Origin: Alphaproteobacteria bacterium LSUCC0396 | GTDB taxonomy: Bacteria; Pseudomonadota; Alphaproteobacteria; Puniceispirillales; Puniceispirillaceae | Direction: 5' to 3' | DNA length: 64,000 nt | NCBI GenBank assembly: GCA_041228345.1 | Contig: CP166131.1 | Location: 1,791,001-1,855,000 of the forward strand | In this document: positions 1 through 64,000 of the stretch, piece after piece | How the letters are laid out: each line of letters begins with the position of its first letter | Numbering within the stretch: the first letter of the stretch is position 1 | Position numbers and translations under genes: made by a program | The notes under the pieces: model-generated | Database searches by the model: none | What the model saw: the letters and a program-made list of their open reading frames with translations, nothing else | Told to the model about the DNA's origin: nothing

Positions 1-363
1 GAAAGGTGATCTCTCAGTTCGAACTACAAAAGAGGTATCGATGTTAAAAGATCGGTACATCCGTTGTTGTTGATCCAACAATTCAATGAGATTTTTACGA
101 AGGTCTTTGTTGATAGGTATAATTCGTCCACTGAGACCTTTAGAACTTCTATTAGTAAGATTAATATGATCAGACACTTTACCATCACTATCACAAACCT
201 CTTTCCAACTGAGTTGTGAGATTTCTTTAGATCGAAGACCACCTTTTACGGACAAAAGGAATATGGTTTCATTTCTTAAACCATTCCTTTTTGACCGAAG
301 GTAAGACCTCATCATTTCGATTTGTGATTTATTGAGTGTCTTTGATTGTTTACCTATTCCCAT
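1..363 (-). CDS. Small tyrosine recombinase / phage integrase, C-terminus cut by window edge
   Basis: The reading frame starts at ATG 363 behind a GGAGA ribosome site and runs off the left edge after 121 residues with no stop. Residues about 30-55 (RNETIFLLSVKGGLRSKEIS) match the box I region of tyrosine recombinases, where the first catalytic Arg follows GGL. The N-terminal SAM-like core-binding domain is very short, so this is probably one of the small single-domain recombinases of plasmids and satellites. No alanine is encoded in the visible part; family positions usually holding Ala carry Ser or Lys. It is the second recombinase of the element, distinct from the one at 3278-4504. The catalytic Tyr is outside the window. 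Confidence 0.75.
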   Translation of the reverse strand, partial: MGIGKQSKTLNKSQIEMMRSYLRSKRNGLRNETIFLLSVKGGLRSKEISQLSWKEVCDSDGKVSDHINLTNRSSKGLSGRIIPINKDLRKNLIELLDQQQRMYRSFNIDTSFVVRTERSPF

Positions 364-551
364 AATTTGTCTCCAAACTGATTATCAAATTATGGTTCCT
401 AATTATATCATCATCAGTTATTTTTAACACCCCTTTTTAGGTATTAAATTACTGAATAAACTCAATATTTTATGAAATCTGATTATACTTTGTAAATTCT
501 ATAATCAGTGGTCTATAGTTGGATTAGATACCATTTTTTTTGAGTTGTTTG

Positions 552-1133
552 ATGTCTGAAGATCTGAAGTTTACCAACAAACAAAAGAACATTCGTATGG
601 AAGGTGAGGAAGGTAGTACTCAAAACCGATTACGGTATGAACTGTACACCGAAGGTTTCAAACGAATTAAAGAAGGTTTGGAAGAAGAACGATACTTTGA
701 GGTGTGTTGTATTGTTGATTCAATTATCAATGATCGTCTCACAGCATTAATCCAAACAATTAAAAACGATGACGGTATCGATTACACCTACCAATCAGTA
801 GGTATGGTGATACGAACTCTGTTTAAGATTGTTAAAGAAGATAAGATTTTACTATCAACAGATTTTAGGAAGTTGATGAGTAATATTGAACAGATTTGGT
901 TACCTAAACGAAACTTTGTAAGTCATTCGTTTGTTGGTGTTACACCATCCAACATAGATTTGAATTTAGAGGATCGATTACAGATCGTAAAAGAATGTGG
1001 TGAATTGGGTTCTAAGTATTGTAGGGATCTGACAACTGAATGTGATAAAATGATTCACATCATCAAAAATTACGGAATTCCATACAAAACCCCATTCAGT
1101 AATAGAAAATCAAATACTGAATGGGATACGTAA
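552..1133 (+). CDS. HEPN-like hypothetical protein
   Basis: The protein has 193 residues and is the only plus-strand gene in the visible element. It is rich in helix-forming residues, with a run like RYFEVCCIVDSIINDRL followed by KRNFVSH, which contains an R-x4-H motif. That is the hallmark of HEPN nucleases, many of which act as RNase toxins or defence effectors. The HEPN assignment rests on this motif and the helical pattern only, so it is an inference. It contains the single alanine seen in the element's proteins (codon at 744-746). Start 552 is the first ATG; ATG 597 is an alternative. It converges on the gene ending at 1134 with no gap. Confidence 0.55.
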   Translation: MSEDLKFTNKQKNIRMEGEEGSTQNRLRYELYTEGFKRIKEGLEEERYFEVCCIVDSIINDRLTALIQTIKNDDGIDYTYQSVGMVIRTLFKIVKEDKILLSTDFRKLMSNIEQIWLPKRNFVSHSFVGVTPSNIDLNLEDRLQIVKECGELGSKYCRDLTTECDKMIHIIKNYGIPYKTPFSNRKSNTEWDT

Positions 1134-1397
1134 TTATTTCTTTGAACCTACCAAACCTTTTTTCATCCGATTAAGTAGTTGAGAGTCGTTTGAAGAAACA
1201 CCAATCCCTAATCCACCAATATATGAAAGTAAGTTGTTCTGTTGAGAGATCAGATCGTTCTGTTTCTTTGGGTCAGTTTCAGTTTGAATCCGTTGTGATA
1301 AACCCCTCATTTTGAGTACCAAACCACCTACAACGAATTTTACCCATAGTGGATATTTACCTTCATTGATGGTGATAAATTGTTTGAAACTGTACAT
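1134..1397 (-). CDS. Small hypothetical protein (87 aa)
   Basis: I do not recognise the family. The protein starts at ATG 1397, directly after the TAG stop of the upstream gene, with a GGAGG ribosome site overlapping that gene's end. A short hydrophobic stretch (WVKFVVGGLVL, residues about 18-28) and a second Gly-rich one (LLSYIGGLGIGV) flank a polar Gln/Asn/Lys helix. This could be a small membrane-associated or holin-like protein, but the hydrophobic runs are short. It is the last gene of a minus-strand run 1954 to 1134 and has no alanine. Confidence 0.5.
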   Translation of the reverse strand: MYSFKQFITINEGKYPLWVKFVVGGLVLKMRGLSQRIQTETDPKKQNDLISQQNNLLSYIGGLGIGVSSNDSQLLNRMKKGLVGSKK

Positions 1398-1589
1398 CTA
1401 CACCTCCAATACAATGATGGTGTAGTTTTTTTGATTGGTAGTTCGTTTAAGTTCTTTATCGATCTCATCAATTTGTGAGTTATCAACGTAATCGAATTTT
1501 CTAATCTTTTTGACCTTCACCTTTTGTACGTAAGAATTGAGTTCTGATTTGGATAACTCAAAATTTTTGTTGGTGATTGGATAGATCAT
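1398..1589 (-). CDS. Small hypothetical protein (63 aa)
   Basis: A small Lys- and Asp-rich protein of unknown function. Its ATG (1587-1589) overlaps the TGA stop of the upstream ribbon-helix-helix gene as ATGA, which indicates translational coupling, and its own stop abuts the next gene. The tight packing is the main support that it is a real gene. It has no alanine codon. Confidence 0.5.
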   Translation of the reverse strand: MIYPITNKNFELSKSELNSYVQKVKVKKIRKFDYVDNSQIDEIDKELKRTTNQKNYTIIVLEV

Positions 1590-1954
1590 TTCAATTCACC
1601 TAACCTACCTAAACCACTGACGTCTGACCAATCATCGTTATGGTAGTCAGATTTTAATGGGATCATTGGTTTGTCATCATCATCAAAGTAACTATCCGTT
1701 GATGTAGTCGGTCGTTCTGATGACGGTTGGGTTCTGAATGATTTGTTTTTGTGAGATCTAAGTTTCACATCATTGAGGAGTGATTGAAGTTTATCATCCT
1801 CTTTGAGTTGTTGATGTTCAGATCTTAACCATTGTTCCATCAGTGTATTGATGATGGAGGTTCTACTAATTCGTTTGAATTTAACTAAATCATCGAATGA
1901 GGTTTTAAGGTGATTTGGACAATAAAAGGTAATGGAAGAACTATTGGTATTCAT
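1586..1954 (-). CDS. Ribbon-helix-helix DNA-binding protein
   Basis: Residues about 7-45 (SSITFYCPNHLKTSFDDLVK, then SRTSIINTLMEQWL) fit the strand-helix-helix pattern of MetJ/Arc/CopG proteins. The remaining 75 residues are polar, acidic and probably disordered. Such proteins act as copy-control repressors or relaxase accessory factors on small replicons, which fits the nearby HUH replication gene. It heads a coupled run of three minus-strand genes. Alanine is absent even in the helices, where it is normally common. Confidence 0.6.
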   Translation of the reverse strand: MNTNSSSITFYCPNHLKTSFDDLVKFKRISRTSIINTLMEQWLRSEHQQLKEDDKLQSLLNDVKLRSHKNKSFRTQPSSERPTTSTDSYFDDDDKPMIPLKSDYHNDDWSDVSGLGRLGELK

Positions 1955-1963
1955 TTTGACTCC

Positions 1964-2368
1964 TTAGTAGATCATAAACTCATCCAATGTCATTGGAGGT
2001 CGTTTGTTAGGGTAACGTTCATAAAATTCTTCAATGTGATAGGTTTCTAAATATGTATCTTCATCAACTGTTGGGTAGTTGTAGATAAGGACTGAAAAGA
2101 AATCGATTAACTGTTGTTCAGTAAAAGTTTTCATATCGTTTTTGAGATATTTGATCAGAGTTTTGAACTGTTTGAACGATATAAGTAGATTTGATTGTAG
2201 CCTTTCTTTGATGGTTATCATTATGGGTTTCACATAGAAAATATGTTTCTTAGAGATATAAATAGTTAAGTGTTTACGGAGTACAGATGATCTGTGTTGG
2301 TACTGTTCTTCGTTAACAGTTTGATGGTGGGTAGGTGGTTTTTGATAAGGTTGTGATAGACTATTCAT
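1964..2368 (-). CDS. Hypothetical protein (134 aa) of the integrated element
   Basis: I do not recognise the family. The N-terminal 40 residues are Gln/His-rich and low complexity. The rest looks helical with a basic centre (TIKERLQSNLLISFKQFKTL) and an acidic, Tyr-rich C-terminus. It ends 9 bp before the ribbon-helix-helix gene start, so the two are probably co-transcribed. One of the element's two GpC dinucleotides falls here, at the codon junction AGG-CTA (2200-2201). There is no strong ribosome site at ATG 2368, so an internal Met may be the true start. Confidence 0.45.
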   Translation of the reverse strand: MNSLSQPYQKPPTHHQTVNEEQYQHRSSVLRKHLTIYISKKHIFYVKPIMITIKERLQSNLLISFKQFKTLIKYLKNDMKTFTEQQLIDFFSVLIYNYPTVDEDTYLETYHIEEFYERYPNKRPPMTLDEFMIY

Positions 2369-2485
2369 TTGGTATTCTTTCGTTTGGTTATTAGATTTTT
2401 GATACTGTTGATGAATAAAGTGTTGTTGGTTCCAACACCTTTCACCGTACTTAGAAATGTTGATATCGATTGGGTGGTAGGAAAT

Positions 2486-2983
2486 TTATTTCGACAAACC
2501 AATGTGTGTATTTTCCCAATCGATATCAGACATAAGATCGATCTTCGATCTGTCTTTTAAGAGGTAATCTAACCAACCATCAGAATAGATTTTACGAACA
2601 TCTGTATGGTGATAACCGAATGAAGTCTTTGACCAACATTCGTTGATTACCTCTTTGAATTCATCAAATTGGAGACGATTAGGTTTTTCTAAAATCAAAT
2701 GAATGTGAGGTCGTTTGGTATGGGGAGAAACTTCCATCACTACAAATGACTTCAATCGTTTTCCGTATCGATGAAAACTGTTTTTGAAGGTGTATTGGTT
2801 AATTCGGTTCAGAAAATGTTTGGTGTTTTGTATTGATCTGATCTTATCGTTCCAACACTTAGTTTCATCTTTACCGATGAAGTATTTCTTTTCCGTAAGT
2901 GTCACCGACAGTGGTTCGTTGAACTGAACATTCGATAAGAATTCGTAGATTTTTGTTCTTTTGTAATCCTTCTGATCAATCAT
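2486..2983 (-). CDS. HUH-family replication initiator (rolling-circle Rep-like)
   Basis: This 165-residue protein shows the three rolling-circle Rep motifs in order: motif 1 PLSVTLTEKKY (residues about 24-34), motif 2 KRPHIHLILEK with the metal-binding His-x-His pair (about 90-100), and motif 3 WLDYLLKD, which supplies the nicking Tyr and downstream Lys. It would nick one strand at an origin to start rolling-circle copying. The length is at the short end for Rep proteins. The intergenic region 2984-3277 just upstream is the natural place for its origin. It has no alanine. A relaxase-like role in transfer is an alternative. Confidence 0.75.
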   Translation of the reverse strand: MIDQKDYKRTKIYEFLSNVQFNEPLSVTLTEKKYFIGKDETKCWNDKIRSIQNTKHFLNRINQYTFKNSFHRYGKRLKSFVVMEVSPHTKRPHIHLILEKPNRLQFDEFKEVINECWSKTSFGYHHTDVRKIYSDGWLDYLLKDRSKIDLMSDIDWENTHIGLSK

Positions 2984-3277
2984 CTTCTGAAACTTATTTT
3001 TAATTACACCTTAATTACCGTTTAATTATTTAGTTAAAATTATTTATATCGGTGGACCGTAGACTTTGGTCTTAGGTGTAAAAAAAATTGTTAAAATTTG
3101 GTCAAAATAGAAATCTCATTTCCTTTCCGAAATGAGTTTTTTTCCATTTCGGATCAGAAATGAAAATCAGAGGATCATTGGTGAATCGTAGGTGATCACT
3201 GAGTACGGTCTAATGGTAATAATGATGGAAACCATTACTTTTTCGTTAGAGTGACTCTACGATTAAATTAGGGATTG
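2984..3277. other. Intergenic region between rep and integrase with two hairpins; candidate origin
   Basis: There is no gene on either strand. It contains a perfect 8-bp hairpin with a T-run (3115-3143), a 7-bp inverted repeat TAATGGT...ACCATTA (3211-3237) and the imperfect repeats GGATCATTGGTGAATCG and GGTGATCACTGAG around 3172-3202. Its position directly upstream of the rep start makes it a candidate double-strand origin, but no nick site could be identified by eye. Confidence 0.35.
3115..3143 (+). terminator. Rho-independent terminator-type hairpin
   Basis: The stem CTCATTTC / GAAATGAG (8 bp, perfect) has a 6-nt loop CTTTCC and is followed on the plus strand by seven T. No plus-strand gene lies upstream of it within the visible element between 1134 and 3115. 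It either ends an unannotated plus-strand RNA or serves the minus-strand integrase transcript, whose exit side has a poorer U-tract. Confidence 0.55.
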
Positions 3278-4504
3278 TTAGTTGAACAGAAAATCAATCT
3301 TTGAAGGTTGATCTTTGGTGAATGAGTTTTTGGTAACTTCTGAAACAACATTGGGATCTCTGTTTCTGAGATGACCATAATACAATTCAATCATATCGAT
3401 TGAGGTACCTACATTTGATGATAGTTGGTAGATGTTTACCCCTTCCATCAACCTCATTGTGATGTAGGTATGTCGTAGTGAGTAAGGTGTTCGTTTCTTT
3501 CCATCACTATCGACATCTAAACCAACCTTTTGGAGTAGAGTGTTGAAAGAACCTTTGTAGGATTTTATTGGTTTTCCGTTTGGATTGACCAATACACATT
3601 CTGAAGGTGATGGTGGATGACCTAATTCTTTAGTTCTAAATTCATAAAGTCGTTTGAAGTATCTTTCGATACCAACATTACAAATTACATCTCTCCTATC
3701 GGTTTTACCTTTAACGGTAATTACAACTCTTTCATCACCAATAAGATCTTTAGTTGTGGAGATGTCTGACCACTTCAAACTTCTCATTTCTGTACCACAT
3801 CGGATACCACTGTTCCCTAATATGAGGACATACTGTTGGGTGTAGAACCTTTGACGGTGAATTCTACTGTTGGGGTGTTTGATCCACTCCCTCATAAATT
3901 CATAAAGTTTTCTCCACTCATCTTTGGTGAAGTCAGATCTACTATTGATCTTCAACTTCGGTTTAGGGATTGGTGGGACGGTGGTCAGATATCCTTTTCT
4001 CCTACCGAAATCGAAAATCTTTTTGAGTACGGTTAGGTGGTGTCTAACAGTTACATTTGAAAAATTGTTTTTGAACTGAAGTGAAATGAATGAGGTGATC
4101 AGATCTTCAGTAATTTCATCAATCGGTGTTTTACCAAAGAAAGGTTTTAGGTGTGATATCGAAATTTGTTTGTTACCATTTTTGTACTGTTCAGATTGTT
4201 CTCTAAACAAAACATCAATTTCACCAATCCATTCGTTAACTACTTTTTCAAATTGAGGTGAGGTGATTACTTCACCTCTTCGAATTTTACCTTCCAATTC
4301 ATAATACAGATCTTCGGAAAATCTTTTACCTTCGTTGAAGTCAGAAGTTTTAGTAGAACGAATTACATACCCTTTCGTATTGGGGATTTTTAACCTAACA
4401 TTCCATTTGGGATTTTTAAGGTGGGGTCGTCGATACATAACGATCCTACCGTCATTACGGAGATCAACATAATCATCATAATTCTTTGGGGTTTTACCTT
4501 CCAT
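3278..4504 (-). CDS. int: Tyrosine recombinase / phage-type integrase
   Basis: The 408 residues follow the standard plan: an N-terminal arm-binding segment, a core-binding domain (about 75-175, with FFGKTPIDEITEDLITSFI), and a catalytic domain from about 195. Catalytic elements seen are the box I Arg in LGNSGIRCGTEMRSLKW, the Lys in VKGKTD, the H-x2-R pair in YSLRHTYITMRL, and the terminal Tyr in MIELYYGHL. It lies beside the tRNA-remnant att site and reads away from it, as is usual for tRNA-targeting integrases. The whole protein contains no alanine: positions such as the box I helix use Met, Ser, Gly or Cys instead. The start at 4504 is the first ATG after the att region. Confidence 0.92.
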   Translation of the reverse strand: MEGKTPKNYDDYVDLRNDGRIVMYRRPHLKNPKWNVRLKIPNTKGYVIRSTKTSDFNEGKRFSEDLYYELEGKIRRGEVITSPQFEKVVNEWIGEIDVLFREQSEQYKNGNKQISISHLKPFFGKTPIDEITEDLITSFISLQFKNNFSNVTVRHHLTVLKKIFDFGRRKGYLTTVPPIPKPKLKINSRSDFTKDEWRKLYEFMREWIKHPNSRIHRQRFYTQQYVLILGNSGIRCGTEMRSLKWSDISTTKDLIGDERVVITVKGKTDRRDVICNVGIERYFKRLYEFRTKELGHPPSPSECVLVNPNGKPIKSYKGSFNTLLQKVGLDVDSDGKKRTPYSLRHTYITMRLMEGVNIYQLSSNVGTSIDMIELYYGHLRNRDPNVVSEVTKNSFTKDQPSKIDFLFN

Positions 4505-4646
4505 ACATCAATAGTAATTTAGATGAAGGATTAAGTAAATTTGTTAATGATTTGTTAATAGTGTTTTTGATTGATTTATGGTTGATGTAGTAGTTAAGTT
4601 ATTGTAAGTTAATGGATATGGTGAGGTTAGGTTTATAGAGAAATAT

Positions 4647-4692
4647 ATTCCTAATCTGTAGGTAGGGGGTTCGAGTCCCTCCGGGATCACCA
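4647..4692 (+). other. att site: displaced tRNA 3' end (T-arm, acceptor 3' strand, CCA)
   Basis: The T-stem GGGGG (4665-4669), the loop TTCGAGT (4670-4676), the T-stem 3' strand CCCTC (4677-4681), the acceptor 3' strand CGGGATC (4682-4688), discriminator A and CCA (4690-4692) are all in place. Upstream, TTCCTAA could be an anticodon loop, giving anticodon CCT (Arg), followed by stem strand TCTGT and a 5-nt variable loop. No D-arm or 5' acceptor strand follows the expected pattern upstream, so this is a remnant. The intact tRNA should lie at the other end of the element, left of this window. The base composition changes exactly here. Confidence 0.75.
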
Positions 4693-4793
4693 CAAGATCA
4701 AGCTTGGCCACATGGCTGGCCAAAATGGTTGATTTCAATCGCCCAAACCGTGTTTCATCGGCGAGGGATATGCCGGGTAATGAGGTGGTGAAG

Positions 4794-5648
4794 ATGAGGG
4801 TTGGCTGTGTTGGGGCCGGGGTTATGGGCCGTGAAATTATCCGCCATCTTGTAACGGCGGGCCATGATGTGGCCGCGTTTGATCTGGACCCTGTGGCGCT
4901 TGCTGCGATTGATCCGCGCGCGGTTGCGGTATCGGGTATTGCCGATCTGGCAAACAGCGCCGACGTGTTTTTCATTATTGTTGCAACCGATGCACAGACA
5001 AGTGACGTGGTCACGCAATTGCTGGCGGTTGGGCTTGGTGATGGCGCGGCAATAGCGGTCTTGGCGACCTGTCATCCAGACTCGATGGCACCGCTTGCCA
5101 AGGCGGCAAAAGCGGCCGGTATCGGTTTTATCGATGCGCCGGTCTGTTACGGCAAAAAAGGTGCGGTTGATGGCAATCTGTTGTCTTTGTGCGGCGGCGA
5201 TGTGGCGGTTGTCGAACAGCTGAAACCGGCGATGATGGCCTATAGCCGTGATGTTCTTCATGTTGGTGCCATTGGCAGCGGACAAGTTGCCAAAGCCTGC
5301 AATAACATGATGCATTGGGCTGCCTGTGTGGCGAATTATGAAGTTTTGTTTATGGCAAAAAGTCATGGCATTAATGCCCAACATATGCGTGAAATCCTGC
5401 TGCAATGTCCGGCCCGCAATACCACGCTGGAACGCTGGGACTCGACAAATTTTACATGGCATGAAAAAGATATGGATGTGGCGCTTGACCTGGCGCAGCA
5501 AAGCGGCATTACCTTGCCCTTATTCGGTCAGGTTGACCAGCTTGTGAAAACGCTTGGGCCGGATAAGGTCAAGATGCTGCTTTATGGTAATTCGGCAAGT
5601 TACCTTGGTCAGGATTTGGCTGAGACAGCCGCTGATCCAGAAAAATAA
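4794..5648 (+). CDS. NAD(P)-dependent 3-hydroxyisobutyrate dehydrogenase-family oxidoreductase
   Basis: A beta-hydroxyacid dehydrogenase of about 284 residues. It has a Rossmann GAGVMG motif at residue 7, a substrate-loop region DAPVCYGKKGAVDGNL, and the catalytic Lys in GSGQVAKACNNM. It would oxidise or reduce a small 3-hydroxy acid or aldehyde such as 3-hydroxyisobutyrate or tartronate semialdehyde; the exact substrate cannot be read. The start is set at ATG 4794 because GAGGTGG precedes it and the Rossmann strand begins at once; the frame stays open upstream to 4704. It is the first chromosomal gene after the element, whose insertion replaced whatever lay upstream. It heads the cupin cassette in the same direction. 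Confidence 0.8.
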   Translation: MRVGCVGAGVMGREIIRHLVTAGHDVAAFDLDPVALAAIDPRAVAVSGIADLANSADVFFIIVATDAQTSDVVTQLLAVGLGDGAAIAVLATCHPDSMAPLAKAAKAAGIGFIDAPVCYGKKGAVDGNLLSLCGGDVAVVEQLKPAMMAYSRDVLHVGAIGSGQVAKACNNMMHWAACVANYEVLFMAKSHGINAQHMREILLQCPARNTTLERWDSTNFTWHEKDMDVALDLAQQSGITLPLFGQVDQLVKTLGPDKVKMLLYGNSASYLGQDLAETAADPEK

Positions 5649-5670
5649 TATCTATGAGAAAATTTAAATC

Positions 5671-5725
5671 GTTCCTTTATATGGAACATTGTCCTGTTGA
5701 CAGGAATTAGTCAGCAGCCTATTCT
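5671..5725 (+). promoter_or_regulatory. Dyad operator GTTCC-N7-GGAAC followed by a strong sigma70-type promoter
   Basis: The 17-bp dyad GTTCCTTTATATGGAAC occupies 5671-5687. Nine bases later comes a perfect -35 box TTGACA (5697-5702), then a 17-bp spacer and -10 box TATTCT (5720-5725). The cupin gene ATG is at 5752 with GGGAG at 5741. The same layout recurs upstream of other operons in this window (see 8008, 17809, 23858 and 29201). A dyad directly upstream of -35 is typical of activator sites. The IclR-type regulator encoded at 11421 is the only local candidate. Confidence 0.65.
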
Positions 5726-5751
5726 AAACGCCTGTTTAACGGGAGTTGAAG

Positions 5752-6306
5752 ATGGCAGAAACCACCGAATTTGATGGCAAGAATGAAGTTGTCTGGGAAC
5801 GCTGGGCGAAAAAACGCACCTTTGTTCGCGCGCTTGAGGGCACATATGGTGAACTAAAGCAGGAACTCTATAGCCAGCCGAGGATCTATAAAACAAGTGA
5901 TCTGAACTGGAAGGGTGGCCCGCAAAGCTTTGGGAAAAAGGTCATTAACCCGCAAGCCAACAAAATTGCACAATCCATCGAGGCGCATGTCGATGTGTAC
6001 GCACCGCACGGCTATGGGCAAACCCACGGCCATATGAATTCGGCAGTGTTTTTTGTGCTGAAGGGCAAAGGTCATGATATTCATGATGGCCGCCGGTTGG
6101 ATTGGGAAGCGGGGGACGCGCTGATTGTCGAGAATGCCTGTGTTCATCAGCATCTTTCAGACTCAGACGATGAAACCTATGTTCTGGTTCTAAAGGCCAA
6201 GCCGCTGTTCCTGTTCATGCATATGATCTTTCAAAAGATGGTGCATTATCCGCCAACAGAGCCGGTAGAGGGTTATGAAGGATTTAGCCCACCGGAAAAT
6301 CTCTGA
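5752..6306 (+). CDS. Cupin-domain protein A (copy 1)
   Basis: A single-cupin protein of 184 residues. The metal-ligand region reads YGQTHGHMNSAVFFVLKG (residues about 87-104) and the second cupin motif is GDALIVENACVHQHLS. It is a paralogue of the protein at 28534-29142: both share RxFVR at the start, H-x-H in motif 1, CVHQH in motif 2 and PLFLFM near the end. It is followed by cupin B and a DMT permease, and the same three-gene order recurs at 29142-26944. The start is ATG 5752, 6 bp after GGGAG; a TTG at 5746 is also in frame. It is likely a small metal-dependent dioxygenase or isomerase, substrate unknown. Confidence 0.8.
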   Translation: MAETTEFDGKNEVVWERWAKKRTFVRALEGTYGELKQELYSQPRIYKTSDLNWKGGPQSFGKKVINPQANKIAQSIEAHVDVYAPHGYGQTHGHMNSAVFFVLKGKGHDIHDGRRLDWEAGDALIVENACVHQHLSDSDDETYVLVLKAKPLFLFMHMIFQKMVHYPPTEPVEGYEGFSPPENL

Positions 6307-6394
6307 GGAGTTAGCTCTAAACAAGGCAATTGCCGGTAAGGGCGTGCGCCGGAATTAAATCACGAAGACCCCGCGATGATAGGGTGAGGAAATT

Positions 6395-6982
6395 ATGGAT
6401 CCAATTACATTTGCAGATGCAATCGAGCGCCAGCGGGCCAAATCCGAGGGCCCTGAAGTTGATTTCTATAAGCAGGCGCTTGAAGCCAGTCAGGAATTTC
6501 GCCGCGAATATCAGGATCGGCTGAATGTTGTCAAACACGACCAGATGCCAATGGAACGTTCGGCCGACGGTTTGATCAAACATGTGATCAATGAGCGGAT
6601 GAACACAAAAGAATGCTGTATCGACATCTATATGCAGTTTATCGCCGCTGGCAAAGCAACCGGAACCAGCCGTCATCTATCGGAAGAAATTGCCTTTGTG
6701 ATTGAAGGTCGCGGTTATGATCATCATTACGACGTGAATTTCGAATGTGACGAAAAGTTTGTTTGGGAATGGGACACCACCCCGAAAACCTTTGAGTGGG
6801 GGCCGGGTGATTTTATTTACGTGCCGCCATATGTTGCGCATAAACGCTTTAATACATCCGATGTCGAGGCGCGGGTCATTGTGGTGAATAGCCGCGTGAT
6901 GAAGGCGATTGGCCTTGACTGGTTTGACCAGTTGGAACCTGCCGAAGGGTTCGAGGATGTTTGGCAGCCGCCAGCAGACTAG
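6395..6982 (+). CDS. Cupin-domain protein B (copy 1)
   Basis: A 195-residue single-cupin protein. Motif 1 is SRHLSEEIAFVIEGRGYDHH, and motif 2 is GDFIYVPPYVAHKRFN. It is paralogous to 27930-28532 (shared GLIKH-N-ERMNT segment, EGxGYD, FEW-GDxIYVPP). The pairing with cupin A in both cassettes suggests the two act together, perhaps as a heteromer. In this copy the second motif has AHKRF where the other copy has IHQHF, so one metal-proximal His is replaced by Arg. The start ATG 6395 has GAGGA upstream. The function is not established. Confidence 0.8.
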   Translation: MDPITFADAIERQRAKSEGPEVDFYKQALEASQEFRREYQDRLNVVKHDQMPMERSADGLIKHVINERMNTKECCIDIYMQFIAAGKATGTSRHLSEEIAFVIEGRGYDHHYDVNFECDEKFVWEWDTTPKTFEWGPGDFIYVPPYVAHKRFNTSDVEARVIVVNSRVMKAIGLDWFDQLEPAEGFEDVWQPPAD

Positions 6983-7065
6983 ATGACAGATTCTGCTCCA
7001 TCCCGGCATCGTCAGGCCCGTACTCCTGATGCTGTTTATGTTTCCCAGCGTGCGCTTAACGGTGT

Positions 7066-7983
7066 GTGGTGGTGAGTGAAGCGCTGCTTGGGCAGGGATT
7101 GGCGCTTGCCTCGGCCTTCTGCTTTGCGGTTGCGAATGTATTGATCGCCCGCTCGTCCGGGCGGCGTGACAGCCGCGGCGTGGTGTTTTCAGTGCTTGTC
7201 ACGGCAGTGTTTGCTGCGGTGATTTGGCTGGCCACCGAAAGCCTCGATATGCAGGCGGTTGCTAGTACGTCATGGTGGAAGGGCGTTGCCCTTTATGCGC
7301 TTGCCGGTGTTTTATCGATGGTTGTCGGGCGCAGTTTCCTGTATACATCAGTGCGCCGTCTTGGCGTCGTAAGATCATCCACGGTTAAGCGGATGAATCC
7401 GTTTTTTTCATCTTTGCTTGCGTTTCTAATCCTGGGTGAAGCGATCACCATGGTTGGTGCTGCTGGCATGGCGGTGTTGTTATTTGCCTTTTTGCTAATG
7501 ATGCGGGAAAGCGCAAAAAATCAGCAGACTGGTGATGATGCGCCGCCGCCAGTTTGGGATTACAGCTTTGGTGTTCTCTCAGCGCTGGCCTATGGTAGTG
7601 CTTATATTTTTCGTAAATTTGGTATTTTTGAATTACCATATCCGGCGTTCGGCACCTTTATAAGTGCGGTAACGGGTCTTGCCGCGTTTTTGCTGGCGGG
7701 GCTTCTCGTCAAATCCTTGCGCGGCCGGCTAACCGGCATTTTCACAGATCTTGATCGCTGGATGATTATGGCCAGCATCGCTGTCTCGCTGGGACAGATT
7801 CTGTTCTTTGCCGCAATTGTTTATGAGACTGTGATTGTTGTTGTGATGATCGCATCATTAGAGATATTTATTGCTAGCTACCTATCAATTTTCGTGTTTA
7901 GGTTGGAGCGTAAAATGAGCGGCAGCATGGTGGTTGCATCGATTTTTGCTTTTACTGGTGTCATTTTGATAACTCTAGGCTAG
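7066..7983 (+). CDS. DMT-superfamily (EamA) permease, copy 1
   Basis: About 305 residues form roughly ten hydrophobic segments in two EamA repeats (about 8-145 and 165-300). The first repeat has the usual ...NPFFSSLLAFLILGEAIT signature. It lies directly behind the cupin A/B genes, and a paralogue follows the second cupin A/B cassette (26944-27930). It probably moves a metabolite across the inner membrane. It starts at one of three tandem GTG codons (7066, 7069, 7072), with no ATG available nearby. Confidence 0.8.
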   Translation: MVVSEALLGQGLALASAFCFAVANVLIARSSGRRDSRGVVFSVLVTAVFAAVIWLATESLDMQAVASTSWWKGVALYALAGVLSMVVGRSFLYTSVRRLGVVRSSTVKRMNPFFSSLLAFLILGEAITMVGAAGMAVLLFAFLLMMRESAKNQQTGDDAPPPVWDYSFGVLSALAYGSAYIFRKFGIFELPYPAFGTFISAVTGLAAFLLAGLLVKSLRGRLTGIFTDLDRWMIMASIAVSLGQILFFAAIVYETVIVVVMIASLEIFIASYLSIFVFRLERKMSGSMVVASIFAFTGVILITLG

Positions 7984-8007
7984 GTCCGTTTCATAAAAAA
8001 CGATGAT

Positions 8008-8062
8008 GTTCTTTTATAAAGAACGCTGTGCCATTGACGACTGATTTTATTTCAGGTTTACT
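8008..8062 (+). promoter_or_regulatory. Dyad operator and promoter of the first TTT transporter operon
   Basis: The nearly perfect dyad GTTCTTTTATAAAGAAC occupies 8008-8024. Nine bases later is TTGACG (8034-8039), and 17 bases further TTTACT (8057-8062). Spacing is identical to that at 5671-5725. The tctC-type gene starts at 8151. Confidence 0.6.
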
Positions 8063-8150
8063 TTTCCATAATAGAAGCGTTACCGCGCCCCGCTGAGCAT
8101 TTGTGATAGTGGCGGTAGGGATCGTTTATAATGTTTTTTGGGAGGAAAAA

Positions 8151-9194
8151 ATGAGACGCGTATTTCTGACGGGATTACTATCTCTTGGACTGGCGCTGCC
8201 AATGGCAGGGCTTTTAAAGGTTGCACCGGCACAGGCCGAGGATGCAGCAAGTTTTTACAAGGGGAAAAAGATCAAGTTTATCGTGCCCTACAAGCCCGGT
8301 GGTGGCTATGACGATTACGCGCGTCTTCTTGCGCCAGTAATGGAAAAGTACACTGGTGCTAATATCGAGATTTTGAACAAGGGTGGCGCTGGCGGTATGA
8401 CAGGGGCGAACGAGATTTTTCGTTCACCAAGTGACGGCCTCACGATCGGGATCATTAATGGTAGCGCGATGATTACCAATGAACTCGCAGAGATCAAAGG
8501 GGCCGCCTACAAGGTTGCGGATTACAGTTATCTTGGTCGCGTAACTGCCGATACTCGGGTTATGAGCACGTCAGTCGCAAGTGGCTTTAACACCTATGAG
8601 TCGCTAAAGGCGGTCAAAGAGCCATTTAAAGTTGGCGCGACTGGCCTTGGTGGGTCAACTTATGTTGATACTGTGATTATCGGCAAGGTGTTTGAATTCA
8701 ACCAGCAAGTAATCCATGGCTTTGACAGTTCTGGTCCTATTAGAAAGGCCATGAAGCGCGGCGACCTTGTTGGTATGTGGGGATCTTGGGGCAGTGCGGG
8801 TAAGTCTGTAAAAAGTGGTGATAACCAGATTGTGATGCAAAGCGGTAAGAAGCGTCACAAGGATCTGCCAGATACGCCAACCATCCGTGAGCTTGTGAAA
8901 GGCCTTCCTAACGCTGACCAAGCGATGAGAGTTGTAGTTGGTTGGGAGGCATTGTCAGCAGTTGGCCGGCCAATTGCGGGTCCTCCTGGTATTCCGGCTG
9001 ACCGTCTGGCATTCCTCCGTGATGCCTTTGCCAAAGCTGTGGCTGATGACGAATTCCTCGGCAAGGCCAAAAAGGCCAAACGGGCGGTTGATTACGCATC
9101 TGGTGAAGAAATGGTTGAGCTGACAAAAGAGGCGACTGATCTAACTGATGACGTAAGGAAGTTATTCGTTGCTGCAATCCGTGGTGAGCTATAA
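8151..9194 (+). CDS. tctC: Tripartite tricarboxylate transporter substrate-binding protein (TctC family), system 1
   Basis: A periplasmic solute receptor of 347 residues. The N-terminus has a clear Sec signal peptide (RR, hydrophobic core LLSLGLALPMAGLL, AQA cleavage at about residue 25). The mature part begins FYKGKKIKFIVPYKPGGGYDDYARL, the TctC signature. It would bind a carboxylate and hand it to TctA/TctB. The start is ATG 8151 with GGAGG 8 bp upstream; an in-frame GTG at 8103 has no ribosome site. It is first in the order tctC-tctA-tctB-iclR. The ligand cannot be predicted from sequence. Confidence 0.88.
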   Translation: MRRVFLTGLLSLGLALPMAGLLKVAPAQAEDAASFYKGKKIKFIVPYKPGGGYDDYARLLAPVMEKYTGANIEILNKGGAGGMTGANEIFRSPSDGLTIGIINGSAMITNELAEIKGAAYKVADYSYLGRVTADTRVMSTSVASGFNTYESLKAVKEPFKVGATGLGGSTYVDTVIIGKVFEFNQQVIHGFDSSGPIRKAMKRGDLVGMWGSWGSAGKSVKSGDNQIVMQSGKKRHKDLPDTPTIRELVKGLPNADQAMRVVVGWEALSAVGRPIAGPPGIPADRLAFLRDAFAKAVADDEFLGKAKKAKRAVDYASGEEMVELTKEATDLTDDVRKLFVAAIRGEL

Positions 9195-9309
9195 TCAGCG
9201 CTGATTGGCTATCAAATCTATAGGTGCATCATGCTCGAATGGGTGTGTTGCGCCTATTTTTCTCATCTATTGATAAGTTAATCTGTTTTTACAAATTGTA
9301 GGACATTTC

Positions 9310-10809
9310 ATGGGTATCCTAGACGGACTGGTTTCAGGTTTTGCGCAGTCGATCAGTTTTGAGGTCCTGCCATTCCTAATTGTTGGCTCTATATTCGGTA
9401 TGATCATTGGCATTATCCCAGGTCTTAGCGGGCATTTTGCGATGGCGATGCTGATTCCATTTCTATATAAAATGGATCCGGCACCCGGAATTGCATTTCT
9501 TCTTGCAGCGCACGCAACTGTTGCTCAAGGTGGCGGTTTAACTGCCATCCTGTTTAGCACGCCTGGAACAGGCCAAAATGCGGCAACGTTGCTTGATGGC
9601 CCGCCGATGCGTGAGCAAGGTAAGGCGGGCGTTGCGGTTGGTGCTGCAATGACATCTTGTTTCCTTGGTGCCACCTTTGGGGCAATTGCGCTGGCTTTAT
9701 TACTGCCCGTGCTTCAACAGGTTGTGTTGTTCTTTGGTCCACCGGAAATCTTTATTCTGTCATTTCTCGCGCTAACTTTTATCGCTGTACTTGGTAAAGA
9801 AGATATGACACGCAGCTTGATAGCTGGTCTTTTGGGCTTGCTGGTGTCAATGATTGGTATTGACAATGTCACCAATCAGGAACGCTTCACATTTGGGTTG
9901 CTTGAGCTTTATGACGGGTTGCCATTAGTCCCAGTTATTCTGGGTTTGTTCGCGGTTGCCGAGATGTTTGATCTGTTTGTAAAGGGCGGCAGTCTTGTTG
10001 ATAAGCAGCATGGCACCCTTAGCGCTGGCCAGACGCAAAAGCAGATTTTTGAGGGTATCGGTATTGCGTTTAAGAAATGGTGGCTGGTGCTGCGCTGTAG
10101 CGCAATCGGCACAACCATCGGGATTATCCCCGGTTTGGGTAGTGCGCCAGCGGCTTTTATTGCTTACGGTCATGCAAAACAAACCTCAAAATCAAAGGAA
10201 ACTTTTGGTGAGGGTAATATTGAGGGCGTAATCGGTGCTGAAGCCGCAAATGATGCGGTTGAGGGCGGGGCACTGGCCTCGACAGTGGCGTTTGGTATTC
10301 CGGGTAGCTCGTCGATGGCGATCCTGCTCGGTGGCTTGTTCATCCTTGGCCTTGAAACTGGTGTTGATATGGTTACAACCGAAGTCGATATTGTCTTTGT
10401 GATGATCTTTACTGTTATCTTTGGCAATCTCATCGGTACGATTTTCGGCATGTTTCTGGTTAATCCGATTGCAAGAGCAACCTCCATTCGCTCGTCAATC
10501 ATGGTTCCAATACTGATCGCAGTTGTTGTGACGGGGGCGTTCGCTGCGCAGGGGTCACTTTTCGATATTGTCGTCACATTGATATTCGGGGTTATCGGCT
10601 ATCTGATGAAAATCCTGAATTATTCGCGGGCGGCGATGTTGATCGGGTATGTTCTTGGCCATGCGGTGGAAAAGAATTTATATTTGGCAACGCAGTTGAA
10701 AGGCACGTTCTTCTTTCTTTCACCGATACCGCTAACCCTTTGCCTGATCTCGCTTGGGTTTATTGCCTATAATGTTTATGGGATGATTGCGGATAGGGAG
10801 CGCCAGTAA
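9310..10809 (+). CDS. tctA: Tripartite tricarboxylate transporter large permease (TctA family), system 1
   Basis: A 499-residue protein with about 11-12 hydrophobic segments. It carries the two hallmark Gly/Pro loops of TctA: IIPGLSGHFAMAMLIPF (about 37-53) and IIPGLGSAPAAFIAYGHAK (about 274-292). Ligand-site-like segments FSTPGTGQNAATLLDG and FGIPGSSSMAILLGG are also present. It forms the main translocation subunit with the TctB-type protein that starts 2 bp after its stop. It is 115 bp downstream of tctC and in the same direction. Confidence 0.9.
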   Translation: MGILDGLVSGFAQSISFEVLPFLIVGSIFGMIIGIIPGLSGHFAMAMLIPFLYKMDPAPGIAFLLAAHATVAQGGGLTAILFSTPGTGQNAATLLDGPPMREQGKAGVAVGAAMTSCFLGATFGAIALALLLPVLQQVVLFFGPPEIFILSFLALTFIAVLGKEDMTRSLIAGLLGLLVSMIGIDNVTNQERFTFGLLELYDGLPLVPVILGLFAVAEMFDLFVKGGSLVDKQHGTLSAGQTQKQIFEGIGIAFKKWWLVLRCSAIGTTIGIIPGLGSAPAAFIAYGHAKQTSKSKETFGEGNIEGVIGAEAANDAVEGGALASTVAFGIPGSSSMAILLGGLFILGLETGVDMVTTEVDIVFVMIFTVIFGNLIGTIFGMFLVNPIARATSIRSSIMVPILIAVVVTGAFAAQGSLFDIVVTLIFGVIGYLMKILNYSRAAMLIGYVLGHAVEKNLYLATQLKGTFFFLSPIPLTLCLISLGFIAYNVYGMIADRERQ

Positions 10810-10811
10810 AG

Positions 10812-11348
10812 ATGGCAAAAAATCTGAAAACTAAATCGGCAGCAAATGCTGATGACAAGGTGGTAAATCGTAGCGCACTCGAGCAGGCTGCGCTCCTACT
10901 CACTGCTGGCTTTACGCTCGCAGCATTGATTGCCGCAATTGGCTATGATTTCTCATCATCAAGGCCACTCTTTGTAATCCTTGTGCCGCTTATTTTTCTC
11001 GTTCTAGTGCAAATCTATCGCACTATGAAACAAGGTGATATTGAAACATCTCTTAACGTAATAAAGGCGGCGCTTGGCGGCCAAATTGTAGATTTTGCCG
11101 TTTCGGTGAAGTTTTTCATGCTGCTTTTGGCGCTACTTGTATGTATCTACATCCTTGGCCATTATGCTGGTCTGATCCTTGCGATGTTTTACTTGATCCG
11201 CGTGCATGGTGGTGAAAGCATGAAGATATCGCTGATCGTGCCAATTATAACAGCGGTAGCGCTGTTTGCGCTGTTTGAGCTGGTCTTCAGCATCGAGCTG
11301 TTCCAAGGTCAGCTCTATCGCTATTTTGCCGGTTATCGGATCTGGTAG
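10812..11348 (+). CDS. tctB: Tripartite tricarboxylate transporter small permease (TctB family), system 1
   Basis: A small membrane protein of 178 residues with four predicted helices (about 27-45, 50-66, 98-118, 136-160), as expected for TctB. The first 25 residues are polar and Lys/Asn-rich. The gap to tctA is only 2 bp, which indicates co-translation. It completes the three-component transporter. Confidence 0.85.
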   Translation: MAKNLKTKSAANADDKVVNRSALEQAALLLTAGFTLAALIAAIGYDFSSSRPLFVILVPLIFLVLVQIYRTMKQGDIETSLNVIKAALGGQIVDFAVSVKFFMLLLALLVCIYILGHYAGLILAMFYLIRVHGGESMKISLIVPIITAVALFALFELVFSIELFQGQLYRYFAGYRIW

Positions 11349-11420
11349 GCTGGACGAAACAAACATTAAGGGCACCTGTGCGAAATCTAAGCTGGGCGCC
11401 AAAAGTGACAGGGGACTTAG

Positions 11421-12221
11421 GTGCAGGATCAAGGCACAGGCGTTAAACGCAAATCTTCCAGTGATGGGCCGCGCCTATCTTCAGTAGCGACAGCGATTCG
11501 ATTGCTTCGTGCATTTGATGGTAACGATGTTGAAATTGGCGTCAGTGATCTTGCAAAACGGCTTGGAATTGCCAAAAGCACGGCGCACCGCCTTGCCAGC
11601 ACTCTGGTCAGCGAAGGACTGCTTGGCCAGAGCGCACAAACCGGCCGCTATCGCCTTGGTATTGGTTTATTTACGCTTGGCTCAATGGTGCGGTTGCAAT
11701 TCGACATTTGGTCAGGCGCGCGCAGCCTGCTGACGGATTTGCGTGAGGCAACTGGCGAAAATGTCCGCCTTGCCTTGCGTGATGCGGAAAACATCGTTTT
11801 CCTGCATGATTTTGAAAGCCCCCAAATGGTGCGTCTTCGGTCCAGTACGGGTCAGATTAAACCGGCATTTTGTACAGCAGAAGGCCAGTGCTTGATTGCG
11901 CATCTTGGTGACAGTGAGCTTGCAAACCTGCTGGCGATACCGCGCCAACAACGCACGCCGCAAACTCTGATTGACGAGACGGCGATCCGCGACCGGCTAG
12001 AGTTGGTCCGGCAAAATGGATATGCTGTTGAAGATGAGGAAAGCGAGGAGGGAACCCGCTGTATTGCGGCACCGGTGAGGCAGGCCGATGGCGGCATTGT
12101 TGCCTCGATTGGTTTGGCCGGGCCGAGGTTACGGATGAAAAAGCGCCTATTCCCATCATTAATCCCGCAAGTTACCTCGGTTGCCAATCAAATATCGCGG
12201 CAAATGGGATATCACCATTAA
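11421..12221 (+). CDS. IclR-family transcriptional regulator
   Basis: The protein has 266 residues. The N-terminal winged helix (about 22-85) contains VATAIRLLRAFDGNDVEIGV and the recognition helix region GIAKSTAHRLASTL. The C-terminal effector domain (about 95-262) has the family pattern ending in RCIAAPVRQADGGIVASIGLAGP. It starts at GTG 11421 after AGGGGA, 72 bp downstream of tctB. IclR proteins often control aromatic and carboxylate catabolism. It is the only transcription factor gene in the window and so the prime candidate for binding the recurring GTTCC-N7-GGAAC dyads. Confidence 0.88.
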   Translation: MQDQGTGVKRKSSSDGPRLSSVATAIRLLRAFDGNDVEIGVSDLAKRLGIAKSTAHRLASTLVSEGLLGQSAQTGRYRLGIGLFTLGSMVRLQFDIWSGARSLLTDLREATGENVRLALRDAENIVFLHDFESPQMVRLRSSTGQIKPAFCTAEGQCLIAHLGDSELANLLAIPRQQRTPQTLIDETAIRDRLELVRQNGYAVEDEESEEGTRCIAAPVRQADGGIVASIGLAGPRLRMKKRLFPSLIPQVTSVANQISRQMGYHH

Positions 12222-12310
12222 GCCAGCGGTGCGGCCAGCCTTGGATAAACCGTTTGCCACAAATTGGGTTTTTAAAAGGCAGGCTTATAAATTAACAACC
12301 TATTACGCCG

Positions 12311-12832
12311 TTATCGCCCTGTCAGCATTTCAATTGTAATGACGAGGCTGATCGCTGTTGCAGCGACGCCCGCAATGATCGGCACCGGCAGAACTGATAC
12401 CATCCGCAGGCGGGCAAAGTTAAAGCCAAGCAATGGCAATTCGTAAATGAACAAGCGGTGCGCCCCAAACAGGCTCCATGAGGTGATAAAGGTAATCACC
12501 GCCGCTGGTGTCGCACCGGCCTTTACAAAAACGGCAGCAATCGAAAAGCAGATCACCGGTCCTGCTGGTACTAAAAGTCCGGTTAAAAACGCGATAATAA
12601 GTCCAGAAAAGCCCGATCCCTCGCCCAAAAGGCCGCTAATCCATTCGGCGGGGAGTAGTTTTGCACAGAAGCCTGCGGCAATCAGCGCGCAGAACATCCG
12701 CGGCACCAGCACGGCGAATTGCTCGATCCAGCGTTTTAAGGCGGCCCCAAAAACCGGATCGGGTGCGCGAAAGGCGGTCACGATAAGCCCAGCCAGAACT
12801 GTCAGCATTGCATAGAAGCCAACCCCGAACAT
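12311..12832 (-). CDS. Predicted permease half, ArsP/YraQ-like (UPF0718-type), second of a pair
   Basis: A 173-residue integral membrane protein with about five hydrophobic segments and the Gly/Pro-rich motif TGLLVPAGPVICFSIAAVFVKAG, typical of permease halves related to ArsP/YraQ. Its ATG overlaps the stop of its partner by one base (TAATG), so the two halves are probably made together and assemble as one permease. It is the last gene of the minus-strand operon that begins with the double-cupin gene at 17714. Its substrate is unknown; the context suggests a metal or metal complex. Confidence 0.6.
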   Translation of the reverse strand: MFGVGFYAMLTVLAGLIVTAFRAPDPVFGAALKRWIEQFAVLVPRMFCALIAAGFCAKLLPAEWISGLLGEGSGFSGLIIAFLTGLLVPAGPVICFSIAAVFVKAGATPAAVITFITSWSLFGAHRLFIYELPLLGFNFARLRMVSVLPVPIIAGVAATAISLVITIEMLTGR

Positions 12833-13509
12833 TACCGTGACCCTTTTGGTAATTGGCTGGCGTCAAACCGGATCGGTATATGGCGGGCGATCAGTCCTGC
12901 AAGAATTGGCAGCGGCATGCTAACGACAAAGCGTACCATTGAAAATTCCGGGCCCATAAAGGGCATATCCCATATTAGAATCCGCTGGAACCCAAGTAAT
13001 GCCCATGCTGTGATATAGGCGACCAATGCGCCGCGATCAGCCTTTGCTGCGGCCAATACCGCTAATAGCGCATAGGCAGAAGAGGGGCCGCCCGGGGTGA
13101 TCGTGCCAGCGATTGCTGCAATGATCAGGCCGCGAAGCCCTGATTCTGTGCCGACCAGCCGTGCCATTCGGTCACGCGGCAATACCACCCACAACAATGA
13201 TGCAACACACAGCGCTAGCACCACGCGCGGCATCATATTCACCAGTAACGTCATATCTTCACGTAAAACCGCCTCGACAGCCGCCATGCCATACATCAGA
13301 TAGCAGACAATACTGACCAAAATGGCAAAGGCCATGAAGCCAAAGAACCCACGGCCAAATGCCGTTGAGAGAATGCCAAGCCACCAATCGCGATCGCCTA
13401 AAAACGCAAACCCTGCTTCAGCCCCGCCGGGCGCACCAGACGCTGTGGCAACCTTGTTCGCACGCTTGGGGCTGTGCTGGATATCGTGAGGTTTTTGCTG
13501 ATCTGCCAT
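12832..13509 (-). CDS. Predicted permease half, ArsP/YraQ-like, first of a pair
   Basis: A 225-residue membrane protein with a cytoplasmic, polar N-terminal 40 residues and about five helices. The segment GTITPGGPSSAYALLAVLAAAKAD is the counterpart of the Gly/Pro motif in its partner. The start is ATG 13509, overlapping the stop of the upstream gene as TGATG; the TTG at 13512 is less likely. The two halves share the same layout (motif, then ...LLGFQRILIWDMPFMG against ...SLFGAHRLFIYELPLLG), which suggests an ancient duplication. Confidence 0.6.
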   Translation of the reverse strand: MADQQKPHDIQHSPKRANKVATASGAPGGAEAGFAFLGDRDWWLGILSTAFGRGFFGFMAFAILVSIVCYLMYGMAAVEAVLREDMTLLVNMMPRVVLALCVASLLWVVLPRDRMARLVGTESGLRGLIIAAIAGTITPGGPSSAYALLAVLAAAKADRGALVAYITAWALLGFQRILIWDMPFMGPEFSMVRFVVSMPLPILAGLIARHIPIRFDASQLPKGSR

Positions 13510-13913
13510 CAATGGTGGTGATCATGGTGATGATCATGCTGTTTTGGTGCCAATAACCGGCGGCTGTCATCATGGCCAGCACTTACGGCGTCAATGGTTG
13601 CGCGGTAAAGGTCGGCGCCTGGCGGTAACTGGCCCGCAATAAAGCCGGCCAAGCGTGCCAGTGCGATCGCCTGTGATGCAACAACATCGACCACCTCGGT
13701 ATCATCTGCCTTGTTCATCTGCGCTGCCATATCGTGCAGCAGATGATTAAAAATCTGCGACATATACGCCGCCCTACCTTCGGCTGTTGCCAGCCCATCA
13801 GGCGCTGGTGCGGCGGGTATGGTGTCGCCGCCGATCCGGTTTCGCACAAGATAATGGAACTGGGATAAGATTTCGGCATTTATGCCGACATTTTCGTCAA
13901 TTTCACCACACAT
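13509..13913 (-). CDS. Hypothetical protein with histidine-rich C-terminal tail
   Basis: This 134-residue soluble protein is of no family I recognise. It ends in QHDHHHDHHH, a tail able to bind Ni, Co, Zn or Cu. The body is helical and Ala-rich. It starts at ATG 13913 behind AGGAAG and is coupled by TGATG to the permease halves, with a NicO-like permease upstream. A role as a metal chaperone or storage protein for this transport set is a reasonable inference from the tail and neighbours. Confidence 0.55.
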   Translation of the reverse strand: MCGEIDENVGINAEILSQFHYLVRNRIGGDTIPAAPAPDGLATAEGRAAYMSQIFNHLLHDMAAQMNKADDTEVVDVVASQAIALARLAGFIAGQLPPGADLYRATIDAVSAGHDDSRRLLAPKQHDHHHDHHH

Positions 13914-14007
13914 CTTCCTTACTCCCTTTACTGGTTTAGCGCCATCTCCACCCAGCGCGTTTCGATTTGGCTAGAGTGCGTGCCAGTCGCACCTCGGGCG
14001 CCGATCA

Positions 14008-14736
14008 CTAGCTATTGATAAACCCAAGTATCGTCAGACTACTGAACCCCAATTGGCCGCCCGTCCAGAAACAAAAGCCAGCCAGCGCGGTCAGGACGAT
14101 CTTGTTGACGCGGCCCGCCCCGGCTTGGGCAAGAGACAGCGGCATACTTACCACGACCGACAATAGGGCCATGCCGACAATCGCGCCAACGGCAAAGACC
14201 AGAATATAGATAAATGCTTCAAAAATCGAATGGGTGGCGGCCACAACTAGAACCAGCAATCCACCCGATCCGGCGGCACCATGCAGCAGTCCGATCAGCA
14301 AAGCCAGCAAATGCCCACGCTTGGGATGTTTGTGTTGATGGGCTAGTTGCGAATGCGGTATCGGGGCTGGTTCGGCCTGATGACTATGGGCGTGAAGGTG
14401 CTTATGGCCGTCATGCTGGTGCACATGGAAATGCACTTTGCGGACGGCTAAACGGTAAATAGTGTTTAGCCCAAGGCCAATAATCATCGCAGCAACCGTC
14501 AATTCCAGCCAAGCTTCGACTCTTTTGTCAAAACTGATGCTGGCAAGGATCACAACGCCGCATATGAGGAGGAGCGCGATCCCATGGCCGATGCCCCACA
14601 CAACGCCGCGATGCAAGGATGAGCGCAGCCCGCGCCCATTCTGCTTGACTGATGCCACCGCAGCAAGGTGATCAGCCTCCATGGCATGGGTGATGCCAAT
14701 AAAGAACCCGATCACAAGAAGCCCAAGCAATTCCAT
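14008..14736 (-). CDS. NicO/UreH-like nickel-cobalt permease
   Basis: About 242 residues and six or seven membrane segments. The first helix carries GITHAMEADHLAAV, the H-x4-D-H signature of Ni/Co transporters. A cytoplasmic loop (about 108-145) is very rich in histidine (HFHVHQHDGHKHLHAHSH). A second conserved motif, IGLLHGAAGSGG, follows it. The start at ATG 14736 is preferred over 14817 because the longer form overlaps the upstream gene, and GGAG precedes the shorter one. The gene lies in the cupin/Rieske operon, which suggests that some encoded enzyme needs Ni or Co. Confidence 0.75.
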   Translation of the reverse strand: MELLGLLVIGFFIGITHAMEADHLAAVASVKQNGRGLRSSLHRGVVWGIGHGIALLLICGVVILASISFDKRVEAWLELTVAAMIIGLGLNTIYRLAVRKVHFHVHQHDGHKHLHAHSHQAEPAPIPHSQLAHQHKHPKRGHLLALLIGLLHGAAGSGGLLVLVVAATHSIFEAFIYILVFAVGAIVGMALLSVVVSMPLSLAQAGAGRVNKIVLTALAGFCFWTGGQLGFSSLTILGFINS

Positions 14737-14740
14737 TTGG

Positions 14741-15220
14741 TTACAGATCTCCGATGCGAAGCGCATCAATGGTGGTGGCAATAATGTCTGGATCCTTGGT
14801 GAAAATCTGATTTGCAACCTGTGGGCGGCGCCCCGGTTGCTGATGCAGGATAATCCAATTGACCATTATATTGTGCGAACGCGCCGTATCGTAAATACCG
14901 GCTGCGGCCTGATCTTGTGATGCGTTTGTTGAGACCATAAGCACCAGATCATGCGCCGAGATTAAGGCTTCAAGGTGGCCAACAGTGCCGCGCTCGTCGC
15001 TGAGGGTTAGCTGGTTTGGCGCGTCGGCGGCGAGCCGGTAAACAGGCTGCGATGCAATTGCCGGCTGTGACCGGATTAGATCGGCTGCTGCATCATCAAG
15101 CCCCAGAAACAGGGCCCTGCGGTGACGGCTATTTGGATATTGGACACGGAATAGCAACTCGCTAGCCGAGCTAGCCTTTGCACAGCTATGCAATAAAGTT
15201 GGCTGAACCGTCTTTCCCAT
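14741..15220 (-). CDS. Hypothetical protein (about 160 aa) in the Rieske/NicO operon
   Basis: I do not recognise the family. The chosen start (MGKTVQP, 15220) lies just after the stop of the Rieske oxygenase, and the stop is 4 bp before the NicO start. The pattern RRALFLGLDDAAADLI ... HDLVLMVSTNASQDQAAAGIYDTARSH ... NWIILH looks like an alternating beta/alpha fold with possible nucleotide or small-molecule binding. No signal peptide or membrane segment is seen. Confidence 0.5.
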   Translation of the reverse strand: MGKTVQPTLLHSCAKASSASELLFRVQYPNSRHRRALFLGLDDAAADLIRSQPAIASQPVYRLAADAPNQLTLSDERGTVGHLEALISAHDLVLMVSTNASQDQAAAGIYDTARSHNIMVNWIILHQQPGRRPQVANQIFTKDPDIIATTIDALRIGDL

Positions 15221-15233
15221 CACGCGCCTATAT

Positions 15234-16520
15234 CTAGACAGTTGTCTGCGGTTTGCCGACTTCTGCTTTGAAATCGTCGGCGCAGGCCTCGCTGAATGGC
15301 TGGTCCTTTGGCAGCACCTTTGCCACTGAGCGGACAAGGTGATGATTGGTGTCGCGGCCGGGCGGGGTGACGCCTTTTTCGGTTAAGGCATTTACCGCTT
15401 TGCGTAATTTATGGCGCGCCATAATGATGCCATTGTCGGTTGATACCAGATTTTCTTTGGTTCGGTCGACAATCGGGCCCATGCTTTCCTGCAAGCTGGC
15501 ATCCTGCATGGCAATGCCCCAGACACCGGAATAAAGCTCGCCGCGTTTCTGTGCGTCGCGATCCATGAGATAGTCATTATCTTTGTTCTGCAACGGGCGG
15601 AACGTTCCTGGCACATATTGGTTATGAACGCCGTTGCCTTCGATCATATATTGACGCTCTTGATCGGTAAGGGCGCGGGTCGGATGATAATCGTAACTCC
15701 ATGCCCAGCAATTTTCATCATCAATCGGAATCCAGAAGTGACCATGAACAGGGTGATCACCACGCGGTGGAATCATTGTAAAGCTTGGCATTACCCATTG
15801 TGTGATGCGCCAGTAATAATGGCCTTCTTCGGCCATCCGGCGGGCACCGATATAAAGACCGCCTTCTGAATCGACAACTTCAAAGACTGGCTTTTTATCA
15901 TTGAAATTATATTTGTTGCCAGCTGCACCTTTAAATAACGGATCAGATTTTAGACCTCCTGAATGCAGGAAAGACACATGACTGGAGTCAATGCCGCCTT
16001 CCATTGCCTGCAGCCAATTGCTTTCCTGCCAGCGCTTTGAGCTGTAGGTCTGTTCAGCTGGAACCGTGGCAAATTCCCATTTCGGCAGTTCTGGAACATT
16101 GTCCTTATCGCCCATATGCGTCCAGAGAATGTCGCCAAGCTTGATCAGCGGATAGGCAGATAATTTGATCTTTTCACAAAAGCCGCTTTCCTCAGGCTCG
16201 GACGGCACCTCGATGCAATTGCCGTTTACGTCATATTTCCAGCCATGATACGGGCAGCGGATGCCGCCTTCCTCATTACGACCAAACCATAAAGAGACGC
16301 CGCGATGCGCACAGAATTCATCGATCAGCCCGTATTCGCCGTTGCTGTCCCGAAAAGCAAGCAAACGCTCGCCAAGAAGTTTGACACGCACTGGCGCACA
16401 ATCATCTTCGGGCAGTTCAGATGCGAGCAACGCCGGAATCCAATATTGGCGGAATAAATCGCCCATCGGCGTGCCTGCGTTGGTCTGGGTCAGCAGGTCG
16501 TTAATTTCTTTTCTAAGCAT
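15234..16520 (-). CDS. Rieske-type aromatic ring-hydroxylating oxygenase, large subunit
   Basis: A 428-residue protein resembling phthalate 4,5-dioxygenase or vanillate-type oxygenases. The Rieske centre ligands are CAHRG (residue about 69) and CPYHGW (about 88). The mononuclear iron site is seen in EGGIDSSHVSFLH, the D-x2-H-x4-H motif. It would hydroxylate or demethylate an aromatic acid using electrons from a reductase; such a reductase is encoded at 19731. The start is ATG 16520 with TTGGAGA upstream; the longer frame begins with a TTG. It lies between a double-cupin gene and metal-transport genes in one operon. Confidence 0.88.
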   Translation of the reverse strand: MLRKEINDLLTQTNAGTPMGDLFRQYWIPALLASELPEDDCAPVRVKLLGERLLAFRDSNGEYGLIDEFCAHRGVSLWFGRNEEGGIRCPYHGWKYDVNGNCIEVPSEPEESGFCEKIKLSAYPLIKLGDILWTHMGDKDNVPELPKWEFATVPAEQTYSSKRWQESNWLQAMEGGIDSSHVSFLHSGGLKSDPLFKGAAGNKYNFNDKKPVFEVVDSEGGLYIGARRMAEEGHYYWRITQWVMPSFTMIPPRGDHPVHGHFWIPIDDENCWAWSYDYHPTRALTDQERQYMIEGNGVHNQYVPGTFRPLQNKDNDYLMDRDAQKRGELYSGVWGIAMQDASLQESMGPIVDRTKENLVSTDNGIIMARHKLRKAVNALTEKGVTPPGRDTNHHLVRSVAKVLPKDQPFSEACADDFKAEVGKPQTTV

Positions 16521-16598
16521 CGGTATAATCTCCAAAAACAAACAAGTCTTGTTTCATCCAAATACGATTAAATGATCGTTATGGAAATCACGTTAGAC

Positions 16599-17714
16599 CT
16601 AGCGCTTGGGCGGAAGGTCGGGTAGTTCCGCATCATACGCGGATTGCATATTTGCAGCTATTCCGTTCTTTGCCAAGGCATCCGCAAACATCGTTCGCAC
16701 TTCCTGACTTTCATCGGCATAATCGATCTGGTCGCCGCCAATTCGCTGAGAAATCCAAGCTTTTGGCACGCCCTGCGCATTGCGGATGGCGACGCCTTCA
16801 TATTTGAAGGCTAAATATCGCGCCGGTGTTGTGCCGGTGTTGAAATGCTGATGATACCACATATTGGGCGGCACAATCATGCTGCCAACTTCCCACTCAT
16901 ACCGGGTTGGCTCTTCGCCTTCAGGCCACATCAGACTATAGCCCTCGCCGGACAGAATGATCACATGCGCACCCGGCCCATGACGGTGACATTTTTTATA
17001 GGTGCCAATTGGGAACTGGCTGATATGGCTGTTCATCGAACATTTTGCCAATTGAAAACGGATATGCCCGCCGCCAGCACCGCGCTCTTTGGCTTCGATG
17101 AGCGGTAAATTCACCGCATCGGCGACAAAGTTAGTCTCCATCAACAGACCCTTTTGCTCGCCCTGATCAGCGAAATAATCAGGTTCGCCGGAAAAGCGGC
17201 CAAGGAAGTCATGCTGGGTTCCAAAAATAAATTCCGGATCTTCGAACACATTCATTAAAGGCGGCATGTTGGTGACTGACACATAGCGCGCAGGCTCGGT
17301 GCCGGATCCATTGAAATGCTGATGATTGGCGTTCAGCGGGATGCCAAAAATGGCGCCGGGGCCCCACTCAAACGAGGCTTTATCGCCGCGATCGTTCCAG
17401 ACCGTTGTCGAGCCGCGTCCGGAAAGAATTAAAATTGTTTCTTCAAAAAGCTGGCGCTGGGGCACGAGCTTGCCGCCAGCCGGAATTTCCATGACATAGC
17501 AGTCATTCGTCGTGCGCGATGCGTCATGGTTGATAAAGACTGCATTGCCGCCGCGCCGCGCCCATGGCTTTAACGCGACATGATTAAGATTGCGAACATA
17601 TAACCCATCGACAATATCAAGGCCTTCATTAGCGATAAACCGCGTGTAAGTGGTTTCTTTTTCGGTACGGAATTTATCGGCTAGCTTGTCCGAAACGATC
17701 GCATTTTTTATCAT
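16599..17714 (-). CDS. Double-cupin protein (gentisate 1,2-dioxygenase-like), copy 1
   Basis: A 371-residue protein with two cupin halves. The N-terminal half has QRQLFEETILILSGRGSTTVW and PLNANHQHFNGSG; the C-terminal half has YKKCHRHGPGAHVIILSGEGYSLMWPEG and NMWYHQHFNTG. This resembles gentisate or hydroxynaphthoate dioxygenases, which use Fe(II) in one half. It is a paralogue of 32228-33436. It sits divergently from an EutA-family gene, and the second copy also neighbours an EutA gene. The start ATG 17714 follows GAGG; upstream Met codons are less likely. It heads the operon running down to 12311. Confidence 0.8.
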   Translation of the reverse strand: MIKNAIVSDKLADKFRTEKETTYTRFIANEGLDIVDGLYVRNLNHVALKPWARRGGNAVFINHDASRTTNDCYVMEIPAGGKLVPQRQLFEETILILSGRGSTTVWNDRGDKASFEWGPGAIFGIPLNANHQHFNGSGTEPARYVSVTNMPPLMNVFEDPEFIFGTQHDFLGRFSGEPDYFADQGEQKGLLMETNFVADAVNLPLIEAKERGAGGGHIRFQLAKCSMNSHISQFPIGTYKKCHRHGPGAHVIILSGEGYSLMWPEGEEPTRYEWEVGSMIVPPNMWYHQHFNTGTTPARYLAFKYEGVAIRNAQGVPKAWISQRIGGDQIDYADESQEVRTMFADALAKNGIAANMQSAYDAELPDLPPKR

Positions 17715-17808
17715 TGATGGGCCTCGATTTATAGGTTTGGGCAGCTGGTTCAACTGGCGCTTGTCCAGCATGATTGGGCTGCTTTTATCTTGGAACGACT
17801 GTTATACT

Positions 17809-17863
17809 ATGTTAGAAGTTTCCACCTAGTATGTCAATGGAACATTGGTCTGTATAGCGGAAC
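17809..17863 (-). promoter_or_regulatory. Operator-promoter for the double-cupin/Rieske operon (minus strand)
   Basis: On the minus strand, the degenerate dyad GTTCCGCTATACAGACC (17863-17847) is followed after 9 bp by a perfect TTGACA (17837-17832), a 17-bp spacer and TAACAT (17814-17809). The geometry is the same as at 5671 and 8008, although the second half-site is weak. The divergent EutA gene starts at 17877, so the site may serve both directions. Confidence 0.55.
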
Positions 17864-17876
17864 GAAAGGCAATTCG

Positions 17877-19619
17877 ATGTCGCAGAAAAAACCTGATAAT
17901 TCGCCTGCCTCGCATACAGTTGCGGACCATGCTTTTGGTGATTTTTTCCCGCATGAACATGACGGCGATGCTGATCACGACCATGATGATATTGATCCGG
18001 GCCCGCTTGAGGATAACCCGATATGGCAGCGCGATAATGTGACGCTTAGCACGGTTGGTGTTGATATTGGGTCATCTGGCACACAAGTTATCTTTTCGCA
18101 GATTCATTTACAGCGGCTGAATGATTCGCTTGCCAGCCGCTATGTGATTGTCGATCGGGTCACTGATTTTGAATCTCCGGTCAGCTTTACCCCGTTCATC
18201 GATCAAAAAACCATTGATGCGGTTGCCTTGGGACGGATCATTGATGCCGCATATGCCGAGGCGGGTATCCTGCCGCGACAGATTGATATTGGTGTGGTGA
18301 TTCTGACCGGTGAGGCGTTACGCCGTGATAATGCGGCGGCGGTCGCCGAGGTTATTGCTGAAAAGGGCGGTGAGTTTGTTACCGCAACCGCTGGTAACCA
18401 TATGGAGGCAATGTTGGCCGCCTTTGGTTCGGGTGCAGCCAAGGCCAGCCATGATCAGGAAAACCGTATTTTGAATATTGATATCGGCGGTGGCACGACC
18501 AAATTGGCATTGCTGGATCACGGGAAAATTGTCTGGACGGCGGCGTTGGATATTGGCGGGCGGCTGATTGCCATTGATGATGGTAAGATCGTGCGGCTGG
18601 ATGCGGCGGGTCGGCTTCATGCCAAAACCGCTGGTCATGATTTTGAGCTTGGCCAATCCGTTGCGGCTGAAACAATGGATCAGATTGCTGCTGGCATGGC
18701 GCGTGCTCTGGTCAATGCGCTGGGTGGTATGATGACGGATGAAGTGGCGGCATTGTTCCTGACCGATTTGCCAGATGATCTGACCGATATTCAGGCGGTA
18801 ATGTTTTCCGGCGGGGTTGCTGAATATGTTTATCAGCGTGAGACACAAAATTTTGGTGATCTCGGGTTTTATCTTGGCAAACATCTTGGCGATCTTGCCG
18901 CTGCTGGTGCGTTTCCGGCGCCACTGCTGCCGGCAGTCGCCGGTATTCGAGCAACAGCGCTTGGCGCCTCGGAATATTCGGTTCAGCTAAGCGGCCAGAC
19001 TGGCACGATCAGCGCCCCGGGCAAAGTGTTGCCGCGCCGCAATATGCAGGTGCTAAAGCCAAATATTGATTTTACCAGCGACCCGTCAGCCGACGAGATT
19101 GCCGCCGCGATTCGCGCGCATTTTGTCGCCTTCGACCTTGATATTAATCTGGCAGAAACGGCGCTTGCTTTCGATTGGCGGGGCAGCCCTGATTATCAGC
19201 GCATTCGGGCGCTGGCTGATGGTATTCATGATGCTTTGTCCAGCTATCTTGGCGGTGGCGGCATTCTTTATGTGATGCTGGATGGGGACATTGCCTATAC
19301 GCTTGGCGGTATCTTGCAGAATGAATTGCAGATCAGCAACGATATGCTGGTCATTGACGGAATTATCCTTCGCGATTTTGATTATATCGATCTTGGCAAA
19401 ATTCGGTTGCCGTCATTTACCGTGCCGCTGACCGTAAAGTCACTGCTGTTCCGTGAGGAACCGGGCGCAAGCAAAACTGACCGAATTTTTGCCAGCGGCG
19501 ATGAGGCCGGCCGCCAGCATCATCAAAAACACGCGCATGGCCAGCACCACCACCATGCCCATGCCCATGACCATGCTCATCACCATCACAGTCATAAGCA
19601 TGATGGGCATGATGATTAG
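17877..19619 (+). CDS. eutA: EutA-family reactivating ATPase with His-rich ends, copy 1
   Basis: The 580-residue protein matches EutA, the Hsp70/actin-fold ATPase that reactivates B12-dependent ethanolamine ammonia-lyase. Landmarks are VGVDIGSSGTQVIFS (phosphate 1, about residue 60), LNIDIGGGTTKLAL (phosphate 2, about 200), MFSGGVAEYVY (adenosine loop) and the family end DYIDLGKIRLPSF...VKSLLF. Unlike classical EutA it has a His/Asp-rich N-terminus (HEHDGDADHDHDD) and a C-terminal tail of about 40 residues containing over 20 His. No EutB, EutC or other B12 enzyme is in the window. The partner here is therefore unknown; the neighbouring cupin or Rieske enzymes are candidates. The start is ATG 17877 after GAAAGG. 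Confidence 0.82.
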   Translation: MSQKKPDNSPASHTVADHAFGDFFPHEHDGDADHDHDDIDPGPLEDNPIWQRDNVTLSTVGVDIGSSGTQVIFSQIHLQRLNDSLASRYVIVDRVTDFESPVSFTPFIDQKTIDAVALGRIIDAAYAEAGILPRQIDIGVVILTGEALRRDNAAAVAEVIAEKGGEFVTATAGNHMEAMLAAFGSGAAKASHDQENRILNIDIGGGTTKLALLDHGKIVWTAALDIGGRLIAIDDGKIVRLDAAGRLHAKTAGHDFELGQSVAAETMDQIAAGMARALVNALGGMMTDEVAALFLTDLPDDLTDIQAVMFSGGVAEYVYQRETQNFGDLGFYLGKHLGDLAAAGAFPAPLLPAVAGIRATALGASEYSVQLSGQTGTISAPGKVLPRRNMQVLKPNIDFTSDPSADEIAAAIRAHFVAFDLDINLAETALAFDWRGSPDYQRIRALADGIHDALSSYLGGGGILYVMLDGDIAYTLGGILQNELQISNDMLVIDGIILRDFDYIDLGKIRLPSFTVPLTVKSLLFREEPGASKTDRIFASGDEAGRQHHQKHAHGQHHHHAHAHDHAHHHHSHKHDGHDD

Positions 19620-19730
19620 ATCTGGCTATTATGCGAGGCCGATATTCGCCGTTGCGCGACATCTGCCATATCTCAAGCCTGTCAGGTTTTAGCCCCTAAA
19701 TTTCCAGCTTGTTCGATTAAAGAGTGTAAT

Positions 19731-20726
19731 ATGCATAAAATTAAAATTGCCGGAAGTGATGATGAATTTATCTGTATGCCAGATGATACGATTTTGCGCG
19801 CGGCGTTGCGGGCCGGTCATGCGATGCCCTATTCTTGCAATGTTGGCTCTTGCGGTAATTGCCGGTTTGAGCTGGCTGAAGGCACTGTTCATCACGCCAG
19901 AGAGGATTCGCCAGCATGGGGTGAGCGTGATCTAAAGCGGAACCGGTGGCTTGGCTGTCAGGCACGGCCCGAGACTGATTGCGTGATTAAATTTCGCAGC
20001 GATGCCAAATACCAGCCGCCATTTGTGCCATCACGGCAATCTGCCAAATTGGTTTCAAAACAGTCGATCACGCATGATATTGCCGAATTCACCTTTACAT
20101 TGGCGGCACCTGCCGGGTTCCGTCCGGGGCAATATGCGCTTGTTGAGATTGATGGAATTGACGGAGGGCGCGCCTATTCGATGAGCAATCTGGGTGGCAC
20201 CGATCAATGGCAGTTCCAAATCAAGAAAGTACCGGGTGGTGCGGTGACGTCGCATTTGTTTGATGCGATTGAGATTGGTGATACCATCACTATCGATGGA
20301 CCTTATGGTAGCGCCTATTTACAAGAAAATAGCCCGCGCAACCTGCTTTTGATTGCTGGTGGCTCGGGGCTATCGCCGATGGTCTCGATCATCCGCGGCG
20401 CGGCGGCGGCTGGGCTTTTGGATGGGCGGCAGGTCAATTTCTTTTATGGTGGGCGCAATCAGGACGATATCCCCGCTGGCGCATTGATTGATGAAATAAC
20501 CGGCCTTGGCACGAATGTAGATGTGCAGATTGTCCTGTCTGAAGATGCGAGTGGCACCTATCAAGGTGGGTTTGTGCATGATGCAGCATGGGCAAAGATT
20601 GGTGATGCAATCAGCGATTATGATCTCTATTTTGCGGGTCCGGCGGTAATGGCGGCAGCAATTCAAAAACGCGCCTATGAAACTGGATTGGCGCAGGATC
20701 AGATGTTTTTTGACGAGTTTTATTGA
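19731..20726 (+). CDS. Oxygenase reductase: 2Fe-2S ferredoxin + FAD/NAD(P)H domains
   Basis: A 331-residue electron-transfer protein. The N-terminal plant-type ferredoxin has C-x4-C-x2-C (CNVGSCGNC, about 36-44) and a distant Cys in LGCQA. An FAD-binding barrel with FRPGQYALVEI and RAYSMSN follows, then an NAD(P) domain with IAGGSGLSPMVSIIR and ending YFAGPAVM...FFDEFY. It would pass electrons from NAD(P)H to the Rieske oxygenase at 15234-16520, which otherwise lacks a reductase, or through the ferredoxin at 29325. It lies 111 bp after the EutA gene. Confidence 0.9.
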   Translation: MHKIKIAGSDDEFICMPDDTILRAALRAGHAMPYSCNVGSCGNCRFELAEGTVHHAREDSPAWGERDLKRNRWLGCQARPETDCVIKFRSDAKYQPPFVPSRQSAKLVSKQSITHDIAEFTFTLAAPAGFRPGQYALVEIDGIDGGRAYSMSNLGGTDQWQFQIKKVPGGAVTSHLFDAIEIGDTITIDGPYGSAYLQENSPRNLLLIAGGSGLSPMVSIIRGAAAAGLLDGRQVNFFYGGRNQDDIPAGALIDEITGLGTNVDVQIVLSEDASGTYQGGFVHDAAWAKIGDAISDYDLYFAGPAVMAAAIQKRAYETGLAQDQMFFDEFY

Positions 20727-20818
20727 TACCATTTGCCGTCACGGTGCCAGCAAAATGTTTCGGCTGGACGTATCGCGGCGAATCCCAGCAGCATTGATAA
20801 CCAAAGAGGGTAAAACAA

Positions 20819-21640
20819 ATGGGTGACAAGGTCAGTTTAGCGTCGCTGGCAGCGATGAAGGCAAGAGGCGAGAAAATTGTCGGCATGGTTGTATGGGACA
20901 CCCATATGGCCAAGATCGTTGATCGCATCGGTGTCGAAATTGCGTCGGTGGGCGATACGGTTGGACATAATCTATGGGGCCAGGCGAACCCGCTTGAAAT
21001 AACCATGGATCAGATGATGCCGGTTTGTCAGGCGGTGCGCCGCGGGGTCAAGAATGCGCTGGTCAGTGCGGATTTCCCCTTTGGCCCATTACAGGCTGGC
21101 CCGCAACAGGCGGTGGATGCGGCAATCCGTATGGTTAAGGAAGCCGGCGTCGATATGATCAAGCTGGATGGCGCTGCCGAGGCGCCTGAAGGGGTCGAAG
21201 CGTTGGTCAAGGCAGGTATTCCTGTTTGGGCGCAATTTGGTGTTACGCCGCAAACCGCGCTGGCTTATGGTATGGAATATAAATCTATGAATACCGCCGA
21301 TGCGGTGGTGCCAGATGAAATGGTTGACACGTTGATCCGTCAGGCAAAAATGCTGGAAGATGCCGGGGCATCATTGCTGGATTTCACCAATTCAGGGCCG
21401 ATCGTCGGACCAGCGGTCGTCGAGGCTGTCACGATACCGGTGATTGGTGGTTTTGGGGGCGGTCCATGGCTTGATGGACGGGTGCGGATGGCGCATGCGG
21501 CGATTGGCTATAGCGCTGCGGCAGTCGATAGCGATGCGGAGAACTATGCCAATGTTGGCAAGATCGCCTTTGATGCGCTTAGCGAATGTGCGGCTGATAT
21601 CCGTGCCGGGAAACAAATCAAAGGCGCCACGAAGCGCTAG
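20819..21640 (+). CDS. PanB-like (ketopantoate hydroxymethyltransferase-family) enzyme
   Basis: The 273-residue sequence follows the PanB TIM-barrel: GDTVGHNLWG matches GDSLGMVVLG, VSADFPFG matches VVDLPFMS, GVTPQTA matches GLTPQS. The metal and base positions are altered: the Glu of KLEGG is Asp here (IKLDGAAE), and the Glu after the next strand becomes LLDFTNSG. A canonical panB occurs separately at 54826. This copy therefore probably catalyses a different aldol-type reaction linked to its oxygenase and hydrolase neighbours. It ends 12 bp before the hydrolase gene. Confidence 0.72.
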   Translation: MGDKVSLASLAAMKARGEKIVGMVVWDTHMAKIVDRIGVEIASVGDTVGHNLWGQANPLEITMDQMMPVCQAVRRGVKNALVSADFPFGPLQAGPQQAVDAAIRMVKEAGVDMIKLDGAAEAPEGVEALVKAGIPVWAQFGVTPQTALAYGMEYKSMNTADAVVPDEMVDTLIRQAKMLEDAGASLLDFTNSGPIVGPAVVEAVTIPVIGGFGGGPWLDGRVRMAHAAIGYSAAAVDSDAENYANVGKIAFDALSECAADIRAGKQIKGATKR

Positions 21641-21652
21641 GAGATAGAGCCG

Positions 21653-22501
21653 ATGGCGTTTGTCGATATTGATGGAATTCGCACGCATTACCAGATTGAA
21701 GGCAATGGCCCCGCTTTGCTGATGTTTGCGCCGGGCGGGTTTGATGCAACGATGGATAAATGGCGGCATTTTGGCGTTTATCAGCGGATAAATTTGTTGG
21801 GGCATCTTCCCGACCATTTTCAATGCATCCTCTTTGACCGGCGTGAAAATGGCGAGTCAGGTGGCCGTGTCGAGGCAATTGGCTGGTCAGATTTTGTTGG
21901 TCAGGCGGTTGGCTTGCTTGATCATCTGGGGGTTGAGGCTGCGCATCTTATGGGTGGATGTATGGGCTGCTCGCCGGTTCTGGCGATGGCGGCGCATTAT
22001 CCAGAACGGGTGCGCTCAATGGTTCATTATTGGCCGGTTGGCGGGGCGCGATACCGGATTAACGCACATCAACGTTTTGCCGCCCATGCTGATTATGTGG
22101 CCGCGAACGGCCTTGGCGGTATTGTATCACTTGTGCAAAGCCATGATAAAAATTTTTCGCAAGATCCTGCTGGTGGGCCGTGGAATAATGTGATCCGCAA
22201 GGATAAAGATTTTGCCGCGCATTATGCGGCAATGGATCAGACGCAGTATCTGGAAATTTTGCGGCAGATGGTTGGCGGCTTATTTGACCGTGATACCGCG
22301 CCGGGTGCAACGGCCGAGGATTTGCTGTCCCTTCACATTCCCAGCCTGATCGTACCGGGCAAGGATGCCGCCCATGCCACATCGGCGGCGCGCTATCTTG
22401 AAGAGGTGCTGGAGGGATCGGACTATTGGGATCTTCCGCCTGATGCCCAGACCGAGCAAAATGTACCAGAACGAGTTCTGGCGTTTTTGCGCTCGGTCTA
22501 G
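21653..22501 (+). CDS. Alpha/beta-fold hydrolase with apparent cysteine nucleophile
   Basis: A 282-residue alpha/beta hydrolase. The oxyanion region is FAPGGFDATMDKW, the strand motif DRRENGESGG follows, and the nucleophile elbow reads LMGGCMGCSP, where the usual Ser of G-x-S-x-G is Cys. Candidate acid and His residues are in LIVPGKDAAHAT. A Cys nucleophile is known in dienelactone hydrolase, so a ring-fission product or lactone is a plausible substrate, but this is inference. It is probably co-transcribed with the PanB-like gene (GGAGATAGAG ribosome site). Confidence 0.75.
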   Translation: MAFVDIDGIRTHYQIEGNGPALLMFAPGGFDATMDKWRHFGVYQRINLLGHLPDHFQCILFDRRENGESGGRVEAIGWSDFVGQAVGLLDHLGVEAAHLMGGCMGCSPVLAMAAHYPERVRSMVHYWPVGGARYRINAHQRFAAHADYVAANGLGGIVSLVQSHDKNFSQDPAGGPWNNVIRKDKDFAAHYAAMDQTQYLEILRQMVGGLFDRDTAPGATAEDLLSLHIPSLIVPGKDAAHATSAARYLEEVLEGSDYWDLPPDAQTEQNVPERVLAFLRSV

Positions 22502-22523
22502 AAAAATTATGGCCTGATTTCCG

Positions 22524-23468
22524 CTAGCCGTTCAAATCGCGGCAGGCCGGCGCAAACAGCGAGTCAATCTCGACTGGCTTGGTGATGATATTCTGATCGC
22601 GCGCATGCTTTACCAGCGTTTCCAGAACCAGCCGGTTTGACTCGATACCATAAGGCAGCGGGTCGCCAAGGATTGGGTCAACCGCAGCGTGAATCTGTTC
22701 AATCTTGGTTGGTGCGGCAATGTCACCATTGCGCAGCGTTTCCAAATAAAGCTGTTTTGAGCGCACAAAGAGATCAAATAGCTCGGCCGCAATATCCGGA
22801 TTTTGTTCCAGCACATCGTCGCGCACCACCATCAGATGGTTAATCGGATAGATGCCCTGATCACGAACGGCGGCCACCGCAGCGTCAAAGGGCTGGTCGA
22901 TGAGCGTCCGGATATTTTCATGTTCAACCGCTACCCCGATCGCCGCGTCAAGCTCGCCTGAAATCAACATGGCTTCCATATCTTTGCCATCTTCAATCGG
23001 CACAACATTTGCCGGTGGCTGATAATCGGCAACATGCTCATCACCCGACAGTACCCATGTGATTTTATTCAAATCGACGCCATGTTCGGATTGCAAAAAG
23101 CCGCGCGCCCAAACGCCGGTGGTAACGGTATAGCCGCGATTAACGCCAACCCGGCGGCCCATCAAATCCTGTGGTGTCTTGATGCCGGAATTCACATTAT
23201 AGCGGATTGCCTTATGGTGAAAATCGCGAACTAGAAAAATTGGCAAGGCGGTAAATTTCACACCATGTTCACGTGCGCATAGATAGGTGGTTGCCGCCAT
23301 TTCACTGATATCGAATTCGAGATTACGCACCATTTTACGAAAGCCATGAACAAGTACCGGCATATCAATAAATTCGAGGTCAAAGCCATTGGGTTTGACG
23401 ATGCCTTCCTTTAATGCGTGATTATTGCCTTGGGTACGGGTAACAGTTGTGTAGACAGGACGGGACAT
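22524..23468 (-). CDS. 4,5-dihydroxyphthalate decarboxylase-like protein, paralogue 1
   Basis: A 314-residue protein of the Pht5/NMT1-like periplasmic-binding fold. Typical segments are FDISEMAATTYLCARE, LMGRRVGVNRGYTVTTGVWARG and DPLPYGIESNRLVLETLV. It has no signal peptide, so it should be cytoplasmic, which favours the decarboxylase role over a solute receptor. Two paralogues occur at 45528 and 49706. The start is ATG 23468 with GGAG upstream. It follows the small gene at 23508 in the same operon. Confidence 0.7.
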   Translation of the reverse strand: MSRPVYTTVTRTQGNNHALKEGIVKPNGFDLEFIDMPVLVHGFRKMVRNLEFDISEMAATTYLCAREHGVKFTALPIFLVRDFHHKAIRYNVNSGIKTPQDLMGRRVGVNRGYTVTTGVWARGFLQSEHGVDLNKITWVLSGDEHVADYQPPANVVPIEDGKDMEAMLISGELDAAIGVAVEHENIRTLIDQPFDAAVAAVRDQGIYPINHLMVVRDDVLEQNPDIAAELFDLFVRSKQLYLETLRNGDIAAPTKIEQIHAAVDPILGDPLPYGIESNRLVLETLVKHARDQNIITKPVEIDSLFAPACRDLNG

Positions 23469-23507
23469 CTTCAAAACTCCATTTTCAGTGGCTCTAATTG
23501 GGGGTCG

Positions 23508-23816
23508 TTAACAACAATCTGGGTCGCCATCATCAATAAAGGCGGATAATAACCAGCCAACGGGCAAATCACTTTCATTGATTTCGGCGGCCGGTTTGAA
23601 CATCTGTAACTTATAGCGATTGACGATATTGGTTGCCGGATCGTGCCGCCAAAACAGGATTTGGGTTTCTAAATCAGGAAAGCCAGGCAGCCATCCCCGA
23701 CGTTCACTGACCAGCACAATATTATCGCTTTCGAGGCTGAAATGGCCGCGGATACAGCGTTCAACCTTTTCCAGCGACTGACCGTCAGTTTTATGATTCA
23801 GGCGCAGTCCGAACAT
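23508..23816 (-). CDS. Small hypothetical protein ending in vicinal cysteines
   Basis: The protein has 102 residues and an unknown family. It is soluble, with RCIRGHFSLESDNIVLVSERRG, LPGFPDLETQILFWRH and the terminal DDGDPDCC. The two C-terminal cysteines could bind a metal or form a redox pair. A perfect TATAAT (minus strand 23827-23822) ends only 5 bp before the ATG, so the message would be nearly leaderless. It is divergent from the zinc dehydrogenase and shares the dyad at 23858 with it. Confidence 0.55.
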   Translation of the reverse strand: MFGLRLNHKTDGQSLEKVERCIRGHFSLESDNIVLVSERRGWLPGFPDLETQILFWRHDPATNIVNRYKLQMFKPAAEINESDLPVGWLLSAFIDDGDPDCC

Positions 23817-23857
23817 GCGTCATTATAGCAGCCTATGGATAAATGTCGCTAGTGTTT

Positions 23858-23874
23858 GTTCTTTTATTCGGAAC
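23858..23874. promoter_or_regulatory. Dyad operator between divergent operons
   Basis: GTTCTTTTATTCGGAAC matches the GTTCC-N7-GGAAC pattern. On the plus strand TTGAAA (23882-23887) lies 7 bp after it, then 17 bp and TAGGTT. On the minus strand a poor -35 (AGCGAC) lies 7 bp after it and then a perfect TATAAT. A second, overlapping-phase site GTTCTTGAAAAAGGAAT is at 23878-23894. Weak -35 boxes next to a dyad suggest activation. Confidence 0.55.
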
Positions 23875-23991
23875 TATGTTCTTGAAAAAGGAATGGTGCA
23901 TTGATAGGTTTTTATGATGTTTTCTTGACCGGTTGCGGGCAATTCAAAATTGTCAGCCGGTCATCTCATTTGTTACCAAGGAGACCTTGCG

Positions 23992-25095
23992 TTGGCGGAA
24001 AAAGTTCAGGCGGCGGTTCGCACCGGCCCGCATAAAACCGAATATCGGGAATATGATATGCCGGATGTGCCCGAGGACGGCGCGCTGCTTAAGATGGAAG
24101 TTGCCGGGATCTGTGGTACGGATGTGAAATTCTATGCCAAGCCGCCGATTGAAGAACCGGTGATTATGGGGCATGAAAATATCGGTTATATTGCCAAAGC
24201 TGGCAAACAGTTCATGCAACGTAAAGGCGTCAAAGAAGGCGATCTGGTTTTCGTTGAACATTATGTGCCGTGTTTTCAATGCGAATGGTGTCATCAGGGG
24301 GATTACCGGCTTTGCATGGGAACCGACTGGCGCAAAAACCCTGATGGGTTGCGTTATGGCTATACTTCGGCAAGTCGTGCGCCGCATCTGTGGGGCGGTT
24401 TTGCAGAATATATGTATCTGCCATGGAACGCCGTGTTGCATAAGGTGCCAACCAGGCTTTCGCCTGAGCTTGCCGGCATTGTTACGCCGATGGCCAATGG
24501 CATTCAATGGGCGTTGTTTGATTGTGGTGTTGGCTATAATTCCTCGGTTTTGATTCAAGGGCCGGGCCAGCAGGGCCTGTCGCAGGTCATTGCCTGTAAA
24601 CAGGCCGGCGCGTCGCTGATCATTGTTACCGGAACGGGCAAGGATGTGTACCGGCTTGAGGTTGCCAAGAAACTTGGTGCGGATGTGGTCATTAATGTTG
24701 ATGCCGAAGACCCGCTTGCCAAGGTTCGCGAGGCAACGGGTGGTCTTGGGGTTGATGTGTCACTTGATTGTACTGCGGGTGCTGGCACCATTCCGGTGCT
24801 GTTTGGCCTTGAGGCGTTGCGGCGCAAAGGCGGCACTATGCTGATCCAAGGCGAAACCGCAACATTCCCGAATTTTCCGTTGGCGCAGGTCGCCAATAAA
24901 TATGTCACGATTAAAGCGGCGCGCGGCCATAACTACCAATCATGCGAACTGGCGCTTCAACAGCTCGCCTCTGATCGCTTTGCGCTTGATTTGATTGCAA
25001 CGCACCGCTTTGGCCTGAAAGATGTCGATGCGGCAATTAAGGCTGTGGGTGCGAGTGACGGCGTTATTCATGTCTCGCTAATGCCGTGGCAATAG
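23992..25095 (+). CDS. Zinc-dependent medium-chain alcohol dehydrogenase
   Basis: A 367-residue MDR enzyme. The catalytic zinc ligands are in GICGTDVKF and GHENIG. The structural zinc cysteines are in CFQCEWCHQGDYRLC. The coenzyme loop appears as IQGPGQQGLSQVIACKQAG, followed by an acidic or polar residue region typical of NAD use. It would oxidise an alcohol or reduce an aldehyde in the island's pathway. The start is TTG 23992 because AAGGAGA lies 8 bp upstream; the earlier in-frame codon 23950 has none. It is 22 bp ahead of the COG0523 GTPase. Confidence 0.82.
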   Translation: MAEKVQAAVRTGPHKTEYREYDMPDVPEDGALLKMEVAGICGTDVKFYAKPPIEEPVIMGHENIGYIAKAGKQFMQRKGVKEGDLVFVEHYVPCFQCEWCHQGDYRLCMGTDWRKNPDGLRYGYTSASRAPHLWGGFAEYMYLPWNAVLHKVPTRLSPELAGIVTPMANGIQWALFDCGVGYNSSVLIQGPGQQGLSQVIACKQAGASLIIVTGTGKDVYRLEVAKKLGADVVINVDAEDPLAKVREATGGLGVDVSLDCTAGAGTIPVLFGLEALRRKGGTMLIQGETATFPNFPLAQVANKYVTIKAARGHNYQSCELALQQLASDRFALDLIATHRFGLKDVDAAIKAVGASDGVIHVSLMPWQ

Positions 25096-25117
25096 GGCGG
25101 CCAGGGGCGGCAGCGTT

Positions 25118-26182
25118 ATGACCCAAGGTCAGCATGATCGGGCAGTGACAGAAAATCCTGTCGTGCCGGTGACGCTGATTACCGGCTTTCTTGGTGCTGG
25201 CAAAACCAGCCTGATTAATCATGTATTAGCGGGCGACAATGGTCAAAAATTTGCCGTGATCGTCAATGAATTTGGCGCCATCGGTATCGACCATGATTTG
25301 ATTGTCAGCAGTACGGAAACCCTGCTCGAACTCAGCAATGGCTGCGTGTGCTGTACCATTCGTGGTGACCTTGTGACAACGTTGCGAGACTTGCTGGCGC
25401 GGTCTGAAGATTATGACGGTATCTTTATTGAGACCACCGGTCTTGCCGATCCGGCGCCGGTGATCCAGACCTTTATGTTTGATCAATTATTGGCGTCAAA
25501 GGCCTATCTTGACGCGGTTGTGACGGTGATTGACGCGCATCATTTTACCAGTCAGGTCGAGCGGTTCCCCGAGGCCTTGCATCAATTGCTTTATGCTAAT
25601 GTCGTGATCGTCAATAAAACCGAATCTTGCAGCGCGTCTGCATTGGATGCGCTGACGCAGAATCTGCGGGCGCTTAATGCGCATGCGTTGTTGCATTTTA
25701 CCGAGAATGCCGCCGTGCCATTTGGCAGCATCACCGGACAGAACGCGTTTGATATGAAACGGCTTATTGATGAGTTTGCCGGTGCGGGGAAAATTGACGC
25801 TGGCGATGGGGCTGCTGAACGGCCAGCGCATGATTTTGCGCATGATGATGCAGCAAAATCGCAGGCCAGCGCCCATAACGTTACCAGCCAGTCATTTGCC
25901 AGTGCGGCGCCGCTTGATCTGGCGCAACTTGAGGCTTGGCTTAATGGGCTGTTGCAGAAACACGGCCAAGATATTTTGCGGATGAAAGGCATTTTTCAGA
26001 TTGCTGGCCGCGAAGAAAAACTCGTTTTTCAGGCCGTTCATATGATGTCGGATGCGCGCTGGGTTGATGTTTGGGCACCCGGTGAACTGCGGCAATCGCG
26101 GCTTGTGATTATCGGGCAACAGCTTGATCAGCTGGCGTTAGCGGATTTTGATTTGGGCTTGCTGGTGACACAAAACAGATAG
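25118..26182 (+). CDS. CobW/COG0523-family metal-chaperone GTPase
   Basis: The 354-residue GTPase carries Walker A GFLGAGKTSL (about 24-33), the metal-binding motif GCVCC (CxCC type, about 73-77), Walker B-like ETTGLADP, and NKTE for guanine. The C-terminal CobW domain follows a linker containing several His. Such proteins deliver Zn, Co or other metals to enzymes. With NicO, His-tailed proteins and cupins nearby, it probably loads a metal enzyme of this island. The next gene is an RraA-like aldolase. Confidence 0.85.
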   Translation: MTQGQHDRAVTENPVVPVTLITGFLGAGKTSLINHVLAGDNGQKFAVIVNEFGAIGIDHDLIVSSTETLLELSNGCVCCTIRGDLVTTLRDLLARSEDYDGIFIETTGLADPAPVIQTFMFDQLLASKAYLDAVVTVIDAHHFTSQVERFPEALHQLLYANVVIVNKTESCSASALDALTQNLRALNAHALLHFTENAAVPFGSITGQNAFDMKRLIDEFAGAGKIDAGDGAAERPAHDFAHDDAAKSQASAHNVTSQSFASAAPLDLAQLEAWLNGLLQKHGQDILRMKGIFQIAGREEKLVFQAVHMMSDARWVDVWAPGELRQSRLVIIGQQLDQLALADFDLGLLVTQNR

Positions 26183-26206
26183 CGTGTTGAACGCAGATAG
26201 CGCGTT
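26176..26206 (+). repeat. Short direct repeat CAGATAGCG-Y-GTT, two copies
   Basis: CAGATAGCGTGTT (26176-26188) and CAGATAGCGCGTT (26194-26206) are 18 bp apart, just upstream of the RraA-like gene; the first overlaps the stop codon of the GTPase gene. It may be an operator or a chance duplication. Confidence 0.4.
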
Positions 26207-26241
26207 AAATAGACCGACAATAGATTAACTGGGAGATGAAG

Positions 26242-26922
26242 ATGAGCGTAGTTATTCAAAATATCAAACGGGCAGCGGCAGATACAGTTGCCGAACTTGG
26301 CCGGTATGGCGTTGCCACAATTCATGAGGCGCAGGATCGCACTGGCCTGATGGCGCCCTATATGCGGCCCATTTGGACCGGTGCGCATATCAGCGGCACT
26401 GCCGTCACAGTCAGTGTGCCGCCTTGTGACAATTGGATGATCCATGTTGCGATCGAACAGTGCCAGCCGGGCGATATTATGGTGATTGCGCCGACGTCTT
26501 TTTCGGATGCTGGCTATTTTGGTGATTTGCTTGGGGCGTCGTTAAAGGCGCATGGGGTCAGCGGCGTTGTGCTTGATGCTGGCTGCCGCGATATTGCCGT
26601 TTTGCGAGAAGCAGGATTTCCTGTCTGGTCAAAGGCGATTTCAGCGCAAGGGACGGTCAAGGAAACCTTGGGCGATGTGAATATTCCGATTGTTTGTGCT
26701 AGTCAGATCGTTCATCCGGGCGATGTGATTGTCGCCGATGATGATGGAATTGTTGTGGTGCCACGATTGCAGGCTGACGAAATTGCCAAAAAATCAGCTG
26801 CGCGTGAAGCCCGCGAAGATCAGATCAGAGCCAGATATGACGCCGGCGAGCTGGGCATTGATATCAATAATATGCGGCCGCGCCTTGCCGAAAAGGGGCT
26901 TGTTTATAAAGACATGGAATAG
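26242..26922 (+). CDS. RraA-like / 4-carboxy-4-hydroxy-2-oxoadipate aldolase-family protein, paralogue
   Basis: A 226-residue protein of the RraA/LigK fold. It has VATIHEAQDRTGLM at the start, [46 protein letters not shown] with the catalytic R-D pair, and PVWSKAISAQGTVK. It closely resembles the LigK-type protein at 40065-40793, so the two are paralogues. In this operon it probably cleaves a related pyruvate-yielding aldol. The start is ATG 26242, 6 bp after GGGAG; ATG 26236 is also in frame. Confidence 0.8.
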   Translation: MSVVIQNIKRAAADTVAELGRYGVATIHEAQDRTGLMAPYMRPIWTGAHISGTAVTVSVPPCDNWMIHVAIEQCQPGDIMVIAPTSFSDAGYFGDLLGASLKAHGVSGVVLDAGCRDIAVLREAGFPVWSKAISAQGTVKETLGDVNIPIVCASQIVHPGDVIVADDDGIVVVPRLQADEIAKKSAAREAREDQIRARYDAGELGIDINNMRPRLAEKGLVYKDME

Positions 26923-26943
26923 GTGCTTGGCTGTTTTCGGGGG

Positions 26944-27930
26944 CTAGAAACGCCAGCTCAGCAAGCCGGTGAGTTCTGGCCCCAGATCAAGCCAGTCAAG
27001 CGCAGTCTTTGTATCAACACCAAGCGCTGCCGCGCCAAATATTGACAAGATAATCCCGACGATCACCATCGGATCCAACCGCTCATCCTTGCGGTTTAGC
27101 ATCGCATTGAACAAAAGCCGGAAGATCGCCGAGAGCCGCTGAATTGGCACAACCACCGATACCGGTGCGACGACCAATGCCATGTAGCGAAACAGCTGGG
27201 ATAATGCGACCAGAACGCTGGAGAATAGATACCAGTTCAATCCGCTTTTTGGGATTGAGCGCACGACCTTTATCCCGCCAGCCATCATAATAACGCCGAT
27301 TACCATAACGCTGGCGCAGCCATAAGACACAAATAGAACGCCAATCGCATTACCGAACGGTGCCTCAACCGGCCCTGCGCTACGCAATGCCAACGCAACA
27401 AATAGCGGGCTACTGCCATAGCCGAAAGCCGATACCAGCCCCCAGATTAGGCCAGAGCGAAAATTGGGTTCAAAATCTGAACCGGCGCGTTTGCCGGCGT
27501 TTTTCTTGCGGCGACTTAACATCACCATTGGGCCAAAAATCACCAGACCGATGCCAACGAAATTTAGGCCGCTGATGCTTTCCTGCAGGAACAAGACTGC
27601 CAGTACCAGCGCAACAATAACGCTTAATTGCTGGATCGGAGTTGATAGCGTGCCGCCCAGCGCCTGTGTGGCGTGGTAATTGCCAAACCGGCCAATGACA
27701 AAATGGATAATGCCAGCAACACCTGCCCAAAGCCAAGTGCTGGCCGGCCAGCCCGGCATCGCATCAAAGCCGCCAAAAAACAATGCCAGCGCGGCAAATA
27801 ATGGCACGCCTGATGGCACGGTAATCGCCATGCCCTGAAGCGGGCTGGAGCTGGTCACCGCGCGGCGTACAGCGGCGCTTTGCAGGCCAAATAACGCCGC
27901 CGATGCCAGCGCAAGAAGTGCGCCTAGCAT
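26944..27930 (-). CDS. DMT-superfamily (EamA) permease, copy 2
   Basis: A 328-residue protein with about ten hydrophobic helices in two EamA repeats. Its ATG overlaps the cupin B stop as TAATG. It occupies the same place after a cupin A/B pair as the permease at 7066, which is the reason to treat the three genes as a duplicated cassette. It ends 22 bp from the convergent RraA-like gene. Confidence 0.8.
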   Translation of the reverse strand: MLGALLALASAALFGLQSAAVRRAVTSSSPLQGMAITVPSGVPLFAALALFFGGFDAMPGWPASTWLWAGVAGIIHFVIGRFGNYHATQALGGTLSTPIQQLSVIVALVLAVLFLQESISGLNFVGIGLVIFGPMVMLSRRKKNAGKRAGSDFEPNFRSGLIWGLVSAFGYGSSPLFVALALRSAGPVEAPFGNAIGVLFVSYGCASVMVIGVIMMAGGIKVVRSIPKSGLNWYLFSSVLVALSQLFRYMALVVAPVSVVVPIQRLSAIFRLLFNAMLNRKDERLDPMVIVGIILSIFGAAALGVDTKTALDWLDLGPELTGLLSWRF

Positions 27931-28532
27931 TAGTCGCGGTTCTTGATAAAGTCGGCGACGATTTCAGGTGTCAGCGTCATACCCTCGACATATTCGGGCG
28001 CATCTTCGATTTGTTCCAGATCATTCAATCCCGAATGTTTGAAAATACGGTTGATGACTGAAATGAGCCGCGCCGGCCGTTTTGGGTCTGCGTTGAAATG
28101 CTGATGGATTGTGTTCGGCGGAACATAAATCAAATCGCCAGCTTCCCACTCAAATTTCTGGATTTTGTCCTGCGGTTTCCAATGGTAGTCATCGGTGATT
28201 TCAACATCGCAATCTTGGTGCAAATCATAACCATTGCCTTCGACCACATAAAGACACTCTTCGGCCAGATGGCGATGCTTGCCCGAATGTGACCCGGGCG
28301 GGATGATCTGCATATAGGCGTCAACCGTTTCCATGCGGGTGTTCATCTGTTCGTTCAGCAAATGCTTGAGCAGTCCCTGACGCGACATTTCCCATGGCAT
28401 TTCGTTGGGGTGAACAACTTTTTTCCGACCAGCATTGCGCACTGGCGCCGCCTCGGCATCGTCCAAAAGCTGCTGATAGAGGTTCTTATTTTCCAGCCCA
28501 TCGAGCCAGACTTTGCTTTCTTTCCAGGCCAT
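27930..28532 (-). CDS. Cupin-domain protein B (copy 2)
   Basis: A 200-residue single-cupin protein with metal motifs GKHRHLAEECLYVVEGNGYDLH and GDLIYVPPNTIHQHFN. All expected His and Glu ligands are present, unlike copy 1 where IHQHF is AHKRF. The start is ATG 28532, two bases after the cupin A stop; the longer frame to 28595 overlaps cupin A. It is translationally tied to both neighbours. Confidence 0.82.
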   Translation of the reverse strand: MAWKESKVWLDGLENKNLYQQLLDDAEAAPVRNAGRKKVVHPNEMPWEMSRQGLLKHLLNEQMNTRMETVDAYMQIIPPGSHSGKHRHLAEECLYVVEGNGYDLHQDCDVEITDDYHWKPQDKIQKFEWEAGDLIYVPPNTIHQHFNADPKRPARLISVINRIFKHSGLNDLEQIEDAPEYVEGMTLTPEIVADFIKNRD

Positions 28533-28533
28533 T

Positions 28534-29142
28534 CTAATAGCCCCCTTCCGGATGATTGAAATCTTCTTCTTCTTCACGAACGACAAAGTTCTCACCGCCC
28601 GGTGCCGGGTCTGCTGAACGCGGTTCGACTTGTTTTTGGAACAGCATATTCATGAACAGGAACATCGGTTTGGTTTTCAGGACAAGGGCGCGCGCTGGCT
28701 TGGTGTCGCTAGCGTTAAAATGCTGATGAACGCAGTTATTGTGGACAATCGCCACGTCACCTGCGGTCCAGTCATAGCGGATACCATCATGGATTTCATA
28801 GCCATCGCCATCCAGAATATAAAATGCGGCTTCGTTCACATGGCCATGCTTTTGCGATTTGCCGCCCGGGCCATATTCTTCCAAATGGATGTGAAATAGC
28901 TGCGTAACCCCGTCTTTTGGCTGCATGTAATGGCGGGAATAGGCTTGTGGGCCATCAACGAATTTGATTTCCTTCGCCTTTTTGACGCGCGGCATCGACC
29001 GCAGCCTCTCCAGCTCTTCGGTCAGGTTATACGCACCTTGGATCGACCTTACAAAAATACGGTCTTTCTGGCTGTGATAGTGACCGGCAGGACTCTCTGC
29101 ACTGTCGGTTTTGGTCTCATTTGCCGGTTTTTTCTCGTCCAT
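28534..29142 (-). CDS. Cupin-domain protein A (copy 2)
   Basis: A 202-residue single-cupin protein with SQKHGHVNEAAFYILDGDGYEIHDG (motif 1 around residue 95) and GDVAIVHNNCVHQHFN (motif 2). The N-terminal 25 residues are polar and Lys/Glu-rich. It is a paralogue of 5752-6306. It heads the minus-strand cupin A, cupin B, DMT operon. The start is ATG 29142 after GAAAGG. Confidence 0.82.
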   Translation of the reverse strand: MDEKKPANETKTDSAESPAGHYHSQKDRIFVRSIQGAYNLTEELERLRSMPRVKKAKEIKFVDGPQAYSRHYMQPKDGVTQLFHIHLEEYGPGGKSQKHGHVNEAAFYILDGDGYEIHDGIRYDWTAGDVAIVHNNCVHQHFNASDTKPARALVLKTKPMFLFMNMLFQKQVEPRSADPAPGGENFVVREEEEDFNHPEGGY

Positions 29143-29200
29143 TACGCACCCTTTCAATCAATAAGGCATGATCATAGATAATTTTCTATAGAAGAACAAT

Positions 29201-29217
29201 ATTCCTATATGCGGAAC
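29201..29217. promoter_or_regulatory. Dyad operator between divergent cupin and ferredoxin operons
   Basis: ATTCCTATATGCGGAAC fits the GTTCC-N7-GGAAC pattern. On the plus strand, 9 bp later, a weak -35 (TTTTCT, 29227-29232), a 17-bp spacer and TATCTT (29250-29255) repeat the geometry seen elsewhere. On the minus strand TTGTTC, 17 bp and TATGAT (29176-29171) form a promoter for the cupin operon. Confidence 0.55.
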
Positions 29218-29324
29218 TGGAATTTGTTTTCTCGAACAAGCTGGATTAGTATCTTGCTCCGATGTGGCGCCTCGGCTAGGAATGGGCGTTCAATTGTAAT
29301 CTATCGCGGTTTTGAGGGTTTGAA

Positions 29325-29645
29325 ATGACAGGTAGCACAGAGGTTTTGACCGTTTGTCGTAAAGACGAAGTGGCTGAAGGATCAGTGATCCAAGTGCAAA
29401 AGGATGGTCTTGATTTGGCAGTCTATTGTGTCGAATCGGTATTCTATGTCACCGATAATTTATGCACGCATGGTCCGGGCTATATGAATGAGGGTTATTT
29501 GGACGGGCATGTGATCGAATGTGATTTCCATAATGGTGCATTTGATATCCGTACCGGCGAGGTGGTGTCGCCGCCATGTATGGTGCCGCTGAAAACCTAT
29601 GCTGTATTGGATGATGCCGCCGAGGTGAAAATAGCAATTTTGTGA
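29325..29645 (+). CDS. Rieske-type [2Fe-2S] ferredoxin
   Basis: A 106-residue ferredoxin of oxygenase systems. The cluster ligands are CTHG (about 47-50) and CDFHNG (about 66-71), giving C-x-H...C-x2-H. It would carry electrons from the reductase (19731) to a terminal oxygenase. No other oxygenase component is adjacent, so it may serve the Rieske oxygenase at 15234 or an enzyme outside the window. It is followed by a molybdenum hydroxylase gene in the same direction. Confidence 0.88.
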   Translation: MTGSTEVLTVCRKDEVAEGSVIQVQKDGLDLAVYCVESVFYVTDNLCTHGPGYMNEGYLDGHVIECDFHNGAFDIRTGEVVSPPCMVPLKTYAVLDDAAEVKIAIL

Positions 29646-29733
29646 TCCGAGGCATCCCGAAAGGGCTAGGCCTTTTATGCGGTGTTTAACCTGATGGTTG
29701 GGTTTCGGTCTGGCCTGCCAAGATGTGAGTGAT

Positions 29734-32046
29734 ATGGATATTAACGCAGATCAATCATTGGATAAAACCGCCGCCGGGCGAAGCGAGGATCGCCGGTTCA
29801 TTACCGGCACTGGTCAATATACCGGAGATACGCTTCCGGATAATGTGTTATTTGCCGAATTTTATCGTGCGCCGATCGCCCGTGGCCGGCTTGTCAGGCT
29901 GGATTGCGGCGCGGCGCGAACGCATGCGGGTGTTCATGCCGTCTTGACGGCTGATGATGCGGCTGATGATGGGCTGGCGTTTATGCCATGGACAGGCACG
30001 CCAAAGCGGGATGATGGCGGTGTTCCAATCCAATCGCAAAAACCGGTTCTAAGTGGCGATTTGATCCGCCATCTTGGCGAGCCGGTGGCGATGGTGATTG
30101 CCGAAAGCAAACAGGCGGCCTGTGATGCGGTTGAGATGATCATCGCTGAATTTTCAGGTGATAAAATTGCCGCGCTTGCAACCGATCCCAATCTTGACAG
30201 CCCGCTCGTTTGGGATAGCGGCACCGATAATATTGCCGCCATGCACATGGTTGGCGACAAGGCCGCTGTTGACGCCGCATTGGACGCATCGGTGCATGTG
30301 ACCACGCTAGAATTTGATATATCGCGGATTTTGGCCTGTCCGATGGAGATGCGTAACTCGCTTGGCTATGTTGATGATGCTGGCCGGTCCTGCCTTCGTA
30401 CCAGCGGCCAGAGCCCGTTTGCGTTGCGCAATGAGGTGGCAAGCTATCTTGGTGCCACCACCGCTGATGTGCATGTGACAACGCCCGATGTGGGCGGTTC
30501 TTTTGGGATGAAAGGCGGCCTGTTCCGCGAAGATGCTGCACTTGTCTGGGCGGCGCGGCGTCTTGGGCAACCGGTCTATTGGGCGGCCAGCCGCAGCGAG
30601 TCCTTCCTTAGTGATGACCATGCGAGAGGCGTTTGTGGCACGGCGCGCCTTGGGCTTGACGGTGACGGCAATTTCAGTGCCCTTGACGTCGATCTGAATG
30701 TCGATGTCGGTGCCTATTTATCGCGGCGCAGCATGGGAATGCTGAATAATCTTGGCGGTATCGCTGGTCAATATCGTACACCCCATATTGCGGCGCAGTT
30801 GAAATTCATCCATACCAATACCGTTTCTACGGCGCCTTATCGCGGTTTTGGGCGGCCAGAGGCAACCTATATCATCGAGCGATTGATCGAAAAGGCGGCG
30901 CGTGAAACTGGCCGCGATAAAATGGCATTGCGCCTGCAAAATTTGATCACGCCTGATATGATGCCGTACAAGACTGGCCTGACCTTCAATTATGATTGTG
31001 GTGATTTTCCGCAGGTGATGACGGCGGCATTGGCGCTGGCTGATTATGACGGCTTTGCCAAGCGTCAGGCAGATTCGGCGGCGCGTGGCCGGCTTCGCGG
31101 GATTGGTGCGGCAAATCCGATTGAGGTTGCGGGCGGTCCTTTGCGACAGGTGAAAAAAGATATAGCGCGGATCACCGCCCGTGCAGATGGGTGTATCGTG
31201 ATCGATCCCGGTCTGATGTCGGTGGGTCAGGGGCACGAAACCGCACTGAAACGAATGGCGCAGGAACGATTGCAAATCGCCGCCAGCCAGATTGTCTATC
31301 GGCATGGTGATACCGATCTTTTGGCGTCTGGGCGCGGTAATGGTGGTTCGGCTGCAACTGTGGTTGCCGGTGCGGCGGTCTCGCTTGGGCTTGATCAATT
31401 ATTGGCTGAAGCAACGGCGCTGGCGGCTGAAATTATGCAATCGCCGGTCAGCTATGCCGATGGGTATTTTACCGCCGGATCGCCAGATACGCCAGACGCT
31501 GGGCAAACAATGTCTTGGGCGGAACTGGTTAGTCATAGTAATCAGCTGGGCGGGCTGCGTGTTGATAGCGAGTTTCTGCCGGATGCGCCGACCTATCCAA
31601 ATGGCTGTCATATTTGTGAGGTTGAAATTGACCCTAAAACCGGCCGTGTTGAGATTGTCGATTATGTTGGGGTCGAGGATGTTGGTACGGTTCTGAACCG
31701 CGATCTTGTTGAAGGGCAAATGCAGGGCGGGATTGTGCAAGGCATTGGTCAGGCGCTTGGCGAAATTCTGTATTACGATGTTAGCGGTCAGCTGCTAACC
31801 GGTTCGTTCATGGATTACCAAATGCCGATTGCAGCCGATATCCCGTCGATTAGGCTGGCGACAGTGACGGTGCCAACAAAGGTCAATCCACTTGGGGCAA
31901 AAGGTGTTGGCGAGGCTGGAACCGTCGGGGCATTGGCGGCGGTTATGAACGCTGTTGAGGATGCGCTGGCAAGTGCGGGTGTGACGCATTTTGAGATGCC
32001 TGCCAATCCCTACCGCGTCTGGAACGCACTACAATTGGTGAAATAA
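29734..32046 (+). CDS. Molybdenum hydroxylase large subunit (xanthine dehydrogenase family)
   Basis: The protein has 770 residues with the alpha/beta hammerhead domain near the start (EDRRFITGTGQYTGD) and two Mo-cofactor domains. Key segments are GGSFGMKGG, APYRGFGRPEATYIIER, SVGQGHETAL and the catalytic-Glu region LGAKGVGEAG. The CO dehydrogenase loop AYRCSFR is absent. It would hydroxylate a heteroaromatic or aldehyde substrate. The usual FAD and 2Fe-2S partner subunits are not adjacent or anywhere in the window; the Rieske ferredoxin upstream might supply electrons. The start could be GTG 29725 or ATG 29734. Confidence 0.82.
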   Translation: MDINADQSLDKTAAGRSEDRRFITGTGQYTGDTLPDNVLFAEFYRAPIARGRLVRLDCGAARTHAGVHAVLTADDAADDGLAFMPWTGTPKRDDGGVPIQSQKPVLSGDLIRHLGEPVAMVIAESKQAACDAVEMIIAEFSGDKIAALATDPNLDSPLVWDSGTDNIAAMHMVGDKAAVDAALDASVHVTTLEFDISRILACPMEMRNSLGYVDDAGRSCLRTSGQSPFALRNEVASYLGATTADVHVTTPDVGGSFGMKGGLFREDAALVWAARRLGQPVYWAASRSESFLSDDHARGVCGTARLGLDGDGNFSALDVDLNVDVGAYLSRRSMGMLNNLGGIAGQYRTPHIAAQLKFIHTNTVSTAPYRGFGRPEATYIIERLIEKAARETGRDKMALRLQNLITPDMMPYKTGLTFNYDCGDFPQVMTAALALADYDGFAKRQADSAARGRLRGIGAANPIEVAGGPLRQVKKDIARITARADGCIVIDPGLMSVGQGHETALKRMAQERLQIAASQIVYRHGDTDLLASGRGNGGSAATVVAGAAVSLGLDQLLAEATALAAEIMQSPVSYADGYFTAGSPDTPDAGQTMSWAELVSHSNQLGGLRVDSEFLPDAPTYPNGCHICEVEIDPKTGRVEIVDYVGVEDVGTVLNRDLVEGQMQGGIVQGIGQALGEILYYDVSGQLLTGSFMDYQMPIAADIPSIRLATVTVPTKVNPLGAKGVGEAGTVGALAAVMNAVEDALASAGVTHFEMPANPYRVWNALQLVK

Positions 32047-32134
32047 TTTCCCGAAATCCAAATGCCCCGAAATCAATAGCTCTTCGCCAATCGGGGGATA
32101 ATCTGCTTGGTTGGGCCAGTGTGGAAAATTTTCT

Positions 32135-32151
32135 GTGCCGCTATGCGAGAC
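32135..32151 (+). promoter_or_regulatory. Degenerate copy of the recurring 17-bp dyad
   Basis: GTGCCGCTATGCGAGAC resembles the site at 17847-17863 (GTTCCGCTATACAGACC), and both are followed by nine bases ending GTTCCA. TTGACC lies 15 bp downstream instead of 9. It sits upstream of the second double-cupin gene, matching the position of the first. The assignment is weak. Confidence 0.35.
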
Positions 32152-32227
32152 ACTGTTCCATCTCGCTTGACCCGCTCCTGTTTTTTAGTCATCTTAAAAA
32201 TAACAATGAAATTTAAGGAAATCCACA

Positions 32228-33436
32228 ATGCCGCATGATATAGATAACATGGTCCATTGGCACGAGCCAAAGCCTGGTGAAAAAGCCGGTTATGGACGCT
32301 TTGACCTGCCAAAATCTGACTATGATCAGTTTATGGAATCCGATGGTATTCCGATTGTAAGAGGTGTTGGTGTTTCCAAAGTGCAGAATTTGCCGCTTGT
32401 TGACTGGCCCCGCATGGGCGGTCGTGGCACCTATATCCAGCTGCATGGCACCGAGGGCAAATGGGGCAATTATGTTGTCGAAGTGCCCGCCGCTGGTGCG
32501 CTGAATGTTGAAAAACATATTTACGAAGAAATTTATCTTGTTGTGGAAGGGCGTGGCTCGACCGAGGTTTGGCTAGAAGAAAACGGCCCAAAACATGTTT
32601 TTGAATGGCAAACCGGATCAATGTTCTCAATTCCGGTCAATGCCTATCATCGGATTGTGAATGCAACATCGTCACCGGCGCTGCTGCTTGGAGGTACAAC
32701 CGCGCCGAATTTGATGAATCTAATTGGCAATCGTGATTTTATTTTCAATTGCCCTTACGAGTTTACCGACCGATTCTCGCCCGCAGCCGATTTTTACAAG
32801 CCGAATGATGATGTCGAGCCAGATCCGATTCGCGGTCTTGCTATGCGCCGCACAAATCTGGTGCCTGATGTGATGAATTGTGATTTGCCGCTTGATAACC
32901 GGCGCTCTCCTGGCTGGCGGCGTGTCGAACCGTTCATGACCGGCAATAAATTCTATCTTTGGATTGGTCAGCATGAGACTGGCAAATATTCCAAAGCACA
33001 CGCCCATTCGTCAGCCGCGGTTTTGGTATGTATCAAAGGGCGCGGCTACACCTATACATGGCCCGAAGAATGCGGTGTCAACCCGTGGCAGGATGGTCAT
33101 GCTGATAAGGTCAAGCGGGTCGATTATGAACCGGTTGGCTTGGTCAGTGCCGCACCGGGCGGTGCGCGCTGGTATCACCAACATTTTAATGCATCTGATG
33201 GGCCGTTCCGCCTCACTGCATGGTTTGGGCCACATCATCCGAGCCTTGTTACCGGCCTGCCGCCGGGAGAAAAACAGATCGACTATACCGGCATGGATGT
33301 GAATGAAGGGGGAACCTCAATCCCTTATTGGATGGAAGATCCAAAGCTTCGCAAAGAGTTCGAAGAAATGCTGGCCGAATATGGCCAAGAAAGTCGGATG
33401 GATCCATCGCTTTATGAAAAACCAGCTGGCAAATAG
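32228..33436 (+). CDS. Double-cupin protein (gentisate dioxygenase-like), copy 2
   Basis: A 402-residue bicupin. The N-half has VEKHIYEEIYLVVEGRGSTEVW and PVNAYHRIVN; the C-half has YSKAHAHSSAAVLVCIKGRGYTYTW and RWYHQHFNASDGP. It is a paralogue of 16599-17714. In both copies the C-terminal half keeps the fuller His set. It is followed 57 bp later by the second EutA-family gene, so the double-cupin/EutA pairing is repeated. Confidence 0.8.
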   Translation: MPHDIDNMVHWHEPKPGEKAGYGRFDLPKSDYDQFMESDGIPIVRGVGVSKVQNLPLVDWPRMGGRGTYIQLHGTEGKWGNYVVEVPAAGALNVEKHIYEEIYLVVEGRGSTEVWLEENGPKHVFEWQTGSMFSIPVNAYHRIVNATSSPALLLGGTTAPNLMNLIGNRDFIFNCPYEFTDRFSPAADFYKPNDDVEPDPIRGLAMRRTNLVPDVMNCDLPLDNRRSPGWRRVEPFMTGNKFYLWIGQHETGKYSKAHAHSSAAVLVCIKGRGYTYTWPEECGVNPWQDGHADKVKRVDYEPVGLVSAAPGGARWYHQHFNASDGPFRLTAWFGPHHPSLVTGLPPGEKQIDYTGMDVNEGGTSIPYWMEDPKLRKEFEEMLAEYGQESRMDPSLYEKPAGK

Positions 33437-33493
33437 CGCTGTCAGTATTGCTATGGGGTTTCAGCGCGATTTTGGAAGAAAGCATTTGCAGCC

Positions 33494-34975
33494 GTGACGA
33501 CGAATGAAAATACTGGCGGCCGCGTGTTTTTTTCCAGTGCTGAACGCAGCCTGATTGAGGAAGATGAAATTATCCTCAAGACGGTTGGCGTTGATATCGG
33601 CTCGGCGACGTCGCATATCCTGTTTTCCGAGATTTATCTCGAAAGGCTTGATACGCGATATATCGTCTCCAAGCGTGAAATCATCCATCGTTCGGAAATT
33701 TTGCTAACGCCCTATAGCCATGAGCAGGATATCGACAAGGACCGGCTTGGGCAGTTTTTCGACAAGCAATTCAAGCTGGCAGGCTTGGCACCTGATGATA
33801 TTGATACTGGTGCGTTGATTTTAACTGGTGTTGCGGTGCGCCGCCGCAATGCACGCGCCATTGGCGAGCTGTTTGCCGCCCAAAGTGGAAAATTTGTTTC
33901 GGTCAGTGCGGGTGACGGGCTTGAGGCCATTATGGCTGGGCATGGTTCGGGTGCGGTCGGGTTAACCGGCGGTGCTGATAATGATCGGTCTATGGTGTTG
34001 AATATCGACATTGGTGGCGGCACGACCAAGCTGGCAGCTTGTGGTGGGGGCGAGGTAAAACATTGCTCGGCAATTGATGCAGGTGCCCGGCTTGTGACGT
34101 TTGACCAGCAGAATATCATCACGCATATCGAACCTTTTGGGCAAAAATACCTCTTACTGGCAGGGCTTGATCTGCGGGTAGGTGATCCGATTTCAGACAG
34201 TCAAAAATCCCTGCTCGCCGATCTTATGGTTGATCAGATTATGGCCGCGATGGCGGGTGATGAGTTGGAGGGGCTGTACCGATTGCCCCCCCTGCCTGCG
34301 GGCAATGACTATCGCCAGATTATTTTTTCCGGCGGCGTCTGTGAATATATTGCCAACCCCGAATTGGCGACATTTGGTGATTTGGGGCAGGCCATCGCAA
34401 AGAGTATTTCCAGCCGGGTTGCGGCGCTTGATATTCCCTATCAGGCAGCCAATCTTGGCATTCGGGCGACCGTGATTGGCGCGTCGCAATATACGGTTCA
34501 GGTCAGTGGCTCGACCATCTATTTCGATCCTGCAGATGTTCTGCCAATTCGCAACGTACCGGTGATCGCGCCTGAATTGACGATTGGTGATGAGATTGAC
34601 GAGGCAATTGTTAAGGCTGAAATCATCGCGGCGCTGGCGCAGATGAACTTGGCCGATCCGGATCAGCCAGTTGCGCTTGCGGTACCGTGGCAAGGCTCGG
34701 CAAGTTTTGCTAGGCTTCAGGGGTTTGCCCGTGCCGTTCTTGGTGGTCTTAGAACAGTCATTGGGCGCGGGCATCCGCTGATACTGGTTGTTCGCGGTGA
34801 TATTGCGGGTCTGTTGGGAATTCATTTTCGTGTTGAAGAAGGCTTTGCCGGTCCGATCATTTCGATTGATGGAATTGAGGTTTCAAATTTCGATTTCATC
34901 GATATCGGTGATGTTATAAGATCAACCGGTTCCGCCCCTGTGGTTATTAAATCTCTCATTTTCCCGTCGGAGTAA
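33494..34975 (+). CDS. eutA: EutA-family reactivating ATPase, copy 2
   Basis: The 493-residue protein has the normal EutA length. It shows TVGVDIGSATSHILFSEIYLERL, LNIDIGGGTTKLAACGG, IIFSGGVCEYIAN and the family C-terminus FDFIDIGDVIRSTGSAPVVIKSL. It lacks the His-rich ends of copy 1. It starts at GTG 33494. As with copy 1, the expected partner EutBC is missing, and a double-cupin gene is the neighbour. It ends 4 bp before the TctB-type gene of TTT system 2. Confidence 0.85.
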   Translation: MTTNENTGGRVFFSSAERSLIEEDEIILKTVGVDIGSATSHILFSEIYLERLDTRYIVSKREIIHRSEILLTPYSHEQDIDKDRLGQFFDKQFKLAGLAPDDIDTGALILTGVAVRRRNARAIGELFAAQSGKFVSVSAGDGLEAIMAGHGSGAVGLTGGADNDRSMVLNIDIGGGTTKLAACGGGEVKHCSAIDAGARLVTFDQQNIITHIEPFGQKYLLLAGLDLRVGDPISDSQKSLLADLMVDQIMAAMAGDELEGLYRLPPLPAGNDYRQIIFSGGVCEYIANPELATFGDLGQAIAKSISSRVAALDIPYQAANLGIRATVIGASQYTVQVSGSTIYFDPADVLPIRNVPVIAPELTIGDEIDEAIVKAEIIAALAQMNLADPDQPVALAVPWQGSASFARLQGFARAVLGGLRTVIGRGHPLILVVRGDIAGLLGIHFRVEEGFAGPIISIDGIEVSNFDFIDIGDVIRSTGSAPVVIKSLIFPSE

Positions 34976-34979
34976 TGCC

Positions 34980-35492
34980 ATGACCGAATCCAGCCAGATA
35001 CCCGCTTTAGTCCGGTCACCCCTCGTGCCCGTAGCTCTGTTTGTTATGTCGGGCGGATTTGCGATCTGGAGTAATCAGCTGCCGGAAACTCCACGTATGA
35101 TGCCGTTTCTTGTTGCGGCAATCACCGCGATATTATGTGTATTCGACTTTTTGGCACGCGGTAACAGCCCTTTTGCGCAAAAGGTTGGGCATTGGCTAGG
35201 GGCTGATTTCAGCAACCGAGAAATGAAGCATAATCCAGCGATTGGCGCTGAAGTGGTTATAATATTATGGATGTTCCTGTGTGTTGGTCTAATGATGTTT
35301 CTAGGCATCTTACCAAGCATTTTTGTCTTTGTGCTGGTTTATATGCGCTATCAAGGTAAGCAAAGCTGGCGCAATTCCATTTTAGCTAGCATTGGAACCT
35401 TGTTATTTGTGGCTACCGTTTTTGAAATCCTGCTCCAATATAGTCTTTATCGCGGCGTGCTTTTTGATTCTAGAGGCTTTGACGCATGGTAG
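34980..35492 (+). CDS. tctB: TctB-family small permease, system 2
   Basis: The protein has 170 residues and four hydrophobic helices (about 13-30, 38-55, 85-105, 120-145), typical of TctB. It directly follows EutA copy 2. Its 3' end overlaps by 23 bp the convergent cysteine-hydrolase gene. Its TctC and TctA partners lie beyond that gene at 36295 and 37316, so the subunit genes are split. Confidence 0.75.
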   Translation: MTESSQIPALVRSPLVPVALFVMSGGFAIWSNQLPETPRMMPFLVAAITAILCVFDFLARGNSPFAQKVGHWLGADFSNREMKHNPAIGAEVVIILWMFLCVGLMMFLGILPSIFVFVLVYMRYQGKQSWRNSILASIGTLLFVATVFEILLQYSLYRGVLFDSRGFDAW

Positions 35493-36204
35493 ACTGCTTG
35501 CTGTAGGACTCGAAATCGGAGGTGCCAATCAAATCTGCATATTTCGCCTGACAGTCAAACAGAGCAACTTTATGTGATATTGAAAACCGATCAAAAACCG
35601 CATCAGCGATAATGAACGTATTGATCTGGCGGCTAAACGCATCAACGGCGCTGGCACGAACACACCCAGATGTAGTGCAGCCCACCAAAAACAATCCGTC
35701 GCAAGCTTGATTTTGAAACCAAGCCGGAAATTCGGTTTCAAAAAATATGCTGGGTGCGCCTTTGCCAAACACTAAATCTTCAGTGTATGGTGTAAGTTCG
35801 GCAATGATCCTATTGCCATCTTTAGTCGCGGAAAATGGCTTTGCGTCTTCAATAGCGCGGCCTGTTTTTGGGCTTTTTCTGCGCAGCCGCATCGCACTGC
35901 GCCGACTATAGGCGATGGGCATTTTTGCCAGCCTTGCAGCCGTCAATGCCCTTGAGATTAATGGTACGGCTTGCCAAGCTGATGGCCCACACGCTGTGCG
36001 CCGTTCGGTTGCTGCTGTCACAGCATCAATTCCTGGTGAGCCACAGAAATCATATGTCATGTCAATAACAACAAAGGCTGGTCGTTTCGGAAGTTGAAGT
36101 TCTTGACCGTAATGGCTTACACGTATGATTTCCACTTCCTGGTCAGACAACAGTGGCTCCCAATGGGAATTAAATTTTTTTTTCATTTTCCTATTTTTTT
36201 TCAT
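35470..36204 (-). CDS. Isochorismatase-family cysteine hydrolase
   Basis: A 244-residue hydrolase. The catalytic triad is visible as the Asp in FVVIDMTYDFCG, the Lys in LVFGKGAPSIFF and the Cys in VGCTTSGCVRASAVDAF. It resembles N-carbamoylsarcosine amidase and maleamate-type amidases. It would hydrolyse a small amide or related compound. It lies antisense between two plus-strand TTT genes and overlaps the tctB 3' end. The N-terminus is Lys-rich; ATG 36186 is an alternative start to 36204. Confidence 0.78.
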   Translation of the reverse strand: MKKNRKMKKKFNSHWEPLLSDQEVEIIRVSHYGQELQLPKRPAFVVIDMTYDFCGSPGIDAVTAATERRTACGPSAWQAVPLISRALTAARLAKMPIAYSRRSAMRLRRKSPKTGRAIEDAKPFSATKDGNRIIAELTPYTEDLVFGKGAPSIFFETEFPAWFQNQACDGLFLVGCTTSGCVRASAVDAFSRQINTFIIADAVFDRFSISHKVALFDCQAKYADLIGTSDFESYSKQSTMRQSL

Positions 36205-36294
36205 TAGGTTTTAGAATCATTAAAAAGTAGAGTAACCCTTGGTGCTGGCACTATACAACTTAATTGAAAAAGCTGGCAAAGTAGGGAGGGAAGA

Positions 36295-37242
36295 ATGTCA
36301 AATAGAATTATTGCGTCATTGTCGTGCGCAGCCGTAATACTGTTCGGGGCTGGAACCGCGACTGCAGACTGGCCAGAAAAACCAATCAAATTTGTTGTAC
36401 CTTATAGCACAGGTGGTGGGTTTGATGTCTATGTTCGCGCGGTTGCTCCAGAAATGGAAAAAATTTTGGGTGTTCCGGTTGTTCCGGAGAACATCCCAGG
36501 AGCTGGGGGGCAAAAAGGCGCTGCAACTGTTTATAAATCTGAACCAGATGGCTACACGATTGGAATTTTCAATGTTCCAGGCCTGACGGTTCCGCCACTT
36601 CTTGGCAAAAAGGTTGCTTACGATCTAGACCAGATAACTTGGTTGGGCAATCTCGCAAAAGACACCTACTCAATAGCGGTCAAGGCAGACTCGCCAATCA
36701 ACAGTTTGAAGGACCTTTGCTCACTCGGGCGCCCAGCAAAATTTTCTGATACTGGACCAGCATCTACATCTTCTGTAACGGCAAAAATATCGATGTCCTT
36801 GATTGACTGTCCCATGACTAACGTCACAGGTTACAAAGGCTCAAGCCAAACCATTGTAGCTGCAATGCGAGGTGAAGTTGATGCTACTCTAAAACCAATT
36901 GGTTCGCTCCAGAAATACGTAAAATCTGGAGACATGAAATTTATCGTCACATATGAGAATAAACCTTCCATTAAGGGTGTCTCATCGTCGAGGGAGCTTG
37001 GACACAATGAATTCGAAAAGTTGACGCTTTATCGGATTGTAGGAGGTCCTCCTGGATTGCCCAAAGATGTAGCTGACAAACTTGCAGACGCTCTTTTAAA
37101 AGCTGCAAACTCAGACGCAGTGAAAGAATGGTCGGCAAAATCAAAAAAGCCACTTGACCCAATTGGTGGAGCTGAAGCCAGCGTGCTGATGAGAGACCTT
37201 TCTGACTTTTATTCTAAATATAAAACAATATTAGCAGAGTAA
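36295..37242 (+). CDS. tctC: TctC-family substrate-binding protein, system 2
   Basis: A 315-residue periplasmic receptor. The signal peptide runs to about residue 24 (core ASLSCAAVILFGAGTATA, then DWPEKP). The mature part begins PIKFVVPYSTGGGFDVYVRA, followed by ENIPGAGGQKGAATVYKSEPDGYTIG. The start at ATG 36295 has a strong GGGAGGGAAG site. The gene and tctA behind it look more AT-rich than the flanking island. Confidence 0.87.
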   Translation: MSNRIIASLSCAAVILFGAGTATADWPEKPIKFVVPYSTGGGFDVYVRAVAPEMEKILGVPVVPENIPGAGGQKGAATVYKSEPDGYTIGIFNVPGLTVPPLLGKKVAYDLDQITWLGNLAKDTYSIAVKADSPINSLKDLCSLGRPAKFSDTGPASTSSVTAKISMSLIDCPMTNVTGYKGSSQTIVAAMRGEVDATLKPIGSLQKYVKSGDMKFIVTYENKPSIKGVSSSRELGHNEFEKLTLYRIVGGPPGLPKDVADKLADALLKAANSDAVKEWSAKSKKPLDPIGGAEASVLMRDLSDFYSKYKTILAE

Positions 37243-37315
37243 AAAAATCAGATTTGCGGGAAGAGCATATTGTTCTTCCCCTGTTTTGTTTTTCCAATAG
37301 ATTTGGCATTCTCAG

Positions 37316-38809
37316 ATGGGCTTTGACATTTTTTTTCATGCCTTACTTGGCGTTATAACAAGCGGTTCCTTTGTTTTCGTTTTGATTGGCGTGTTACTCG
37401 GGCTTTGCTTTGGGATTATCCCCGGCCTTGGCGGCACCACTGCTCTGGCACTATTGATCCCAATAACTTTTAGTATGGACTCACTTGATGCCATGTATCT
37501 TGCTGGTGGGGTCATGGGTGCCACTTCTTTTGGCGGTTCAATTACAGCAATCCTTTTAAACACTCCCGGGACCGCACCGAATGCTGCGACAACATTTGAT
37601 GGTTACCCGCTTGCCCAGCAGGGTAGGGCGGGAGAAGCAATTGGTGCATCGGCGACGGCTTCAGCGATGGGAGGGTTGATTGGTTTAATTACACTGATGT
37701 TGTTCATACCTTTAGCTAAAGAAATTGTATTGCTTTTTGGCCCAGTTGAATTTTTGTTACTAACAATACTGGGCTTGGTGGCTATTGCGGTTTCGTCTCG
37801 TGGCAAATTGCTGCGAGGTTTGATAGCGGGTGGTTTTGGGCTGCTATTAGCATTTGTTGGAGTAGATACTGTTTCAGGGCACACCAGATTTACACTAGAA
37901 ACCGATTATCTCTGGGATGGAATACCGCTAGTGCCAACACTTACCGGTCTTTTTGCAATTAGCCAGATGATAGAGCTTTCTTTGAAAGGTGGTTCTGTTG
38001 TTACGGAGAGGGTTAATGTCGGTAATTTAACAGGTTTATGGAAAGGCGTAGTTGCAGTGTTCAAACACTGGACTGTGCTGATTAGAGGGTCATTTATTGG
38101 AACCATTATCGGTGCAATTCCAGGCCTCGGTGGTACAGTGGCTTCTTTCATAGCTTATACCTCTACAGTCCAATCTTCTCGTGATCCGTCCAGCTTTGGT
38201 AAGGGAAATATTATAGGTGTGATCGCTCCTGAGAGCGCCAACAATGCCAAAGATGGCGGATCGTTGGTGCCAACTGTGGCTTTTGGCATACCTGGAAGTG
38301 CTGAAACAGCTGTTTTCCTTGGTATTTTGGTGCTCCATGGCATTGATCCAGGCCCTACCTTGTTACTTGAAAATGAACGAGAGGTTTATGGTTTAATCAT
38401 AGCTTTAACAATGTCTGCGGTTGGCGCATCATTGATTGGTCTTTTGACGGCAAGATGGCTGGTAAAAATAACGTTTGTGAATGTAAATATATTAGTTCCG
38501 TTAGTGGTTACTATTTCCTTAACTGGTGTTTATGTTTTGGAGGGTAAGCCAGGAGACGTAATTTTGGCTCTCGTAATGGGGATAGTCGGTTATTTTATGA
38601 TTCGTTTCGATTATCCACGCCTTACACTAGTTATTGCTTTGGTGCTTGGAGAAACTGCAGAAAGGTCATTCCATCAGTCACTAATGATTTCGGATAATAA
38701 TCTTGTTGGCCTAATTATGGAACGGCCGCAGGCGATCATATTAGTGCTTGCAACCCTGCTGACATTACTGTTGCCGGCGTTGCGCAAGCGCGGCAAAAAA
38801 ACCGCCTGA
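37316..38809 (+). CDS. tctA: TctA-family large permease, system 2
   Basis: A 497-residue membrane protein with about 11-12 helices. The hallmark loops are IIPGLGGTTALALLIPITF and AIPGLGGTVASFIAYTS, plus LLNTPGTAPNAATTFDG and FGIPGSAETAVFLG. It is a homologue of 9310-10809, but the two systems differ in gene order. The codon usage is more AT-rich than in system 1. It converges with pobA, 34 bp apart. Confidence 0.9.
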   Translation: MGFDIFFHALLGVITSGSFVFVLIGVLLGLCFGIIPGLGGTTALALLIPITFSMDSLDAMYLAGGVMGATSFGGSITAILLNTPGTAPNAATTFDGYPLAQQGRAGEAIGASATASAMGGLIGLITLMLFIPLAKEIVLLFGPVEFLLLTILGLVAIAVSSRGKLLRGLIAGGFGLLLAFVGVDTVSGHTRFTLETDYLWDGIPLVPTLTGLFAISQMIELSLKGGSVVTERVNVGNLTGLWKGVVAVFKHWTVLIRGSFIGTIIGAIPGLGGTVASFIAYTSTVQSSRDPSSFGKGNIIGVIAPESANNAKDGGSLVPTVAFGIPGSAETAVFLGILVLHGIDPGPTLLLENEREVYGLIIALTMSAVGASLIGLLTARWLVKITFVNVNILVPLVVTISLTGVYVLEGKPGDVILALVMGIVGYFMIRFDYPRLTLVIALVLGETAERSFHQSLMISDNNLVGLIMERPQAIILVLATLLTLLLPALRKRGKKTA

Positions 38810-38843
38810 TCACTGAAATGGGCCTCGCCGTTACCGCCCGTTA

Positions 38844-40019
38844 CTATAGCGGCAGGCCAACATAGTTTTCGGCCATCATCAAACGCCCGGCTGGTGAGGC
38901 GGTGATGTAATCCAGCTCTGCCTCTTTCATTTTCTGCTCAAATGGGTCGGCATTAAAGCGGTGCGTAAGGTTGGTCAGGTACCAACTAAAACGTTCGGTT
39001 TTCCAGACGCGCGCCAGCGCTTGTTGTGAGTAATGCGGCAATGCTGCGATATCATTATCTGCAAAGAAACTCTCAATTGCCTGATGCAAATAATAGATAT
39101 CGGAGAAGGCAAGGTTTAAGCCTTTGGCGCCAGTTGGCGGTACCACATGGGCGGCGTCACCAGCCAGAAGCAAACGTCCAAACTGCATGGGCTCGGCGAC
39201 AAAGCTCCTTAAAGGGGCGATGGATTTTTCCAGTGACGGGCCGGTGATCAGCTGCTCGGCAGTTTCGGCAGGCAGGCGGCGGCGCAATTCGTCCCAGAAA
39301 GCCTCGTCACTCCACCGGTTGATATGATCGGTTGGATCGCATTGGATATAATAGCGCGACCGGGTCATTGACCGCATCGAGCAAAGGGCAAAGCCGCGCT
39401 TATTATTGGCGTAAATCACCTCGGTTGAAACTGGCGGCGTATCAGCCAGCAGGCCAAGCCAGCCAAATGGATAGGCCTGCCCATAAGTGGTGATTGCGCT
39501 CTTGGGAATACTGGCACGGCAAACGCCGTGATAACCATCACATCCAGCAATAAGATCACAAGCGATCTCGATAGCCTCGCCGTTATGGATAAAGCGAATA
39601 AATGGCCGGTCACGGTCAAAATCATTAATCTGGACATTTTCAGCTGAATAGATGGTCAGGCTGCCGCCTGTGGCACGAAGATTACAAAGATCGAGGGTGA
39701 CCTCGGTCTGGCCATAGGCGGTCACGACCTTGCCATTGGTGGTCGTACCAAGCGGCACCGAAACCAGCCGGTCATCAAAGGCGATATTCACCGCGTGATG
39801 CGCGATACCCTCGGCGGCAAGCCGCGCCCCAGCCCCTGCACTGGTCAGCAGATCAACCGAGGTCTGTTCCAGAATACCAGCCCGAATCCGGGCTAGTACA
39901 TAATCCTTGGTCTGTCGTTCGAGGATGATATTGTCTATCCTGGCACGATCAAGCAGACAGCCAAGCAGCAATCCGGCGGGGCCTGCCCCAACAATGACGA
40001 CCTGTGTCTGTTTTACCAC
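38844..40019 (-). CDS. pobA: 4-hydroxybenzoate 3-monooxygenase
   Basis: A 391-residue flavoprotein hydroxylase that makes protocatechuate from 4-hydroxybenzoate with NAD(P)H and O2. The FAD motif is VVIVGAGPAGLLLG near the N-terminus, and the second FAD/substrate motif is LLLAGDAAHVVPPTGAKGLNLAFSD (about 280-304). RIRAGILEQTSVDLL and YNNKRGF-type segments match PobA. It is the last gene of the ligA-ligB-ligC-ligK-pobA run, so substrate supply and ring cleavage are co-transcribed. Confidence 0.92.
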   Translation of the reverse strand: MVKQTQVVIVGAGPAGLLLGCLLDRARIDNIILERQTKDYVLARIRAGILEQTSVDLLTSAGAGARLAAEGIAHHAVNIAFDDRLVSVPLGTTTNGKVVTAYGQTEVTLDLCNLRATGGSLTIYSAENVQINDFDRDRPFIRFIHNGEAIEIACDLIAGCDGYHGVCRASIPKSAITTYGQAYPFGWLGLLADTPPVSTEVIYANNKRGFALCSMRSMTRSRYYIQCDPTDHINRWSDEAFWDELRRRLPAETAEQLITGPSLEKSIAPLRSFVAEPMQFGRLLLAGDAAHVVPPTGAKGLNLAFSDIYYLHQAIESFFADNDIAALPHYSQQALARVWKTERFSWYLTNLTHRFNADPFEQKMKEAELDYITASPAGRLMMAENYVGLPL

Positions 40020-40064
40020 AACCGATTTCCATTCACCGTAATTGGCAGGGTTAGACCTGTTTGC

Positions 40065-40793
40065 CTAGCCCCGGTTTCGACAATCAATCCCGTTGAATTC
40101 GCCGAGGTCGTCAAGCGTATCGACATAGGTAAAACCGGCGGCGGCTAGGGCAGGGCGCATATTATAAAGATCAATGCCAAGTTCACCTGCGGCTAGTTTT
40201 TCCCGCTTGCTATCCTCGTTTGCAATCCGCTCATTCGCCTTGATCAGCACGTCATCGGCCTGTTTGCGGCTTATAACGCAAACGCCATCATCATCGCCGA
40301 CAATCACATCACCCGGAAAGACCAGCTGGCCAGCGCACACAATTGGCACATTTACCGCACCGGGGGTGTTTTTAACGGTGCCTTTTGACGAGATTGCCCG
40401 CGACCAGACGGGAAAATCCATCGCCTTCAAATCGGCGGCATCGCGTGTTCCCCCATCAATCACCAGCCCCAGAACACCGCGCGCCCGCGCCGAAGTTGCC
40501 AGCAGGTCACCAAAGAAACCATCTGTATTATCGGTTGTGCAGGCCACCACCAAAATATCGCCCGGCTGGCACATTTCAATCGCCACGTGAATCATCCAAT
40601 TATCACCGGGCTGGGCCAACACAGTGACCGCCGTGCCGCCAATCCGGGCGCCGGGATAGACCGGCCGGATATAGGGTTTAAAAAGGCCAATCCGGCCTTG
40701 CGCTTCATGCACGGTTGAAACACCAGCATTGCCAAGCCCGATGGCGGTTGCGGCATCGGCGCGCGTGATATTACGAACCGCGACTGTTTTCAT
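40065..40793 (-). CDS. ligK: 4-carboxy-4-hydroxy-2-oxoadipate aldolase (RraA-like)
   Basis: A 242-residue class II pyruvate aldolase. It shows the segments [37 protein letters not shown], and [17 protein letters not shown] with the catalytic Arg-Asp, then [14 protein letters not shown]. It splits the last intermediate of the protocatechuate 4,5-pathway into pyruvate and oxaloacetate. It lies 21 bp after ligC. A paralogue is at 26242-26922. Confidence 0.88.
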
Positions 40794-40814
40794 TATCTTA
40801 TCCTTATTTTCGGG

Positions 40815-41771
40815 TTATTGGGTCATTGCCCGTTCAATTTCATGCATGACCTTCATCGCTGGCAGGCCCTGTGCAAGGCTTGAATTAGGTTCGCGTCCAT
40901 CGGCAATCGCCGCAATAAATTCACGGTCAATCAACTCGATTCCGTTCATTGACACATCAACCGCTGACACATCAATCTGCTGGCCCTTGCCGTCATAAAG
41001 ATCATCATAGCTGGCGACATAGGTGCCCTTGTCACATATATAGCGAAAATAGCTGCCAAGTGGCCCGTCATTATTAAATGATAAGGACAAGGTGCAAAGC
41101 TTGCCGGTTGAGGTTTTCATGATGATTGCCATATCCATGGCGATGCCAAGCTCAGGGTGCTTTGGTCCCTGAACAGCGTGAACTTCGCTAACCGGCTCGC
41201 CAGTCTGATATAAAAACAGATCAATCGTATGACAGGCATGATGCCATAACAAGTGATCCGTCCATGATCGTGGCTCGCCCTTGGCGTTCATATTGGTGCG
41301 GCGAAAGAAATAGGTTTGCACATCCATTTGCTGGATCGACAGCGCCCCTTTGCTAATTTCATTATGTACCCACTGGTGCGATGGGTTAAACCGGCGTACA
41401 TGGCCAACCATGCCAACAAGGCCGGTTTCGGCCTGTTTTGCCACCAGTCCTTCGGAATCAGCCAAATTGTCAGCCATCGGAATTTCGACCAGAACATGTT
41501 TGCCTGCCGCCATCGCTTTGATGCCCTGCTCGGCATGGAGCTGGGTTGGGGTGGCCAGAATTATTGCATCAACCCGGTCACTGGCGATAAAGGTGTCATA
41601 ATCATCAAAACGTAATGGCACATCGAATCTATCAGCAACGCCAGTGGCCTTTTCAATGGTGGTGGCCATAACGGCAGTAATGTCTACATCGCTAATCGCC
41701 CTTAACGCTTCGAGATGTTTGATACCAAACGCGCCATTTGCGCCGGCAACGCCGAGCCTTATTTTACTCAT
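40815..41771 (-). CDS. ligC: 4-carboxy-2-hydroxymuconate-6-semialdehyde dehydrogenase
   Basis: A 318-residue Gfo/Idh/MocA-family dehydrogenase. The Rossmann start is LGVAGANGAFGIKHLEAL, and the family motif VLVEIPMADNLADSEGLV holds the equivalent of the EKP strand. SWTDHLLWHHACHTIDLFLYQ matches LigC proteins. It oxidises the ring-fission product to 2-pyrone-4,6-dicarboxylate. It lies between ligB (15 bp) and ligK. Confidence 0.88.
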   Translation of the reverse strand: MSKIRLGVAGANGAFGIKHLEALRAISDVDITAVMATTIEKATGVADRFDVPLRFDDYDTFIASDRVDAIILATPTQLHAEQGIKAMAAGKHVLVEIPMADNLADSEGLVAKQAETGLVGMVGHVRRFNPSHQWVHNEISKGALSIQQMDVQTYFFRRTNMNAKGEPRSWTDHLLWHHACHTIDLFLYQTGEPVSEVHAVQGPKHPELGIAMDMAIIMKTSTGKLCTLSLSFNNDGPLGSYFRYICDKGTYVASYDDLYDGKGQQIDVSAVDVSMNGIELIDREFIAAIADGREPNSSLAQGLPAMKVMHEIERAMTQ

Positions 41772-41786
41772 CTTATCGGTACTTCC

Positions 41787-42629
41787 TTAGTCAGTATTTT
41801 CCAGAATGATGGCACCATAAGCAGTCGCGGAAACGGGGATATGATAGAAACGGTAGATCTCATTGACATTGTCATTCAACGCGCCGCGCATCACGTTCCA
41901 CATGATCATTTCGATGCCTTCACAACCGGCTTCGCGAATAAAATCAGTATGGGTGAGGCGCGTATTGGCCGCGGGATCAGAGACCAGATTATTCATAAAG
42001 GCGGTGTCAAATTCAGGGTTCAGCACGCCAGCACGTTCCCCGCCCAGCTGATGCGACATCCCGCCCGTACCCCAAATGCCAACGCTCAGATCTTCGGGAA
42101 AGCTCTCAACGGCGCGGCGGATGGCTTGGCCGAGCTTGTAACAGCGAAGCGGTGTTGGTTGCGGATATTGGATAACATTGACACAGAGCGGGATTACCTT
42201 GGTCGGCCAGACATCGGGCTGATCATAGGCAACTGACAGCGGCACGGTCAGGCCGTGATCGACCTCTAGACTGCCAGCGACCGCCATGTCAAATTCGTTC
42301 AGAATAAGGTTTTCAGTGATGTGCCATGCAAGCTCGGGATGCCCCATGACCATTGGCACTTGACGCGGCCCCCAGCCTTCATCAGCGGGCATGAACTCCT
42401 CGGCAACACCCATCGTAAAGGTCGAATAATTATCCAACGAATAGGATGTGGCATGGTCGTTGTAAACGATGATTGTCACATCTGGGATATTATCCTTGTG
42501 CCACGCGCGAACCGGTTCTAGCCCCTTGAATAGTGGCTGCCAATACGGCTCGCCGGTTTTGCCATTATCCATAGCGGCGCCAAGGCCGGGCACGTGTGAT
42601 GTGCCCATGCCAGCAATAATCCTAGCCAT
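41787..42629 (-). CDS. ligB: Protocatechuate 4,5-dioxygenase, beta (catalytic) subunit
   Basis: A 280-residue type II extradiol dioxygenase. Iron-ligand regions include GMGTSHVPGLG (first His), VIVYNDHATSY and the Glu/His-rich SLEVDHGLTVPL; GTGGMSHQLGGERAG is also typical. It starts at ATG 42629, inside the end of ligA (8-bp overlap), with AAGGAG within ligA. The overlap ensures equal subunit production. Confidence 0.92.
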   Translation of the reverse strand: MARIIAGMGTSHVPGLGAAMDNGKTGEPYWQPLFKGLEPVRAWHKDNIPDVTIIVYNDHATSYSLDNYSTFTMGVAEEFMPADEGWGPRQVPMVMGHPELAWHITENLILNEFDMAVAGSLEVDHGLTVPLSVAYDQPDVWPTKVIPLCVNVIQYPQPTPLRCYKLGQAIRRAVESFPEDLSVGIWGTGGMSHQLGGERAGVLNPEFDTAFMNNLVSDPAANTRLTHTDFIREAGCEGIEMIMWNVMRGALNDNVNEIYRFYHIPVSATAYGAIILENTD

Positions 42630-43020
42630 TCTGCTGCTCCTTCTTGCTGCGGTTGCCATCAATCGGGCGGCCGCCAGCCATCATCATCGCTTGAAATTCG
42701 TCAAAACTCATTGCCGGTTGCGCCATCTTGCCATACATCACCTGCGGCGGCTGCTTATCATGGCTAACAAGCTTAAAAGCATAATAGACATTTGCCCCAA
42801 GTTGCAGCATTCGCAGATATTCCCGATCCAATACCGCTTGGCGTTGTTCTTCGGTCAATTTGTAGGTTTGCAGATAGGCTGTCTCATCAGCCGCAAAGGC
42901 CGCGCGCGCTTCGGATTTGTTTAACGACATCAGAAACATATTTAGATGATAGCCTTTTCGGTAATTGCGGCTATCCAGCACATAGGTGCCTGGCACATCA
43001 TCATAATCCCGTACCGTCAT
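42622..43020 (-). CDS. ligA: Protocatechuate 4,5-dioxygenase, alpha subunit
   Basis: The 132-residue small subunit caps the LigB active site. The pattern GTYVLDSRNYRKGYHLNMFLMSLN followed by AAFAADETAYLQTYKLTEEQRQAVLDRE is characteristic of LigA. It is the first gene of the lig-pob operon. A gap of about 218 bp upstream holds two palindromes. Confidence 0.9.
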   Translation of the reverse strand: MTVRDYDDVPGTYVLDSRNYRKGYHLNMFLMSLNKSEARAAFAADETAYLQTYKLTEEQRQAVLDREYLRMLQLGANVYYAFKLVSHDKQPPQVMYGKMAQPAMSFDEFQAMMMAGGRPIDGNRSKKEQQNG

Positions 43021-43083
43021 CTAAATACTCCTTGAGATGTTATCGCCAAAATGAGGCAATTTGCCGTCACCTAAAAGGTTACC

Positions 43084-43157
43084 CCAGCAACTATGCTGGC
43101 ACAACAAACCATTACATTTGATAATAAATTAGAATAAACGGACAGCATTTGCTGTCC
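43084..43157 (-). promoter_or_regulatory. Two palindromes sharing a CAGCA/TGCTG core upstream of ligA
   Basis: CCAGCA-N4-TGCTGG lies at 43084-43099 and GGACAGCATTTGCTGTCC, a perfect 18-bp palindrome, at 43140-43157. The second could also form an 8-bp terminator stem for the upstream decarboxylase gene (followed on the minus strand by a T-rich but interrupted stretch). The shared half-site 44 bp apart argues for paired operator sites. Confidence 0.5.
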
Positions 43158-43238
43158 ACCTGATTGCGTTGGCACGGCGTTTTTGGGTGGCGGCCTTGGG
43201 TGGCGTTTTTTGGCCCGTAACCTAGGGTTGGCGTCAGG

Positions 43239-45041
43239 CTATTTGCGTTTTTCCTGACGCGCAACTTCGGCTTCACGACCAATGTTTGACTCGATCACAA
43301 CATCGACGAGAAACGGTTTTCCGGCCCGAACGGCTGCGACCGCTTGTTGCATTGCAGCCACAAGATCGTCACGGGTCTCAACCGGCCCAATGGCCTCGAC
43401 CCCTAGCCCTTTTGCCAGCTGGGCAATATCAGGCGTCGGGTCATCGATACGTTGGCCAACCCAGCGATTTTCAACATTTCGATCACGTTTCTCGGCAACT
43501 TTCTGCTGATGAATTTCGTCGTTAAAATAAGAACGATTATTGGCAATAACCATCAGGGCGGGAATCTCATATTTGGCCGCTGTCCATAATGCATTAATGC
43601 TCATCAACGCATCGCCATCCCCCAGAATACCGACGGTCAAGCGTGGGCTTTGGTGATTTGCCAGCGCTGCACCAATGACCAGCCCGGGCCCGCTGCCGAT
43701 ACCGCCGCCGCCATCCTTGCCAAGATAATCAAGCGGGTGCTTCATCGGCCAGAGATCAAACGGCCAGCCGCGCGCCAACGCCGCAAACGTAACCAGATCA
43801 TCACCAGTGGCATTCTTTAGTGCAACGGCGACATCCCGCAATGATAATGCCCCTTCGCCCGCTACTGGTGCGTCGCCCGCAACAGGGTCAGGCAATACCG
43901 GCATTGGTCGCTGGCTCGTTGCTGCTAACAAATCTGCAACTGCCAGATCGGCATCACCGACCAGTTCGACATCAATTGCCGGCAAGGTGAAATGTTCTTT
44001 GCCCCATCCATTATGCAACGTTACATCCTGTCCGGCGTGAATGATGGTGATATCAGGCTGGCTGGTGCCAAAAGCCTGTTGCAAAAGCCCGCCAAGATCA
44101 ATCCAGCCGATACTAAGAATAAGATCAGCCTGCTGTAATATTTCACGGTGTGATGGCGGTAATTTATTGAATGGTGCCCCAACATGAAGTGGATGGTCAG
44201 TCGGAACCATGACGCCGGATTTCAAATCGCTCATCATCCGCGCGCCCAGCTTTTCTGCCAGTGCAACGCGCTGGGTCATTGCTGCATCATTGCGGGCCCC
44301 GCGCCCGTAGAGGATTACAATATTTGATGCGCCGGCTAGCCGTTCTGCTGCTGCCGTAATCGCATTACCGGCAGGTCTTGCAGGTTCTGGTGGTTGCGCT
44401 CGATCAAGCACTGGCATGCTGAAATTGTCACGAACGGCTTCTTCTTGAATGGCGGCGTCAAGACAGACATAGACTGGTGCGCATGGTGTCATATTGGTCA
44501 TCTTCCATGCGCGGCTGAGTGATTCGGGGATCGCCTCGATCGACGCCGGCTGATCATCCCATTTGGTGAAATTACGGACCAGCGCACCTTGATCCTGTGC
44601 AGTATGCAGCCAGTCAACCCACGGCCGGCGCAATGCTGCATCGACCGGGCCGGTAGCACCAAGAACAAGCATTGGCGCCCGATCTGCATAGGCGTTAAAA
44701 ATCGCCATCGTCCCGTGCATCAGGCCAACATTTGAATGGAGCGCAACTGCCATGGCTTTGCCGGTGGCTTTGGCATAACCATGCGCAATTGAAACAGCAT
44801 ATTCCTCATGAAGGCACATAAGCATCTGCGGCGTTTCATTGCCGAGATAATTGACCAAACTGTCATGTAATCCGCGATAACTGGCCCCCGGATTCAGCGC
44901 GATATAGGGAATATCGAGCTGGCGCAGCATTTCAGCGGCCACGTCGGATCCCCAGCCAAGTCTTTGGTCGGGGGTGCCTGCTGGCAATTCGCGTTTGATC
45001 GGTGAGGATGCGCCTCTGCTAGGGGGGGGTGAAGATGACAT
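43239..45041 (-). CDS. Thiamine-diphosphate-dependent decarboxylase-like enzyme
   Basis: A 600-residue enzyme of the acetolactate synthase / benzoylformate decarboxylase superfamily. The N-terminal Pyr domain has LHEEYAVSIAHGYAKATGK with the activating Glu. A central domain follows, and the C-terminal PP domain has GILGDGDALM...VIANN, the ThDP-Mg motif. No acetolactate-synthase regulatory subunit gene is adjacent. It may decarboxylate an aromatic 2-oxo acid. The start at ATG 45041 has GGAG 11 bp upstream. Codons 5-7 are a run of eight C. Confidence 0.8.
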   Translation of the reverse strand: MSSSPPPSRGASSPIKRELPAGTPDQRLGWGSDVAAEMLRQLDIPYIALNPGASYRGLHDSLVNYLGNETPQMLMCLHEEYAVSIAHGYAKATGKAMAVALHSNVGLMHGTMAIFNAYADRAPMLVLGATGPVDAALRRPWVDWLHTAQDQGALVRNFTKWDDQPASIEAIPESLSRAWKMTNMTPCAPVYVCLDAAIQEEAVRDNFSMPVLDRAQPPEPARPAGNAITAAAERLAGASNIVILYGRGARNDAAMTQRVALAEKLGARMMSDLKSGVMVPTDHPLHVGAPFNKLPPSHREILQQADLILSIGWIDLGGLLQQAFGTSQPDITIIHAGQDVTLHNGWGKEHFTLPAIDVELVGDADLAVADLLAATSQRPMPVLPDPVAGDAPVAGEGALSLRDVAVALKNATGDDLVTFAALARGWPFDLWPMKHPLDYLGKDGGGGIGSGPGLVIGAALANHQSPRLTVGILGDGDALMSINALWTAAKYEIPALMVIANNRSYFNDEIHQQKVAEKRDRNVENRWVGQRIDDPTPDIAQLAKGLGVEAIGPVETRDDLVAAMQQAVAAVRAGKPFLVDVVIESNIGREAEVARQEKRK

Positions 45042-45241
45042 TTGGAACGACTCCAGAACAAAAGGGGCATGACCCCAAGCAAAATAAATAAGGCCAGCGG
45101 AGGCAGGCAAAGCGAAAAATTTCAGTAACTAACGTCGCGCAAACGCGCGTGTTTTTGACAGGTCAAGATTAGGTTGCTTGTGCGGTTTATGTCAAAGAAA
45201 AGCTGCGCGGATTTTGTCGTTCCTTGTGCGGCCGTTACTTT

Positions 45242-45281
45242 ATCTCGGCGCGTGAGTCCGGATCTCGGCGCGTCAGTCCGG
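45242..45281 (+). repeat. Two tandem 20-bp repeats, one mismatch
   Basis: Copies at 45242-45261 and 45262-45281 read ATCTCGGCGCGT-S-AGTCCGG and differ only at S (G in the first, C in the second). They lie midway between divergent genes and are directly abutting, which would put two bound proteins about two helical turns apart. Confidence 0.75.
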
Positions 45282-45429
45282 TCCTGATAAAACTAGGGGT
45301 GTCACTGCTTTTGTTGCTTGGTTTTGACGCATCGCTGGCGTAACCTTTGCATCTTTCTAAAGGGCCCGTTAGGTCGGAACGGCCGAAGGCAATGCGAGTT
45401 ATCTCGATAAAATCTTCCCGCCACTCCAT

Positions 45430-45447
45430 CATATCCCATAGGATATG
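45430..45447. promoter_or_regulatory. Palindromic operator candidate CATATCC-CATA-GGATATG
   Basis: A perfect 7-bp dyad with a 4-bp centre, 80 bp upstream of the decarboxylase-like gene start at 45528. The architecture suits a GntR- or TetR-type homodimer. It differs from the GTTCC-N7-GGAAC dyads, so a different regulator is implied. Confidence 0.5.
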
Positions 45448-45527
45448 ACTTTACCCTTCGGTCTTTGTCACCGGCAGATGGCAGTCGCCATTTTGTTGAA
45501 TTTCGGAACTGTATTTTTGAGGTATTT

Positions 45528-46517
45528 ATGTCAGAGCTAAAACTATCCATCGCAACAACTGATTATGACCATTTCCGCGATTTCCGCCTTGGTGAAGTGC
45601 GGGCGCAAGGCATTGACCATAACTGGCTCAACCTTGGCCATCATGAGTGTTTTGCGAGATTCACTGCCAATCGTGAATTTGATGTTGCCGAGCTGTCCTT
45701 TGCCAAATTCTCGGCGCAGGTGACCCGCCCGGATAGTGATGTTATTGGCCTACCGGTCATTTGTTCTCGGCTGTTCCGCTTTAGTTCATTTTATGTCAAT
45801 AAAAACAGTAAAATCAAAACGATTGCCGACTTGAAAGGGAAACGCGTGGGATCGCCGGAATGGGCACATTCTGCGGCCGTTTATATGCGTGGCTGGATGC
45901 ATAACGAGATGGGCGTAAAGCTGAATGATGTTCATTGGGTGCAGGCTGGTGCCAATGCTGCCGGACGCAAAGAAAAGGTCGAGTTAAGCCTGCCTGAAGG
46001 TGTCGAGCTGACGCGGATCAATGATAAATCGCTCAGTGAGCTTTTGGCCTCAGGCGAGATTGATTGCGCGATCATTGCCCGCCCACCAACCTGTTTTCTT
46101 GAGGGGCATCCAGATGTTGAGCGGCTGTTTCCTGACTATATCGAAATGGAAGAGGATTATTACCAGCGCACTAAGGTTTGGCCGATTATGCATATCATTG
46201 CCATGCGGCGGCAGATTTTGGATGAAAACCCTTGGGTCGCGCGGAACTTGCTGAATGCGTTTCAGGAGTCCAAGCGGCGCAGTCTTGAGCGGCTTCTTGA
46301 TCCGGCGGTTTCGCGCTATCCGGTGCCGTGGCTGGCGACCTATGCGCGCAAGATGCGGGACATGTTTGATGGCGATCTTTTCCCTTATGGCATCGAAGAA
46401 AATCGCCCGACATGGGAACAAATGGCGCTTTATACCTATCAGCAGGGCATCGCGCATCGTCAATTTACCCCCGAAGATATTTTTCCCAAGGGCATCATGA
46501 CTGACGTTGTGATCTGA
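45528..46517 (+). CDS. 4,5-dihydroxyphthalate decarboxylase-like protein, paralogue 2
   Basis: A 329-residue protein of the Pht5 family. It has YDHFRDFRLGEVRAQGID, FDVAELSFAKF, LKGKRVGSPEWAHSAAVYMRGW and DLFPYGIEENRPTWEQM. There is no signal peptide. The protocatechuate genes nearby fit with decarboxylation of a dihydroxyphthalate-like acid feeding the lig pathway. It precedes two class II aldolase-like genes in one operon. The start is ATG 45528 after TGAGG. Confidence 0.75.
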   Translation: MSELKLSIATTDYDHFRDFRLGEVRAQGIDHNWLNLGHHECFARFTANREFDVAELSFAKFSAQVTRPDSDVIGLPVICSRLFRFSSFYVNKNSKIKTIADLKGKRVGSPEWAHSAAVYMRGWMHNEMGVKLNDVHWVQAGANAAGRKEKVELSLPEGVELTRINDKSLSELLASGEIDCAIIARPPTCFLEGHPDVERLFPDYIEMEEDYYQRTKVWPIMHIIAMRRQILDENPWVARNLLNAFQESKRRSLERLLDPAVSRYPVPWLATYARKMRDMFDGDLFPYGIEENRPTWEQMALYTYQQGIAHRQFTPEDIFPKGIMTDVVI

Positions 46518-46560
46518 TCGTATCATATCAACAAAAGGCGATTGAAGACGAGGTGACATG

Positions 46561-47307
46561 ATGAGTGAAACTCCAAAATCTGCGGGGCCGGTTGCGCCTG
46601 AATTGCTGGCCGATCTTGCGGCGGCAAGCCGAATTCTTGCCGCGCGTGGTGTGGTTGATGGCTTTGGTCATGTGTCGATGCGCCACCCACACTCGCCCGA
46701 CCGGTTTTTGATGTCAAAATCAATTGCGCCGGCACTGGTGGTTCCTGATGACATCATTGAATATGACCTAAATAGCGAGCCGTGTAACGCCAATGGACGT
46801 GGCAGTTTTCTTGAAAGGTTCATTCATGGTGAAATCTATAAGGCACGCCCCGATATCAATTCAGTGGTTCATAGCCATTCGCCATCGGTAATCCCGTTTG
46901 GGCTGGTGCCAACCGATATGAAGGCAATGTTCCACAATGCTGCTTTCTTGGCGGCGGGCGTTCCGGTTTTTGATATTGCCGACAAATTTGGCGATACGGA
47001 TATGCTGGTTTGCGACTGTGTGAAGGGTGAGGCCTTGGCCGAAGTTTTAAAGGACAAGGATGTTGCATTGATGCGGGCGCATGGGTCTGTCGCTTGTGGG
47101 CCGACGCTGCAAACGGCGGTGTTTCGTGCGGTCTATACCGAAGTGAATGCCCGAATTCAGCATTTTGCGCAGGCACTAAGCAGCGATGGCAATCTGGCGG
47201 CATTGACTAAAACCGAAGGCCAGCTTGCAGATGTGCCGAACCAGACCGCAGGTATGCGCGCATGGCATCTTTGGCGCGCTGAGGTTCGCAACGAGGTTAA
47301 TTGGTAA
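46561..47307 (+). CDS. Class II aldolase/adducin-family protein 1
   Basis: A 248-residue protein of the fuculose-aldolase/adducin fold. Zinc ligands are visible in VVHSHSPS (H-x-H) and in LMRAHGSV. Such proteins include aldolases and also dihydroxyphthalate decarboxylases such as PhtC of Gram-positive phthalate pathways. The neighbouring Pht5-like gene makes an aromatic-acid decarboxylase role possible. ATG 46561 is preferred over 46558 for its distance from GAGGTG. It lies 43 bp after the Pht5-like gene. Confidence 0.75.
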   Translation: MSETPKSAGPVAPELLADLAAASRILAARGVVDGFGHVSMRHPHSPDRFLMSKSIAPALVVPDDIIEYDLNSEPCNANGRGSFLERFIHGEIYKARPDINSVVHSHSPSVIPFGLVPTDMKAMFHNAAFLAAGVPVFDIADKFGDTDMLVCDCVKGEALAEVLKDKDVALMRAHGSVACGPTLQTAVFRAVYTEVNARIQHFAQALSSDGNLAALTKTEGQLADVPNQTAGMRAWHLWRAEVRNEVNW

Positions 47308-47321
47308 ATTGGAGTCGATAA

Positions 47322-47999
47322 ATGGATGATCTAGAGCAGAAAAAACAACAGCTTGCCGATTGTATTCGGATGCTGGAATCGTCTGATATTATTGACTATA
47401 ACGGCCATGCCAGCTTTCGCGGTGATGGTGAAACCCTGCATATCAATATTGGATCATGCCAGCGCAGCCAGCTTCGTGCCAAGGATATCTGCCGGATTGA
47501 TTTTGCGGGCAATTTGCTTGCGGGTGATGGCAACCCGCCGCTGGAATTTCATCTTCATGCCGGCATTTATCGGGCGCGTCCAGAGGTGAATGCCATTGTC
47601 CACGCGCACCCGAAATGGTCTACCTTCCTGACTATGGTCGGCGTTGATTATCTGCCGGTATTTGCCCAAGGCTCGCTGGTATATCCGGTGCCGGTACTAG
47701 ACACACCAGACTCAATTAATAATCCGGAAATGTCGGATCGGTTAAATCAAATTCTTGGCGACCGGCCCGCCGCCTTGATGAAATCTCATGGCGCGGTGAC
47801 GGTTGGCGCCAGCATTACCGAGGCGTTTGTGCTGATCAATTATCTTGAAGAAAACGCGCATCGTCAGCATATGGCGATGCAGATCGGCAAGCCGTATTGC
47901 TTTAGTGATGATGAAATGGCGCTGTGCCGGGGCAAGCTATGGAATGCCAAGCTGTTTCAGCGCACTTGGGATCACTTCTATGCCAAATTGCCATCATAA
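47322..47999 (+). CDS. Class II aldolase/adducin-family protein 2
   Basis: A 225-residue relative of the preceding protein. It has DYNGHASFRG, IVHAHPKWSTFL with the H-x-H zinc pair, and LMKSHGAVTVG. It is only 14 bp downstream of paralogue 1. The two may form one enzyme or act on successive intermediates. No exact reaction can be assigned. Confidence 0.75.
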   Translation: MDDLEQKKQQLADCIRMLESSDIIDYNGHASFRGDGETLHINIGSCQRSQLRAKDICRIDFAGNLLAGDGNPPLEFHLHAGIYRARPEVNAIVHAHPKWSTFLTMVGVDYLPVFAQGSLVYPVPVLDTPDSINNPEMSDRLNQILGDRPAALMKSHGAVTVGASITEAFVLINYLEENAHRQHMAMQIGKPYCFSDDEMALCRGKLWNAKLFQRTWDHFYAKLPS

Positions 48000-48053
48000 T
48001 GCGAGGGCATGTGATCGGTAAGTGACCACGGCGTTTTAAGGAAAGGAAATCAG

Positions 48054-48923
48054 GTGTCAAATATCCATAGGTCAAAAAAAGACGGTTTTCTGCTGGCAGG
48101 GGTCATGGGCTGGCCGGTGCTTCATTCGCGCTCGCCGCTAATGCATAATTACTGGTTCAGCCAACAGAATCTTCGCGGCAGCTATGTACCGTTGGAAATC
48201 AAGCCGGGGTCTGTCGGCGCGGCGCTTCGGGCGATGGCACCGCTGGGATTTTCTGGCTGTAACCTGACGATCCCGCACAAGCTAGAGGCGATGGATATTG
48301 TTGATGAGCTAGACGATGTTGCCAAAAAGATTGGGGCGATTAGCTGTGTGGTGGTTCGGGAAGACCAATCGCTTTTTGGGACGAATAATGACTGGCTTGG
48401 TTTTATTGGAAACATAAAACAGCAGGTTCCTGATTGGCGTGCAGATACTGGGCCGGTGGTTGTGCTGGGCGCCGGCGGTGGTGCGCGGGCGATCTGTTAT
48501 GCGCTGTTGTCCGAAGGCGCAACTGAAATCCGGCTGGTAAACCGGACCAAGGCGCATGCCGAAATCATCGCCAGTGAATTTGGCGGACCAATAGAAACAT
48601 TGCCGTGGGATCTGCGCCAAGATGCGCTTGATGGTGCAGCGATGCTGGTCAACACCACCAGTCAGGGTATGGTTGGTATGGCTGAATTAGATTTGACCTT
48701 GGATGCGCTGCCGACCGCGGCATTGGTAAGTGATATTATCTATACGCCGCTGGAAACAAGATTGCTGGCGGCGGCGCGCCAACGCGGTAACATGACGATA
48801 AACGGGCTTGGAATGTTGTTGCATCAAGGCAAACCGGCGTGGCGTATGTGGTTCGATGTCGAGCCTGAGGTAACCGATGAGTTACGCCAAAAGATGGAGG
48901 CAAGTATCCGCGGTGACGAATAA
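48054..48923 (+). CDS. aroE: Shikimate (or quinate/shikimate) dehydrogenase
   Basis: A 289-residue NADP/NAD enzyme. The shikimate-binding motifs are HSRSPLMHNYWF and NLTIPHK with the catalytic Lys; TNNDWLGF supplies the Asn/Asp pair. The NAD(P) loop is VVLGAGGGARAICYAL followed by VNRTKAHA, where the Arg favours NADP. In this setting it may link shikimate or quinate to protocatechuate as well as serve aromatic amino-acid synthesis. It starts at GTG 48054 after AAGGAAA. Confidence 0.85.
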   Translation: MSNIHRSKKDGFLLAGVMGWPVLHSRSPLMHNYWFSQQNLRGSYVPLEIKPGSVGAALRAMAPLGFSGCNLTIPHKLEAMDIVDELDDVAKKIGAISCVVVREDQSLFGTNNDWLGFIGNIKQQVPDWRADTGPVVVLGAGGGARAICYALLSEGATEIRLVNRTKAHAEIIASEFGGPIETLPWDLRQDALDGAAMLVNTTSQGMVGMAELDLTLDALPTAALVSDIIYTPLETRLLAAARQRGNMTINGLGMLLHQGKPAWRMWFDVEPEVTDELRQKMEASIRGDE

Positions 48924-48939
48924 TCTGGGGCAAGGCAAG

Positions 48940-49701
48940 ATGGATTATGCAGCGCTTGCGAGGCAATTGATCCGCCCGGTTGAAGAGGCTGGTCAGGTTA
49001 TTATGGATATCTACCGCCGCCGGCCAACAATCGATATCAAGGCTGATGGCAGCCCCGTCACTGAGGCGGATAAGGCGGCTGAAGCGATTCTGTTGCCGGC
49101 AATCGCTGCTGCGGCCCCATCAATCCAGATCGTGTCCGAAGAAAACCCGATGAGCCATGACTCTGCTGCGGGGGATCAGTTCTTTCTTGTTGATCCGCTT
49201 GATGGCACCAAGGAATTTATCAAAACTGATGCCAATGGCGCCTTTACCGTCAATATCGGTTTCATTGAAGGCGGCGTTCCGGTGATGGGTGTTGTTTATG
49301 CGCCAGCATTGGGCCGGTTATTTTTTGGTAGTGCCGATGCCGGCGCGTTTGAAATTTCGTCCGGTAATTGTCGGCCAATTGAGGTTCGAAAACCAGACCC
49401 TGCGGCGATTGTTGCGGTCGCCAGCGCATCGCACCGTGACGCGGCGACAAACCGCTGGCTGGAAGATCGGGGCATTAAACAGACTGTTTCAATTGGGTCA
49501 TCGTTGAAATTCTGTCTGGTTGCGGCGGGTGAGGCAGATGTCTATCCGCGCTATGGGCCAACTATGGAATGGGATACGGCAGCCGGTGATGCTGTGCTGC
49601 GCGCCGCCGGTGGCACTGTTGTCGGTGATGATGGCACGCCCTTCTGCTATGGTAAAAGCGGTTATCGCAATGACGCGTTCTTTGCCTTTGGCGGTGGCTG
49701 A
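48940..49701 (+). CDS. cysQ: 3'(2'),5'-bisphosphate nucleotidase
   Basis: A 253-residue Mg-dependent phosphatase of the inositol monophosphatase superfamily. Motifs are SEENP, DPLDGTKEFI and EWDTAAGDAVLRAAGG, in the CysQ rather than SuhB style. It removes 3'-phosphate from PAP/PAPS. The start is uncertain: ATG 48940 is used, but GTG 48913 inside the aroE end is possible. Confidence 0.82.
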   Translation: MDYAALARQLIRPVEEAGQVIMDIYRRRPTIDIKADGSPVTEADKAAEAILLPAIAAAAPSIQIVSEENPMSHDSAAGDQFFLVDPLDGTKEFIKTDANGAFTVNIGFIEGGVPVMGVVYAPALGRLFFGSADAGAFEISSGNCRPIEVRKPDPAAIVAVASASHRDAATNRWLEDRGIKQTVSIGSSLKFCLVAAGEADVYPRYGPTMEWDTAAGDAVLRAAGGTVVGDDGTPFCYGKSGYRNDAFFAFGGG

Positions 49702-49705
49702 TCGG

Positions 49706-50698
49706 CTAGACCGAGAATTGCTCAATCGTTCCTTGATGGAACAGCTCATCGACTGAAACGCGCCGCGCTGATAGGCCCTGCCGGTGATGGTGATCGAGGA
49801 AATTATCCAAGACCTTACGGTTTGCCTCAACCCCGTTTGACCAGTAATCCTGCCCCAGAAGCGCCTGTGCAGACTCGATATGTTCGGCCAAAAACGGAAT
49901 TGTCGCGTGCGATGCAGCCGTATCTAGAAGCATATTAACCGCCATATTCTTTGACAGATTAAATGCTTTATAAAGGGCGCCGGGCAGCCAGGGGTGGGCC
50001 TTGGCTAGGGTTTTGCGAACGCCAAGTAGATGCATGATCGGGAAAATACCAGTGCGTTTGTAATAATCGGTCGCGGTGCTGACCAAATCGGGAAACAGGC
50101 GGACAATATCAGGGTTTCCAGCATCATAACATGGCGGGTTGCGGGGCCCAATAAAGCCATCAAGATCACCAGCAACCAGCATTTCATCAAGCGATTTGCC
50201 CTTTGGTGCCGGTTCGATGGAGACATCAGCGGGAAGTTGAAGTTTGATTTTTTCCGGCCGGTCAGGCGTCCCAACACCGCCGCGAATCCAGTGAATATCG
50301 GATGGCTTGACGCCGTAATCATCTTCAAGAAGGCCGCGGGCCCATACATTGGCGGTTAGCTGGTATTCGGCAATGCCAATGCGTTTGCCGCGAAGATCGG
50401 CAGGCTCATTAATGCCTTTGCCTTTACGGATATAGATTGATGAATGGCGAAAAGAGCGTGACATAAAGACAGGAATGGCAATGTAATGGCCGCTATCCTG
50501 AGCGGTGCTGACTGTGTAAGAGCTGAATGATAGCTCGCAAATATCAAAATCCTGATTACGAAAGGCGCGGAAAAAGATTTCTTCAGGCGACAATTTCATA
50601 AAGATTGGATCAACGCCGTCAATTTGCACATCACCATCAAAAAGGGCGCGGTTACGATCATAATTGCCGACAGCAATAGACAAATTAAGATTGGCCAT
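49706..50698 (-). CDS. 4,5-dihydroxyphthalate decarboxylase-like protein, paralogue 3
   Basis: A 330-residue member of the Pht5 family. It has FRAFRNQDFDICELSFSSYTV, LRGKRIGIAEYQLTANVWARG and DYWSNGVEANRKVLDNF. It has no signal peptide and resembles the protein at 45528 more in length and layout than the one at 22524. It is alone on the minus strand, convergent with cysQ (4 bp apart) and divergent from ligI. The start at ATG 50698 has GGAGAT. Confidence 0.72.
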   Translation of the reverse strand: MANLNLSIAVGNYDRNRALFDGDVQIDGVDPIFMKLSPEEIFFRAFRNQDFDICELSFSSYTVSTAQDSGHYIAIPVFMSRSFRHSSIYIRKGKGINEPADLRGKRIGIAEYQLTANVWARGLLEDDYGVKPSDIHWIRGGVGTPDRPEKIKLQLPADVSIEPAPKGKSLDEMLVAGDLDGFIGPRNPPCYDAGNPDIVRLFPDLVSTATDYYKRTGIFPIMHLLGVRKTLAKAHPWLPGALYKAFNLSKNMAVNMLLDTAASHATIPFLAEHIESAQALLGQDYWSNGVEANRKVLDNFLDHHHRQGLSARRVSVDELFHQGTIEQFSV

Positions 50699-51133
50699 AA
50701 TATCTCCAGAAATGTCCGGCGGATCACCGGCAGGCACGCTAGCGCGCAACAGAAGTCAGCTGTTTAAATTAGCCGTATTCCCGCGGTCGTCAAGGTTGAA
50801 CTCCGCCGCAAAATAATGACGCATATTTCGCTCGCTATACCGCCAGCGGCTTTGGCAAAGAAACATTCATTGCGGGGTACGTCGATTTGAGGGGCGGGAT
50901 TTGCCCGTTGTCGTTTTATATATCTAAAGATTTTTCCCGCAGATTTAAAACTCACTAAGGAATTTCGTTCTTCTATTGATTGTTCTGCATCACCGCATAT
51001 TCTATTGCGCGAGAGATGCGAAAGCGTGAATAAATGACGAAAGCCTGATTTAAGCATTTCCCCATCTGATGGGTTACGTCACCCCCTCATGAACAAGGGC
51101 GTCTAGAGATATTGTCGCCAGATTGGTATTGCT
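50699..51133. other. Divergent intergenic region (435 bp)
   Basis: Separates a Pht5-like gene (minus) from ligI (plus). I see no convincing gene. A small dyad CCCATC-T-GATGGG lies at 51061-51073, 60 bp before ligI, and could be an operator. Otherwise nothing specific was found. Confidence 0.5.
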
Positions 51134-52039
51134 ATGAGTGAATATTTACACCCCGTTACCGGTATGAAAAGCTGCATGGCGCCCGATCCGGATACGCGAA
51201 CACCGGCGTTTATTACGCCAAAGGGTGCTTGCGACAGTCATTGTCATGTTTTTGGCCCGCATGAGGTTTTTCCCTATCACCCGAAATCGACCTATCATCC
51301 GCCCGATGGCCCAAAGGAAAGTCTGGCCGCTCTTCATGCCAAGCTGGGCATTGATCGTGCGGTCATTGTGCAGGCAAGCTGTCATGGCCCTGATAACCGT
51401 GCGATGCTTGATGCGATTGCGGGCCGGCCCGATGATTATCGCGGCGTCTGTATTGCCAATGACAGTTTTTCCGACGAGGATTTTGCCGATCTTGATGCTG
51501 GCGGGGTGCGCGGCATCCGGTTTAATTTTGTAACCCATCTTGGTGGCACGCCTGATTTGGCGATGATGCAGCGGGTATTAAACCGGATAAAGCCGCTTGG
51601 TTGGCATCTGGTGATCCATGTAAACGCCGAGGATATTCTGAATTTCAAGGATTTCTTCCTGCAGTTTGATATGAATATAATTGTTGATCATATGGGCCGA
51701 GTGCCAACAGCCGACGGCGTGCATCAACCAGCTTTCAAGATTTTAAAATCCTTTCTTGAGCGCGAGAATTGGTGGGTGAAAATTTGTGGGTCTGAACGTA
51801 TTTCATCAGCGGGGCCGCCATTTTATGATGCGGTTCCCTATGCTCAGGAACTTGTCGAAATTGCCCCCGACCGTGTTTTATGGGGAACCGACTGGCCGCA
51901 TCCAAACATCAAGCGCCATATGCCAAATGATGGTGATTTGTTGGATCTGGTGCCGTTATTGGCGCGTGATGCAGCATTACAGAAAAAAATTCTGGTGGAT
52001 AATCCAGCCCGGCTTTACGGATTTACGCCGGTCGAATGA
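51134..52039 (+). CDS. ligI: 2-pyrone-4,6-dicarboxylate hydrolase
   Basis: A 301-residue amidohydrolase-fold lactonase of the protocatechuate 4,5-pathway. Motifs are GACDSHCHVFGP, VIVQASCHGPDN, GIRFNFV, IVDHMGR and WGTDWPHPN with the catalytic Asp. It opens the pyrone ring made by LigC. It and ligJ form a plus-strand unit apart from the minus-strand ligABCK. Confidence 0.92.
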   Translation: MSEYLHPVTGMKSCMAPDPDTRTPAFITPKGACDSHCHVFGPHEVFPYHPKSTYHPPDGPKESLAALHAKLGIDRAVIVQASCHGPDNRAMLDAIAGRPDDYRGVCIANDSFSDEDFADLDAGGVRGIRFNFVTHLGGTPDLAMMQRVLNRIKPLGWHLVIHVNAEDILNFKDFFLQFDMNIIVDHMGRVPTADGVHQPAFKILKSFLERENWWVKICGSERISSAGPPFYDAVPYAQELVEIAPDRVLWGTDWPHPNIKRHMPNDGDLLDLVPLLARDAALQKKILVDNPARLYGFTPVE

Positions 52040-52200
52040 GGGCGATATCAGCCGAAATGAAACAAGCTTTTTGCCGCGGCGTTTTTTTCATTTTGGCTCT
52101 TGGTTTCGTGCATTTGTTGTCCTAGGCTAGCAACTTGCTTACGTCTTAGGTCAGCGGACATGACCAATATTTCGATATTTTTATGAGGGAAGATTTAACG

Positions 52201-53211
52201 ATGATTATTGATTGTCATGGCCATTACACAACAACGCCGCCACAGGTCGAGGCCTATCGTAACGAGCAGCGGGCATTATTGGCAAAGGACCCAAACCATC
52301 TTTTTACAAAAGGCGATGTGAAGATTTCGGATGATGAAATTCGCGAATCAATCGCCAATAATCAGCTTAAATTGCAACAGGATCGCGGCACTGATCTGAC
52401 GATATTTTCGCCGCGGGCTAGCTGGATGGGGCATGACCTTGGCAATGCCAGCACGTCGCAAGCATGGACCGAACTATGTAATGATCTGATCCGGCGCGTC
52501 TGTGACCTGTTTCCAGATAATTTTGTTCCGGTTTGCCAATTGCCGCAAAGCCCCGAGACCTCACTTGAAAACAGCATTGCCGAACTGTCGCGCTGTGTCG
52601 AGGAAATGGGCTTTATCGGTTGTAATCTGAACCCTGATCCATCTGGTGGTTTTTGGAAGGATCCGCGCCTTGGTGACCGCTACTGGTATCCGTTTTATGA
52701 AAAACTGATCGAACTGGATGTACCGGCTATGATCCATGTGTCGGGGGCGTGCCAGCATTCGCTTGACACGACGTCCAGCTATTATCTTGGGGCTGATACA
52801 ACCGCCTTTACCCAGCTGTTATTTTCTGACGTCTTCACCGATTTCCCTGAATTAAAGCTGATTATCCCGCATGGCGGCGGTGCTGTTCCCTATCATTGGG
52901 GTAGGTTCCGCGGGATTGCACAGGATCGTGGCCTTGGTGATCTGGATGAGCGGGTGCTTGGGAATCTTTATTTCGACACTTGCGTTTATCACCAGCGCGG
53001 TATTGATCTATTGCTGGATGTTATCCCGACAAAAAATATTCTGTTCGCCTCAGAAATGATTGGTGCGGTTCGCGGTATTGACCCCAGAACTGACCATCAC
53101 TACGACGATACCAAGCGCTATATCGACGGAAATAAGGCGCTGGATGCGGCGGCAAAGCAGGCTATTTTTGAGGGTAATGCAAGGCGCGTCTTCAGCCGGC
53201 TCCAAATCTGA
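52201..53211 (+). CDS. ligJ: 4-oxalomesaconate hydratase
   Basis: A 336-residue zinc-dependent amidohydrolase-fold hydratase. It starts MIIDCHGHYTT, with the metal pair H-x-H, and contains IHVSGACQHSLD, LIIPHGGGAVPYH and LFASEMIGAVRGIDP, all as in LigJ. It makes 4-carboxy-4-hydroxy-2-oxoadipate for LigK. ATG 52201 is preferred to 52183, since the family begins at the MIIDCHGH strand and GAGGGA precedes it. Confidence 0.9.
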   Translation: MIIDCHGHYTTTPPQVEAYRNEQRALLAKDPNHLFTKGDVKISDDEIRESIANNQLKLQQDRGTDLTIFSPRASWMGHDLGNASTSQAWTELCNDLIRRVCDLFPDNFVPVCQLPQSPETSLENSIAELSRCVEEMGFIGCNLNPDPSGGFWKDPRLGDRYWYPFYEKLIELDVPAMIHVSGACQHSLDTTSSYYLGADTTAFTQLLFSDVFTDFPELKLIIPHGGGAVPYHWGRFRGIAQDRGLGDLDERVLGNLYFDTCVYHQRGIDLLLDVIPTKNILFASEMIGAVRGIDPRTDHHYDDTKRYIDGNKALDAAAKQAIFEGNARRVFSRLQI

Positions 53212-53236
53212 TCAAAGGGTTTTGATCATAAATAGC

Positions 53237-53263
53237 TCAAAGCCTGATCTGATCAGGCTTTGA
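53237..53263. terminator. 27-bp perfect palindrome between convergent ligJ and gmhA
   Basis: TCAAAGCCTGATC, a central T, and its exact complement form 13 base pairs. It includes the gmhA stop codon. There is only a short T-tract on either side, so termination could be weak or Rho-assisted, but position and symmetry suit a bidirectional terminator. Confidence 0.6.
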
Positions 53264-53870
53264 AATAATGCGCCTCAAGCTGCCTGCAAATCTCGTGATA
53301 GATTGGCAAATGCAGTTCTTGAATACGGGCGACATTATCCGACGGCACGTCAATCAGCACATCACATAATGGTGCCAACTGGCCGCCACCAGCACCGGTT
53401 AGCCCGATCACCGCCATGTCTTTGGCGCGGGCCGCCTTGGCCGCAAGCAGAATATTGCGCGAATTTCCGGAAGTGGATATCGCCAGTAAAACGTCACCAG
53501 CTTTGCCCAATGCCCAAACCTGTTGGGCAAAAATCAAACTGCCATCAAGGTCATTGGCAATTGCCGTTATCAGCGCGCTGTGGCTGACCAGCGACAATGC
53601 GGGCAATCCATATTGCAGCTTATCCGCAAGAAGGGCGGCATCATCACCGCTGACGGCGGCCAGTTTATTCTTGTCATCGGCTGTTAAGGGGCGGCGACGG
53701 CAAAACCCCTTCATCAATTCGCCGACGATATGTTCGCAATCTGCCGCACTGCCCCCATTGCCGCAAATCAGCAAAGTGCCGCCAGCATCATAGCTCGCAA
53801 TCAGCTTTTCAACCGCTGCTTTCAGGCTGTCATGCTGGCTATTGCCGTTATTTAGATCCGGCTGCTGCAT
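53253..53870 (-). CDS. gmhA: Phosphoheptose isomerase-type SIS protein
   Basis: A 205-residue SIS-domain protein with LLICGNGGSAADCEHIVGELMKGF near the start of the domain, AISTSGNSRNILLAAKAA for the phosphate loop, and ELHLPIYHEICRQLE at the end, as in GmhA. It converts sedoheptulose 7-phosphate to the heptose precursor of lipopolysaccharide. The start at ATG 53870 follows GGGAG; the frame is open upstream to 53954. Confidence 0.82.
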   Translation of the reverse strand: MQQPDLNNGNSQHDSLKAAVEKLIASYDAGGTLLICGNGGSAADCEHIVGELMKGFCRRRPLTADDKNKLAAVSGDDAALLADKLQYGLPALSLVSHSALITAIANDLDGSLIFAQQVWALGKAGDVLLAISTSGNSRNILLAAKAARAKDMAVIGLTGAGGGQLAPLCDVLIDVPSDNVARIQELHLPIYHEICRQLEAHYFKA

Positions 53871-53973
53871 CAGGCGCTCCCTTATTTGCTGGCGTATATT
53901 TTTGGTATCGTGATTGTGCCGTGCCCCATTATTGAGGGGCGCGCCGAAAATCACAAATGATAAAATGGCTGCC

Positions 53974-54807
53974 CTAGAGGGCGTGATTATCGATCAGGCG
54001 TGTTGACCCCAGCCAGACGGCCGCAAAAATCCGGCTATGGGGGGCAGCGGAGCGGCAAATCTGCAAATCATCCGCACGGCGAAGGTCAAAATAATCAATC
54101 TTACCAAAACCGGCTTCTGCGAGGCGGTTTCTCGCTGTTTCCAGCGCCGCCTCAATTGGCGCGCCGCCATTGATCTGGTTGGCCGTCGCCTGCATTTCAG
54201 CATAGAGCAATGGTGCCAGCTTGCGATCAGCCGGGCTTAGATACTGGTTGCGGGATGAGAGCGCCAGACCATCTGCTTCACGGATTGTCGGATGCGCCAG
54301 AATTTGAACTGGTAAATCCAGATCCCGAACCATCTGCCGAATTACCGTAAGCTGCTGAAAATCCTTTTCACCAAAAATTGCAAAATCGGCGGGGATATGG
54401 GTAAAGAGTTTTAAGACCACTGTGGCAACGCCGGTAAAAAAATGTGGCCTTGCCGCACCTTCCATTGGGTTTGCAACCCCGCCCGGCACAATGCTGGTTG
54501 CATGACCATCATCATACATAGTGGCCGGCGCATAAATCGCATCACAGCCACCACTATCCTTGATTGCTGCACAATCACGATCAAGGGTGCGCGGATATTG
54601 GTCGAAATCCTCGCCAGCGCCAAATTGGGTAGGATTTACATAGATGCTGACAATGACACGCGATGCGGTTTGCCGCGCCTTTGCGATTAGCGCAAGATGG
54701 CCGGAATGGATACTGCCCATCGTTGGCACAAGACAGACCGTTTCACCTGCCTTTTGCCATTTTATTGTGGCGGCGGTGATGTCAGTTTTGTGATGTAGAA
54801 TATTCAT
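53974..54807 (-). CDS. panC: Pantothenate synthetase
   Basis: A 277-residue ATP-dependent ligase joining pantoate and beta-alanine. Motifs include LVPTMGSIHSGHLALI (HxGH nucleotide motif), SIYVNPTQFGAGEDFDQYPRT, FGEKDFQQLTVIRQMV and LALSSRNQYLSP. It is 18 bp downstream of panB in the same direction. Confidence 0.92.
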   Translation of the reverse strand: MNILHHKTDITAATIKWQKAGETVCLVPTMGSIHSGHLALIAKARQTASRVIVSIYVNPTQFGAGEDFDQYPRTLDRDCAAIKDSGGCDAIYAPATMYDDGHATSIVPGGVANPMEGAARPHFFTGVATVVLKLFTHIPADFAIFGEKDFQQLTVIRQMVRDLDLPVQILAHPTIREADGLALSSRNQYLSPADRKLAPLLYAEMQATANQINGGAPIEAALETARNRLAEAGFGKIDYFDLRRADDLQICRSAAPHSRIFAAVWLGSTRLIDNHAL

Positions 54808-54825
54808 CCAGATACCGTGTTGTTA

Positions 54826-55635
54826 TCAGGGTTTTTTCGGCCAGAAAAGGTGATCCTTGGTTGGAAAGCTGCCATCAATGACCGCGGCGCGATAGCCAAT
54901 TGCAGCGGCGCTTATATCATCTTGAAGATTGGCAAATTTGCGCACGAATTTTGGTGTAAAGGCATCATAAAGGCCAAGCACATCTTCGGTTACGAGAATT
55001 TGTCCGTCACAGGCTGCCGAGGCACCAATACCAATGGTTGGCACCTTGCATCCCATCGCAATCGACGCGGCCACCGGTTCGATGATCCCCTCCATAACGA
55101 TGCCAAAAACACCAGCCTCGACGAGAGCATCAGCATCTTTATGAAGCTGGCTAGCTTCTTCCTCGCTGCGACCGGTAATGCGAAACGCTGCCCCTGCGAC
55201 AGCGTGCTGTGGCAGCAGGCCGATGTGACCAAGCACCGGAATGCCCGAATCCACAAGGCATTTAACATGCGGAGCAAGATCAGTACCGCCTTCCAGCTTG
55301 ACCGCGTCAGCCCCGGTTTTTGCCATAATTTTGCTCGCGCTTGCCAATGCCTGTGCCGGGCTGTTTTCATAGCTACCAGCAGGCAGGTCAATCACCACAA
55401 GCGATGATTTGCGCCGCCGCATGACGGCCTCACCATGCCGGATCATCATATCAAGATCAGCATTTTGCGTTGTGTCCATGCCGTAGATCACCATCGCCAC
55501 AGAGTCACCAACAAGAAGCATATCACAATGCGGGTCAAGTGCATGCGCCATCGGGGCGCTATAGGCGGTGAGGCAAACGATCTTACGCTGGCCCTTTAGA
55601 GCCATAAAATCAGCAATTTGAGGTTTTTCAGGCAT
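54826..55635 (-). CDS. panB: 3-methyl-2-oxobutanoate hydroxymethyltransferase
   Basis: The 269-residue canonical PanB. Mg ligands and base are all present: LVGDSVAMVIYG, VIDLPAGSYE, VKLEGG and GIVMEG. HIGLLPQH matches the family loop. It makes ketopantoate for panC downstream. The start may be ATG 55635 or ATG 55662; neither has a clear ribosome site. Compare the divergent PanB-like protein at 20819. Confidence 0.92.
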   Translation of the reverse strand: MPEKPQIADFMALKGQRKIVCLTAYSAPMAHALDPHCDMLLVGDSVAMVIYGMDTTQNADLDMMIRHGEAVMRRRKSSLVVIDLPAGSYENSPAQALASASKIMAKTGADAVKLEGGTDLAPHVKCLVDSGIPVLGHIGLLPQHAVAGAAFRITGRSEEEASQLHKDADALVEAGVFGIVMEGIIEPVAASIAMGCKVPTIGIGASAACDGQILVTEDVLGLYDAFTPKFVRKFANLQDDISAAAIGYRAAVIDGSFPTKDHLFWPKKP

Positions 55636-55901
55636 GGCGGTCGGTCTCGTTACAGGCGGCATGCGTAATATATCGCCAAAAGCGTCCAAGGAAGGGACAG
55701 ATAAGTGGGACGAACCCAAAGCAAAATAACGCGAAACAACTAGCATATATTTGCCGGACGGGCGATAGCTTTTTAAAAGATACTGGACACGGCTAGCCGC
55801 TTGACCTGTCTATTGTCGATGCCTAGCATTAGCCCTCTATTATCGTCTTGATGCGCTTAATCCAGCGCTGCCTTTTTATTGTTTTTTTTTCGAGGATAAC
55901 A

Positions 55902-56708
55902 ATGACCCGACCAACAATCATCATGGCGGCACCGAACGGCGCACGCAAAGTGAAAACTGATCATCCCGCGGTGCCGGTAACGATTGACGAAACTATTGCC
56001 ACTGCCAAGGAATGCCATGCAGCTGGTGCTAGTATTCTTCATGCTCATGTGCGTGATGATGCGGGCAAACATCTGCTTGATGTGGCGCGCTATCGCAAAT
56101 TGCTAGATGGTTTGCGCCAAGAGGTGCCGGAAATGCTGGTGCAGATTACCACCGAAGCGGTGGGTATCTATACGCCGGATCAGCAGGCCGATCTGGTATT
56201 TGCGCTAAAGCCTGATTTTGTCTCGGTCGGGTTTCGTGAAATGATTGGCGATAATGGCGCGGCGGCGCGTGCGCTGGCCACAAATTTCTATCATTCAAGC
56301 CTTGCCGAGCAGATCTGTGTTCAGCATATCCTATATGATATTGATGATCTGGTTCGGTTCCGTGCGGCGATGGCTGACGGTATTTTGCCAGATGCGCGCC
56401 CGCACGTGCTTTTGGTATTGGGCCGTTATAGTGGGAATTTCCAGTCTGATCCGGCCGAGATGAAGCCATTTATCGCTGATGGGCTGCCGGATATGGCAAG
56501 CTGGTCAATCTGTGCCTTTGGTCACCGTGAATTTGATGTGATGACAGATGCGATTGCGAATGGCGGTCATTGTCGGGTCGGGTTTGAAAACAACCTTTAT
56601 TTAAAGGATGGCAGCCTTGCGCCAAGCAATGCCGATCTGGTGCGCCAGCTGGCCGAAACCTGTCAGCCAGCCAGCCGCGCCGAGACCTTGGCACTATTCG
56701 CACTCTAA
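55902..56708 (+). CDS. BKACE-family beta-keto acid cleavage enzyme
   Basis: A 268-residue TIM-barrel protein related to 3-keto-5-aminohexanoate cleavage enzyme. It has IIMAAPNGARK, GASILHAHVRDDAGKHLLD (metal His pair), VQITTEAVG and GFENNLYLKDG. These enzymes condense a beta-keto acid with acetyl-CoA. The substrate is not readable. The start at ATG 55902 follows GAGGAT; the longer frame starts in a T-rich region. Confidence 0.8.
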   Translation: MTRPTIIMAAPNGARKVKTDHPAVPVTIDETIATAKECHAAGASILHAHVRDDAGKHLLDVARYRKLLDGLRQEVPEMLVQITTEAVGIYTPDQQADLVFALKPDFVSVGFREMIGDNGAAARALATNFYHSSLAEQICVQHILYDIDDLVRFRAAMADGILPDARPHVLLVLGRYSGNFQSDPAEMKPFIADGLPDMASWSICAFGHREFDVMTDAIANGGHCRVGFENNLYLKDGSLAPSNADLVRQLAETCQPASRAETLALFAL

Positions 56709-56730
56709 CGGCTATTTCTGTATCAGCTGA

Positions 56731-59559
56731 TTATTCCGCCGCCTGCTGTTCCCAAAACTCCATTGGCGGGCACGCACAAATCAATGCTCGGTCGCCAAGG
56801 GCGTTATCAACACGGTTTACCGGCGGCCAGTATTTATTGGCCTGAAAATTGCCGTCGGGGTCACCCGCTTGCCTGCGGCTGTAAGGATGCGTCCAATCAT
56901 CGGCCATAATGTCGTCGGCGGTATGTGGTGCATTAACCAGCGGATTATCATCACGGGGCCATGTGCCATCGGCAACGGCGCGGATTTCCGCAGCAATGGC
57001 AATCATCGCATCACAAAACCGGTCAATTTCGGCAAGTGATTCAGACTCGGTTGGTTCAATCATCAACGTGCCAGCAACTGGAAATGACATGGTTGGAGCA
57101 TGAAATCCATAGTCAATCAGCCGTTTGGCGATGTCTTCATTGCTAATGCCGGTGGCATCCTGAATTTTGCGGATATCAATGATACATTCATGTGCAACGC
57201 GGCCATGGCGGCCGGTATATAGCAATGGATAGCTATCATGCAGCCGTTTGGCGATATAATTGGCCGATAGAATGGCTGTTGCGGTGGCGTCGATCAGCCC
57301 ATCTGGCCCCATCATGCGGATATAGGCATAGGTAATCGGCAAAATACCTGCCGAGCCAAATGTGGTGGCACTGACCGCACCGACCCCATCAAGTGGTGAT
57401 CCGGGCAGGAATGGTGCCAAATGCGCTGCAACCCCGATCGGGCCAATGCCCGGGCCACCGCCACCATGCGGGATACAAAAGGTTTTATGCAGGTTCAGAT
57501 GGCTGACATCCGCACCAAATTCCGGTGGCGCGCAATGGCCGACAAGCGCATTTAGGTTTGCACCATCGACATAAACCTGCCCACCAGCGGCATGGATGAT
57601 CGCACAAACATCGGCAATTGCCTCTTCAAACACGCCATGGGTTGACGGATAGGTCACCATCAAAGCGGCAAGATTTTCTTCATATTGGGCGGCCTTGGCA
57701 CGCAGATCATCAAGATCAACATCCCCCGACGCATCACATTTCACCACAACAACTTTCATGCCGGCCATCGCCGCTGAGGCTGGATTGGTGCCATGTGCGG
57801 ATGACGGGATCAGGCAGATATTGCGGTGATGATCACCGCGCGACTGATGATAGCGTGAAATCGCCAGCAACCCGGCAAATTCGCCCTGCGCGCCGGAATT
57901 TGGCTGCAATGACATCGCGGCATAGCCGGTGCATTGGCATAGCATCTCTTCCAGCCGTTCGATCATTTCGCGATAGCCAACGGTCTGATCATCCGGTGCA
58001 AAAGGATGGATATTGGCAAATTCTGGCCATGTAACGGGCATCATTTCAGCGGTGGCGTTCAGCTTCATCGTGCAAGACCCAAGCGGAATCATGCACCGGT
58101 CTAGCGCCAGATCACGATCTGATAACCGGCGCATATAGCGCAGCATTTCAGTTTCTGAACGGTAGCTGTGAAATACCTCATGCGTTAGAAACTGGCTTGT
58201 CCGGCCAAGCTCGGCAGGTAGGCTGTTTATCTGATCATCGCCAACATGGCCGCCAAGTGCAGTAATAATTGCCGCCAAAGCTGCATCATCAATGGTTTCA
58301 TCAAAACTTGCGGCTATGGCGCCATCAAGCGGGCGCAGGTTAAACCCGGCAGCAACGGCCGCAGCCATCAATTCATCGCGGTCCCCTGCCGCCTCTATGA
58401 CCACAGTGTCAAAGAATGCCTGATGCCGCAGATTGCGGCCCGCACTGAGCATGGCGGCAGCAAAGCGGCGCGCCTGACGGTTGCTATGCGCAGCAATATT
58501 CTGCAGTCCTTCCGGCCCGTGCCAGATCGCATAAAAACTCGCCATAATCGCCAGCAATGCCTGTGCTGTGCAAATATTCGAAGTGGCCTTTTCGCGGCGA
58601 ATATGCTGTTCACGCGTTTGCAGGGCGAGCCGATAGGCGGGCCTGCCACGTGCGTCGCGTGAGACCCCGACCAGGCGGCCCGGGATCGAGCGTTGCAATG
58701 GCTGGCTACAGGCAAAATAGGCTGCATGAGGTCCGCCAAACCCAAAAGGAACGCCAAAGCGCTGGGTGCTGCCAACCACAATATCGGCGCCCATTTCACC
58801 CGGCGGGGTCAGCAGGGCTAAGGCTAATAAATCGGCAGAGACAACGGCAAGCCCACCGCCATCATGGATCGCGTCAATATCGCCGCTGAGGTCACGGATT
58901 GCGCCGGTACTGCCGGGATAGCTTAAGAGGCCGCCAAAGCAATCGGCAGCAACCGGCCCGTCGATAGCCGTGATGTCAATGATGATGCCAAGTGGCGCGG
59001 CGCGGGTTTTCAAAATCGCAATGGTTTGTGGGTGCGTGTCAGGGTCAACGATAAAACGGTTGCCTTTGGGTTTATGCATCCGGTGCGCTAGTGCCATCCC
59101 CTCGGCAGCAGCGGTGGCCTCATCAAGCAGTGATCCATTGGCAATATCCATCCCGGTCAGATCCATAACCATTGTCTGAAAATTCAAAATGGCTTCGAGC
59201 CGCCCTTGCGATATCTCCGGCTGGTAGGGCGTATAGGCCGTATACCATGCCGGGTTTTCCAGAATATTACGCTGGATTACTGGCGGCGTATGGCAATTGT
59301 AATAGCCCATCCCGATCAACGAGGTTTTGATTTGATTCTTGCTGGCAAGCTCCTTTAATTCGGCCAGAATTTCATGCTCCGATAATGCCGGTTGCAACGT
59401 CATTTTGCTCTGGCGCCGGATGTTTTCGGGAATCACTGTATCCAGCAATTCGGTCAATGACGAGACATTGACGGTATCAAGCATGGTGTCAATATCAGCA
59501 TCATCAAGGCCGATGTGACGGCTGGAAAAGGCAGCTTGCGGTGGGGGAAGTGATAACAT
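56731..59559 (-). CDS. gcvP: Glycine dehydrogenase (decarboxylating), P-protein
   Basis: The 942-residue fused P-protein of the glycine cleavage system. The N-terminal half contains [33 protein letters not shown]; the C-terminal half holds the PLP Lys in [17 protein letters not shown]. It decarboxylates glycine and loads the aminomethyl group on GcvH. The start at ATG 59559 follows AAGGAT; the open frame to 59697 covers a tandem repeat and is not family sequence. Confidence 0.95.
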
Positions 59560-59600
59560 GATGCATCCTTTCAAAAAAAATAGCCGGCATAAAAAAACGT

Positions 59601-59640
59601 GAGCCAGAAAAATATGAGCCAGAAAAATATGAGCCAGAAT
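59601..59640 (+). repeat. 15-bp tandem repeat, 2.7 copies
   Basis: GAGCCAGAAAAATAT is repeated at 59601-59615 and 59616-59630, with a partial third copy to 59640. It lies in the gcvH-gcvP gap, upstream of the gcvP ribosome site. Confidence 0.85.
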
Positions 59641-59751
59641 TAAGAGGCGGCGTTCCCATAAATGCCAGTTCGCGGCGATTAACAGTAAGCGGCTCAATTA
59701 CAGCGTTTGCCAGCGCAGTGATTATGCGGCGCAGCGATTATGCGTCGCTGT

Positions 59752-60114
59752 TTAGTCAATCAATGCGTTATAAGCGTCCTCATCCATCAGTGATTCGAGG
59801 TCGCCAACATCGCTGATCTTGATTTTGAACAGCCAGTTTTGCATGGCGTTTTCAGGCGTGATTGCGGTCAGATCATCCAGCAATGCGCTGTTCACCTCGG
59901 TGATATCACCGGCGGCAGGGCTGTATATGTCTGATGCCGCCTTCACGGATTCGAACACCGCCACCGCATCGCCCTTGCTGACGCTGGTGCCTGTATCGGG
60001 CAGTTCGACAAAGACGATATCGCCTAATTGTTCAACCGCATGGGGCGAAATGCCAACTGTGCAGATGTCATCATCTAGCTTGGCCCATTCGTGATCTTCA
60101 GAAAATTTCAACAT
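59752..60114 (-). CDS. gcvH: Glycine cleavage system H protein
   Basis: A 120-residue lipoyl carrier. The lipoylation Lys is in FESVKAASDIYSPAAG (about residue 61). GISPHAVEQLGDIVFVELP and the N-terminal DHEWAK are typical. It is second in the gcvT-gcvH-gcvP operon. Confidence 0.95.
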   Translation of the reverse strand: MLKFSEDHEWAKLDDDICTVGISPHAVEQLGDIVFVELPDTGTSVSKGDAVAVFESVKAASDIYSPAAGDITEVNSALLDDLTAITPENAMQNWLFKIKISDVGDLESLMDEDAYNALID

Positions 60115-60144
60115 GATTTGCCTCCTTGTGGCTGGGATGGGTAT

Positions 60145-61254
60145 TTAACCGCGAAAATAACGATGTGGAACGAGTGGCAAATCAGCCACGGTCATTGGTG
60201 CTTCACTGCCCCTCGTAGCGGCAGTGATGATGGTGCCAGTGTCGGCAAGTCCGGCATCAACCAGACCAAGCGCGGCTGGCCGGTCAAGGCTTGGCGAAAA
60301 GCCGCCAGATGTAACGACGCCGACCTCAACACCGTCATTCAACAGGATGGTACCGTCACGCACCGGCCGTGCGCCGGCTGCCAAGAGGCCAACAAGGCAC
60401 CGCTGTGGCCCCTTGGTGAACTCGTCAAGAATGACACTGGCGCCGGGAAAATCGGCTGCCTCGCGCCGTTTTTTAGACAGCGCGAATTTCAGTCCGGCCA
60501 TTGTCGGGGTAATGGTTTCGTCCAATTCATGCCCCCAAAGCGGCAGACCAGCCTCAAGCCGCAGCGTGTCACGTGCGCCAAGACCGGCAAGTGTGACCTT
60601 ACCCGTTGCCATGAATGTCTCGGCGACCTCGACGGCCGTGCTAGCCGGCATTGAAATTTCAAAGCCATCCTCGCCGGTATAGCCTGATCGCGTTATTACA
60701 AGCGGGATTGAGTGAAGCTCAAATCGCCGGATATCCATAAAGCGAAAGCCGTCCAGATCAAGGCCGAGGCTGCTTAGCACCGCGCCAGCTTGGGGGCCTT
60801 GCAGGGCCAGCAGGGCTTTATCGTGATGCACGTTTATTTTGGTATTGGCCGATTTGGGCTCGGCGTCTAGATTCTGGCGCAAATGATCAATATCATGCTG
60901 CGCCCGACCCGCATTGACGACAAGGTGAAGATTGCCGTCGAGGCGTGCCACCATCAGGTCATCAAGCACACCGCCCGTATCATTTAAAAACAGTGAATAG
61001 CGCACCCGCCCTTCGGCAACCGCGCCAATATCGGTTGGTGTTAACCTCTCAAAAAAGGCGTCTGCACCTGACCCTGATAATTCGATCTGAACCATGTGCG
61101 ACACGTCAAACAACCCGGCGCCATTGCGAGTCGCAAGATGTTCGGCCTTAATACCATGCGCATATTGAACAGGCATATTCCAGCCGGCAAACGGCACCAT
61201 TCTGGCCCCGTTGGCACAGTGAAAATCGTAAAGTGGGGTTTGTTTTATATCCAC
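60145..61254 (-). CDS. gcvT: Aminomethyltransferase, T-protein
   Basis: A 369-residue tetrahydrofolate-dependent enzyme. Motifs include MVPFAGWNMPVQY, GLFDVSHMVQIELSG, RSGYTGEDGFEISMP and LGARDTLRLEAGLPLWGHELD. The start at GTG 61254 follows AAGGG and lies just after the glycine riboswitch, which should control the whole operon. Confidence 0.95.
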   Translation of the reverse strand: MDIKQTPLYDFHCANGARMVPFAGWNMPVQYAHGIKAEHLATRNGAGLFDVSHMVQIELSGSGADAFFERLTPTDIGAVAEGRVRYSLFLNDTGGVLDDLMVARLDGNLHLVVNAGRAQHDIDHLRQNLDAEPKSANTKINVHHDKALLALQGPQAGAVLSSLGLDLDGFRFMDIRRFELHSIPLVITRSGYTGEDGFEISMPASTAVEVAETFMATGKVTLAGLGARDTLRLEAGLPLWGHELDETITPTMAGLKFALSKKRREAADFPGASVILDEFTKGPQRCLVGLLAAGARPVRDGTILLNDGVEVGVVTSGGFSPSLDRPAALGLVDAGLADTGTIITAATRGSEAPMTVADLPLVPHRYFRG

Positions 61255-61310
61255 TGTTCTAATCCCTTGCTCGCGCGTTAAAAAGATGAATACCGTTCTA
61301 TGGTATTCGC

Positions 61311-61566
61311 CCCTTCTGTCGCGGAACCTGAGAGATTAGCTGTTTCCGATCAATGGTCATATTGACCTAATCGGCTGATCATCTGATCCTTTTGTCACTT
61401 CCGACTAGATCAAAAAATCACCAGTTTTCCCCTTCGGTGGACACTGCCGTGTCGCTTTCCAGAGTGCTCACATGAAAGTGTACTTTTACCTGAGAGTTTC
61501 TGGGGGTTTGCTCCTTCGGTGTTGCTGTCACCGCGTCGCTGCGGCAAGCAATCTCTCCCCTCTCAT
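61311..61566 (-). ncRNA. Tandem glycine riboswitch upstream of gcvT
   Basis: Read on the minus strand, aptamer 1 has GGGGAGAGATTGC, ACACCGAAGGAGCAAAC and AACTCTCAGGTAAAAG (about 61560-61480). Aptamer 2 has ACTCTGGAAAGCG, CCACCGAAGGGGAAAA and AATCTCTCAGGTTCC (about 61465-61320). These are the conserved P1/P3 and ligand-pocket strings of the glycine riboswitch in their usual order. It would turn on gcvT-gcvH-gcvP when glycine is high. The second aptamer has an enlarged arm between its two conserved halves. Confidence 0.9.
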
Positions 61567-61777
61567 GTATCGAGCAAAATCACGCTAACGCATTTTATAT
61601 TTTTCAGCAAGTCGGATGAATTTCAGGGTGCTCAAAGCCCAAAAAGGGGGCGTTTGTTGCGGTGATTTATCCAAAAAGGTTTTAAAAACACACTTGAGAA
61701 TGTTCTTACCTATGCTCATATAAAAAAAGCAATCAAATGCCCGTGCCCCTATGTTGTTCGAAGAGTGAAGCTTTGCT

Positions 61778-63556
61778 ATGCCTGATTCCTGTCCAATTTG
61801 GAGCCTGAGTGACCTCTATGATGGCGTCGAGGCGCCAGCATTACAAACCGATATTGCGGCTTGCCGTGAGGCGGCTAGCACGCTGGCGAAAGACTGGCAG
61901 GGCAAGATTGGCACAATTTCAGCTGCGCAATTGGCCGACGTGATTATCGCTTATGAGGCGGTGCTTGAACGGCTTGGCAAAGTGCAGAGCCATGCGCAGC
62001 TATTATTTGCTGCGAATATGAATGATCCGGCGATTGCCAAACACCATCAGTCGATTCGGGAAGTTGGTGCACAAATTGGCGCGTCGCTTTTGTTTGTCGA
62101 ACTCGAGCTTGCGCGCCTTGATGACGGCTATATTCAGACATTATTGGGCGATGCGGCGCTTGGCCGGTTTGCGCCATGGTTGCGGCGGGTTCGTGCGATG
62201 GCTCCTTACCAGCTATCGGATGAGGCCGAAAAAATGATCGCCGAACGGGCACCAACTGGCGCCGGTGCGTGGGTGCGGCTGTTTGACGAGACAACAACGG
62301 CGATGCGATTTGCCTTTCAGGGCGGCGAAGTGACCGAAGCTGAAATTCTGGATTCGCTATCCAGCCCAGATGCGGCCAAACGCAAAGAGGCCGGTCACTC
62401 ATTGTCCGCCACCTTAAAAGACCATCAACGCCTATTATCGCTGGTGATCAATACCATCACCAAGGACAAGCAGATCGAGGATGGCTGGCGCGGTTTTTCG
62501 CGGCCGGTATCATCGCGCAATCTGGCAAATGACGTTGATGATGTGGTTGTTGATGCGCTGGTGCAGGCGGTCAATGACCGTAATGCTGATTTATCGCATC
62601 GCTATTACAGTCTCAAGGCTGGCTGGATGGGTAAAAAACAGATCGACTGGTGGGATCGGAACGCGCCCCTGCCGGGCGATGATGACCGGCATTATGACTG
62701 GAGCGATGCCACGCAAATTGTGCTGGATGCCTTTCGCGGGTTCGATCCGGAAATGGCCGAGATTGCAACGCCATTTTTTACGCAGAACTGGATTGATGCG
62801 GCACCGCGGGCTGGCAAGACATCAGGCGCGTTCTCGCATCCGGTTGTGCCATCGGCGCACCCATATATTCTGATGAATTTTGCCGGAAAATCCCGTGATG
62901 TGATGACGTTGGCGCATGAGATGGGGCACGGCATTCATCAGGTGATGGCAGCTGATCAAGGCTATCTTATGTCAGATACCCCGCTAACGCTTGCCGAAAC
63001 CGCATCGGTGTTTGCCGAAATGCTGGCTTTCCGCCAGCTTGTCGATAGCCAAAGCGATCCCAAAGCGCGGCGGCTTTTGCTGGCTGGTAAGGTCGAGGAT
63101 ATGCTGAACACAGTTGTCCGGCAGATTGCGTTTCATAATTTTGAAACCGCGTTACATCATGCCCGTACCAAAGCCGAATTGACGGCGGAAGAGATTTCCG
63201 ACATTTGGATGGAAACCCAGCGCGCCGCCCTTGGGCCAGCGATCAAAACCGGCGATGATTACCGGCCGATTTGGGGCTATGTTCCCCATTTCATTCATAC
63301 GCCATTTTATGTCTATGCCTATGCGTTTGGTGATTGTCTGGTCAATGCGCTTTGGCAGAAATATCAATTGGCACAGGCCAGTAATGACGGCGGTGTGTTT
63401 ATCCGGAATTACAAGCATTTGTTAAAGGCGGGCGGCACCGAGCGTTATGATGTGGCGCTTCAGCGGTTTGATCTTGATGCCAGTAAGCCAGAGTTTTGGT
63501 CGCTTGGGCTGGATATGATTAGCGGGATGATTGACGAATTGGAAGGGCTGGCATAG
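61778..63556 (+). CDS. pepF: M3-family oligoendopeptidase F
   Basis: A 592-residue zinc metallopeptidase. The active site is seen as LAHEMGHGIHQVM (HExxH, about residue 380), followed by the third ligand in LAETASVFAEML. The helical N-terminal half fits PepF. It degrades cytoplasmic oligopeptides. The start at ATG 61778 opens with a typical W-x-L-SDLY segment. Its stop overlaps the next gene by one base. Confidence 0.9.
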   Translation: MPDSCPIWSLSDLYDGVEAPALQTDIAACREAASTLAKDWQGKIGTISAAQLADVIIAYEAVLERLGKVQSHAQLLFAANMNDPAIAKHHQSIREVGAQIGASLLFVELELARLDDGYIQTLLGDAALGRFAPWLRRVRAMAPYQLSDEAEKMIAERAPTGAGAWVRLFDETTTAMRFAFQGGEVTEAEILDSLSSPDAAKRKEAGHSLSATLKDHQRLLSLVINTITKDKQIEDGWRGFSRPVSSRNLANDVDDVVVDALVQAVNDRNADLSHRYYSLKAGWMGKKQIDWWDRNAPLPGDDDRHYDWSDATQIVLDAFRGFDPEMAEIATPFFTQNWIDAAPRAGKTSGAFSHPVVPSAHPYILMNFAGKSRDVMTLAHEMGHGIHQVMAADQGYLMSDTPLTLAETASVFAEMLAFRQLVDSQSDPKARRLLLAGKVEDMLNTVVRQIAFHNFETALHHARTKAELTAEEISDIWMETQRAALGPAIKTGDDYRPIWGYVPHFIHTPFYVYAYAFGDCLVNALWQKYQLAQASNDGGVFIRNYKHLLKAGGTERYDVALQRFDLDASKPEFWSLGLDMISGMIDELEGLA

Positions 63557-64000
63557 TGGCGGGAAATAGCACGCGGGACGCGGCAAGTACGCGCCAATTT
63601 GGTGGCCGTATTCGCCGATATGCAAAAGTAACCACGACAATGGGCGGGCTGGCGGCGCGGGTTGCCGGTGAACGCTATCTTGGGTGGGATATTGATCGCA
63701 GCAAACACGCGGCTGATCTGCGAGAGGCGCTTGGCGGGCTGAAAGGTCCGATCATGAAAGTGGCGCAGATCCTATCAACGATTCCCGATGCGTTACCCCC
63801 GGAATATGCCGAAGAGCTGGCCGGGTTACAGGCTGATGCGCCGTCAATGGGCTGGCTGTTTACCAAACGCCGGATGGCGGCCGAACTAGGGCCGGAATGG
63901 CAGCAGAGATTCGCCAGCTTTAGCCGGGAAGCAGTATCAGCGGCGTCATTGGGGCAGGTGCATCAGGCGGTGGCTATTGATGGCGCGCCGCTGGCGGTTA
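63556..64000 (+). CDS. ABC1/UbiB-family kinase-like protein, N-terminal part, cut by window edge
   Basis: This frame starts at GTG 63556 (TAGTG overlap with pepF) and is open to the end of the window, 148 residues. The segment LRGxxxKxxQ-type GPIMKVAQILSTIPDALPPEYAEELAGLQADAP and SAASLGQVHQA match AarF/UbiB proteins, which support ubiquinone synthesis as atypical ATPases. It is partial: the kinase core lies outside the window. Confidence 0.85.
   Translation, partial: MAGNSTRDAASTRQFGGRIRRYAKVTTTMGGLAARVAGERYLGWDIDRSKHAADLREALGGLKGPIMKVAQILSTIPDALPPEYAEELAGLQADAPSMGWLFTKRRMAAELGPEWQQRFASFSREAVSAASLGQVHQAVAIDGAPLAV

Follow-up and report, generated by a model that had tools for sequence, protein, structure and literature searches.

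What could strip a stretch of bacterial DNA of a single dinucleotide? The question arises at the start of the window, the 64,000-nucleotide stretch analysed here (G000:C1:1791001-1855000), where a preliminary description had counted GpC in positions 1-4701 at 744 and 2200 alone, with about 140 expected by chance. Computation returns the same two (observed/expected ratio, o/e, 0.015), an expectation of 136 for 1-4692, and the same seven GpC in 4701-4780, past a tRNA remnant. The base composition judged by eye, G and C each near 17-18 percent, computes to 18.8% and 15.4% on 1-4701, and the argument that CpG is frequent, so that low GC alone is not responsible, holds with a CpG o/e of 0.84 on the same positions.

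An integrative element in a tRNA-Arg gene

The depleted DNA is an integrative element with an HUH-type replication initiator (Rep) and a replacement tRNA, inserted in the tRNA-Arg(CCT) gene of a SAR116-group bacterium. It measures 9,398 bp and begins upstream of the window: its left half is G000:C1:1786249-1791000 (L012:15249-20000) and its right half occupies positions 1..4655. A 9-bp direct repeat is the sole word of at least 8 bases shared by the element ends compared, with the attL copy at L012:15249-15257 and the attR core (ATTCCTAAT, 4647..4655) in the anticodon loop of the host tRNA-Arg CCT. The insertion splits the host gene into a 5' half, from L012:15218, and a 3' half at 4647..4692 (plus strand), and ARAGORN, run on the joined flanks, restores tRNA-Arg(cct). 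Judged from the sequence, the integrase, the direct repeats and the restored target have the form expected of an integrative element that would insert into tRNA genes.

The tyrosine integrase (408 aa; 3278..4504, minus strand; PF00589 E 5.6e-8, phrog_1 E 5.6e-31) contains neither GpC nor alanine and is 79% identical to that of a related locus, L014, which has the identical 9-bp core. Rep (165 aa; 2486..2983, minus) matches PF23343 (E 9.9e-7, above the cut-off), phrog_3584 (E 7e-5) and, weakly, Microviridae initiators (10 records); its HxH and YxxK motifs, seen by eye, fall in columns conserved in alignment A1 and point to a putative HUH rolling-circle replicon. The minus strand also carries a conserved small protein of 134 aa (1964..2368; a 98-aa family present in 6 of 30 loci), a CopG/Arc-like protein of 122 aa (1586..1954; 21 of 30 loci, weak Arc-like match at E 0.04), a conserved core protein of 63 aa (1398..1589; in 15 of 30 loci, whether purged or not) and a conserved protein of 87 aa (1134..1397; 5 of 30 loci). 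On the plus strand, a 197-aa cargo protein (540..1133), with no confident family match, holds the element's sole alanine, encoded at the GpC at 744. Another tyrosine recombinase, small at 200 aa (PF00589 E 9e-8, phrog_216 E 3e-13), has its N-terminal part at 1..363 (minus), its gene running to L012:19761; L014 and L132 carry orthologues of it, and L028 a fragment.

The element also encodes a NERD-domain protein (PF08378 E 8e-29), found in 1 of the 30 loci compared, and a phage-type glycosyltransferase pair, GT1 and GT2, which matches two genes in tandem on two viral contigs of T4-like appearance; with GT2 in 1 of 30 loci, the pair is cargo of this element alone. The element is a candidate satellite, a status that stays unproven because none of its 12 genes was recognised by Pfam or PHROGs as serving packaging or capsid redirection, and because scans of viral contigs with the Rep, 223-aa, integrase, 87-aa and NERD proteins turned up no relatives. 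PLSDB plasmids gave no match for Rep or the 223-aa protein at E 0.01, and 7 records matching the integrase, each below 60% identity. The 223-aa protein, from sister elements, has a predicted fold (mean pLDDT 74) with no PDB match at E 0.001.

Two missing words, in DNA and in protein

Over the whole element GpC occurs 6 times where 276 are expected, and palindromic CNNG, a second and complete ban that the preliminary description did not contain, occurs 0 times, again with 276 expected; in positions 1-4646 the counts are 2 and 0, with 133 expected. Two of the six leftover GpC lie within the carried tRNA gene. Those in coding DNA fall one in each codon phase, and intergenic DNA holds 3 where 23 are expected. 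Sixty synonymous-codon shuffles gave a mean of 61 coding GpC and a minimum of 49 (observed 3), and a minimum of 107 CNNG (observed 0), so that both palindromic words are under-represented against a codon-preserving null, the mark of restriction-site avoidance. The preliminary description had asked for such a null, and had placed the deficit in genes of both strands, at codon junctions and between genes alike, as a constraint on the DNA that is peculiar to the element; these counts bear it out, since the deficit extends to each strand and codon phase, to the DNA between genes, to the att sites and, for CNNG, to the tRNA gene.

The bans are narrow in kind. Every other two-base word with its bases up to 39 apart has an o/e of at least 0.43, and CNNA (1.25; 577 vs 463 expected), TNNG (1.20), GNNC (0.94) and AC (1.11) are not depleted, which identifies the palindrome as the target. 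CpG (0.73) and CNG (0.86) are likewise far above zero. A longer recognition word such as RGCY was rejected: the 92 GpC left in 11 stretches span nine of the ten NGCN classes (GGCC being absent), so the whole dinucleotide is depleted.

They are also sharply bounded. The CNNG-free run ends, on both sides, within the halves of the split host tRNA, so an identical count could locate such elements in other genomes. Downstream, at 4692-64000, GpC has an o/e of 1.40, and across the 2.09 of 2.59 Mb of host chromosome scanned (7,983 1-kb windows outside the element) no other window is depleted, the minima being 0.85 for GpC and 0.51 for CNNG; a similar deficit in the flanking chromosome, which would have told against the preliminary description, is thus absent. 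Even the tRNA genes differ: the element's own and that of L014 contain no CNNG, the interrupted host tRNA stretch contains 5, and 33 host tRNA genes have 2-10 each.

The proteins bear the cost. The element's proteome has 1 alanine among 2,758 residues. At columns where alanine is ancestral it is retained in 1 of 129 cells, while other residues are retained at 22-71%; valine or threonine takes its place in 20 of the 129, and in GT2 in 3 of 21 former-alanine columns, so the lost alanines were replaced by varied residues, which speaks against deamination. Dipeptides that force CNNG are missing as well ([HQP][VDEGA] 0/65, [TP][CWRG] 0/39), whereas L019, a control without the CNNG ban, has 38/52 and 23/24; its serine recombinase, 565 aa long, is itself free of alanine. 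Natural proteomes so nearly devoid of this residue, with enzymes the size of the L019 recombinase and of the 408-aa integrase, bear on the minimal set of amino acids from which folded enzymes can be built.

Purged relatives and the search for an agent

Of 32 loci bearing a Rep, 10 are purged of GpC, 4 partly purged and 18 unpurged. The ten belong to SAR116, SAR86 and one other gammaproteobacterium; the CNNG ban is confined, among the loci examined, to host family f1, in this element and three relatives. In observed over expected counts, CNNG and GpC stand at 2/329 and 67/329 in L014, at 0/62 and 0/62 in L015, and at 0/48 and 1/48 in L016. Two cargo islands of L014 hold 47 of its 67 GpC and yet no CNNG, where 19 and 58 would be expected, which shows the pressures on the two words to be distinct. 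Sister elements of the same host family, L017 and L018, are unpurged (GpC 432/400 and 321/291); in the Rep tree purged and unpurged elements are intermixed, and the protein families met most often across 30 loci (CopG, 63 aa, 223 aa) occur in both. A C5-methylase gene of L018 was considered as its shield and dismissed: it adjoins an EcoO109I-type restriction gene and looks like restriction-modification cargo. Charybdis elements, as far as the available part of PMC12324425 describes them, are not recognisably this element.

Methylase searches (PF00145 in 22 genomes, PF01555 in 20) found neither a cognate agent for GC or CNNG nor a host with these words protected by methylation. PF00145 has no match in G000, the complete genome of the present host, nor in G015 and G023, which leaves a resident cytosine C5 methylase guarding the chromosome unsupported for this host. 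It does match in other hosts of purged elements, twice in G097, once in the SAR86 genome G176 and as a fragment in both G028 and G114, and there host methylation may operate. The single PF01555 match in G000 has the size of CcrM, which we take it to be. We know of no enzyme that reads CNNG, and the titles listed from the open-licence PMC literature named none and showed no account of GpC or CNNG bans. On the phage side, HMO-2011, a SAR116 phage, has no ban (GpC 1.18, CNNG 0.97 over 50,000 of its 55,282 bases). A link to phages with TET/GpC modification through a TAGT glycosyltransferase was weakened: the 80 viral contigs with GT2 relatives (kept of 598) are not purged of GpC (lowest o/e 0.77), PF00145 and PF12851 matched none of 40 of these records, with the PF12851 control matching nowhere, and PF00303 matched none of 10 viral records. 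Neither a TET dioxygenase nor a GpC methylase is among the Pfam matches of the element's own genes.

A probable restriction-like pressure and its alternatives

Taken together, we consider it probable that the element was purged of GC and CNNG by long restriction-like selection from agents that read two-base palindromes and that it met while mobile, the agents themselves being probably phage-borne. When excised, replicating or entering a cell, the element would encounter dimeric enzymes reading one base per half-site (GC; CNNG); unprotected DNA would be destroyed, and each remaining word would cut the element's chance of passage. The host chromosome would stay unpurged because it is unexposed, or doomed anyway. 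A phage-borne agent, met during infection by a phage whose own DNA is shielded by modification, would fit both an element that must outlive the infected cell and its phage-type glycosyltransferase pair. The earlier proposal of a defence or rival recognising GpC itself is therefore supported in kind, because a second two-base palindrome is also purged, though the agent was not found.

The strongest competitor, which we regard as unlikely, places the agent in the restriction systems of other recipient bacteria, ordinary ones or type IV enzymes acting on modified copies, so that a wide-ranging element would purge the words of the enzymes it often meets. These elements do move widely, with SAR86 and SAR92 loci sharing an almost identical protein of 67-68 aa and the Rep family spread over several phyla; a CNNG ban in f1 alone beside a wider GpC ban suits it too, and a type IV enzyme requires no host methylase, in agreement with the absence of PF00145 from G000. 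It is opposed by the failure to identify a methyl-protected host among the genomes searched and by the undepleted AC, since McrBC would require AC depletion; avoidance of MspJI or SgeI, which read m5CNNR according to the available text of PMC3874153, was rejected because CNNA would have to be avoided also. Self-avoidance seems to us quite improbable: a nuclease encoded by the element or by close relatives would cut GC and CNNG in a rival phage, and the element would lack the words so as to spare itself, a situation comparable to that of the PLE nickase NixI. The NERD-domain protein could be such a nuclease, and the PLE satellites have a sequence-specific nickase acting against ICP1 (PMC12409358, in the part available); but NERD occurs in a single locus, the commonest families are common to purged and unpurged elements, and a host chromosome rich in GC would be cut too.

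Very unlikely, in our judgement, is a mutational process such as a GpC-directed cytosine deaminase acting on single-stranded intermediates. An initiator of the HUH type implies that the DNA is single-stranded at some stage, C-to-T change at GpC would remove that word, GT (1.09) and AC exceed the host's 0.73 and 0.69, and glycine codons favour GGT (GGT/(GGA+GGG) 1.28 vs 0.65-1.09 in five host sets). Yet GA and TC rise similarly (0.91 to 1.32, 0.87 to 1.27), as if GC had been removed and the rest spread, GT and AC stand at 0.88-1.18 in six elements counted, C-to-T products do not dominate at former alanines, and CNNG, whose ban has no deaminase logic, is missing even from the islands that retain GpC; the preliminary description, which had listed a deaminase, had doubted that mutation alone could suffice. 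Codon bias, low GC, packaging, a regulatory RNA or another structural need we find hardly credible. A GC content of 34.5% does lower expected counts, but the shuffles and the CpG, CNG and GNNC values exclude codon bias and low GC; a structural or packaging need, also suggested earlier, does not predict two separate two-base palindromes, and same-family elements manage without bans.

The selective reading, if true, has a wider corollary that we advance tentatively, at somewhat less than even confidence: an undescribed class of nucleases, or of writer-nuclease pairs, in marine bacteria and their phages may read two-base palindromes (GC, CNNG, perhaps CG) and be common enough that mobile elements rebuilt genomes, proteomes and a tRNA without these words. 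Natural replicons with proteins almost or entirely free of alanine and lacking whole sets of dipeptides would be the result, and the unseen agent in ocean bacteria or phages would have the shortest palindromic specificity known to us. Such an agent is testable, since the missing word names the specificity to seek.

Several known systems approach this picture from different sides. Phages with TET-dependent cytosine hypermodification at GpC, reportedly described by Burke and colleagues in 2021, have this target word in common with the element, and the TAGT glycosyltransferases (PF20691) are named after TET; such hypermodification leaves CNNG unexplained, and none of the 40 GT2-bearing viral records tested had a TET or C5-methylase match. 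McrBC, which recognises RmC, and the MspJI family resemble the implied agent in their very short recognition around cytosine, but the element avoids neither AC nor CNNA. T4-type nucleases and the short-site enzymes of chlorella viruses, phage-encoded agents that degrade host DNA beside modified phage DNA, would supply what the favoured reading needs, sparing modified phage DNA and killing unmodified DNA through short words; we know of none with GC and CNNG specificity. With phage satellites, PLEs and PICIs and also tycheposons, the comparison is one of architecture: a small integrative element with an integrase, its own replication initiator, a tRNA target, a replacement tRNA and variable cargo. 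The element differs in having no recognised packaging gene and no sign of induction or of a helper, and composition bans are, to our knowledge, no feature of satellites. In restriction-site avoidance, finally, palindromes presumed to be enzyme targets run short, as they do in phages and bacteria (PMC4687349, in the part available) and in this element. Known avoidance concerns longer sites, which are reduced; here, with no cognate enzyme known to us for either ban, two two-base words have together fallen to zero or near zero, and an amino acid has been given up with them.

An integrative element stripped of GpC and CNNG

The preliminary description had held that GpC is nearly absent from positions 1-4701 of the window while CpG is not scarce, and that the gap stops at the tRNA remnant, and the counts bear this out: only two GpC occur there (at 744 and 2200; observed/expected, o/e, 0.015), CpG stands at 0.84, and GpC reaches 1.40 over 4692-64000. 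In the host genome, a single contig of 2.59 Mb in which the window is G000:C1:1791001-1855000, the depleted stretch extends upstream beyond the window start. The element is bordered by 9-bp repeats, ATTCCTAAT, at L012:15249 (the locus holding its left half) and window 4647, and measures 9,398 bp; the repeat is a tRNA anticodon loop, and joining the flanks without the element restores tRNA-Arg(cct). It carries its own tRNA-Arg(CCT) (L012:15378-15454) and, from left to right, genes for two glycosyltransferases, GT1 (553 aa; phrog_842, E 1e-16) and GT2 (482 aa; PF20691, E 3e-29; phrog_842, E 9e-36), a protein of 119 aa, one with a NERD domain (PF08378, E 8e-29), a small tyrosine recombinase, proteins of 197, 87 and 63 aa, a CopG-like protein, a 134-aa protein, the HUH replication initiator (Rep) and an integrase.

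A word scan, followed by counts of base pairs at each distance, revealed that CNNG is likewise missing from the element (0/276 expected), in an uninterrupted run of 9,439 bp with both ends within the split tRNA halves. No other 2-base word with spacing of up to 39 bases falls below 0.43, the value of GNC, which is low in part because GGC and GCC are lost with GpC.

Distribution and kinship of the purged elements

The comparison set comprised 32 loci with Rep, in stretches hand-picked around Rep and with a weak match in G660 left out. At a cut-off of o/e <=0.20 over the stretch counted, ten are GpC-purged: this element (0.02), L014 (0.20), L015 (0), L016 (0.02), L019 (0/200 expected in 9,991 bp), L020:1-2800 (0; same genome as L019), L021 (0.12), L027 from SAR86 (0.08), L132:1500-7468 (0.18; 34/192) and L166 (0.18). 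Four are partly depleted, L031 from SAR92 (18/67), L039 (3/20.5, a 671-bp remnant), L165 (238/483) and L167 (260/367), and 18 are not, single 500-bp bins of 0.5-0.6 aside (e.g. L032, L035). Four of the ten are also CNNG-purged, all in host family f1: this element, L014 (2/329), L015 (0/62) and L016 (0/48). Hosts of purged elements, where named, are SAR116 (including those of L015, contig L024 of G028, and L019, contig L037 of G089), SAR86 and one alphaproteobacterium (L025, the contig of L016); the partly depleted loci with a named host come from SAR92 and a gammaproteobacterium, and the L166 host belongs to the same order as the SAR92 genome. Judging by the SAR116 relatives, the host of the present element probably belongs to SAR116 as well.

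GpC and CNNG are separate pressures. L014:5441-8465 holds 47 GpC against 104 expected, yet no CNNG; in L019 and L027 the purge affects GpC and not CNNG. In type I restriction genes carried as cargo (PADLOC matches), depletion ranges from strong to partial: GpC stands at 7/65, 7/42 and 20/86 in L132 (1520-7468) and at 46/87 and 60/102, together 106/190, in L020:2951-7754, which looks like adaptation under way or an old ban decaying. In L021:3900-11346, 4-base palindromes are scarce besides GpC (GATC 6/56, ACGT 2/22, AATT 52/151, both strands counted).

By gene content, purged and unpurged elements form one family. In a Rep tree of 25 rows, with several forks weakly supported and L020/L021 on long branches, purged rows are interspersed with unpurged ones, implying more than one gain, or loss, of the bans: L014, L015, L016 and L132 adjoin the Rhodobacterales-type rows L026 and L028, L019 adjoins Balneolales and Opitutae rows, and the SAR86/SAR92 clade is separate. 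A 67-68-aa protein, near-identical in SAR86 (L027:11019-11222) and SAR92 (L031:11124-11330), suggests recent transfer between them. L015, L016, L020, L021, L027, L031 and L039 lie at the 3' end of a gene that we read as glmS-like (frame ending DQPRNLAKSVTVE), adjoined there by short serine-recombinase-like ORFs. The unpurged sister element L018 carries, at 6385-8393, a C5 methylase gene next to a restriction gene of EcoO109I type (PF14511, E 2e-26).

The cost in proteins and tRNA

In mechanically called ORFs, alanine makes up 1 of 2,758 residues in the element, and 0/2,771, 0/815 and 0/541 in L019, L015 and L016; in six host segments it accounts for 5-12%. Where unpurged orthologues have mostly alanine (129 cells from five families, CopG contributing no alanine column), it is retained once, other residues being retained at 22-71%. 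At the 21 GT2 columns where 30% or more of the 82 viral relatives have alanine, the element has S (five), C (four), P (three), V and F (two each) and R, T, D, K and E (one each). The CNNG-forcing dipeptides [HQP][VDEGA] and [TP][CWRG] are absent from the element (0/65 and 0/39), L014 (0/62, 0/33), L015 (0/17, 0/8) and L016 (0/12, 0/5), and present without the CNNG ban in L019 (38/52, 23/24), L027 (41/42, 13/21) and the host (332/339, 112/114). The tRNAs of the element and L014 have no CNNG, with two and three GpC, respectively; 33 host tRNA genes, from the scanned part of the genome, have 2-10 CNNG and 3-10 GpC.

The nature of the pressure

Could a mutational process have erased the words? GT (1.09) and AC (1.11) exceed their host values (0.73 and 0.69), and the element's glycine codons are biased to GGT, as such a process would have it. 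However, GA and TC are raised by a similar factor, and the replacements of former alanines are diverse, a C-to-T change often being insufficient; mainly on account of the CNNG ban, we consider this origin very improbable. CNNA, TNNG, CNNC, GNNC and AC are not depleted in the element, and the target is therefore the palindrome itself. McrBC, whose site is RmC, is discounted as the agent by the undepleted AC. Readers of m5CNNR, the specificity given for MspJI and SgeI in passages of PMC3874153, are likewise discounted by CNNA.

From the bans we infer an enzyme. The two palindromes, each fixing two bases, point to readers that act as dimers and would take one base per half-site. In the complete host genome, PF00145 gave no match and PF01555 one, of CcrM size; resident C5 modification of GC or CNNG is thus unlikely there, and the pressure would act elsewhere. 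In other hosts of purged elements, PF00145 matched fragments in G028 and G114, and gave two matches in G097 and one in SAR86 G176. The agent we favour would be phage-borne, as the element, unlike the chromosome, would need to outlast infected, dying cells. The SAR116 phage HMO-2011 showed no depletion in 50,000 bases counted (GpC 1.18, CNNG 0.97).

GT1 and GT2 match tandem phrog_842 pairs in viral contigs L173 (4284-6610) and L174 (8602-10855), where genes for a clamp loader, an SbcC-like protein and a DNA polymerase lie nearby; we read both contigs as T4-like, and neither record gave a PF00303 match. Matches of GT2 extend to 24 records of phages, chiefly those of Aeromonas, Vibrio and Tenacibaculum, with beta-glucosyl-HMC-alpha-glucosyltransferase as the annotation in some and a hypothetical protein in others; GT1 has no match there. 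The pair ties the element to phages whose DNA is possibly modified, but none of the other elements carries it as cargo, and the bans do not depend on it. CpG is a third purged 2-base palindrome, strongly scarce in six of 80 IMG/VR viral contigs with GT2 relatives (L093 4/192, L063 7/158, L049 11/187, L101 57/664, L050 25/185, L098 40/266), where GpC and CNNG are normal.

A search of open-licence papers for GpC or CNNG bans found no description. To our knowledge, the removal of two 2-base words, with alanine lost alongside and a tRNA without one of the words, is undescribed so far. Avoidance of restriction sites is itself already known, as passages of PMC4687349 relate.
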